DNA from: Candidatus Poribacteria bacterium
GTDB lineage: Bacteria; Poribacteria; WGA-4E; WGA-3G
Assembly: GCA_009843785.1 (NCBI GenBank)
Contig: VYCT01000244.1
Coordinates: 1-35,950 of the forward strand
Length of the DNA stretch: 35,950 nt
Direction: 5' to 3'
Shown piece after piece: positions 1 to 35,950 of the stretch (position 1 is its first letter; every line of letters begins with the position of its first letter). A model generated the notes under the pieces. That model did no database searches. It saw only the letters and a list, made by a program, of their open reading frames with translations, and was not told the origin of the DNA. The translations under genes were made by a program, and so were the position numbers.

Positions 1-651
1 GTTCCTGAAGTTAAAACCAAATGGCAAAATAAGTTTGAGCTTATTTTCGTTGATGAATACCAAGACACTGACCCTATTCAATATCGGATTGTAAAAGCTC
101 TGGCAGAATCTCATCAAAATTTGCGTGTTGTTGGGGATGATGACCAGGGAATTTACGGTTGGCGGGGTGCTGATATCCAGAACATATTAAACTTTGAGAA
201 AAACTATCCGAACGCCAAGATAATTTCACTCGGGCAAAATTATCGTTCAACACAAAAGATAGTTGAGATCTCTCATGCTTTGGCAGAATTTAATCCAGAT
301 CGGCGAGATAAGGAACTATTCACGCGGAACTTTGAAGGTGAGAAAGTAAAATATCTCCACTGTGACAATGATGAGGAAGAGGCTGTTACCATCGCCTCTT
401 TTATCCAGCGGTCTATTGATCAAGGCAATTGGCAGCCAAGCGATTTTGCAGTGCTGTACCGTACGAATAAACAAGCATCCGCTTTTAAAACAGCACTTAG
501 TGATTTAGGAATTCAGTATCATATAGTTGGCAATTCCTTAAATGTACCTGCAATAGGTATCTCCATCATGACAATTCATAAATCTAAGGGGTTAGAATTT
601 CCGAATGTATTTGTTACAGGAATATGCCAAGACTTGTTACCACATTATTAA
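1..651 (+). CDS. UvrD/PcrA-type SF1 helicase, C-terminal part, 5'-partial, ends at an in-frame stop
   Basis: The frame is open from the first base of the window, so the gene begins upstream. Numbering from base 1, SF1A helicase motifs appear in order: motif II DEYQDT (18-23), motif III around GDDDQGIYGWRGAD (45-58), motif IV LGQNYRS (77-83) and motif V TIHKSKGLEF (191-200). The family unwinds DNA with ATP in repair and replication. Two things are odd. Only about ten residues separate the sequence IVGN from motif V, where PcrA and UvrD carry the large 2B subdomain, so 2B is absent. The frame stops at TAA (649-651) just after LLPHY, before the essential motif VI, which follows at once in the same frame downstream. 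This may be a decayed gene, a stop that is read through, or a sequencing error. The helicase assignment is firm; functionality is doubtful. Confidence 0.88.
   Translation, partial: VPEVKTKWQNKFELIFVDEYQDTDPIQYRIVKALAESHQNLRVVGDDDQGIYGWRGADIQNILNFEKNYPNAKIISLGQNYRSTQKIVEISHALAEFNPDRRDKELFTRNFEGEKVKYLHCDNDEEEAVTIASFIQRSIDQGNWQPSDFAVLYRTNKQASAFKTALSDLGIQYHIVGNSLNVPAIGISIMTIHKSKGLEFPNVFVTGICQDLLPHY
649..651 (+). other. In-frame TAA separating helicase motif V from motif VI
   Basis: The TAA lies between codons for LLPHY and NSDEKDWGEELRLLYVAMTR, which form one continuous helicase sequence when the stop is counted as a single residue. Frame does not change across it, so one base substitution (for example from CAA, GAA or AAA) would explain it. 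There is no good ribosome binding site for immediate restart. I see no selenocysteine- or pyrrolysine-type context, since those recode TGA and TAG rather than TAA. Confidence 0.85.
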
Positions 652-681
652 AATAGCGACGAAAAGGACTGGGGTGAGGAA

Positions 682-3141
682 TTGCGGCTCCTTTACGTCG
701 CAATGACTCGCGCGAAAAATTGGTTATGTCTATCTTCTTATGAAGAAGAAGGGGAATCCCAACATAAGCGTGGAAGGTCTCCTTTTTTGGAACGTGGTTA
801 TATTCCTTCCAGTCTCCTTGAATCTGTAGAGACACTTGAAAGCGTGCTTATTCCTCCGAGTCCGCCAGAAACGACTGTTCCGGTTCCTACTGGAGAAACA
901 GCAGAATATATTGAACCTCTCCCTGAGAAACTACTTGGGGATGGTATGACTGTCCTGGGGATAGATCCTGGTATCCAAAATGTGGGTTGGTCAATCACTA
1001 AAAAATCACCAGTTGGCTATACTGTCATTAAATATGGCACACAAACTACCAGAAATTGGCAAGAAACACTTATACTAACGAGAAATGAAATCAGTGAACT
1101 GATAACTCGGCACCGCCCCGATGCAATTGCAGTTGAAAAACTTGATGGGGCTACAGAGGAGTGGTTCCGTTACGTCGCAGGATGTGTAGCCACTATAAGA
1201 AATATTGCCGATCAACACGGAATTGAATGCCGCCTCTATACACCACAGGAAGTTAAAGCCGCCGCTACGGGTAATAGGAATGCTTGTAAAGTAGATGTGC
1301 AAAAAGGTGTAAAGTCGGTGTGCAATCTTCCACAAATCCCGGAACCACACCACTCCGCAGATGCAATTGCCACAAGTCTCTGTTACCTCAGAAATTACCT
1401 GAACTCTGCCCGTTTTGAAGGCAACAAACGAAAACAGGAACACTATGAAGTGGGTTGTGATTATTTGGATAGGAAGCAATATGAAAAAGCAATTAATACG
1501 TTCAAAGAGACAATAAACATAGATCCTGTTTATACAGATGCACACTATGAACTGGGGCGAGCGTACCTTGTACAGAATGATTTGGATAGAGCGGAGACAG
1601 CAGCTAAAACTGCCCTAAGACTTGGTGAAAATAATCATCCTGATTCGCAGAAACTTTTGGGTGCTATAACACATTACCGTTCTGGTTGTAATTTCTTGAA
1701 CATTAGTAAATCGAATATAGCGATTGCCAAATTCCGAGAATCTATAAACTTAGAACCCATTTTTACTGAAGCACATTGTGGACTTAGTAGGGCATACTTT
1801 GAGGTAAATAAACTGGAGGCAGCGAAAAAAGCAGCAGAAGAAGCCTTAAAACTCAGATATGAATATCCACCTGCCCAGGAACTTTTGGTGGATATAAAGA
1901 AGAGATATTACTACAACGGCAAGATTTGCTTTAACCGCGAGGAATACACTCAAGCGATTTTTGAATTTCAAAAGGCAGTCGAAATTGATCAAAATTTTAA
2001 AGGTGCCCATCGCTTCATTGGTGAGACTTATTTGAAATTAGAGGATCTTGAAAAATCAGAAAAAAGCGCGAGAGACGCATTACAGATTGACTCCACCTAC
2101 CAACCCGCTGTTGAACTGTTAGGTGAAATAAAACAGAAACACAAGGAGCGTGGCGATGATTACCGGAAGAGAAAAGCGTGCGCAAAGGCTGTAAAATCCT
2201 ACCAGCAAGCGATACGCATTGATGATAAATACAAAAAAGCCTATAACAATCTCGGAATGGTTTATCAAGACATGAAGGAATATAGCAAAGCAATAAGGGC
2301 CTACCAACAAGCAATAAGTATTGATGAAAGATACCAAGTACCTCATAATAATCTTGGCATGGTTTACCACAAAATTGGTGAACATGCTAAGGCTGTAAAC
2401 TCACTACAGTGTGCAATTGTAATCAATCCTGATTATCAAACAGCACACCACAACCTTGCTTTCATTTACTTTGAAATGGGAAATTTACAAGACGCAAGCA
2501 AAAAAGTGGTAGAGGCTTCAAAGCTTGATACTAATAATCAGAATACTCTTAGACTTTTGAAGGATATACAGCGTGCCTATTCAAAACAAGGACGTGATTA
2601 CTTTAGACGGGGCGATCTCGCTGCAGCAGAAATTTCTGTGAAGGAAGCTCTAACGCTCACTTCCAACTATCAACCTGCTTACAAACTTTTGGATAAAATA
2701 AAACAAGCGTATTATAAACATGGCTTAACATCCCTTAAACAGAACGAATGGAAGGCAGCAGAAAAATTCGCGGAAGAAGTATTGAGAATTGATCCAAACT
2801 ATGAGCCTGCAAATGAACTCTTAAAGCAAGCATATTATGAACAGAGCCTTGTTCATATAGAAAACGATAGATATGTTGAAGGTATAAGCAAGCTTCAAAA
2901 ATCAAAAGATATCGATCCAAATTGTGAAAAAACGCTCTACTACCTTGGATTTGCCTACTTCAAATTGGACAGATTGAAAGAGGCACAAATGATGACTGAA
3001 GAAGCATTATTAATTCAATCAAACTATCCTCTCGCTCAAAAACTTCTGATAGAAATAAAAGATGCCCGTAATTGGTTGAAAGTAGGAGGGGCAAAGGTGC
3101 GAGAATTGGCCCGTTGGATAGTAAACCGTATTGGGTTGTAA
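682..3141 (+). CDS. Helicase motif VI tail fused to RuvC-type resolvase domain and TPR array
   Basis: The open frame (819 codons from TTG 682) starts with UvrD motif VI, LLYVAMTRAK (3-12), so it continues the interrupted helicase. Residues 89-245 form a RuvC Holliday-junction resolvase domain: GIDPG with Asp95, AVEKL with Glu152, a YTPQEVK segment, and HHSADAIA with His224 and Asp227. The Asp-Glu and Glu-Asp spacings (57 and 75) closely match E. coli RuvC (D7, E66, D141), and a His three before the last Asp occurs in some RuvCs, so the active site looks intact. From about 250 to 795 come roughly fourteen to sixteen TPR units, then a short basic amphipathic tail. If the TAA is a true stop, translation could restart at ATG 946, which has GGGGATGG just upstream and begins exactly at the RuvC domain. 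A RuvC domain with TPRs, and a helicase in front, is not an arrangement I know. Cellular role unknown; recombination or repair is inferred. Confidence 0.8.
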   Translation: MRLLYVAMTRAKNWLCLSSYEEEGESQHKRGRSPFLERGYIPSSLLESVETLESVLIPPSPPETTVPVPTGETAEYIEPLPEKLLGDGMTVLGIDPGIQNVGWSITKKSPVGYTVIKYGTQTTRNWQETLILTRNEISELITRHRPDAIAVEKLDGATEEWFRYVAGCVATIRNIADQHGIECRLYTPQEVKAAATGNRNACKVDVQKGVKSVCNLPQIPEPHHSADAIATSLCYLRNYLNSARFEGNKRKQEHYEVGCDYLDRKQYEKAINTFKETINIDPVYTDAHYELGRAYLVQNDLDRAETAAKTALRLGENNHPDSQKLLGAITHYRSGCNFLNISKSNIAIAKFRESINLEPIFTEAHCGLSRAYFEVNKLEAAKKAAEEALKLRYEYPPAQELLVDIKKRYYYNGKICFNREEYTQAIFEFQKAVEIDQNFKGAHRFIGETYLKLEDLEKSEKSARDALQIDSTYQPAVELLGEIKQKHKERGDDYRKRKACAKAVKSYQQAIRIDDKYKKAYNNLGMVYQDMKEYSKAIRAYQQAISIDERYQVPHNNLGMVYHKIGEHAKAVNSLQCAIVINPDYQTAHHNLAFIYFEMGNLQDASKKVVEASKLDTNNQNTLRLLKDIQRAYSKQGRDYFRRGDLAAAEISVKEALTLTSNYQPAYKLLDKIKQAYYKHGLTSLKQNEWKAAEKFAEEVLRIDPNYEPANELLKQAYYEQSLVHIENDRYVEGISKLQKSKDIDPNCEKTLYYLGFAYFKLDRLKEAQMMTEEALLIQSNYPLAQKLLIEIKDARNWLKVGGAKVRELARWIVNRIGL

Positions 3142-3247
3142 AGAAAACGTAATAAGATATTGGACATCTAATCGGTATTGATGATACTGTTCAATTGTCC
3201 AGGCATTGAGTTTTAAAAGCACGCACAATTCGTCCAGAGAAATATAC

Positions 3248-4510
3248 ATGAACACACACCAAAACTACGACACCATTGTTATCGGGGGCGGACCTGCTGG
3301 CAGCACTGTCGCGACGCTTGTTGCTGAACACGGGCATCGCGTGCTGCTGCTTGAACGGGCAACGACACCGCAATTCAAAATCGGTGAATCGCTGATTCCT
3401 GCGACATACTGGACTTTCAAACGGCTCGGTATGCTCGAAAAACTGCGGACAAGTCATTTTCCACAGAAGTACAGTGTACAGTTCTATTCACGCTCAGGTA
3501 AAGGCTCCACGCCGTTCTACTTCTTTCAAACCAATCCGCACGAGAGCGCGGTCACATGGCAGGTCCTGCGGAGTGAATTCGATCAGATGCTCTTGGACAA
3601 TGCGAAAGAGAAAGGCGTCGAGGTCCACCGCGGGGTCGGCGTGCGCGAAGTCCTTTTTGACGGCGATACAGCAACCGGTGTTGTTACACAGCACACAGAC
3701 GGCACTCGCGAAACCCTTCATGCAACTGTCATTGTCGATTCTACTGGGCAGCGGTCGCTCATCGGAAGGCAGCTGAACCTGAATACGATAGAGCCGAACC
3801 TCAAAATGGCATCGCTCTTTACGCACTATGAAGGTGGTCATAGAGACGAAGGTATCGACGAGGGGGCAACACTTATTTTGCACACCGAAGCGAAAGATTC
3901 TTGGTTCTGGTCGATCCCACTGCCATATAACCGCACGAGTATTGGCGTTGTAGGTGCATTGGACTATCTGCTTCAAAACCGCAGAGATGCTAACGGCAAA
4001 CTCGACACTCAGAAAATCTTCACCGAAGAACTCAATAAATGCCTACCCCTGAAGCAACGGCTCGAAAGTGCGAAGCAGCTTCTTCCGATCCAAACGACTC
4101 AAGATTTTTCTTACCGCGCCAGCCGTATCGCAGGTAATCACTGGGTATTGGTAGGCGATGCCTTCGGCTTCCTGGATCCTGTCTACTCGACTGGACTGTT
4201 TTTGGCACTCAAATCCGGTGAGATGGCAGCAGATGTTATCATTGAAGCCTTCCGAAAAAACGATTTTTCCGAAACGCAGCTTGGGAGTTTTGGACCGGCG
4301 TTTGTGGATGGAATGGAGGCATTTCGGAAACTTGTTTACGCTTTTTATACAAAAGAATTCAGTTTTGCGCGGTTTCTATCAGAACACCCGGAACATCAGG
4401 GAGGTATCGTTGACATTCTGAGCGGTGATGTGTTTAGGAAAGACGTAACGCACATCTTCCCGGCGATGGCAGAAATGTGTCCACTGCCACCTGAGATATC
4501 GCTCGATTAA
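3248..4510 (+). CDS. Flavin-dependent halogenase-like FAD oxidoreductase
   Basis: A 420-residue flavoprotein of the tryptophan/phenol halogenase and geranylgeranyl-reductase superfamily. Visible motifs are the FAD-binding GGGPAGS (13-19), Glu36 at the end of the second strand, GES (46-48), the halogenase hallmark WxWxIP as WFWSIP (219-224), and the second FAD motif GDAFGFLDP (303-311) followed by YSTG. FPQKY with Lys74 sits where phenol-type halogenases carry their catalytic lysine. Halogenases use FADH2, oxygen and halide to halogenate aromatic substrates; the substrate here cannot be read from sequence. ATG 3248 follows an AGAGA box; the frame extends upstream without a better start. It lies 36 bp before the TAXI gene and may be co-transcribed with it. 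No biosynthetic cluster (PKS, NRPS or carrier protein) is nearby, and no flavin reductase gene. WxWxIP also occurs in halogenase-like proteins without proven activity. Confidence 0.8.
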   Translation: MNTHQNYDTIVIGGGPAGSTVATLVAEHGHRVLLLERATTPQFKIGESLIPATYWTFKRLGMLEKLRTSHFPQKYSVQFYSRSGKGSTPFYFFQTNPHESAVTWQVLRSEFDQMLLDNAKEKGVEVHRGVGVREVLFDGDTATGVVTQHTDGTRETLHATVIVDSTGQRSLIGRQLNLNTIEPNLKMASLFTHYEGGHRDEGIDEGATLILHTEAKDSWFWSIPLPYNRTSIGVVGALDYLLQNRRDANGKLDTQKIFTEELNKCLPLKQRLESAKQLLPIQTTQDFSYRASRIAGNHWVLVGDAFGFLDPVYSTGLFLALKSGEMAADVIIEAFRKNDFSETQLGSFGPAFVDGMEAFRKLVYAFYTKEFSFARFLSEHPEHQGGIVDILSGDVFRKDVTHIFPAMAEMCPLPPEISLD

Positions 4511-4546
4511 TATAGAACACGCGCCACATATCTATAGGAGAATTTC

Positions 4547-5554
4547 ATGAAATCAATCACGTCCTACCTATCCATTACTGCTCTCATCCTTGCTCTGAGT
4601 ACGGGGTTTGGATGCGATAACACCCAAAAACGCCAATCTGCCGAGGGTGAGAAGGCAGAAGCCAAGCGTGTCCACATCAGCATCGGGACAGCCCCTACGG
4701 GTGGTGCCTTTTTCGTCGTCGGTAGTGCAATCGCTGCTGTCGTTAGCGATAACACTTCGGAAACGGGTTGGGAAGTCACCGCTGAAAGCACAAAAGGCAC
4801 ACAGGAAAACATCCGCCGCCTCGCGAATAATGAGCTGGAGTTCGCACTTGCGAACGCCGCGATCTCGTACTTCGCTGTGCGTGGCGAAGGTGCGTGGAAA
4901 ACGGAACATCCCATCCGTGCCGTTATGACACTTGCTCCGAACGTCGGTCTGTTTATTACACCGCAGTCCTCTGATATCCGTAAAATCCAAGATTTCGCGG
5001 GAAAACGGATTGTCGTTGGCCCTGCAGGCGCAGGTTTTGAGTATTTCCTCAGACCAATATTGTCTGCACATGGCATCACTTACGAAGATTTTTCACCGCT
5101 TAACAGCACTTACACCGGAGCAAAGGATCTGTTAGCAGACGGTTCCGCGGCTGCAGCATTCATGGGCGGTGCGATCCCAACGCCAGCAGTCATACAAGCC
5201 AGTACGTCTCAAGACATCTTCTTCATTCCATTCGATGAGACAGCAAAACAGTCTCTTTTTGATACCTACCCTTTCTTTAACGCGATTACGATCCCTGCCG
5301 ATACCTATAAAGGACAGACAGAGCCGTTTGCGAGTATGAACGTGGGTTCAATGCACCTGATCACTGCCGAGACAACTGATGAACGGACGGTTTATGAATT
5401 CACGAAAACCTTGTACACACATCGCGCCGAAGTCGTCAAGATACATAAAGCTGGGAAAGCGATTAATCCGACAAACATTGTCAAAAACGTAGGTACACCT
5501 TTCCATCCGGGTGCGATCCGCTTCTATCGCGAAATCGGTATCTGGAACGAATAA
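4547..5554 (+). CDS. TAXI-family TRAP transporter solute-binding protein
   Basis: A 335-residue periplasmic binding protein of the TAXI (TRAP-associated extracytoplasmic immunogenic) family. It has an N-terminal hydrophobic signal (about 5-22) ending at Cys23. The lipobox (GFGC) is imperfect, so lipid anchoring is likely but not certain. The mature part opens with ISIGTAPTGGAFFVVG, typical of the family, followed by ESTKGTQENIRRLANNELEFALAN and VGPAGAGFEYFLRP, which line the ligand pocket in relatives. Family members pass small organic acids or amino acids to a TRAP membrane protein; the ligand here is unknown. A good Shine-Dalgarno (AGGAG) precedes ATG 4547. No DctQ/DctM or fused 4TM-12TM TRAP permease is in the window, so it is an orphan or works with a permease elsewhere. 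A strong terminator follows. Confidence 0.9.
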   Translation: MKSITSYLSITALILALSTGFGCDNTQKRQSAEGEKAEAKRVHISIGTAPTGGAFFVVGSAIAAVVSDNTSETGWEVTAESTKGTQENIRRLANNELEFALANAAISYFAVRGEGAWKTEHPIRAVMTLAPNVGLFITPQSSDIRKIQDFAGKRIVVGPAGAGFEYFLRPILSAHGITYEDFSPLNSTYTGAKDLLADGSAAAAFMGGAIPTPAVIQASTSQDIFFIPFDETAKQSLFDTYPFFNAITIPADTYKGQTEPFASMNVGSMHLITAETTDERTVYEFTKTLYTHRAEVVKIHKAGKAINPTNIVKNVGTPFHPGAIRFYREIGIWNE

Positions 5555-5662
5555 GACCTCTACCTTTCGTTTTTATACCCTTCACAAAATCATGCCCGTT
5601 TTCGTGTCTAAAGCGTGTTAATAATTGAGCCGCAAACGGACACGTTTCACATGTATAAATTA

Positions 5663-5703
5663 GACAGTGAAAATCCTATACAAAATTTTCACTGTCTTTT
5701 TTT
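5663..5703 (+). terminator. Rho-independent terminator after the TAXI gene
   Basis: A perfect 12-bp stem, GACAGTGAAAAT (5663-5674) and ATTTTCACTGTC (5685-5696), with a 10-nt loop, is followed at once by seven T residues (5697-5703). It ends plus-strand transcription from the halogenase/TAXI genes and isolates the protease gene downstream. Confidence 0.9.
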
Positions 5704-5817
5704 GCGTTAGAGGTATCTGTATAAACAGCATGTATAAGCGGTTCTCCGAAAATACGTAGATATTTACCGGTAGGCACGCTTTGTAAATTCATTAAATACA
5801 AAAACTTGGAGGCCAAG

Positions 5818-8800
5818 ATGAATTCAAAAGAACGTATTGATCGCAACGCATTCTCACAAGACAGAACAGATGCCCAACATCCACCCGTTAACCTCTATCT
5901 GGGTCAACACTTGCACGGCTTTGAGGTAAAAGCCATCACACCCATCGACGAATTGCGAGCGGTGGCAATAGAACTTTCACATCCACGTAGCGGTGCAGGG
6001 TTGTTACATCTCTATACAGACGACTCCAGAAACTGGTTTTCAATCAGTCCGATCACCCCAACACTTGATGATACCGGATTACAACATATCCTTGAGCATT
6101 CAGTGATGGCGGGATCTCGGAGGTATCCGGTAAAAGATGTCTTCTTAGAAATGATAAAGATGAGTCTCGCCAGTGCGAATGCTATGAACTTCTCTGATCA
6201 TGCCTATTACTACGCTTCAAGCGAAATAAAAAAGGATCTGTTCAATTTCGCAGAGATCCACTTTGATTCGGTTTTTCATCCGTTACTGACAGAGGACACT
6301 TTCAAACGTGAAGGACACCACCTTGAACCTGTTGATCCAAATCGGCCCATAGGTGATTTAAAAATAAATGGGATCGTCTACAATGAAGTGAAAAACGCTC
6401 TGTCTGCCCCAGAAGCATGCTTGGATTTTGCTGTGAGCGGTGGGCTTCTACCGGACACCTGCTATGCCTGTAATAGTGGTGGGAACTCATTGGTTATGCC
6501 TGACTTAACCTACGAGCAATTGAAAACCTATCACAAAACCTACTTTCATCCGAGCAATTGTTACTTCTTCTTCTACGGCAATGTACCCACCAGTGATTAT
6601 CTCGTATTTCTCGCCGATAAATTGGCGGCACTTCCAAAGGCTAACACAAAAGAGTTTCTACATCCCCTCCGCGCGGAAATCTCACACCAACCGAAGTGGA
6701 AATCCCCGCGAACTGTGACGGATGCCTATCCAATTGGCATAGATGAATCGCTCACTGAAAAGACATACTTGATGCTCAGTTGGCTCATTGGAGGGACAAC
6801 AGATCCCGAAGATGTCATCCTATGCAGTATTTTAAACTTGATTCTGCTTGGTAATGAAGGCGCGCCGCTCCGCAAGGCAATCATGGATTCAAAACTCGGA
6901 ACTGATATACTCAATGATTCCCAAAGAGATTTTATAGGACCGAACAGAGCTTTTCGTGTTGGTCTGATCGGAAGCGAAGCAGATCGCGTTAACGCTTTCA
7001 CGGAATTGGTCGCCAATACACTCACGCAAATTGCAGATGCAGAAATTGACCAAGAGAAGGTGGAAGCCGCATTCCAACAAATCACATACGACTATCAGGA
7101 AGTTACACCGAACTTCCCGTTTCAAATGATGAAGCGTGTCGTAAACACATGGATCTATGAAAAGGAGCCGACCCTCTTTTTAAAAATGGGGACGCACCTA
7201 TCTACTGTCCGACAACGTTGGGAGCAAAATCCGTATATTTTCAATGAATTGATTCGCGAGCGGCTCCTTAACAACCCACATCGGCTGACGACCATCCTCT
7301 CCCCTGATCCAGATATGCAGGCAAAACTTGATGCTAATGTGAATGAACGTCTTAAAGCAATTCGCGCAGAACTCACTGATGAACAGATGAAACAGATTGC
7401 TGCTGATGCCGCGGAACTTGAACGTCTTAATGGGCAGCCCAACTCACCAGAGGATTTAGCGAAGTTGCCACAACTGAGTGTCCCTGAGCTGCCAAAAGAA
7501 CCACTACACATCCCTACAACCGTTAAAACGGTTGGTGGACGTCCTGTACTTCGGAACAATATTTTTTCAAACGGCGTGAACTACCTTGTGCTAAATTTCG
7601 ATTTACAAGGGTTACCATACCACCTTTGGCAGCATTTACCCAGATACACTGATGCTATCAGTAAACTCGGTGCTGGAAATATAAATTACGAACAGATGGC
7701 ACAGCGTGCCGCAGCCGCTACCGGTGGATTAGAATGTTCTCCCAAATTTAGCACACACGCCCTTAACGCTAACCATCCTGTGTGGAACATGCAGTTTCAT
7801 CTCAAGGCACTTGATGATAAAATAGAGGAGGCCTTAGACGTTTTGCACGATTTGGTTTTCGATATGAACCCATGCGATAAAGAACGTCTATACAACGTGC
7901 TCAGTCAAGCAGTAGTAGGCTATCAGAACCAGATACACGGCTATCGCGGTCCAAGTATTGCAAATCATCATGCTGCTCGCGGACTTTCACCACAAGCATA
8001 TCTGAAAGAAACCGTCTTCGGGTTGCCACAATTCCGCATGAGTGAAATGTTGCTCAAGCGTTTTGACGAATCTTATGAAGAACTCGCCGATTCTATTGAA
8101 CAAATCCGCGATTTTCTATTAGTCCAAGGCCGTGTAACCGCCAGTTTTACTGGCTCTGACGTAGCCTTTGACCAGCTGCAAGGGCAGTTCGCCGAGTGGA
8201 TTCGTAATATGCGCTGTGAACCGATAGCCCCAGAACCAAAAGGCTTTAAACCTAATGGTATAAAGCCGCGCGAAGGATTGGCGGCTCCCATTCAAGTCGC
8301 GCACTGCACACAAGCGATGCCAGCACCGCACTACTCACATCCAGATTCAGTCCTCTTAACCATCGGTTCACATCTTCTAACGTTTGATCACATGTTACCG
8401 GAAATCCGACTCAAAGGCAATGCCTATGGTGCTGATTTCACATATAACCCATTTGATGCTGTGCTCTATCAAGGCTCGCAGTTTGATCCACACATCGCGC
8501 GGTCGCTCAATGTTTTCGCAGAGACCACTGACTATATCAAACAGGTAGAGTGGACGCAGACAGACATTGATAGAGCAATTATTGCAACAGCGTCGGATTA
8601 CCAAAAAACAGTCCGACCCAGTCAAGCCTCAACCGATGCTCTCAGGCACTACCTCACTGGGCAAACACGAGAAGTAATCAAAGAAAGATACGCACAACTT
8701 CGACGCGCAACACCCGAGGCGGTAAAACGAGCACTGCTCGAAACTTTGGAAACAAACAACGATAAAGCCTCGATTTGTGTCGTCGCAAGTCGTGAAAAAT

Positions 8801-8859
8801 TAGAAGCCGAAAATCAGAAGATGGCGCAATCCCTCCACATCGAAAATGTTTTTGAGTAG
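5818..8859 (+). CDS. M16C (PreP/Cym1-like) zinc metalloprotease
   Basis: A 1013-residue insulinase-superfamily peptidase. The inverted zinc motif HxxEH is HILEH (90-94). The third ligand is Glu190 in YNEVKNALS, 96 residues after the second His, the same spacing as in presequence protease PreP. Length near 1000, one active N-terminal half and a C-terminal M16C-associated half (from about residue 480) fit PreP/Cym1, enzymes that enclose and degrade unfolded peptides of up to a few tens of residues. No signal peptide is visible, so it is probably cytoplasmic peptide clearance; in bacteria the substrates are not well known. ATG 5818 is chosen because GGAGG lies at 5808-5812; the frame extends a few codons upstream through that site. 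It is a single-gene unit between a terminator and the dnaN promoter. Confidence 0.94.
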   Translation: MNSKERIDRNAFSQDRTDAQHPPVNLYLGQHLHGFEVKAITPIDELRAVAIELSHPRSGAGLLHLYTDDSRNWFSISPITPTLDDTGLQHILEHSVMAGSRRYPVKDVFLEMIKMSLASANAMNFSDHAYYYASSEIKKDLFNFAEIHFDSVFHPLLTEDTFKREGHHLEPVDPNRPIGDLKINGIVYNEVKNALSAPEACLDFAVSGGLLPDTCYACNSGGNSLVMPDLTYEQLKTYHKTYFHPSNCYFFFYGNVPTSDYLVFLADKLAALPKANTKEFLHPLRAEISHQPKWKSPRTVTDAYPIGIDESLTEKTYLMLSWLIGGTTDPEDVILCSILNLILLGNEGAPLRKAIMDSKLGTDILNDSQRDFIGPNRAFRVGLIGSEADRVNAFTELVANTLTQIADAEIDQEKVEAAFQQITYDYQEVTPNFPFQMMKRVVNTWIYEKEPTLFLKMGTHLSTVRQRWEQNPYIFNELIRERLLNNPHRLTTILSPDPDMQAKLDANVNERLKAIRAELTDEQMKQIAADAAELERLNGQPNSPEDLAKLPQLSVPELPKEPLHIPTTVKTVGGRPVLRNNIFSNGVNYLVLNFDLQGLPYHLWQHLPRYTDAISKLGAGNINYEQMAQRAAAATGGLECSPKFSTHALNANHPVWNMQFHLKALDDKIEEALDVLHDLVFDMNPCDKERLYNVLSQAVVGYQNQIHGYRGPSIANHHAARGLSPQAYLKETVFGLPQFRMSEMLLKRFDESYEELADSIEQIRDFLLVQGRVTASFTGSDVAFDQLQGQFAEWIRNMRCEPIAPEPKGFKPNGIKPREGLAAPIQVAHCTQAMPAPHYSHPDSVLLTIGSHLLTFDHMLPEIRLKGNAYGADFTYNPFDAVLYQGSQFDPHIARSLNVFAETTDYIKQVEWTQTDIDRAIIATASDYQKTVRPSQASTDALRHYLTGQTREVIKERYAQLRRATPEAVKRALLETLETNNDKASICVVASREKLEAENQKMAQSLHIENVFE

Positions 8860-8878
8860 CATCGGGCTCACTTCACAA

Positions 8879-8930
8879 GGTAGACCGATTGAAACAGGCA
8901 CATACGCCGGATAATTCAACGCGGTCTACC
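8879..8930 (+). repeat. Perfect 9-bp inverted repeat downstream of the M16 protease
   Basis: GGTAGACCG (8879-8887) is repeated inverted as CGGTCTACC (8922-8930) with a 34-base spacer, 20 bp after the protease stop. There is no T-run after it, so it is not a textbook terminator. It could stabilise the mRNA end or be a degenerate relative of the palindromic repeats at 33.3-33.5 kb, which also carry GGTAGG/CCTACC cores. Confidence 0.5.
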
Positions 8931-9018
8931 ACGACCCATTCCAGGAACAGTTCATAGGGGCGCAGGCAGGAGTCTACTTTATCGTCGCCATTCAGCCTAC
9001 TTAACGTTGAAAAAGCAC

Positions 9019-9048
9019 TTGACTTTAATGCGACTTTTCTGGTAAAAT
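9019..9048 (+). promoter_or_regulatory. Sigma70-type promoter of first dnaN
   Basis: TTGACT (-35, 9019-9024), an 18-bp spacer and TAAAAT (-10, 9043-9048) stand 34 bp before the start codon. The same block, with base changes, precedes the second dnaN, so the promoter was duplicated with the gene. Confidence 0.65.
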
Positions 9049-9081
9049 TACTGAAACGCTTCTGAGTAAGGAGAACTGGGA

Positions 9082-10185
9082 ATGGAACTAACTTTTGAAA
9101 AACATGACATCTTGCATGCGCTGCAAATACTGCAAGGTGTCGCGAGTGGACGCAATACTTTACCGATCCTTTCAAACGTCCTGATCCAAGCCGCAGATGG
9201 GAAGATTGAATGTGTCGCAACGGATCTCGAAGTCGGGATTAAGATTAAGGTGGAAGGTGCCATTCAAGAAGATGGCGCGATCACTGTTTCCGCTAAAAAA
9301 TTGGCGGATATCGTCAAAGAACTCCCCGAAGATAATGCCATCAACCTTGTGACCACGGCAAATGATCGCGTTGAGATCACTTGCGGTGCTGGGGTTTATA
9401 AGATTATTGGACTTCCGGGCGAAGAATTTCCGCAATTGCCTTCTGTTGATGGGCATTCACTGACAGTCGATGGTGAAACGTTGCGTGCTGTCATCCGTAG
9501 AACCGAATTCGCCGCAGCGACAGAGGACGTTCGATACTACCTCAATGGACTCTACTTTAATTTTCTTGAAGATAAGACCGAAGTTGTCGCGACTGACGCG
9601 ATATGGCTTGCCCTCGCCCATTGTGAACCGTTTAAAGCACCAGAAAATGTAGAGGGATTCATTGTTCCACTGAAAGCCGTTAAAGAGATTGAGCGTACTT
9701 TCGCTGAATCGGGGACAGTGCAGATCTCAATCCTTGAAAATCAGATTCTGCTCGCTGATGACCATGCGACCTTAACCACACGGCTTGTTGAAGGAGATTA
9801 TCCGAAATATCAGGCACTCATCCCTGAGGCCACGACAGGTAGAGCGGTTGTCTCCAGAGAACAGTTCCTCCAAGCGAGCCGACGTGTGGCACTGCTATCA
9901 AATCCAAAAAGTTATGCAATCTGTTTAGAAATCAGTACTGAGCAGATCCATCTCTCGACGAACACCCCGGAATTAGGGGAGGCACACGAGACGATCTCTG
10001 TTGAGTCCTGCAATGGACGCGAACGCATTGGGCTTGATGCACGCTTGCTGATTGAGACGCTATCACACATCGAAACAGAATCCGTCGCGATTGAATTTAC
10101 AACTGCGGTGACCACTGTCGCCTTTAAACCCGTCGGTGAGGAAGGACATCTTTGTCTTATACACCCGATGCGCTTGGGCTCTTAG
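9082..10185 (+). CDS. dnaN: DNA polymerase III beta sliding clamp, diverged copy 1
   Basis: A 367-residue sliding clamp with three clamp domains. It begins MELTFEKHD with an AAGGAG site upstream and ends PMRLGS. In replication the clamp encircles DNA and tethers polymerase III and repair proteins. It is paired with a very similar full-length clamp gene 198 bp downstream. The strongly conserved TDGHRLA motif, which forms part of the cleft where partner proteins bind, reads TDAIWLA here (171-177): the His and Arg equivalent to E. coli H175 and R176 are replaced by Ile and Trp. The rest of the fold, including the SNPKSYAI region and the C-terminal PMRL, is kept. The gene therefore looks expressed but with altered partner binding, a specialised or decaying paralogue. 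A 90-bp stretch (9655-9744) is identical to copy 2. No dnaA, recF or gyrB is nearby. Confidence 0.93.
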   Translation: MELTFEKHDILHALQILQGVASGRNTLPILSNVLIQAADGKIECVATDLEVGIKIKVEGAIQEDGAITVSAKKLADIVKELPEDNAINLVTTANDRVEITCGAGVYKIIGLPGEEFPQLPSVDGHSLTVDGETLRAVIRRTEFAAATEDVRYYLNGLYFNFLEDKTEVVATDAIWLALAHCEPFKAPENVEGFIVPLKAVKEIERTFAESGTVQISILENQILLADDHATLTTRLVEGDYPKYQALIPEATTGRAVVSREQFLQASRRVALLSNPKSYAICLEISTEQIHLSTNTPELGEAHETISVESCNGRERIGLDARLLIETLSHIETESVAIEFTTAVTTVAFKPVGEEGHLCLIHPMRLGS

Positions 10186-10193
10186 AAAAACCG

Positions 10194-10224
10194 CATTCGT
10201 TTTTTCGCCATGACGAATGGGTTT
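10194..10224 (+). terminator. Possible weak terminator between the two dnaN genes
   Basis: CATTCGT (10194-10200) pairs with ACGAATG (10213-10219) over a 12-base loop and is followed by GGTTTT. The 7-bp stem and short T-run make it marginal. Confidence 0.35.
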
Positions 10225-10323
10225 TCAGTCATACCAACCTCTAACAGGGACAGTGTTATGGATAAACAAAACAACTGTTCCGACATAGCCATCGAGACTA
10301 CTTAACACACATTGAAAATGTGC

Positions 10324-10353
10324 TTAATTTTAACGCGGCATTTCTGTTAGAAT
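10324..10353 (+). promoter_or_regulatory. Promoter of second dnaN, duplicated from the first
   Basis: TTAATT (10324-10329), an 18-bp spacer and TAGAAT (10348-10353) align base for base with the promoter of copy 1 (TTGACT / TAAAAT). The -35 is weaker and the -10 differs, so the two clamps may be expressed at different levels. Confidence 0.55.
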
Positions 10354-10383
10354 TACTGAAATGCTTAATAGGGAAAATTGGAA

Positions 10384-11490
10384 ATGGAACTCACTTTTGA
10401 TGAAAAATATGACCTCTTGCATGCGCTGCAAGTGCTACAAGGTGTAGCGAGTGGACGCAATGTCTTACCGATTCTTTCAAACGTTCTTATCCAAGCGGTA
10501 GATGGGAAGATTGAATGTGTCGCAACGGATCTTGAAGTCGGGATTAAGATTAAGGTAGAAGGTGTCATTCAAGAAGATGGGGCGATTACCGTCTCCGCTA
10601 AAAAATTGGCGGATATCGTCAAAGAACTCCCCGAAGATAAGACGATACGCTTCGTAACCACGGCAAATGATCGTGTTGAAATTACTTGTGGTGATGGGGT
10701 TTATAAGATTATTGGACTCCCAGACGAAGAATTCCCGCAATTACCTTCTGTTGATGGACATTCGCTGACGATCGACGGTGAAACCTTACGCGCTGTTATC
10801 CGTAAAACTGAATTCGCCGCAGCGACCGAAGATGTTCGATACTACCTAAATGGACTCCATTTTAACTTCCTTGAAGATAAAACCGAAGTCGTTGGGACCG
10901 ATATGCATCGGCTTGCACTCGCGCAGTGTGAACCGTTCGAGACTCCAGAAAATGTGGAAGGATTCATTGTTCCACTGAAAGCCGTTAAAGAGATTGAGCG
11001 TACTTTCGCTGAATCGGGGACAGTGCAGATCTCAATCCTTGAAAATCAGGTGCTGCTCGCTGATGACAAAGCCACTCTAACCACCCGCCTGGTTGAGGGC
11101 GATTATCCGAAATACCAAGAAGTCATTCCGGAAGCACCGGAAGGCACCGCAATCGCCTCGAAAGAACAGTTTCTCCAAGCGAGCCGGCGCGTAGCACTGC
11201 TATCAAACCCCAAAAGCTATGCAATCTGTGTAGAGATTGATGCGGATCAGGTCCAAGTCTCAGTGAATACCCCGGAATTAGGCGAAGCGCACGAGACGTT
11301 TCCTGTGGAATCCGCTACCGGACAGATACGGTTTGGGATTGATGCGCGCCTATTGATAGAGGCGTTGACACACATCGAAACAGAATCCATCGCAATTGAA
11401 TTTACAACCGAAGTAAAGCCTATATTTTTTAAACCGATCGGTGAGGAAGGGCATCTGTGTCTGGTCGTGCCGATGCGCTTGCCATCCTAA
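10384..11490 (+). CDS. dnaN: DNA polymerase III beta sliding clamp, canonical copy 2
   Basis: A 368-residue beta clamp, very similar to the upstream copy along its whole length. The partner-binding motif is intact as TDMHRLA (172-178), in register with E. coli T172-A178, and the C-terminus is VVPMRLPS, like the usual VxPMRL end. This copy is therefore the likely replicative clamp. ATG 10384 matches the start of copy 1; a weak AGGGA site lies upstream. A TTG two codons earlier is also open but lacks support. Third-position differences from copy 1 are spread over most of the gene except for the identical 90-bp block at 10960-11049, which suggests gene conversion. Two clamps in tandem are rare in bacteria. 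Confidence 0.95.
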   Translation: MELTFDEKYDLLHALQVLQGVASGRNVLPILSNVLIQAVDGKIECVATDLEVGIKIKVEGVIQEDGAITVSAKKLADIVKELPEDKTIRFVTTANDRVEITCGDGVYKIIGLPDEEFPQLPSVDGHSLTIDGETLRAVIRKTEFAAATEDVRYYLNGLHFNFLEDKTEVVGTDMHRLALAQCEPFETPENVEGFIVPLKAVKEIERTFAESGTVQISILENQVLLADDKATLTTRLVEGDYPKYQEVIPEAPEGTAIASKEQFLQASRRVALLSNPKSYAICVEIDADQVQVSVNTPELGEAHETFPVESATGQIRFGIDARLLIEALTHIETESIAIEFTTEVKPIFFKPIGEEGHLCLVVPMRLPS

Positions 11491-11662
11491 CGGCGAACGC
11501 CATAGATTTAGGACATCGATTTCTGCTGTAGGATCACTGGTTTCAGGCATACCGGCATAAGGTTGGAGTATCCCTCTGCGCCATAGAATAGTTGCCTTCA
11601 GGTGTAGCCTTCAGCAGGGTAGGTCGGTGTTTGCAGAGGTAGCGATTTTTTCTGGAAAAAAC

Positions 11663-11691
11663 TTGACAACCCCTCTGCTTTGTGGTATTAT
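11663..11691 (+). promoter_or_regulatory. Near-consensus promoter of the tRNA pair
   Basis: TTGACA (11663-11668), a 17-bp spacer and TATTAT (11686-11691), with TG two bases before the -10 (extended -10), end 13 bp before the first tRNA. A TATAAT in the overlapping register (11689-11694) would give a 20-bp spacer and is less likely. Confidence 0.8.
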
Positions 11692-11704
11692 AATATAGCC
11701 TTGT

Positions 11705-11777
11705 GCCGAGATAGCTCAGTCGGTAGAGCAGTAGACTGAAAATCTATGTGTCGGCAGTTCGATTCTGCCTCTCGGCA
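11705..11777 (+). tRNA. tRNA-Phe (GAA)
   Basis: All four arms fold: acceptor GCCGAGA/TCTCGGC, a GCTC/GAGC D stem, anticodon stem GTAGA/TCTAT enclosing the loop CTGAAAA with anticodon GAA at 11738-11740, and a T arm around GTTCGAT. Discriminator base A11777. CCA is not encoded. Confidence 0.96.
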
Positions 11778-11804
11778 TTCCTACCAACTGCCATAGTTTG
11801 CTAA

Positions 11805-11876
11805 GCCGGTGTAGCTCAGTGGAAGAGCAACTGATTCGTAATCAGTAGGTCGGAGGTTCAAATCCTCTCATCGGCT
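11805..11876 (+). tRNA. tRNA-Thr (CGT)
   Basis: Acceptor GCCGGTG/CATCGGC (one G-T pair), a GCTC/GAGC D stem, anticodon stem ACTGA/TCAGT with loop TTCGTAA giving anticodon CGT at 11837-11839 (reads ACG), and a T arm around GTTCAAAT. Discriminator T11876; CCA is not encoded. It lies 27 bp after tRNA-Phe and is probably in the same transcript. Confidence 0.95.
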
Positions 11877-11913
11877 CTCCGTTCTCTCCGTACTTCTACA
11901 ACCCGCAATCCAC

Positions 11914-13047
11914 TTATTCCGTTTCAATTTCTAAGCCCTCTTCCTCAGCTTCCAAATCTTCTTCAAGTGATTTGATATTCGCTAAGACAGTCGGATGCGA
12001 TTCAATCTCGTATACCTTCCGGTACATCTCAAGTGCCTTCGTTTTATCGCCAAGAAAACTGCCATAAATTTCGGCCATCCGCTCCCACGCGCGAACCTCT
12101 TGCGGATCGAGTGCTACAATGCGTTCGTAAACCTGAAGCGCATCTGCGTACTGACGTGTTTCAATATCTTCGCGCCCAAGCGCAGCTGCACGCGCAAAGT
12201 ACAAACGCACAAGGTCCACAATGATTTCGTCCATCTCAGGACGCTTTGCCACTGCTTGCTCCAGTAGGAGAATCGACTCCGACTCAAGTCGGCTCACCTC
12301 AGCCAAATCTTCATCGGTGAATTCTCTGTCCAAGAATTGATAGCTTTGAAGCATTTTGCTGTATGTCCTCGATAGCTGAAGGCGGGCAAGAATGCCGATA
12401 GGTGCTTTCTCGGACGCAACATCCCGAAACTCTGGATCGCTCTCAATCGCTTTTCTGTAGTGGTCAACGGCTTGTTTAAACTGTCTGTTCCCTTGATAGA
12501 GGATACCGAGGAGATAGTGTGCTTCAGCGTTGCTCGGATCATTTTCAAGCACGGCAAGGAATTCGTTCGTGGCTTGTGCCAACAATTCATCATCTATACC
12601 TTCATCGCGAATCAGCTTACCACGTAAAAGACGCACATCAGGATGATCCGGTTGAATACGGGCTGCATGCTCCAAGCGCGCCTTCGCATCTTTTGCCCAA
12701 CCGCTCTGTGAATAGATTTCCACAATGCGGAGATTCGCATGCAAACCGACTTCTGCGCTTGTCTGAGACACCCCGTTTACCGAGAAACTCTGTTCCTGCT
12801 CAGCAGTTTCTAACGCTTGTAACGCTCGCCAATAGAGGAGCGCAGCGTCGATGAGATCCTCCTGCGCGAAAAACGTGTCTGCCTTCTCAATGAAGGCAGA
12901 CACCTGTGATACAGGTGGCGCTTCGGGTTCGGCACTCCCTCGCCGAATATAGAGTGCTGCAAGCACAACAAAGCCGACTACCGCCAGCACCTCTGCATAA
13001 ATGAGCCAACTGCGTAAGGAAAATAGGGATTTTGCGTTGGATGACAT
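11914..13047 (-). CDS. Membrane-anchored TPR protein
   Basis: A 377-residue protein with one N-terminal transmembrane helix (about 14-34, followed by Arg-Arg), so the rest is probably outside the cytoplasmic membrane or anchored to it. The remainder is built of TPR-like helical pairs, clearest around NAEAHYLLGILYQGNRQFKQ and EVRAWERMAEIYGSFLGDKT, and ends in an acidic Glu-rich tail. TPRs mediate protein contacts; no catalytic motif is seen. It is the last gene of a minus-strand operon, 74 bp after dsbD and preceded by the PorX-like gene, so a role in envelope protein assembly or quality control is a reasonable guess from context. Confidence 0.85.
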   Translation of the reverse strand: MSSNAKSLFSLRSWLIYAEVLAVVGFVVLAALYIRRGSAEPEAPPVSQVSAFIEKADTFFAQEDLIDAALLYWRALQALETAEQEQSFSVNGVSQTSAEVGLHANLRIVEIYSQSGWAKDAKARLEHAARIQPDHPDVRLLRGKLIRDEGIDDELLAQATNEFLAVLENDPSNAEAHYLLGILYQGNRQFKQAVDHYRKAIESDPEFRDVASEKAPIGILARLQLSRTYSKMLQSYQFLDREFTDEDLAEVSRLESESILLLEQAVAKRPEMDEIIVDLVRLYFARAAALGREDIETRQYADALQVYERIVALDPQEVRAWERMAEIYGSFLGDKTKALEMYRKVYEIESHPTVLANIKSLEEDLEAEEEGLEIETE

Positions 13048-13121
13048 ACGAACTCCTTTGCCTTGAGCTGAAATACGAAACTATTGTACAGCCGTTTCAA
13101 TTCAACGACTGAAACGACACA

Positions 13122-14972
13122 TTACTGTGCATTGTTCTCAATTTCGTCAAGAATGCTGAGCATATCCTCAGCATTAACAAACCCAGTAAATCGCTTAAGA
13201 ACGGTGCGCTCAGCATTCAAGAAAATGACGACCGGTAATCCGGGGATTTGATACTTCTCGGTGAGTGCCTTCGTTATTTCGGAGGTGCGAGTGAAATCAA
13301 GTTTGACGTTAACATAGTCATCAAGTCTCGCTGCGACAGCAGAATCCGAATATGTCTGGTGATCGAGTTCATTACACGCGGCACACCAAGAGGCATAAAA
13401 ATCGAGCATCACCAGTCTATTTTCGCGCTTAGCGATTTCAAATCCTTCTGCTTCGTCGTAAACCCAATTCAGTTGCGGTCCGGCAGGTTGTTGAATACCG
13501 CCCACAAACATATAGGCACCAATTACTGCCAACAAGAGGCCGCACGCTTTCTGGAATTTCACACGTGCGGGGATACCACTAAAACGTTGCGTTAACTTAC
13601 CGAGGCATAAACCGATAAGCACTAAACCGCCAGCGATAGCAAAAAACGGCAGCGAATTCTGGAGGAAATTCTGCAACACCGGAAACACGTCTTTAAGAAA
13701 ATAGAGTGCCATCGTAATAATAGCGATGCCGAAGATGTTTTCCAAGATATACATCCAACCGCCTGAACGTGGCAGTGCCGAGAGTAAACCAGAGAACGTG
13801 CCGATACCGATAAAAAGCAGCCCTATTCCGAGCGCATAAGTGAACATAAGCCAGAATCCGAGGAACAGGCTCCCCGTTGTTGCTATATACGTTAGGACTA
13901 CCGCTAACGCTGGTCCTGTGCAAGGTGCTGCGATCACGCCTGCAACCGTTCCCATGGCGAATGCGCCGGCAAATCCGGCACCGCCAACGGTGTTCAGCCG
14001 GTTCTGCACTGCGGATGGTAACCGAATTTCAAAAACACCAAACATTGAGAGTCCAAGGGTAACGAGAATTAAACTGATGAAACCGACAACCCACGGGTTC
14101 GCCATTATCTGACCGAAGACCGCTCCCGTTGAAGCAACGGCCACGCCCAAAATTGAATACATAACAACAATACCGATGACATACACAACAGAGAGTAGAA
14201 AAGATTTGAATAGACCGGCAGACTCGTTGGCACCGAAAATGGAAACGGTAATCGGTATGAGAGGGTAAACACATGGGGTCAGGCTGGTCAATATCCCGCC
14301 AGCAAACACGAGTAAAAACGCCAGCCAGACTTGTCCACCGGAGAGGGCGCGCTGTAGACTGCCTTCGTCCGCAGCAGTCCCCAGCGGTGCGCCGAATTCA
14401 ATATCAGCGAAGATTGCTTCATTAATCCGTTGAACCGTCCCCTCTATACCGACAACTTCAATAGGTATTGAAAAATTGAGGGTTTCAGGTAACAGACACT
14501 GCGCATCGTCACACGCCTGATACTGGAGTTGAAAATCCAACGTACTGGGTCCAATTGGAGCCGTCTGGTTTAAGTCGGCTTGGATCCCGATGGTGATGGT
14601 ATCATGATAGACCGGGGCTTCTCCGATGGATCCGAGTTTCAGCACATCACCCGCGGGATATACGACCTCCCCAAAAACGAGATACGCCACTTCAGGTAGG
14701 GTTACCTCAGTTGCTATCAATCCTTCCTTCGCTGGATTGGCGTTGACGTGCCATCCTTTGGCAATCTCTACAACGACAGCAATCTCGAATTGACTCCCGG
14801 GTTGTACCTTGTCAAGTGAGAGGTATCCTTTCGCGGCGAGTTTCTCGACAGGTGCTTTTTCACTAAGCCCGAAATCTGCGAACTGTGCTTGTGTGGGAAC
14901 CGGTAAAGTTATCGCAAGAAGCGTTAACAGGCTCCAGAATAGATATAGATGACGTTTGCCGGTCTTCAACAT
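13122..14972 (-). CDS. dsbD: Thiol:disulfide interchange protein DsbD
   Basis: A 616-residue membrane protein that moves reducing power from cytoplasmic thioredoxin to the periplasm. Order of parts: signal peptide (1-30), N-terminal DsbD domain (about 40-175) with Cys154 and Cys159 in YQACDDAQCLLPE, a CcdA-like membrane domain (about 215-490) with Cys234 in LTPCVYPLIP and Cys351 in APCTGPALAVV, and a C-terminal thioredoxin domain with WCAAC (Cys530, Cys533) and a cis-Pro near 580. All six redox cysteines expected for DsbD are present. GAGGAGG lies just upstream of ATG 14972, 17 bp after the stop of the PorX-like gene, so the two are co-transcribed. It would supply electrons for disulfide isomerisation, cytochrome maturation or methionine-sulfoxide repair. 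Confidence 0.95.
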   Translation of the reverse strand: MLKTGKRHLYLFWSLLTLLAITLPVPTQAQFADFGLSEKAPVEKLAAKGYLSLDKVQPGSQFEIAVVVEIAKGWHVNANPAKEGLIATEVTLPEVAYLVFGEVVYPAGDVLKLGSIGEAPVYHDTITIGIQADLNQTAPIGPSTLDFQLQYQACDDAQCLLPETLNFSIPIEVVGIEGTVQRINEAIFADIEFGAPLGTAADEGSLQRALSGGQVWLAFLLVFAGGILTSLTPCVYPLIPITVSIFGANESAGLFKSFLLSVVYVIGIVVMYSILGVAVASTGAVFGQIMANPWVVGFISLILVTLGLSMFGVFEIRLPSAVQNRLNTVGGAGFAGAFAMGTVAGVIAAPCTGPALAVVLTYIATTGSLFLGFWLMFTYALGIGLLFIGIGTFSGLLSALPRSGGWMYILENIFGIAIITMALYFLKDVFPVLQNFLQNSLPFFAIAGGLVLIGLCLGKLTQRFSGIPARVKFQKACGLLLAVIGAYMFVGGIQQPAGPQLNWVYDEAEGFEIAKRENRLVMLDFYASWCAACNELDHQTYSDSAVAARLDDYVNVKLDFTRTSEITKALTEKYQIPGLPVVIFLNAERTVLKRFTGFVNAEDMLSILDEIENNAQ

Positions 14973-14989
14973 AGGTAAATCCTCCTCAA

Positions 14990-16645
14990 CTATCTCGGTT
15001 CAAGCACAACGCATGGCAAAATCATCTCTTCAAGTGAAACGCCACCGTGTTGGAAGCTGCCCTGGAATATTTCCTTATAGACGTTGAACTGCCGATCATA
15101 AACAAAATAGTAGTCTTCTTTAGCGAGTACATAGTTCATCCGTGTCGATTCGCCGGGTAAGCGATACGCCTCAGGGTCTTTTATAATCCACCCCGTTTCA
15201 GGTGTACACGAGATGTTTCTGCCCTCTTTAAACCGAAGCCCGGTAGTGAGTTCAGCTTGGCTTGAAATTTTCGCAGCATTTTGACAAAGTAACGAACCGT
15301 GGTCAGAGGTTAAGATGACAGTTATATCGAGTTCAGCGGCAATTCTGAATATTTCATAGAGCCGCGAATGCTGAAACCAGGCGTGAACGAGCGTCCGGAA
15401 TGCTGCTTCATCTGGAATCAGCTGCCGCAGCAGGTCCACCTCATACCGCGTATGGGTCAGCATATCCAAGAAATCGACAACGAGTGCTGACAAACTAATC
15501 CTATCTGCGATGCTCAACCAATGGAGGTATTGCATCTCGCCACGCACATCAAAAATTTTGAAGTAATGCGGAGGTGGTTTGAGAGATATGCCGTGCCGCT
15601 CAAATTGCAAACGGAGGAGTTGTTTCTCATAGCGATTGATACTCGTGTGCGTGTTATCTGGTTCTGCGTACAGGTCTGGATATCTTTGAGCAAGCTCCAG
15701 TGGAAACAACCCACTAAAAATAGCGTTCCGTGCATACCGTGTCGCCGTTGGCAGAATGGCATAATAATAATCGGTCTTTACGTCAAAGAGTGGATAAAGC
15801 AACGGTTCAATTTTCAGCCAATGGTCCAGCCGCATACAATCCATAACGATAAATAGCACCTGTTTCCCTGCCTGAATTTCAGGGATGACATATCTGTAAA
15901 AGACATCTACGGACAAGGTCGGCGACGCTTTACCGACCAGCCAGTGCTTATAGTTCTCCTGAATATAGTTCCCAAATGCGGCGTTTGCCTCACGTTTCTC
16001 CATTTCATGGATCGTTTTAAGTTCGTCAACATTATGGACCGTATCAAGCCGTAAATCCCATTCAACGAGGCGAACGTAAGTATCTATCCATGTTTGCCAA
16101 TCACCATCGGCATCGCGCCCTCGTATTTTCCCACCAGCAACGGTTGTCCGGTTAAAGTTTTGGACGTATGCTTGGGGCGTATATGCTTCCCGAACGCCCT
16201 GTTTTTCAAGCAAAAATGCAAGTGAGCAGGCTAACTGTTTTGAAGCAGCTTCGACCTGAGCGTTCTCTGGTATCATGAAGATATTGCCAACATTATAAAG
16301 GCTTGCTTGCTGCATGACTTCCTGTCGATTCTCATGCGTTAGGAGCATGATCGGAATATGCGCATCCACATCTCGGATACGTGCAAGCAAATTATCCTCT
16401 ATCATCGCTGCATCATAATTCAATAGCACCGCGTGATATGTCTCGCCCGCAAGTAAAGCAATGCCTTCAGCACTGGTGTCCGCTAAGGATACATCGTATC
16501 CTTCATACTCCAAAAAACGAACGTACGGTTTTGGTGTTATACCTTTCTGTTTTTCAGGATATGAATCGTTAGGTCGTCCACCAGATTGCTCTTCACCATT
16601 TATTTGATTATCAATCCACAGAATCCTCCATCTTTTTTCTTTCAT
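14990..16645 (-). CDS. PorX-like protein: degenerate receiver plus PglZ phosphodiesterase domain
   Basis: A 551-residue protein with a response-regulator-like N-terminus (1-135) and a C-terminal PglZ domain of the alkaline-phosphatase superfamily. PglZ features: VMDCMRLDHW (Asp269), ILPTATRYARNAIFSG (297-312), TSDHG (446-450) and FQHGGVSLEEMILP (531-544). Their order and wording match PorX, the zinc phosphodiesterase/regulator of the type IX secretion system in Bacteroidota. The receiver is degenerate: the phospho-acceptor position in VLLNYDAAM appears to be Asn76, the acidic pair is Asp-Asn (12-13), and the conserved Lys is not found. An insertion of about 20 residues follows the first strand. 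Signalling by phosphorylation is thus unlikely. Start ATG 16645 follows AGGGGGAT; upstream codons in the frame lack such a site. First gene of an operon with dsbD and a TPR protein. Confidence 0.87.
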   Translation of the reverse strand: MKEKRWRILWIDNQINGEEQSGGRPNDSYPEKQKGITPKPYVRFLEYEGYDVSLADTSAEGIALLAGETYHAVLLNYDAAMIEDNLLARIRDVDAHIPIMLLTHENRQEVMQQASLYNVGNIFMIPENAQVEAASKQLACSLAFLLEKQGVREAYTPQAYVQNFNRTTVAGGKIRGRDADGDWQTWIDTYVRLVEWDLRLDTVHNVDELKTIHEMEKREANAAFGNYIQENYKHWLVGKASPTLSVDVFYRYVIPEIQAGKQVLFIVMDCMRLDHWLKIEPLLYPLFDVKTDYYYAILPTATRYARNAIFSGLFPLELAQRYPDLYAEPDNTHTSINRYEKQLLRLQFERHGISLKPPPHYFKIFDVRGEMQYLHWLSIADRISLSALVVDFLDMLTHTRYEVDLLRQLIPDEAAFRTLVHAWFQHSRLYEIFRIAAELDITVILTSDHGSLLCQNAAKISSQAELTTGLRFKEGRNISCTPETGWIIKDPEAYRLPGESTRMNYVLAKEDYYFVYDRQFNVYKEIFQGSFQHGGVSLEEMILPCVVLEPR

Positions 16646-16737
16646 GTTATCCCCCTTTTGGCGCAGCTTGCAAGCCAAAATTCGCTTAACAAAAGTACAA
16701 CATAGGCTTGCAATGTGTGCCTACGTCTCGATCAAAT

Positions 16738-16757
16738 GGGCAATCCGTCGCTTGCCC
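16738..16757 (-). terminator. Hairpin downstream of the glcE-like gene
   Basis: GGGCAA (16738-16743) and TTGCCC (16752-16757) form a 6-bp stem with an 8-base loop, 50 bp after the glcE stop and before the PorX-like gene. The T-run (ATATTTTT) is on the plus-strand side, so termination of the minus-strand message would be poor. Confidence 0.3.
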
Positions 16758-16807
16758 GATATTTTTGGGGTGAGCATCGTGAATCTTGAACAAAAAACAG
16801 AGCAAAA

Positions 16808-18148
16808 CTAAATACCAGAGACAAACCTCCCCGGGTTCAACAAACTCCCCGCATCAAACCTATTTTTAACCTGTTTCATTAAACCGAGCGTGTCTCCGAC
16901 GGCCCCCCAAACGTCAATATGCTGTTTAAGTTCAGGTGGTGCGGCTTCTACAATAAGGTTTCCACGCGCCTCTGTTGCAGATTGACGCAGCTGCGTTAGC
17001 GTATTCGCAAGCCCCTCGAAATCAGTATCCGACGTAACAGGCATAGAAAGATACAATATGCCACTTCCAAGGAGTGCCATTACTTGGACATCACGCGCCC
17101 AACTTGCGTCCATAACTCGTGCAGCAAATTCGGCGATCCCCGTGCGTTTCAGGTTTAACTTAGCAATTACGCGCTCGGTATCCGTATCCGTTGCGGGAAA
17201 TTCCCGAATAGCTTTCTGAAGGTGCGCTCGCGATTCGCCTTCAGTACTTGTGACACCCAATGCCCCGTTTTGTTCCATAATTCCTCGACACTCCGTCAAT
17301 TGCCATGCCACGGTTTCGGGATCCCCACCGAACCCGACGACCAGCGTCGGTCTTTTCGCATCCGTAGCATTATCCGTTGCTGTACCCACAAAATCAGAAT
17401 TTATGGATAGATTTACAAACATCGGGAGTATCTGGGAACCGATAATGCTTAAGCCGGTGTCAATCGCCCCTTGAACGTTCTGAAAATCTGCTACAAGTAT
17501 CGCCTCATGCGCTGGTATTGGTGACAACTTGAGTGTTACTTCGGTGATGATGCCGAGCGTTCCAAAAGCACCAATATAGAGTTTGTTAAGATCGTAACCT
17601 GCAACATTTTTCACCACTTTACCACCGCTCTTGACGACAGTCCCGTTCGCGTGAACGACTTGCAAGCCCAAGACTTGGTTTCGGGCAGCTCCGTGTCGAA
17701 GCCGGAGCGAACCACTCGCATTTGTCGCGACAATTCCACCGAGGGTGCATCGATCCGTATAGGGCGGATCCAACGCAAGATACTGTCGATGTTGTGCCAA
17801 CACGGCTTGCAAGGCAGCTAAACGGATACCCGCTTCCACAGTGACGGTTAGATCCGCGGGTTCATATTCTACCACACTATTTAGACGAGTTGTCGCCAGC
17901 ACAATATCTACCTTCTGTGGCAGGTTCCCGATGCCGAGTTTCGTGCCTGCACCCGCAGGCATAACCGATAAATCTCTTTTTGAGGCAAACTGGAGTACCT
18001 CTTGCATCTCCTGAACAGATGCCGGCAAAACCACTGCCTTCGGAATATGCCCATCAAACGTGTAAGCGGCAATTTGTACCTCTGGTAGGATCCCAGATTT
18101 TCCAACAATATGCTTAAGCTCATCGTGCAGTGCACGTGAATTTTCCAT
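16808..18148 (-). CDS. glcE: FAD-binding oxidase, GlcE-like glycolate oxidase subunit
   Basis: A 446-residue flavoprotein with a PCMH-type FAD-binding domain: PAGAGTKLGIG (pyrophosphate loop), TLGGIVATNASGSLRLRHGAARNQVLG and GYDLNKLYIGAFGTLGIITE. The C-terminal end SLLNPGRFVSG is typical of this oxidase family. With GlcD it would form a glycolate (or other 2-hydroxyacid) dehydrogenase feeding electrons to the respiratory chain. ATG 18148 is preferred over GTG 18169 because the purine-rich AGAAAGAGAG stands before it; neither site is strong. It is the last gene of a cluster headed by glcD, 115 bp after a small unknown gene. The iron-sulfur subunit gene glcF is not in the window. The substrate could also be D-lactate or a related acid. 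Confidence 0.85.
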   Translation of the reverse strand: MENSRALHDELKHIVGKSGILPEVQIAAYTFDGHIPKAVVLPASVQEMQEVLQFASKRDLSVMPAGAGTKLGIGNLPQKVDIVLATTRLNSVVEYEPADLTVTVEAGIRLAALQAVLAQHRQYLALDPPYTDRCTLGGIVATNASGSLRLRHGAARNQVLGLQVVHANGTVVKSGGKVVKNVAGYDLNKLYIGAFGTLGIITEVTLKLSPIPAHEAILVADFQNVQGAIDTGLSIIGSQILPMFVNLSINSDFVGTATDNATDAKRPTLVVGFGGDPETVAWQLTECRGIMEQNGALGVTSTEGESRAHLQKAIREFPATDTDTERVIAKLNLKRTGIAEFAARVMDASWARDVQVMALLGSGILYLSMPVTSDTDFEGLANTLTQLRQSATEARGNLIVEAAPPELKQHIDVWGAVGDTLGLMKQVKNRFDAGSLLNPGRFVSGI

Positions 18149-18263
18149 GTATCTCTCTTTCTTCTTCACGATGGTAACTGTTTTCTGCCTGAGGCGTTTG
18201 AAACGCCATCTAAAAACCTGTACAGCAGTAGGACTGACTTGCTGATATATATGTCTTAGAGGA

Positions 18264-18506
18264 TTATGTCTCAGATTGCTTAGGGCGAATTATTATTTCA
18301 AAATCCTCTATGTTTTCAAACTGTCCCGGTTGGAAAGGTGCCTTGTAAATAGGCGAATCTTCCAAACGTTTTACACTTTGTTCAAGTAGAGATAATCGCG
18401 AATTAACTTTTCCAAACTCTCGAACAATCCATATTATGCCACCTACTACAGCGAGTAATACAGGGACTCCTGCTGCAAGCAAGGCAATTATTACTTCTGT
18501 CTTCAT
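18264..18506 (-). CDS. Small single-pass membrane protein, unknown
   Basis: An 80-residue protein, not recognised. Residues 4-27 are a hydrophobic helix (IIALLAAGVPVLLAVVGGII) followed by Arg29. Residues 33-50 (KVNSRLSLLEQSVKRLED) form a short coiled coil, and the tail is polar. This layout resembles small membrane-bound coiled-coil proteins found beside many operons. ATG 18506 has GGAAGG upstream and starts 7 bp after the stop of the preceding small gene, so the two are one unit. The frame is open further upstream, but that part overlaps the preceding gene and has no start signal. No function assigned. Confidence 0.65.
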   Translation of the reverse strand: MKTEVIIALLAAGVPVLLAVVGGIIWIVREFGKVNSRLSLLEQSVKRLEDSPIYKAPFQPGQFENIEDFEIIIRPKQSET

Positions 18507-18513
18507 CGCTACC

Positions 18514-18840
18514 CTATCCTTCCACATTAATCTGGTCAAGACTGACGTTAATCTGTCTCGTCCAGTACTCCCCCGATTTGCTATCAAGGTACTCCATCTT
18601 ATCACCGGTGCTTGAGATGCTACCTTCAGAATCAAATTTATGTCCCAAGGCAGAGGCAAAAGTGTCAATAAATCGCTTGTAACTATAGGCAGGGATAACT
18701 GGTATCTTGTCAGTTTTACTGATAATAATGCGGATGGAGAACTCGCTTCCTCCCACATGTTCAACAGACTCTACTTCAGTCACATTCTGCAGCAAGTCTC
18801 GGATAGCGTTGATAACATCATCTTTAGAATAGGTTTTCAT
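18514..18840 (-). CDS. Small hypothetical protein between glcD and glcE
   Basis: A 108-residue soluble protein, not recognised. It is predicted alpha/beta, with an N-terminal helix (DDVINAIRDLLQNV), a strand pair (VESVEHVG, FSIRIIIS) and a helix around YKRFIDTFASAL. Its ATG (18840) directly follows the glcD stop codon with no base between, so translation is probably coupled to glcD; GAGGCG in the end of glcD may serve as ribosome binding site. The tight packing argues that it is a real gene. No signal peptide, metal motif or DNA-binding motif is evident. Confidence 0.7.
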   Translation of the reverse strand: MKTYSKDDVINAIRDLLQNVTEVESVEHVGGSEFSIRIIISKTDKIPVIPAYSYKRFIDTFASALGHKFDSEGSISSTGDKMEYLDSKSGEYWTRQINVSLDQINVEG

Positions 18841-20274
18841 TTAGAAACGCCTCGCCGCGTCAGGTTGTAAACCTAACTTTGCATAGGATTCAGCAGTCGG
18901 GAAAATTTTCCCGGGGTTGCAGAGACCTGTCGGATTAAAAATCTCTTTGACAGTCGCCATCACCTGTAAATCGGCAGGACTGAAAATGAGAGGCATATAG
19001 TCCATCTTTTCGACGCCAATGCCGTGCTCCCCTGTAATTGTGCCACCGACTTCAGCACACACAGAGAGAATCTCCATGTTAACATGCTCCACCCGCTCAC
19101 ACTGGTCTGCGTCGCGTTCGTTAAAGAGGACAATAGGATGGATATTGCCATCGCCTGCGTGAAAGACATTTGCAATCGGAATCTGATACTTCTCGGAGAT
19201 TTCAGAGATCCGCCGTAGCACTTTCGGCAGCGTCGTCCGTGGCACGACCCCATCTTGGGTGATATAGTTTGGCGCGAGTCGTCCGAATGAACCGAACGCA
19301 CTTTTTCGCGCTTTCCAAAGCTGCTGTCGTTCTGCCTCATCCTTGGCGTAATCCACTTTCCGTGCATTGTGCTGCTTAAAGATTTCTAAAATTTGATCGG
19401 TTTGGTTCTGCATACCCGCTTTAATACCATCAAGTTCCACAATTAAAATAGCTTCAGCGTCAAGTGGGAAACCGAATTGGAAAGCTTCCTCCAAAGCACG
19501 GATAACGAGGCTATCCATCATTTCGAGTGCAGCCGGGATAATCCCTTCCCCGATAATCGTTGAAACAGCATTTGAAGCATCATCCATCGTTTCAAAGACA
19601 GCAAGTGCAGTCTGGTAGGCTTGTGGATTGCGGGTGAGACGAACGACGGCTTTCGTCACGATGCCGAATGTGCCTTCAGAACCGATCATCACGCCACGTA
19701 GGTCGTAGCCGGGTATTTCCTCAACGGTTCCACCCAATTCAATAATCTCACCATCGGGTAAAACAACTTCTAATCCAAGCACGTGGTCAGACGTGACCCC
19801 GTATTTCAAGGTATGGGGTCCGCCGGAATTTTCGGCGATATTCCCGCCTATCGTGCACGCCTTCTGGCTTGACGGATCGGGGGCGTAGTGATAGCCTTTG
19901 TTTTCCACAGCCTGTGTCAATAATAGGTTCACAACCCCGGGTTCAACGACTGCGCGTTCGTTTTCAAGGTCTATCTCTAAAATACGATCCATCCGATTGA
20001 GAGCGATGATAATCCCACCTTGAACAGAGAGCATCCCCCCGCTTAAACCTGTCCCACCGCCGCGCGCAATAAACGGCGTGTCGTACCTGTTCGCCAACTT
20101 TACAATATCCGACACCTGTTGCGCTGTATCCGCGAAGACGACTGTATCCGGCATTGCCTTAAAAGAAGGTGCAGCATCACATTCATATACAGCCAGCGCA
20201 GTCGCATCCGTTAAGACATTTTTAGGACCGAGGAGTGCAGAGAGGTCAGCAATAAGTTGTTCTTTCTGGTGCAT
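18841..20274 (-). CDS. glcD: FAD-linked oxidase, GlcD-like glycolate oxidase subunit
   Basis: A 477-residue flavoenzyme of the GlcD/D-lactate dehydrogenase family. The FAD pyrophosphate loop is RGGGTGLSGG (71-80). ACTIGGNIAENSGGPHTLKYG and GYDLRGVMIGSEGTFGIVT complete the FAD domain. The cap/C-terminal domain has FHAGDGNIHP, GEHGIGVEK and NPTGLCNPGKIFP, the catalytic and closing motifs of the family. It oxidises glycolate or another 2-hydroxyacid. ATG 20274 is chosen because AAAGGA lies just upstream; an ATG at 20295 has no site. It heads a minus-strand cluster glcD - orf108 - orf80 - glcE. The last GlcD codon is followed immediately by the next start. Confidence 0.92.
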   Translation of the reverse strand: MHQKEQLIADLSALLGPKNVLTDATALAVYECDAAPSFKAMPDTVVFADTAQQVSDIVKLANRYDTPFIARGGGTGLSGGMLSVQGGIIIALNRMDRILEIDLENERAVVEPGVVNLLLTQAVENKGYHYAPDPSSQKACTIGGNIAENSGGPHTLKYGVTSDHVLGLEVVLPDGEIIELGGTVEEIPGYDLRGVMIGSEGTFGIVTKAVVRLTRNPQAYQTALAVFETMDDASNAVSTIIGEGIIPAALEMMDSLVIRALEEAFQFGFPLDAEAILIVELDGIKAGMQNQTDQILEIFKQHNARKVDYAKDEAERQQLWKARKSAFGSFGRLAPNYITQDGVVPRTTLPKVLRRISEISEKYQIPIANVFHAGDGNIHPIVLFNERDADQCERVEHVNMEILSVCAEVGGTITGEHGIGVEKMDYMPLIFSPADLQVMATVKEIFNPTGLCNPGKIFPTAESYAKLGLQPDAARRF

Positions 20275-20383
20275 AGTGTATTCCTTTAGAGACATAATTC
20301 TTAATTCACGACTTTATATTAGACTACCACAATTTCAATCGAATGTCCAATTCAAATCTAACAAACATGGTTATTATTTCTAT

Positions 20384-20413
20384 TTGCGAACCCAGCTGAT
20401 AACATGCTATAAT
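20384..20413 (+). promoter_or_regulatory. Candidate promoter with consensus extended -10
   Basis: TTGCGA (20384-20389), an 18-bp spacer and a perfect TATAAT (20408-20413) preceded by TGC. It points at the small open frame and the secreted-protein gene downstream. Confidence 0.55.
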
Positions 20414-20487
20414 TGTAATAGTCTACACAACCTGTCAGAATCTAATCACCGTAACCTATCAGGTTAAAAGTAGATAAAGGAGATAAG

Positions 20488-20589
20488 ATGCGAAAAGGGT
20501 ATACGTCGACTTGTAATTCCAATATTTCTGTTAAGTCCTCTCCGTTTTTTGTTAACTATAACATTACGCAACATGCTATGATGTCTTAA
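20488..20589 (+). CDS. Possible 33-residue peptide
   Basis: ATG 20488 has a strong, well-spaced ribosome binding site (AAAGGAGAT) and a promoter about 75 bp upstream. The 33 codons end at TAA 20587-20589, 18 bp before the next gene. The peptide (MRKGYTSTCN..., ending HAMMS) has no recognised feature. It may be a leader peptide, a gene remnant or chance; the second promoter-like motif lies inside it, which weakens the case. Confidence 0.3.
   Translation: MRKGYTSTCNSNISVKSSPFFVNYNITQHAMMS
20574..20582 (+). promoter_or_regulatory. Extended -10 element for the secreted LamG-like gene
   Basis: TGCTATGAT (20574-20582) has the extended -10 form and repeats the upstream AACATGCTATAAT. No convincing -35 lies at the right distance. 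It would start transcription just before the AGGAGG site of the next gene. Confidence 0.4.
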
Positions 20590-20607
20590 ACCAATAGGAG
20601 GATTATC

Positions 20608-21342
20608 ATGCACACGACGATTCTCGTATGCGGAATCCTGATGTTTTGTCTCGCAGGGGTAGTGTCCGCCGATGTATGGACTGACCCGTTTGATGGCAAT
20701 GAACTCGCTGAAGGCTGGGAATTCCGTGACCATAATGCTAAGAAAACGACGTTTGAAGTCAAAGACGGCTTCTTACAAATGACCAACCCAGGTAATTGGG
20801 GACACACAACTCCTGATAAACCGATGCTCGAACGAGAAGTCCCAAAAAGTGCTGCTAAAAATATAACGGTGAGTGGGATTTTCACCACTGAACCTGATAA
20901 ACCCGCAGATGCATGGATCGGCATCTTCCTTTATAGCGATGACGATCTGAACTACGCCTGTTTCTTATTTGGTGGTGAAGCCAACCAACCCCAAAAAACG
21001 CTCATTGGGAGTATGGTCGAAGCCACTTGGCAAGACAAGGGACACTTCCAAACCGGTTTCGATGTCCCGCTCCATCTTAAGATTGTCAAAGAAGACGATG
21101 TTTTCTCGGGTTACTACCGAGAGAATGAGAAAGATGAGTGGACGCTCTCTGGCGGGAAAACGTGGAACCATAAGTTTGATGTAGAACGGGTCGGTATCGG
21201 TTTTATGAACAATTGGGGCGGTCAAACGGTTACATTTCTTGTGGATACACTCTCTATTGACGGCGACGGGATTAAACCTTTCGCAGTCGATTCAGAAGGT
21301 AAATTAGCGACAATATGGGGTAATCTCAAAACGAACCAATAG
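20608..21342 (+). CDS. Secreted LamG/concanavalin-like protein
   Basis: A 244-residue exported protein. A signal peptide spans 1-21 with a likely cut after VVSA. The mature part starts DVWTDPFDGNELAEGWEF, which, with its alternating strands and repeated FxxxG patterns, resembles the concanavalin A-like/LamG and DUF1080-type jelly-roll domains that bind or cut polysaccharides. No catalytic pair can be named. A strong AGGAGG precedes ATG 20608. It stands alone between divergent glcD and the RND genes. Carbohydrate binding is an inference from fold-like features only. Confidence 0.7.
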   Translation: MHTTILVCGILMFCLAGVVSADVWTDPFDGNELAEGWEFRDHNAKKTTFEVKDGFLQMTNPGNWGHTTPDKPMLEREVPKSAAKNITVSGIFTTEPDKPADAWIGIFLYSDDDLNYACFLFGGEANQPQKTLIGSMVEATWQDKGHFQTGFDVPLHLKIVKEDDVFSGYYRENEKDEWTLSGGKTWNHKFDVERVGIGFMNNWGGQTVTFLVDTLSIDGDGIKPFAVDSEGKLATIWGNLKTNQ

Positions 21343-21453
21343 TTACCTGTTGCAGGAATTTGCGTAACACACCAGCAACTCCCAAACGGGGTGGTGCGAG
21401 CACTGCCCCTACAACGCGTTTTCATATTTCATAACAGACAACCGATTGACAAT

Positions 21454-21483
21454 CACTTAAAGACACTTAAAGAAACGTAAAGT
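21454..21483 (+). promoter_or_regulatory. Three 10-bp direct repeats before the first RND gene
   Basis: CACTTAAAGA (21454-21463) is repeated exactly at 21464-21473 and once more, degenerate, as AACGTAAAGT (21474-21483). The period equals one DNA turn. A TTGACA (21446-21451) touches the block. An operator or activator site for the pump is possible. Confidence 0.4.
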
Positions 21484-21504
21484 ACAAGGAGAGACGCTAC
21501 TGCC

Positions 21505-24500
21505 ATGTCCATTCCGAAAATGTCTGTAAACAACCCCGTCTTAGCGAACCTGCTAATGATTATTATTATTGCTTTCGGGGTGTACGCATGGATAAACCTA
21601 CCACGGGAACTCACACCAGAAATCGCATTACAGACGGCAACTGTCACAACACTATATCCGGGTGCCTCTCCAGAAGAGGTTGAAAAACTTGTCACTGCTC
21701 CTATTGAAGACGCTATTGAAGAGAACGTTAATAAGATCAATTTACTGCTTTCCAACTCTTCGGAAGGTAGATCTATCATCACTGTCGATTTTGAAGAGAT
21801 GGGTGATCGCGAGTTCGATAAAGAGCTTGAAAACCTCCGAACTGCCGTAGAACAGGTGAATGAGCTTCCAGAAGAAATTTTAGAGGATCCACAAGTTTTA
21901 GAACTCGATGTCTCCTCAGGTTTTCCGATGTTGACCGTTGTTGTGGGCGGAGATATTTCGGAGTCCCAGATGCGGGATATCGCCGAAAACTTAAAGGATG
22001 AAATCTTAGACATCAAAAATATTGCGGCTGTCCGAATAGCGGGGCTTCGCGAAAGAGAAATTTGGGTTGAAGTGAACCCTGATCGGTTGAAAGCGTATCA
22101 ACTTCCGATTGCAGGAGTCATTACGGCACTCGGTGCGAGCAATTTGAATTTACCGGCTGGTACCATGGAACTCGGCAATACAGAGTTCATGGTGCGCACG
22201 ATGGGCGAATTCGTCAGTCCAGACACTATCGGCGAAACGATTATCGCCGTTCAACCGACAGGTACTCCCCTCCGCCTTAGCGACGTTGCGACAGTCTCAG
22301 ATACCTACGAAGAAGCCCGAACGCTATCACGAACCAACGGCAAACCTTCCATTAGCCTGAGTGTACAAAAAAAGTCTGAAGGCAACACGATTGCGTTAGT
22401 TGCCCAGCTTCGGGAATTAGTTGAAAAACGGAAAAGCGACCTCCCTGAAGATGCTGAATTAACAGCGGTTAACGACTATTCCGTCATTTTAAAAGAACGG
22501 TTAGGTATTTTGGAAACGAACGCGATATTTGGGTTGGCGCTTGTCGTGCTGATGCTGCTCTTGTTTATCGGGTGGCGGAATGCTGTGTTCGCGGCCCTTG
22601 GCATACCGGTTGCTTTCATGGCGACCTTCTGGTTTATGTCAATTGCGGGCTATTCGCTGAGTGGTGTCTCCCTGTTTGGACTTATTTTAGTCGTCGGCAT
22701 TGTTGTTGACGACGCGATTGTGGTCATAGAAAACATTTACCGTCACACCGAGGCGGGCGAATCTCCGAAAGTTGCCGCGATTCGGGGTGCACAAGAGGTA
22801 GGTTGGCCGGTTTTAGCTGCGAGTTTAACAACAATCTGCGCATTTGGGCCCCTGATGTTTATGTCTGGAACTGCGGGTCAGTTCATGCGGGTCGTCCCAA
22901 TCATGGCGATTCTGGTGTTGATTGCTTCTCTTTTTGAGGTCTTTGTAATTTTACCTGCACACGTCTCTGAGTGGGGAAGAACCAAAATCAAGACAGGACG
23001 CAGCAGACTGGAGGGTGTCCGGACTCGATCTCGCGATGCGTTTACTATAGGTGTCCGCATCACCGGCTTCTTTGCGTGGTTTGCGACATTTTTTGATTTC
23101 ATTCGGAACCGATATGTCAGAATTCTGAAAACAACCATCCGACATCGGTACGCTTTTGTAGGGAGTGTTCTCTGGATTGGCATTTTTGCGTGCGTCGGTG
23201 CATTTTTTATTCTTGACAAGGAACTCTTCCCCGGTGAAGATTTCCCCCAATTTTTCGTTCAAGCCGAAATGCCGCCCTCCTACGGGATCCAGGAAACATC
23301 AGAGATCGTCACCCAGATTGAAGCCGCTGCGAAAACGTTGCCATCAACCGAAGTTGCTGCAATTGTTAGTAACATCGGTATTCATACATACAATGCAGGA
23401 ATCGTACAAGGTGTTACCTATGGCTCCAATTTCGGTGAGGTTATTGTTGAGCTGACACCGAAGCAGGAACGCACTCGAGGTGTGGACGAAATCATCGCTG
23501 CCCTGCGGAAGGAAACCGCAACAATTAGTGGTATTGAGGAATTAAATTTTGTCACGCAAGAAGGGGGGCCGCCGCAAGGACGAGACGTGGAAGTGAAAGT
23601 AAAGGGCCCCCGGTTCAATCAACTCACAGCTCTTGCTGACGTGCTGAAAGAAGAACTCCATCAGATGGACGGTGTTTACGATATTCAAGACGACTTTCGT
23701 ATCGGCAAATCTGAACTCCGTATATATCTGAAACCAGAGAAAGCGCATCAATATGGGTTAACAACATTTCAAATTGCCCAAACCGTCAGGACCGCTATTG
23801 AAGGCGCTAAAGCGACAACTTACCGTGAAGCAGACGAAGCGATTGATGTGGTTGTCAAATACGAGGAAGATACCCTCCAAAATCTCGTAGAGCTCAATAA
23901 TCTATTAATCGCGACACCCACGGGTGCTATTGTGCCGCTCAAAGATGTCGCAGAAATAATAGAAGAAAAAGGATACTCAGATATCCGCCGCTTCGACGGC
24001 GAGCGGGCAATTACGGTTTATGCCTCCGTCGATAGAGGAAAAACAACACCTTTCAAAGCGACTCAGGCATTAATGACTGCATTCGCGGATATTGAATCTT
24101 TGTATCCGGGGTATCAACTCGATTTTAGAGGCGTTTTCGATGAGATTATAGAATCTTTTTCGGAGTTGTGGAAATTGTTTATTGTCGGGCTGTTGTTAAT
24201 TTATGTGGTATTAGGTGCGCAATTCAAGTCGTTTATCCAACCGATCATTATTATGTTCGCCGTTCCATTTGGAATGATAGGTGCCATGGTCGGATTACTT
24301 ATTTCCAATGCAACGCTTAGCATGGTCGCCATGTTTGGTATCGTCGCGCTCTCAGGGATTGTGGTCAACGATTCCATTGTACTTATTGACTTCATCAACA
24401 AGTACCGAGAAAACGGTCATAACAAATGGTATGCGATTCTGAAAGGTGGGAGTGTTCGCTTGCGTCCGATTATCCTCACCTCACTGACGACAATTATCGG

Positions 24501-24732
24501 ACTCATTCCGATGGCAATCGGATTAGGTGGAAAATCGCCTATCTGGATGCCGATGGCGTATACCATCATCTTTGGACTTGCGCTGGCGACCACGATGACG
24601 CTGTTTGTGATGCCCGCCCTTTATGCAATCACGACAGACCTACGCGGCTTGGTGCTGAAAAATCCAGAGGCGCGGTTTGAAATCGTTTCAGATGACGACC
24701 TGTTAGGTGCCGCAGTCCCCGCTGATGATTAA
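21505..24732 (+). CDS. RND efflux transporter permease (HAE1-like), copy 1
   Basis: A 1075-residue inner-membrane proton/drug antiporter of the AcrB-like RND superfamily. TM1 is at about 12-30, followed by the porter domain with YPGASPEEVE (51-60). TM2-TM6 lie at about 340-480, with the proton-relay pair Asp402-Asp403 in VVDDAIVVIENIYR. A second periplasmic domain is followed by TM7-TM12. In TM10 the segment GIVVNDSIVLIDF stands where AcrB has KNAI, so the relay Lys940 is replaced by an Asn-Asp pair, as in a distinct environmental RND subgroup. The start has AAGGAG upstream. A membrane-fusion protein and a TolC-like channel would be needed, but neither gene is present here. Substrates unknown. 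A close paralogue follows directly. Confidence 0.93.
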   Translation: MSIPKMSVNNPVLANLLMIIIIAFGVYAWINLPRELTPEIALQTATVTTLYPGASPEEVEKLVTAPIEDAIEENVNKINLLLSNSSEGRSIITVDFEEMGDREFDKELENLRTAVEQVNELPEEILEDPQVLELDVSSGFPMLTVVVGGDISESQMRDIAENLKDEILDIKNIAAVRIAGLREREIWVEVNPDRLKAYQLPIAGVITALGASNLNLPAGTMELGNTEFMVRTMGEFVSPDTIGETIIAVQPTGTPLRLSDVATVSDTYEEARTLSRTNGKPSISLSVQKKSEGNTIALVAQLRELVEKRKSDLPEDAELTAVNDYSVILKERLGILETNAIFGLALVVLMLLLFIGWRNAVFAALGIPVAFMATFWFMSIAGYSLSGVSLFGLILVVGIVVDDAIVVIENIYRHTEAGESPKVAAIRGAQEVGWPVLAASLTTICAFGPLMFMSGTAGQFMRVVPIMAILVLIASLFEVFVILPAHVSEWGRTKIKTGRSRLEGVRTRSRDAFTIGVRITGFFAWFATFFDFIRNRYVRILKTTIRHRYAFVGSVLWIGIFACVGAFFILDKELFPGEDFPQFFVQAEMPPSYGIQETSEIVTQIEAAAKTLPSTEVAAIVSNIGIHTYNAGIVQGVTYGSNFGEVIVELTPKQERTRGVDEIIAALRKETATISGIEELNFVTQEGGPPQGRDVEVKVKGPRFNQLTALADVLKEELHQMDGVYDIQDDFRIGKSELRIYLKPEKAHQYGLTTFQIAQTVRTAIEGAKATTYREADEAIDVVVKYEEDTLQNLVELNNLLIATPTGAIVPLKDVAEIIEEKGYSDIRRFDGERAITVYASVDRGKTTPFKATQALMTAFADIESLYPGYQLDFRGVFDEIIESFSELWKLFIVGLLLIYVVLGAQFKSFIQPIIIMFAVPFGMIGAMVGLLISNATLSMVAMFGIVALSGIVVNDSIVLIDFINKYRENGHNKWYAILKGGSVRLRPIILTSLTTIIGLIPMAIGLGGKSPIWMPMAYTIIFGLALATTMTLFVMPALYAITTDLRGLVLKNPEARFEIVSDDDLLGAAVPADD

Positions 24733-24740
24733 ATAAAGTA

Positions 24741-24780
24741 ATAGGGTGAGGTTTCTGACCTCATCCTATGCGGTGTTTTT
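24741..24780 (+). terminator. Hairpin terminator or attenuator between the RND genes
   Basis: ATAGGGTGAGGT (24741-24752) pairs with ACCTCATCCTAT (24758-24769) as a 12-bp stem with one G-T pair and a 5-base loop. The T-run TTTTT (24776-24780) starts six bases after the stem, so termination may be incomplete. Confidence 0.6.
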
Positions 24781-24854
24781 GCCGTCTGTGAAATAGAAGA
24801 TTTACAGTATAAACACCAAATACTCAGCATCCCATACGGCCAAATTCTCTCACC

Positions 24855-27800
24855 ATGTCTATCCCTAAGCTGTCTGTGAACAACCCTGTTTTAGCGAATC
24901 TCCTGATGATTATAATTATCGTTTTTGGGGTGTACGCATGGATGAACCTACCGCGGGAACTCACCCCAGAAGTCTCAGTACAGAGCGCAGTTGTGACAAC
25001 GCTATATCCCGGAGCATCCCCAGAAGAAGTTGAAATGCTTGTCACTGCTCCTATTGAAGATGCTATTGAGGAGAACGTCAACAAAGTTGACCTATTGTTT
25101 TCTACCTCTTCAGAGGGGCGTTCTGTTATCTTTGTCGATTTTGAGGAGATAAGCGACCGGGATTTTGACAAGGAACTTGAAAACCTACGCACCACTGTTG
25201 AGCAGGTCAATGAGTTGCCAGAGGAGATTTTAGATGATCCGAGGGTCGAAGAATTTGATATCTCATTCGGTTTCCCTATTTTGACGATTGTTGTCGGTGG
25301 AAATATTGTGGAAACGCAGATGCGAGATATTGCTGAAAATCTCAAAGATGAAATCTCGGACATCAAAAACATCGCCTCTGTCCGAATGGCAGGTCTCCGT
25401 GAGAGGGAAATATGGATTGAAGTGAACCCTGATCGATTGAAGGCATATCGACTCCCAATTTCAGCGGTTATTACCGCGCTCGGAACAAACAACTTGAATC
25501 TCCCCGCCGGCACAATGCAACTGGGAGGGACAGAATTCATGATCCGAACGATGGGGGAATTCACCGCTTTGGACACTATTGGCGAAACTCTCATCACTGT
25601 TCAACCGATAGGTACGCTTCTCCGTCTGAAAGACGTTGCAACGATCTCTGACACCTACGAGGCGGTGCGAACGCTATCGCGAATTGATGGACAACCTTCG
25701 ATTAGCCTGAGTGTGCAAAAGAAGACTGAGGGAAACACAATTGCATTAGTTGCTAAACTTCGAGAATTAGTCGACAATCGGAGAACAGATCTCCCTGAAG
25801 GTGCTGAGTTGACGGTTGTTAATGACTATTCCGTCGTTCTCAAAGAACGATTGGGAATTCTTGAAACGAATGCGTTTTTCGGTTTGGTGCTTGTTGTGCT
25901 AATGCTCCTGCTCTTTATTGGATGGCGGAATGCCCTATTTGCGGCACTCGGCATACCGGTCGCCTTCATGGCAACGTTCTGGTTTATGTCTATTGCTGGT
26001 TATACGCTAAATGGCGTTGCCCTGTTTGGACTTATTTTAGTCGTAGGGATTGTCGTTGATGATGCTATTGTTGTCATGGAAAATATCTATCGGCATATTG
26101 AGTCTGGCGTATCTCCAAAAGTTGCCGCTATTCGCGGTGCAGAAGAGGTCGGTTGGCCCGTTGTAGCAGCAAGCTTGACGACAATCTGTGCTTTTGGACC
26201 GTTGATGTTTATGTCTGGTGTTACTGGACAATTTATGCGGATCGTGCCGGTTATGGCGATTCTGGTGTTGATAGCATCTCTTTTTGAAGTCTTCGTAATT
26301 TTACCAGCACACGTCGCTGAATGGGGAAGCACCAAAATTCGCACAGGACGCAGCAGGCTTGAAAATCTCCGAATCGAGTCTCCGAGGGGTTTCACCCTCG
26401 GTGTCCGCATTGTCGGTTTTTTCGTGTGGTTTGCTATGTTTTTTGAATTAATTCGGAACCGATATGTTAGAATTCTGAAAATAACCATTCGACACCGATA
26501 TGCGTTTGTAGGGAGTGTCCTTTTCTTCGGGTTGGTTGCATGCATCGGGGCATTTTTTGTGCTTGACAGGGAACTCTTCCCTGGTGAAGAGTTCCCACAA
26601 TTTTATGTCAAAGCCGAGATGCCACCTTCCTACGGGATACAGGAAACGACAGAAGTAATCGTCGAAATTGAAGAGATGGCTAAAAGACTTCCATCAACTG
26701 AAGTTGATGCGGTCGTCAGCAATGTCGGTTTACACACATTTATGTCAGGTTTGGTAAGAAGAAGTGTTACCTACGGCTCAAATTTAGGAGAGGTAATCGT
26801 CGAACTCACACCAAAACAAGAGCGCACCCGAGGTGTGGATGAGATCATCGCTGAACTACGGACGAAAACCGCCGCCATTAGTGGAATTGAGCGACTGAGT
26901 TTCGCCACACAGGATGGGGGGGCACCACAAGTAGCAGATGTGCGAGTGAAAGTAAAAGGACCGAGATTTGAGAATCTGACTGAACTCGCTGGCGTTCTTA
27001 AGACAGCCCTATCTCAGATAGATGGCGTTTACGATATCCGAGATGACTTCAGCATCGGAAAATCTGAACTGCGCATCTACTTGAATCAGGAGAAAGCATA
27101 TCAATATGGATTAACCACGTTTCAGGTTGCTCAAACCGTTCGTACTGCTCTGGAGGGGGCTAAAGCCACAACTTATCGTGAAGCAGACGAAGCGATTGAG
27201 GTCATTGTCAAATATGAGGAAGATGCCCTTACACATCTCGCGGCACTTAATAATCTCTTGATTGCAACCCCCACTGGTGCTATCGTTCCACTCAAGGATG
27301 TTGCGAATATCGTGGTGGAAAAGGGGTACGCAGATATCCATCGATTTGACGGTGAGCGAGCCATCACGGTTTATGCATCCGTAGATAGAGAAAAGACGAC
27401 TGCCTTTAAAGTGAATCAATCACTCATCAGCGCATTTGCTGATATAGAATCTTTGTATCCGGGGTATCAACTCGATTTTCGAGGGGTTTTTGATGAAATT
27501 ACAGAATCCTTTTCCGAGTTGTGGAAGTTGTTTACTGTTGGGCTGTTGCTAATCTATGTGGTATTGGGTGCACAATTCAGGTCATTTATACAACCGATTA
27601 TCATTATGTTTGCTGTTCCGTTTGGTATGATCGGTGCGATGGTAGGACTCCTACTTTCGCATGCGACGCTTAGCGTCGTCGCTATGTTTGGTATCGTTGC
27701 CCTTTCGGGGATTGTGGTGAACGATTCAATTGTGCTTATCGACTTCATTAACAAGTACCGAGAAAAAGGGTATAACAAGTGGTACGCTGTTCTGAAAGGC

Positions 27801-28085
27801 AGTAGTCTCCGATTGCGTCCAATTGTTCTCACCACAATGACGACGATTTTCGGACTCATTCCGATGGCAATCGGATTAGGTGGCAAGTCGCCTATATGGA
27901 TGCCGATGGCGTATACTATCATCTTCGGGCTTGCGCTCGCAACTACAATGACGTTGTTTGTAATGCCTGCCCTCTATGCCATCACAACTGACTTACGAGG
28001 GCTCTTCCTGAAAAATCCTGAGGCGCGGTTCCAAATCGTTTCAGATGAAGAACTATTAGGTGCCGCAGTTCCAGCAGATAATTAG
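24855..28085 (+). CDS. RND efflux transporter permease (HAE1-like), copy 2
   Basis: A 1076-residue RND permease and close tandem paralogue of the upstream gene, collinear over its entire length. It keeps the same TM layout, the VVDDAIVVMENIYR proton-relay Asp pair and the TM10 segment GIVVNDSIVLIDF. Differences cluster in the periplasmic porter loops (for example around residues 85-150 and 600-640), where substrates are selected. Both could be subunits of one heterotrimeric pump, as MdtB and MdtC are, or separate pumps. ATG 24855 lacks a visible Shine-Dalgarno (CTCTCACC upstream), unlike copy 1, so translation may be weak or depend on readthrough from the first gene past the hairpin. Confidence 0.93.
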   Translation: MSIPKLSVNNPVLANLLMIIIIVFGVYAWMNLPRELTPEVSVQSAVVTTLYPGASPEEVEMLVTAPIEDAIEENVNKVDLLFSTSSEGRSVIFVDFEEISDRDFDKELENLRTTVEQVNELPEEILDDPRVEEFDISFGFPILTIVVGGNIVETQMRDIAENLKDEISDIKNIASVRMAGLREREIWIEVNPDRLKAYRLPISAVITALGTNNLNLPAGTMQLGGTEFMIRTMGEFTALDTIGETLITVQPIGTLLRLKDVATISDTYEAVRTLSRIDGQPSISLSVQKKTEGNTIALVAKLRELVDNRRTDLPEGAELTVVNDYSVVLKERLGILETNAFFGLVLVVLMLLLFIGWRNALFAALGIPVAFMATFWFMSIAGYTLNGVALFGLILVVGIVVDDAIVVMENIYRHIESGVSPKVAAIRGAEEVGWPVVAASLTTICAFGPLMFMSGVTGQFMRIVPVMAILVLIASLFEVFVILPAHVAEWGSTKIRTGRSRLENLRIESPRGFTLGVRIVGFFVWFAMFFELIRNRYVRILKITIRHRYAFVGSVLFFGLVACIGAFFVLDRELFPGEEFPQFYVKAEMPPSYGIQETTEVIVEIEEMAKRLPSTEVDAVVSNVGLHTFMSGLVRRSVTYGSNLGEVIVELTPKQERTRGVDEIIAELRTKTAAISGIERLSFATQDGGAPQVADVRVKVKGPRFENLTELAGVLKTALSQIDGVYDIRDDFSIGKSELRIYLNQEKAYQYGLTTFQVAQTVRTALEGAKATTYREADEAIEVIVKYEEDALTHLAALNNLLIATPTGAIVPLKDVANIVVEKGYADIHRFDGERAITVYASVDREKTTAFKVNQSLISAFADIESLYPGYQLDFRGVFDEITESFSELWKLFTVGLLLIYVVLGAQFRSFIQPIIIMFAVPFGMIGAMVGLLLSHATLSVVAMFGIVALSGIVVNDSIVLIDFINKYREKGYNKWYAVLKGSSLRLRPIVLTTMTTIFGLIPMAIGLGGKSPIWMPMAYTIIFGLALATTMTLFVMPALYAITTDLRGLFLKNPEARFQIVSDEELLGAAVPADN

Positions 28086-28198
28086 AACTGATTCTCAAAT
28101 CAACCTTCACAGCCTGGAAGCAGGGCCTGAGCATTTAGTGCGATTTTCTATTCTATACCACAATCGAAGAATTGCACTTTCCAAAATAACGCAAGATG

Positions 28199-28207
28199 TG
28201 CTACAAT
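28199..28207 (+). promoter_or_regulatory. Extended -10 before the ATPase gene
   Basis: TGCTACAAT (28199-28207) has the extended -10 form seen at 20.4 and 20.57 kb. The -35 region (TTCCAA, 28179-28184) is poor. It is 50 bp before the ATPase start. Confidence 0.4.
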
Positions 28208-28257
28208 GACTAAGAACTTGTTTTGATATCCGCACGAATGAAAATGGAGATCGCAAA

Positions 28258-29541
28258 ATGGCAACATTAGAAGGCTTCAGGGTGCGAAATTTCGGAGTTC
28301 TTAAGGATGTAACACTGGGGCGTCTATGGGACAGAAGGAGAGAAGAAGCACTCACGCCAATGACAGCGGTAATCGGAAAAAATGGGGTCGGCAAGAGTGC
28401 ACTATTCGATGCTTTCGGTTTCCTTGCTGATGCACTCAAATTCAATAATGTTGAAGAAGCTTGTGATGCACGCGGGCGCGGTGGTTTCGATAAAATGCGG
28501 ACTCAAGGGGCAACAGATCCGATTGAATTTGACGTGTACTACAGAGAACACGGAAACGCCAGGCCGATTACATATCAAGTTGCTATTGCTGTAGATGAGT
28601 ATGGACGTCCCTATGTCCTGCAAGAACGCTTTCGCCAAAGACGGAAGGGGCAGAAGCGCGGTCAACCCTTCTCTTTTTTAATGCTCTATAACGGTAGTGG
28701 TGTGGCATGGAAAGGGGAACAATTAGGAGACCAGATCGACGAAGACCCCGAGCACTTAAACCTCTTTGATCTCCTCGAATCCATAAAAGCAAAGGAATCC
28801 GCTGAAACAGAGGCTATTGAATTGAGTGACCCGCGAAAACTTGGTATAGCAACACTCGGTGCCTTGAAGCAGCACCCGCGAATTTCCGCTTTTCGCAGGT
28901 TTATCGAAGGATGGTATCTCAGTTATTTCACACCGGACGCTGCACGTAGTTTGCCACTTGCGGGTTCTCAAGAACACCTCAATATCCACGGTGACAACCT
29001 TGGTAATGTTGTGCAATTCATGGAGCGTGAACATAAGCAGCGTTTCCACGCGATTCTAAAAAAAATCGCCAATAAAATCCCCGGTATAGACAAAATTGAT
29101 ATCAAGGAAACAGAAGATAATAGGTTGTTACTCAGATTCAATGAAAAAGGCTTCAAAGACCCCTTCTATGCCCAACAAATGTCTGACGGAACACTTAAAG
29201 TATTCGCCTATCTATTACTCCTTGAAGATCCAACCCCGCCTCCTTTCATCTGCATCGAAGAACCAGAAAACGGTCTGTATCATAAGCTTTTAGAGACATT
29301 AGCCGATGAATTCCGCGAACACGCCACTGGACACAAAGGCGGTTCACAGGTTTTTATTACGACGCACCAGCCCTACTTTGTTAATGCCTTAGAGCCGAAA
29401 GAGGTCTGGATTCTGGAAAAAGGCAAAGACGGGTTTTCCCAAATCCGTAGAGCAAGCGAAGATCCGCTTGTGAATGATCTTGTTGAAGAGGGTCTGCCTT
29501 TGGGTGGCCTCTGGTATAGCGATTATCTGGATCCGAGGTGA
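28258..29541 (+). CDS. AAA/ABC-type ATPase, RecF/OLD-like (AAA15/AAA21)
   Basis: A 427-residue ATPase of the SMC/RecF/OLD class. Walker A is GKNGVGKS (40-47), the ABC-like signature is QMSDG (307-311), Walker B is FICIEEPENGL (330-340), and the switch His is His370 in ITTHQPYF. There is no nuclease domain at the C-terminus, unlike OLD or GajA; that part is supplied by the next gene, which begins 4 bp after this stop. ATG 28258 follows GGAGAT. Such stand-alone ATPases paired with a TOPRIM-type partner occur in defence systems such as PARIS (AriA-AriB) and in Rlo pairs. A defensive role here is inferred, not shown. Confidence 0.88.
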   Translation: MATLEGFRVRNFGVLKDVTLGRLWDRRREEALTPMTAVIGKNGVGKSALFDAFGFLADALKFNNVEEACDARGRGGFDKMRTQGATDPIEFDVYYREHGNARPITYQVAIAVDEYGRPYVLQERFRQRRKGQKRGQPFSFLMLYNGSGVAWKGEQLGDQIDEDPEHLNLFDLLESIKAKESAETEAIELSDPRKLGIATLGALKQHPRISAFRRFIEGWYLSYFTPDAARSLPLAGSQEHLNIHGDNLGNVVQFMEREHKQRFHAILKKIANKIPGIDKIDIKETEDNRLLLRFNEKGFKDPFYAQQMSDGTLKVFAYLLLLEDPTPPPFICIEEPENGLYHKLLETLADEFREHATGHKGGSQVFITTHQPYFVNALEPKEVWILEKGKDGFSQIRRASEDPLVNDLVEEGLPLGGLWYSDYLDPR

Positions 29542-29545
29542 TTGG

Positions 29546-30187
29546 ATGCATTTTGAGATACTTGTTGAAGACCAATCTGGAAAGAAAGTTCTTGACATCC
29601 TAATACCTAAAATTATCAGTAAGCAACATAAGTTCAAAGTGCGTCCGTACCAAGGCATTGGTCATATTCCGAAAAATCTAACCAATCCTGCCAACGCGAA
29701 TACAAATCTTTTGCTTAATCAACTTCCCATGCAGCTTAGGGCGTACGGAAAAAGTTATGCTAATGATCCTACTAAGGTCGTAATTGTGGTGTGCGATTTG
29801 GATAATAACTGTTTGAAGACCTTTCGTCAAGAACTCTTCAGAGTCCTGAATGCCTGTAATCCCAGACCAGAGACACGGTTTTGCATTGCTATAGAAGAGG
29901 GAGAAGCATGGCTGCTTGGTGATATTCTTGCGATTAAGGCAGCTTATCCGAAAGCCAAGGACAATATCTTGAATAGTTATCAAAACGATTCCATCTGCGG
30001 TACATGGGAACTTCTGGCTGATGCGATATTCGCTGGAGGCTCAAATGCCCTTAGCAAGAGGCCTTGGTATGTAATCGGGAGAGAAAAATCAGCATGGGCA
30101 CAGAAAATTACTCCATATATGAACGTAAACAAAAACTCGTCTCCGAGTTTCTGTTATTTTCGAGATAAGATCCGAGAACTGATCTGA
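29546..30187 (+). CDS. DUF4276/TOPRIM-like effector partner of the ATPase
   Basis: A 213-residue protein that starts like a TOPRIM fold: ILVEDQSGKKVLD with Glu8, then VVIVVCDLDNN with Asp84 and Asp86, and AIEEGEAWLLGD (115-126). This triad and the EAWLL segment are typical of DUF4276-type proteins, which are predicted metal-dependent nucleases of the OLD/RloB kind. ATG 29546 has GAGGTGA upstream, which overlaps the ATPase stop, so the pair is translationally coupled. The longer frame from 29474 lies inside the ATPase gene and has no start signal. Predicted role: nucleic-acid cleavage controlled by the ATPase. Assignment is by motif only. Confidence 0.72.
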   Translation: MHFEILVEDQSGKKVLDILIPKIISKQHKFKVRPYQGIGHIPKNLTNPANANTNLLLNQLPMQLRAYGKSYANDPTKVVIVVCDLDNNCLKTFRQELFRVLNACNPRPETRFCIAIEEGEAWLLGDILAIKAAYPKAKDNILNSYQNDSICGTWELLADAIFAGGSNALSKRPWYVIGREKSAWAQKITPYMNVNKNSSPSFCYFRDKIRELI

Positions 30188-30237
30188 GTATCCGCCGTTG
30201 ACCTATCAATTCATTAGAAATCAAGGAGAAAAATCGA

Positions 30238-31212
30238 GTGAATCAACAGAATTTGAAAATCGCTTTTATCGGTGTTGGTGGCATCGCTGGCAGCTACCGC
30301 CGAAGCCTTAATCAACTTGAACGTCCCATTGCAGCGGTCTGTGATATAAACGCCGAACGCGCTGCTGCTATCGCTACTGAAGAAGATGCTGTTGCATATA
30401 CCGACCACACCGAGATGCTACAGAAAGAGAAACCCGATGTCGTGTTTACTTGTATCCCACCGGGTGCACACACGACACAGGTTGCCGATGCCGCAGCATC
30501 TGGTGCGGCAGTTTTCGTTGCTAAACCGGTTGCACAGGATTTGGAAACCGCTAACCGTGCCCGCGATGCAATTGCTTCCGCAGGTGTTATCAATCAAGTC
30601 GGTTATATGGCGCGGTATAGCGATATTACGGCAAAAGCGAAGGAATTAGTCGGTGATCAGAAACTTACAATGGGAATTGGACGGTTTCTCACAAGGATGG
30701 GTGCGAACCACCCGTGGTGGGGAAAATATGACGTATCCCGCGGACAGATGGTGGAGCAGACGACCCACGTCTTTGACCTCATCCGCTACTTCCTCGGTGA
30801 TGTGGTAAGTGTTCACGCCTACGGTATCAAAGGTGTGTCCAATGGGATCGCCGATTTTGAGGAGTGCACTGTCTGTAACATGCAGTTTGAGAGCGGCGCT
30901 GTAGGCAGTATTACGAGTACCTGTGTCGCCCGTGCACACGAGAATTTCGCTACTGAACTCGTCGGTGACGATCTCTATCTCAAACTCACGCACGATTCTG
31001 GATTACGTGGTCAGATTGGTGGTGAAGGGATTGACTATACGGGGACGGAAGCGGGTTATTTCCGACAGGTTGAGCAGTTCATCAAAGCGGTTGATGCGAA
31101 CGATCAGGGGTTGGTACTTTCCTCCTATGCCGATGCTGTGAAGAGCCTTGCTGTTACACTTGCTGCGAACCGATCGTTAGAGACTGGACAGGTTGAACAG
31201 GCTGCTGAATGA
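30238..31212 (+). CDS. Gfo/Idh/MocA family oxidoreductase
   Basis: A 324-residue NAD(P)-dependent sugar or inositol dehydrogenase-like enzyme. The N-terminal Rossmann motif is IGVGGIAGS (11-19) with an acidic residue in VCDINAER. PDVVFTCIPPGAH closes the nucleotide site, and VAKPVAQDL supplies the conserved Lys-Pro of the family's EKP motif, with Ala in place of Glu. The C-terminal domain starts near 120 and includes DLIRYFLGDV. GTG 30238 has AAGGAG upstream. It lies between two ATPase-effector pairs but shares no obvious function with them; the substrate cannot be told from sequence. Confidence 0.9.
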   Translation: MNQQNLKIAFIGVGGIAGSYRRSLNQLERPIAAVCDINAERAAAIATEEDAVAYTDHTEMLQKEKPDVVFTCIPPGAHTTQVADAAASGAAVFVAKPVAQDLETANRARDAIASAGVINQVGYMARYSDITAKAKELVGDQKLTMGIGRFLTRMGANHPWWGKYDVSRGQMVEQTTHVFDLIRYFLGDVVSVHAYGIKGVSNGIADFEECTVCNMQFESGAVGSITSTCVARAHENFATELVGDDLYLKLTHDSGLRGQIGGEGIDYTGTEAGYFRQVEQFIKAVDANDQGLVLSSYADAVKSLAVTLAANRSLETGQVEQAAE

Positions 31213-31225
31213 TTGAAGGAAGAAC

Positions 31226-31729
31226 TCAACGCTTAATTGATTTTGCTAAAGCCTGTGCTAAGTTCCCTTGATGACCGCATCGCGCAGTGTTAATCGGAAA
31301 TTCTGCGCCTCGGAATCTGATTCTGGAAGTTCTAAGGCGGTTTCGCTGACTTCTGTGCATACTACCGCCGTGGACTAAGACAAGAACAAGGTTCATCTGA
31401 ACATTATCTGGAGTGCAATTGTCAACGATACGCGCCCCTTCTTGCAACTGCGCAACTGCCTCTGATGCATCAACATCGCCTCTTTTAAGTTCCATTGGAA
31501 CCCCAACGAGGTTGTTTTGGGCAGTATCAATGTAAAAGAGAACAAAGTCGCATTGGTTTGTCCGTGCTCTGCCTGTTGGAAAAGCAAGGTCTACATCTAA
31601 CACAACACGTTCAGACGGTATATTAGCCATGGAGACGCGACATCCTTCCTTGGTATAAGGGGATGTAGCTTCATTGTCCCTTATCCACTGACGGATCTCC
31701 TCAAGAGCCTCATGAAGATTCACGTTCAT
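31226..31729 (-). CDS. PD-(D/E)XK nuclease-like partner of the second ATPase
   Basis: A 167-residue protein, not a known named family. It has the PD-(D/E)XK pattern: Asp61 in QCDFVLF, then a strand with Glu80-Leu-Lys82 (VPMELKRG), then a helix with Gln94 and Gln96 (AVAQLQEGARIV). These are the spacings and context seen in restriction- and VRR-type nucleases. ATG 31729 has AAAGGTG just upstream and overlaps the end of the ATPase gene by 20 bp, so the two are translationally coupled. The frame extends seven codons further without a better start. Nuclease activity is predicted from motif and neighbour only. Confidence 0.65.
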   Translation of the reverse strand: MNVNLHEALEEIRQWIRDNEATSPYTKEGCRVSMANIPSERVVLDVDLAFPTGRARTNQCDFVLFYIDTAQNNLVGVPMELKRGDVDASEAVAQLQEGARIVDNCTPDNVQMNLVLVLVHGGSMHRSQRNRLRTSRIRFRGAEFPINTARCGHQGNLAQALAKSIKR

Positions 31730-33188
31730 CTTCACCTTTCTTTTTCTCAAATCTCTGTTGGAGATTCACTGAGCGGTTATAAAGTCCTTCAGCAACATCT
31801 TCGTAGTCCTCTGGAGAGATGCCCCCTCTGAGTTTAAAGGGAATTTCCTTGACGGGTTCGTCTTTTTGGAAATGCCATACGCCGACCTCTTCTGGTAAAA
31901 GCCAACTTGCAGGCTCATCAGTTTCGTCTTCAAGCAACCCTTCAAGAACCAGATTCCCGATTTCCTGAAGCAACCAATCGCTGTGCGTTGTTACGATCAC
32001 CCTCACCCCCGCACGAACTAAGCGGGCAAGGATAACTGCCATGTCCGCTTGGGCACCGGGGTGTAGATGGGCTTCAGGTTCTTCAATGATGAGTGTATCA
32101 CCAGGTTGTACGAAACTTCGGAGAAATAAAACTAAGGGAGCTAGTTCAGACACCATTGACGAAGCTTGGCTTAAACGTATATCCTCTTCTATACTTTGTG
32201 GACGGTAGTAAAAACCTGGATACCCACTTGGTGAGAGTTTTAGGAGTATTTGTCCAGCAAGCACTTCAGATTCCAGTGTTTCTGCAATGTCCTTCATTTC
32301 GTCATTGGAAACGCTATCTTCTTCATAAAGGATAATCCTTTCCATAAAGTCTGCTACCGCGCCTGACATAGTGGGAACCTCAGGGAAACGTTCCAAACCT
32401 ACGCGGGTGGTCCGCTTCACAAGTGAACTGGCAATAATTCGATGACTTTGCATGATCCCATTCCGAGCAGCGGGTAAGTAATATGTTTTCTTGGTATTAG
32501 GATAATTATCACTTCCTATACGAACTCTATTCTCCTCGAAGAGTACTCCCCCGAAAACCGACCACTCCTTGGGAAGAAGAATCATGTTCTCATTAGCAGG
32601 GGTATCTAATGAAATCAAATTATCCAGATTGATCTCTGACGTAGAAATTCTCATCCTGATGTTCCAATATTCTTGATCCCTTTCACTGATTCTTAGTAAA
32701 ACAGATGTCTCATTACGTTGTCCTCCAGTCAATCGCATTAACTCTGAAATGGAATTCAAATCAAAGCAATTTTTAAGCTCATCCTGTAATTCTTTTGCAA
32801 AAAAATCTGTATCATTAATAACAACTTCCAATTTTTGGCGAACTTCTCTGGACAGATCTGATAATTTAAAAGGCTCCTCATCCAGAACTAATTTGTTGAG
32901 TATCTCCCCAATTTCTTCTTTTAACGTAGAAGGACTGGATAAAAGCTCACTTAGTATACTCATAGCTTTCCCAGGCTCGAAACGAGATAAAAGACTTGAA
33001 CCCGATAAATCGTTAAAAACCCCGTGTAAGACATACATCAGCGTAGCAAAATAGGTCTTCCCCGTGTTGCTGGGACCGACAAATACTGTTAGTGGACGCA
33101 GATCAATGTTCGCCTTAGTAATGGGTCCGAAATTTTTAACCACTATTTCAACCCTTGGGTGCTGTTGTGTATCTTTGATTTCGCTCAT
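31710..33188 (-). CDS. AAA ATPase (RecF/OLD-like) with nuclease-like partner
   Basis: A 492-residue ABC/SMC-type ATPase. Walker A is GPSNTGKT (38-45), the signature-like helix is SQASSMVSELAPL (340-352), Walker B is DTLIIEEPEAHLHP (364-377), and the switch His is His402 in VIVTTHSDWLL. The middle (80-330) is an insertion of helices and strands with no recognised domain, and the C-terminus is charged (KKKGEDERE). It is only distantly like the ATPase at 28.3 kb, so it is not a recent duplicate. GAGGAAG precedes ATG 33188. Its stop overlaps the start of a PD-(D/E)XK-like gene. Such pairs are common in anti-phage islands. Biological role not established. Confidence 0.87.
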   Translation of the reverse strand: MSEIKDTQQHPRVEIVVKNFGPITKANIDLRPLTVFVGPSNTGKTYFATLMYVLHGVFNDLSGSSLLSRFEPGKAMSILSELLSSPSTLKEEIGEILNKLVLDEEPFKLSDLSREVRQKLEVVINDTDFFAKELQDELKNCFDLNSISELMRLTGGQRNETSVLLRISERDQEYWNIRMRISTSEINLDNLISLDTPANENMILLPKEWSVFGGVLFEENRVRIGSDNYPNTKKTYYLPAARNGIMQSHRIIASSLVKRTTRVGLERFPEVPTMSGAVADFMERIILYEEDSVSNDEMKDIAETLESEVLAGQILLKLSPSGYPGFYYRPQSIEEDIRLSQASSMVSELAPLVLFLRSFVQPGDTLIIEEPEAHLHPGAQADMAVILARLVRAGVRVIVTTHSDWLLQEIGNLVLEGLLEDETDEPASWLLPEEVGVWHFQKDEPVKEIPFKLRGGISPEDYEDVAEGLYNRSVNLQQRFEKKKGEDERESS

Positions 33189-33270
33189 TGGCGCTTCCTC
33201 TAATCTGATTTACTGCGGTGGGCGCGCTTGCATGAAGATTAAAAAATTAATTCGGTAATTTATTGACGAA

Positions 33271-33295
33271 GTCCGGTTCGGTTGCAAACCGCACC
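33271..33295 (+). repeat. Palindromic repeat, member 1 (imperfect)
   Basis: GTCCGG then GGTTCGGTT and AACCGCACC around the loop GCA. The 9-bp stem has one mismatch. Its left arm matches member 2 and its right arm matches member 3, as if the two stem types were mixed. Confidence 0.65.
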
Positions 33296-33338
33296 ATAAG
33301 TGTCAATTTTAGAAAAAATAACCGCCTGAATCCCCAGG

Positions 33339-33369
33339 TCCGGTAGGTTCGGTTTGCAACCGAACCGGA
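33339..33369 (+). repeat. Palindromic repeat, member 2
   Basis: GTCCGGTA leads into a perfect 9-bp stem, GGTTCGGTT (33346-33354) and AACCGAACC (33358-33366), with a three-base loop, then GGAT. It shares its flanks GGTCCGGTA and CCGGAT with member 3 in the opposite orientation. Confidence 0.8.
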
Positions 33370-33432
33370 TACGACGCGGCAACCGTAATAGCTTCAAACA
33401 CCTCTTGAATTCCGTTCTCGGTTTTTTCTTTA

Positions 33433-33450
33433 GCGGAACCCGTGTTCCGC
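33433..33450 (+). repeat. Short hairpin between the palindromic repeats
   Basis: GCGGAAC (33433-33439) and GTTCCGC (33444-33450) form a perfect 7-bp stem with loop CCGT. No T-run follows. It is not clearly related to the other palindromes except for the GGAAC/GTTCC core. Confidence 0.55.
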
Positions 33451-33480
33451 AAACGCTGCATCTGAAGGTTTTCGCGAAGT

Positions 33481-33519
33481 ATCCGGTGCGGTTAGAAACC
33501 GCACCTACCGGGTCCGCGG
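33481..33519 (-). repeat. Palindromic repeat, member 3 (inverted orientation)
   Basis: Plus-strand ATCCGGTGCGGTT, AGA, AACCGCACC then TACCGGGTCC. The perfect 9-bp stem is GGTGCGGTT (33485-33493) with AACCGCACC (33497-33505). Read on the minus strand it aligns with member 2. The fourth stem pair is T-A in member 2 and G-C here, a compensatory change that keeps the pairing. Confidence 0.8.
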
Positions 33520-33573
33520 AAAACCGGATTACATAACATAGTCTTCAGTTAAAACACGTCTATCACATACACG

Positions 33574-34944
33574 TTAGAAAAACGTCAGATACGGTTTTCC
33601 AAGGATCTCTCGCCATAAGAGGACTGCGAGTTCGCGGGCGTGGTAATCGCCCCACATGGATGCCTCTCCGCATGGGACTTTTCGACCCTCTGGTACATGA
33701 TCCCACCCATTCGGACGGTGATAGACTGAGTGTAATAGCAACCCTTGATGTGCATCGGACGCGGACAAATACGGTTCGGCGAAAAGCGTCTTGGCGACAG
33801 TTAAGCCTGCTTGATAATAAGCATCTCCAGCATCTGTTTCATCGTGCTTTTTGAGGTAGTTTCCGAGTCGGATTAACCCTTGCGCTGCAATCGCTGCGGC
33901 GGAACTGTCCACCGGTTCAAGATCGTTGAACGGATCCGCAGGTACTACCGAATAATTACCGAGTTCGGCTAAACCGGGGGCACCGGTATCCCAATACGGA
34001 ATTCCGTCTTGCGCTGTGTTCTGAATATAGAAATCGGCAGTGGCTTCCGCGGCCTTGCGCATGTGTGTTGTTGCCAAATCATACCCACCGAAAGGTTCAA
34101 GATCATCTTCCGTTAACGTATCAAAGAACTCAAGCTGCTCGGCGTAGCCTGTAATAATCCAAGCGAGTCCTCGCGTCCATGTCGTAAATGGCGAATACCC
34201 CTGCTGCGTACTTGGGCAGCGGTAGTTCCCGTCGTTCGTATTGAAGATCGATTCATGCACCACCCGTCCGCGTAGATCATAAGCGTCGCGTCCTTCACCA
34301 TAATAGACGTTATAGGCTGCCGTCGTCTGTGAATGCTGGAGCAGGCGTTCCAATAGATTAACAGCGACATCGCCTTCATCCATCAGCACTGCACCGAGGG
34401 TATGCCCAAGTCCTAAAACCCGCAGAGAACGGATCGTGTCTGAAAAGAGCGAATGGGGTCCGTTGAAAGAGGCTATGTATCCTGTCCCATCTTTAATTCG
34501 GGTCCAGCGACTCGCTTGTACGGCGGCGGAGGCTTTGAGCGCGAGCTCATAGAAATGCATCTCGTTATCGTCTTGCGGAATCACACCTTCCCGCATGAGG
34601 CGACGGAGATTACCGTAGGTAGAGACGTTGTTAAATCCGTGGTCATGTACACCGATGTGTGTGACATGCGGTGCCATCTTTTCAATCGTGTTCCGCTTGC
34701 CGATCTCAAGGAACTGTTCATCACCGGTGGCATCAAATTGGAGGATGGCGGAGCCGAATTGGAACCCTTGTGTCCATTCGGTCCAGCCGCGTGTCGTGTA
34801 GGTGCCAGCGACGGTAAAGACAGGGGTACCTTTTTCAGGGGGCCATGTATCCTCAATGGCTAAAATCTTTTGACCTGAGTATTCAAAAAGCCGCTCAAGT
34901 TGAGGCTTTAGGTCGGTGGGACGTAATGAATCGTTTATTTGCAT
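33574..34944 (-). CDS. GH88-type unsaturated glucuronyl hydrolase
   Basis: A 456-residue (alpha/alpha)6-barrel glycoside hydrolase. Segments typical of GH88 are HDHGFNN (about 120-126, with the first catalytic Asp), QGYSPFTTWTRGLAW (the GH88 THQG...WARGQAW block), GIPYWDTGAP, DSSAAAIAAQGLIRLG, and near the end ASMWGDYHARELAVLLWR. GH88 enzymes remove 4,5-unsaturated uronic acid from oligosaccharides released by polysaccharide lyases, such as those from glycosaminoglycans. There is no signal peptide, so it acts in the cytoplasm on imported disaccharides. GAGGAGG lies about 13 bp before ATG 34944, a little far. No lyase, sulfatase or transporter gene is adjacent. GH105 is the nearest alternative family, but the motifs favour GH88. 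Confidence 0.85.
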   Translation of the reverse strand: MQINDSLRPTDLKPQLERLFEYSGQKILAIEDTWPPEKGTPVFTVAGTYTTRGWTEWTQGFQFGSAILQFDATGDEQFLEIGKRNTIEKMAPHVTHIGVHDHGFNNVSTYGNLRRLMREGVIPQDDNEMHFYELALKASAAVQASRWTRIKDGTGYIASFNGPHSLFSDTIRSLRVLGLGHTLGAVLMDEGDVAVNLLERLLQHSQTTAAYNVYYGEGRDAYDLRGRVVHESIFNTNDGNYRCPSTQQGYSPFTTWTRGLAWIITGYAEQLEFFDTLTEDDLEPFGGYDLATTHMRKAAEATADFYIQNTAQDGIPYWDTGAPGLAELGNYSVVPADPFNDLEPVDSSAAAIAAQGLIRLGNYLKKHDETDAGDAYYQAGLTVAKTLFAEPYLSASDAHQGLLLHSVYHRPNGWDHVPEGRKVPCGEASMWGDYHARELAVLLWREILGKPYLTFF

Positions 34945-35071
34945 TGGACTATGATTGCCTCCTCAGTTAGATTGTTGGGTTTCGCTATGTCTATTTCTAT
35001 GAATAGATCATTGAAAAGGGGATTTTCCTGATAGATTTGAGGTTACTTGGTCATTCACCGCTCTATCCAAC

Positions 35072-35572
35072 CTACGACGGTGACTGTGTGTCTTTATATC
35101 GCTCGCATATCACTTCAATGAGATTGGTTGTGGACTTACCGGGGACGTTCAGACCGACGACGACTTTACCGCCGTTTGCCTCAACAACATCTCTTTCAAT
35201 GAGTTGTTCGAGTTTATAGTCGCCGCCTTTAACGTGGATACTCGGTTTGAGTTCGGAGAGCAGGTCAATCGGTGTCAGTTCAGGAAAGATGACGACGTAA
35301 TCGACACATTCCAAGCCAGCGAGCATCTCTGCGCGTTCTGCTTCAGGCACAAGTGGACGATTTTCACCTTTGAGATGCCGCACCGAACTATCGCTGTTAA
35401 CTGCTACGACAAGCATATCCCCAAGTTGGCGCGCCGCTTGAAGATACCGGAGATGCCCTAAGTGTAGGACATCAAAACAGCCGTTGGTTGTGACAACAGT
35501 CTTACCTTCAGTTTTCAGTCGCTGAAGAACGGATGCGAGTTCGCTGCGATGATAGATTTTTTGGTTTAACAT
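35072..35572 (-). CDS. rfaE2: D-beta-D-heptose 1-phosphate adenylyltransferase (RfaE2/HldE C-domain type)
   Basis: A 166-residue nucleotidyltransferase. TNGCFDVLHLGHLRYL (29-44) contains the HxGH catalytic motif (His37, His40), and VAVNSDSSVRHLKG and NRPLVPEAERAEMLAGLECVD are the usual RfaE2 segments. VKGGDY and GKSTTNLIE complete the site. It joins AMP to heptose 1-phosphate to give ADP-heptose for lipopolysaccharide core, which points to a Gram-negative envelope. It is the stand-alone form without the kinase domain; hldA-type kinase and epimerase genes are not here. No Shine-Dalgarno is visible before ATG 35572. A TPR gene ends 25 bp upstream, so they probably share a transcript. Confidence 0.93.
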   Translation of the reverse strand: MLNQKIYHRSELASVLQRLKTEGKTVVTTNGCFDVLHLGHLRYLQAARQLGDMLVVAVNSDSSVRHLKGENRPLVPEAERAEMLAGLECVDYVVIFPELTPIDLLSELKPSIHVKGGDYKLEQLIERDVVEANGGKVVVGLNVPGKSTTNLIEVICERYKDTQSPS

Positions 35573-35597
35573 TTTATTTTTTTAAGTTTCGGACAAA

Positions 35598-35950
35598 CTA
35601 TTCCAAATCGCGAAGTGCTTTCTCAATATCGGCTTTGAGAGAATTATCGCTTTTCCATCTTGCGAGTTTCAAGGCAGTTTGGAAGTCTGTCCTCGCTTCC
35701 AAAAGGTCGCCTATTTCAACCTTTACCAATCCTCGATTATAGTAGACATCCGCAAAGTCTGGATCAAAGTGGATGGCTCTATCATAATCTTCAATGGCCC
35801 CTTTCCTATTGCTTAAATCGGCCTTAGCCATACCGCGATTAAGATAAACGATAGCAAGTACATCTGCTTGCGGTTTTAGACGAATCGCCGTGTCATAATC
35901 TTTGATAGCCCCCTGCTTATCCCCTAAATCAGCTTTCACAGCACCACGAT
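35598..35950 (-). CDS. TPR protein, partial (runs off the window end)
   Basis: The minus-strand frame is open to the last base of the window, reading RGAVKADLGDKQGAIKDYD at its visible start, so the N-terminus lies beyond. At least three TPR units of the NRGxxKxxLGxxxxAIxDYdxAI type are seen (about one per 34-37 residues), ending in a helix rich in Lys and Glu. This form of TPR is common in proteins made of many repeats. It may have its own start beyond the window; GTG 35939 is only internal. No function is assigned. It precedes rfaE2 by 25 bp. Confidence 0.8.
   Translation of the reverse strand, partial: RGAVKADLGDKQGAIKDYDTAIRLKPQADVLAIVYLNRGMAKADLSNRKGAIEDYDRAIHFDPDFADVYYNRGLVKVEIGDLLEARTDFQTALKLARWKSDNSLKADIEKALRDLE

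What the first reader, a model, noticed from the sequence alone, without database searches (positions are those of the whole stretch)
1..3141. Helicase, RuvC resolvase and TPR array in a single reading frame
Seen: SF1A motifs II-V, then (after one in-frame TAA) motif VI, a RuvC domain with all catalytic positions (D95, E152, H224, D227 of the downstream frame, spaced as in E. coli RuvC) and fourteen or more TPRs, all in one frame. Known: UvrD/PcrA unwinds DNA and displaces recombinase; RuvC cuts Holliday junctions; they are not normally fused. Inference: an unwinding and junction-cutting machine scaffolded by TPRs, or a new nuclease system acting on branched DNA.
Basis: partly seen in the sequence, partly recalled or inferred. 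Interest (0 to 1): 0.85.

Follow-up and report, generated by a model that had tools for sequence, protein, structure and literature searches.

The report
Fused helicase-nuclease in Poribacteria genomes
A single bacterial gene joins a DNA-unwinding motor, a RuvC-type DNA-cutting domain and a long protein-binding repeat array; intact copies in thirteen other Poribacteria genomes show that the join is real, and its patchy, mosaic, fast-changing pattern looks more like a defence or self/non-self gene than a housekeeping repair enzyme.

Summary
The window starts at the edge of a contig of a Poribacteria genome. Thirteen other genomes of one bacterial family encode the same order in one frame: UvrD/PcrA-type helicase, RuvC nuclease, TPR array (1,083-1,431 aa where complete). 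Six of the thirteen copies with a readable C-terminus (window included) add an FGE-sulfatase (C-type-lectin-fold) domain. The window copy cannot encode the whole protein as assembled: the contig starts inside the helicase, and a TAA at 649-651, absent from all relatives, splits it between motifs V and VI.

The helicase lacks the autoinhibitory 2B subdomain. RuvC replaces PcrA's C-terminal region; it keeps the four catalytic residues but has lost the aromatic wedge that the genus's ordinary RuvC retains. The gene occupies one fixed chromosomal site, carried by 14 of 85 phylum genomes and empty or decayed in close relatives. Alleles are deeply divergent and mosaic, with RuvC modules exchanged between genera, under dN/dS about 0.18. 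Same-genome trypsin-TPR-FGE and caspase-FGE proteins share the effector-sensor layout.

Most likely: a one-protein conflict (anti-invader) effector that cuts branched DNA. Function is inferred, not shown.

The parts
1..651 (+). UvrD/PcrA-type SF1A helicase, motifs II-V; 5' end cut by the contig edge (motifs I, Ia and domain 1B missing here, present in relatives)
   Evidence: Pfam PF00580/PF13361; contig start; full-length relatives start 'MSKLLxxLNPSQREAV'
649..651 (+). in-frame TAA private to this copy, between motifs V and VI
   Evidence: Codon comparison with 13 relatives, none with a stop there
655..760 (+). rest of helicase domain 2A with motif VI (EELRLLYVAMTRA); there is no 2B subdomain between motifs IV and V
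761..951 (+). linker between helicase and RuvC, ending in the conserved EPLPEKLLGxGMT
   Evidence: Alignment A2
952..1416 (+). RuvC nuclease domain; catalytic D 964-966, E 1135-1137, H 1351-1353, D 1360-1362; no FF wedge
   Evidence: PF02075; solved RuvC by sequence and fold; alignment with canonical RuvC
1447..3060 (+). TPR array (about 14-15 repeats by length)
   Evidence: Pfam TPR families; confident helical hairpins in the model of relative L027
3061..3141 (+). C-terminal amphipathic tail (NWLKVGGAKVRELARWIVNRIGL) and stop; six of twelve relatives with a readable C-terminus have an FGE-sulfatase domain instead
3206..4507 (+). FAD-dependent oxidoreductase (Trp-halogenase-like): fixed downstream neighbour that marks the site
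4547..5551 (+). TAXI-family TRAP solute-binding lipoprotein: second fixed downstream neighbour
   Evidence: NCBIfam TIGR02122

Best explanation
The gene is one allele of a polymorphic, single-site, accessory locus in one family of Poribacteria. It encodes a one-protein conflict effector: a 2B-less PcrA-type motor, a RuvC-fold nuclease, a TPR array and, in about half of the alleles, a C-terminal FGE (C-type-lectin-fold) domain. Proposed mechanism (inferred): the TPR/FGE end binds a cue, an invader protein or a partner. Binding or multimerisation releases a motor that does not need relief from 2B inhibition. The motor translocates on ssDNA or forks, and the RuvC domain nicks the branched or opened DNA it reaches, so that replicating or recombining foreign (or own) DNA is destroyed. 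Shown here: domain order and its conservation, intact active sites, missing 2B and wedge, purifying selection, fixed site, presence/absence, module exchange. Inferred: trigger, DNA substrate and defensive role.
For: Fusion uninterrupted in 13 other genomes. SF1 motifs and the RuvC D-E-H-D conserved. dN/dS about 0.18 in helicase and in RuvC. No 2B: relative L027 aligns to PcrA 8-377 and 558-649 only; 2B deletion activates Rep monomers (PMC13238157). Wedge lost, as in phage bIL67 RuvC, which cuts forks as well as junctions (PMC3864405). Carried by 12 of 38 genomes of the genus and 2 of 18 of a sister genus, none of 29 others, at one site; 19 close relatives have no trace of it there and one has an internally deleted relic. 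Carriers interleave with non-carriers on the flank tree, at least 7 changes forced. Flanks can be 95-98% identical while the fusions are only 61-69%; the window fusion is nearest to a copy from another genus (73%). The RuvC module of L086 groups with another genus's copy (held with its own genus partner: p 1e-8) while its helicase does not. The same genome has trypsin-TPR-FGE and caspase-PEGA-FGE proteins, the layout described for bacterial conflict systems (PMC7159879).
Against: No experiment. No known defence gene among ten flanking proteins tested, so it is not in a defence island. No mobility gene noticed beside it. dN/dS shows purifying, not positive, selection. Absent from phage and plasmid records. 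PADLOC's GajB/RTasHel matches need reflect no more than the shared UvrD fold.
Confidence: 0.5

Rival explanations
1. A DNA-repair or recombination enzyme: the helicase clears recombinase or remodels forks and the RuvC domain resolves the junction, with the TPRs docking replisome or repair partners.
For: Both parent families are repair enzymes; the site lies a few kb upstream of dnaN; purifying selection.
Against: Every same-genus genome searched has a separate PcrA-like helicase or the fusion plus PcrA in nearly all cases, and nearly all have a separate RuvC; only 14 of 85 genomes carry the fusion; wedge lost; variable C-terminus and deep allelism are unlike repair genes.
Confidence: 0.25
2. 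A self/non-self (allorecognition) or addiction-type locus: polymorphic sensor ends recognise products of other alleles or of the neighbouring small-protein pairs, and the nuclease-helicase kills the cell.
For: One site, deeply divergent alternative alleles, module exchange between genera; usually next to an array of a 72-aa protein and a partner that resembles a toxin-antitoxin pair by eye.
Against: The small pairs match no Pfam, NCBIfam or PADLOC family and occur also without the fusion; no partner gene was seen to co-vary with it.
Confidence: 0.15
3. About this copy only, compatible with the others: the window copy is a pseudogene or carries an assembly error, so no full protein is made here, although the family is functional elsewhere.
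For: Private TAA and truncated contig start; an internally deleted relic exists in another genome.
Against: Only one stop; the rest of the frame is open and conserved for over 800 aa; a sequencing error cannot be excluded.
Confidence: 0.6
4. The helicase-RuvC join is an assembly artefact.
For: None beyond the contig edge.
Against: Same junction in 13 other assemblies, at the same site, with a conserved linker.
Confidence: 0.01

Closest known systems
PcrA/UvrD SF1A helicases (PDB 1pjr, 3lfu)
   Same: Domains 1A, 1B, 2A and the SF1 motifs; best solved-structure match E 4e-89
   Different: 2B subdomain (about PcrA 378-557) absent; C-terminal region replaced by RuvC; far below the NCBIfam equivalog cut-off (394 against 911 bits for pcrA)
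RuvC Holliday-junction resolvase (PDB 7xhj, 4ep4, 1hjr)
   Same: Fold (TM-score to target 0.81-0.88) and four-residue active site
   Different: Fused; a clade separate from the canonical RuvC of the same genomes (100/100); FF wedge lost; below RuvC equivalog cut-offs
Gabija (GajA nuclease + GajB UvrD-like protein) and other nuclease-helicase defence pairs
   Same: UvrD-type ATPase working with a DNA nuclease
   Different: Gabija is two proteins, its nuclease is of the OLD family, and GajB shows no helicase activity (PMC10681800); no GajA here
Conflict systems with trypsin/caspase effectors, superstructure repeats and FGS domains (PMC7159879)
   Same: Effector - repeat - C-terminal FGE order; the same genome has trypsin-TPR-FGE and caspase-FGE proteins
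   Different: No MoxR/vWA/STAND partner noticed at the locus; UvrD and RuvC are not mentioned in that paper; no reverse transcriptase in three FGE-bearing carriers
Phage bIL67-type RuvC
   Same: RuvC fold without the F69-equivalent aromatic; cuts forks and junctions (PMC3864405)
   Different: Stand-alone phage protein

Membership tests
UvrD/PcrA/Rep helicases | SF1 motifs I-VI | tested here: met
   Invariant in full-length relatives; motifs II-VI read in the window
UvrD/PcrA/Rep helicases | 2B subdomain and equivalog-level score | tested here: not met
   2B absent; NCBIfam score far below cut-off
RuvC resolvase | RuvC fold and four catalytic residues | tested here: met
RuvC resolvase | Aromatic wedge (FF / F69) used for stacking at the junction | tested here: not met
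   Absent in all 14 fused domains, present in the genus's canonical RuvC; also absent in D. radiodurans RuvC, so not strictly required for resolution
RuvC resolvase | Dimeric, four-way-junction-specific cleavage | not testable with these tools
   Needs biochemistry
Gabija | GajA OLD-family nuclease next to GajB | tested here: not met
   Neighbours are other genes; ten flanking proteins of L027 match no PADLOC model
FGS/TPR conflict systems | Effector N-terminal to repeats and a C-terminal FGS domain | tested here: met
   FGE by Pfam in L027 and L030, by sequence in four more; TPR tail without FGE in six relatives and in the window. So met by half of the alleles only
FGS/TPR conflict systems | Regulatory NTPase partner (MoxR-vWA, STAND, GTPase) | tested here: inconclusive
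   None noticed among neighbouring ORFs, but most were not domain-searched; the fused helicase is itself an NTPase
DGR (diversity-generating retroelement) target | Reverse transcriptase and template repeat nearby | tested here: not met
   No RVT_1 match in G024, G033, G035; on other contigs in the three other genomes tested

The most novel reading that the evidence does not exclude
A one-polypeptide, junction/fork-cutting immune or allorecognition machine: a 2B-less SF1 motor fused to a wedge-less RuvC nuclease, with swappable TPR/FGE recognition ends, kept as a polymorphism shared between genera at one chromosomal site.
Probability: 0.35. Interest if true: 0.85.

Novelty: new variant of a known kind. 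Interest (0 to 1): 0.66.

Why it matters
A RuvC-fold nuclease fused to a UvrD motor was not found in the papers, plasmids, phages or domain libraries searched. If it works as proposed, it joins recognition, unwinding and branched-DNA cleavage in one protein, and its alleles at a single site offer a natural series for testing what the TPR/FGE ends recognise. It would show a repair nuclease recruited as a conflict effector, and it supplies a natural 2B-less SF1A helicase for studying how these motors are regulated without 2B.

Tried and rejected
Assembly artefact: rejected by 13 other copies. Read-through of the TAA as a programmed event: rejected, no relative has a stop there. FGE diversified by a retroelement: no reverse transcriptase in three FGE-bearing carriers. 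Phage or plasmid carriage: only stand-alone RuvC stretches matched (the viral hit L090 is a 154-aa single RuvC). Defence island: no PADLOC model in ten flanking proteins. Gabija membership: GajB models match only the helicase part. The full-length model of relative L027 was poor in the helicase (13 sequences, mostly low pLDDT) though good for RuvC and TPR; it was not used for a fold search. The one genome-contig scan found a single relative; it looks for near-exact short peptides and does not exclude distant fusions in other phyla. Literature searches found no paper on this architecture; the library is open-access only.

Full report
WHAT IS THERE. Frame 1 of the window is open from base 1 to a TAA at 649-651 and again to 3141. 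Pfam gives UvrD helicase N and C parts before the stop, and the end of UvrD_C, RuvC and many TPR models after it. The window starts at base 1 of contig C266 (37,301 bases) of a 6.17-Mb, 391-contig genome, so the gene is cut at its 5' end. The one named relative (L003) is a Candidatus Poribacteria MAG; the search of the window genome's own phylum fetched what is evidently the same contig (length 79,117), so the window's genome belongs to that phylum.

THE FUSION IS REAL. The helicase-to-RuvC stretch found nine uninterrupted same-genus copies. A profile search of 85 genomes of the phylum found 14 carriers including the window: 12 of 38 in its genus, 2 of 18 in a sister genus of the same family, none among the other 29. 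Complete proteins are 1,083-1,431 aa, without stops. Six (L026, L027, L028, L030, L032, L088) end in an FGE-sulfatase domain (Pfam-confirmed for L027 and L030; the others by sequence). Seven including the window end in TPRs plus a short tail; L029 is cut off. At the window's TAA no relative has a stop. The stop is therefore a private nonsense change or an assembly error; I cannot tell which.

ANATOMY. Against the same genomes' PcrA, the fused helicase keeps 1A, 1B and 2A but has under about 20 residues where PcrA has its 2B subdomain; PcrA's C-terminal region is replaced by RuvC. The PDB search shows the same gap: residues 4-376 align to PcrA 8-377 and 385-471 to 558-649. Deleting 2B activates Rep monomers (PMC13238157), so this motor probably needs no relief from 2B (inference). 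The RuvC part matches solved RuvC by sequence (6lw3, 1e-13) and by fold (7xhj, TM to target 0.87). Asp, Glu, His and Asp are invariant. The genus's canonical RuvC has 'E-D-I-F-F-S-K-N'; none of 14 fused domains has the FF. Phage bIL67 RuvC also lacks that aromatic and cuts forks and junctions (PMC3864405), but D. radiodurans RuvC lacks it too and still cleaves Holliday junctions (PMC9228767). Loss of the wedge suggests, and does not prove, broader specificity. Fused and canonical RuvC are separate clades (100/100).

SITE AND DISTRIBUTION. In every carrier whose downstream flank could be read, the gene lies just upstream of the FAD oxidoreductase and TAXI lipoprotein genes (window 3206-5551). 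Where the upstream flank could be read, a 72-aa small-protein gene, often with a roughly 160-aa partner, lies just before it. In 19 non-carriers of the genus the same site holds no trace of the fusion. In G009 (L044) a relic remains: the first 45 residues or so plus the TPR part, with the middle deleted. Carriers and non-carriers interleave on a tree of the two flanking genes; well supported branches force at least seven changes. A separate PcrA is found in nearly all genomes searched and a separate RuvC likewise.

EVOLUTION. dN/dS is about 0.18 in both helicase and RuvC (many synonymous distances are high, so this is approximate). The fusion diverges far more than its flanks: L028 and L030 share 98% of the oxidoreductase but 69% of the fusion core; window and L032 share 95% and 61%; the window's fusion is closest to L003, a copy from the sister genus (73%, flank 81%). 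Modules move separately: L086's helicase groups with L003 of its own genus, its RuvC with L026 of the other genus; the alternative is rejected for each (p 1e-8 for RuvC and 4e-33 for helicase). The window's RuvC groups with L003 while the start of its TPR array is 82-92% identical to L025. This is a polymorphic mosaic locus.

FUNCTION. The pattern (accessory, one site, deep alleles, swapped modules, decayed copy, purifying selection, an extra copy beside intact housekeeping parents) fits conflict genes better than repair genes. In the window's own genome the same layout appears with other effectors: trypsin-TPR-FGE (L105) and caspase-PEGA-FGE (L103). PMC7159879 describes effector and FGS-domain proteins with superstructure-forming repeats as parts of conflict systems. 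Against this: no defence-gene neighbours by PADLOC, no mobility genes noticed, and no experiment. I put the conflict-effector model at 0.5, repair at 0.25 and allorecognition/addiction at 0.15.

LIMITS. Outside this phylum the search was a close-pattern scan of genome contigs, of viral contigs and of plasmid and phage records, so distant fusions elsewhere are not excluded. The full-length model is too weak in the helicase to place the domains. The toxin-antitoxin label of the neighbours is by eye only.

Noticed in passing
window 9082-10182 and 10378-11487 (+): Two tandem dnaN (DNA polymerase III beta clamp) genes, each with all three clamp domains; L032 and L089 also show two.
   Followed up: partly
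window genome G000:C71 (L107 427-6135 +) and G000:C239 (L103 460-5278 -): HSP70-like gene beside one (L103) or three (L107) FGE-sulfatase proteins; those of L107 share an N-terminal region, and the one scanned has no Pfam match there.
   Followed up: partly
G000:C291:17920-18651 and 19340-19981: A reverse transcriptase lies next to an FGE gene: a possible diversity-generating retroelement, not linked to the fusion.
   Followed up: no
L025 7997-8693, L024 7323-8497 and the same site in most genomes: Array of a 72-aa small protein with a roughly 160-aa partner in variable copy number, matching no Pfam, NCBIfam or PADLOC family; looks like a toxin-antitoxin pair by eye.
   Followed up: partly
L103 6483-8351 (-); L105 346-2850 (-): Caspase-PEGA-FGE and trypsin-TPR-FGE proteins in the window's own genome.
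   Followed up: partly
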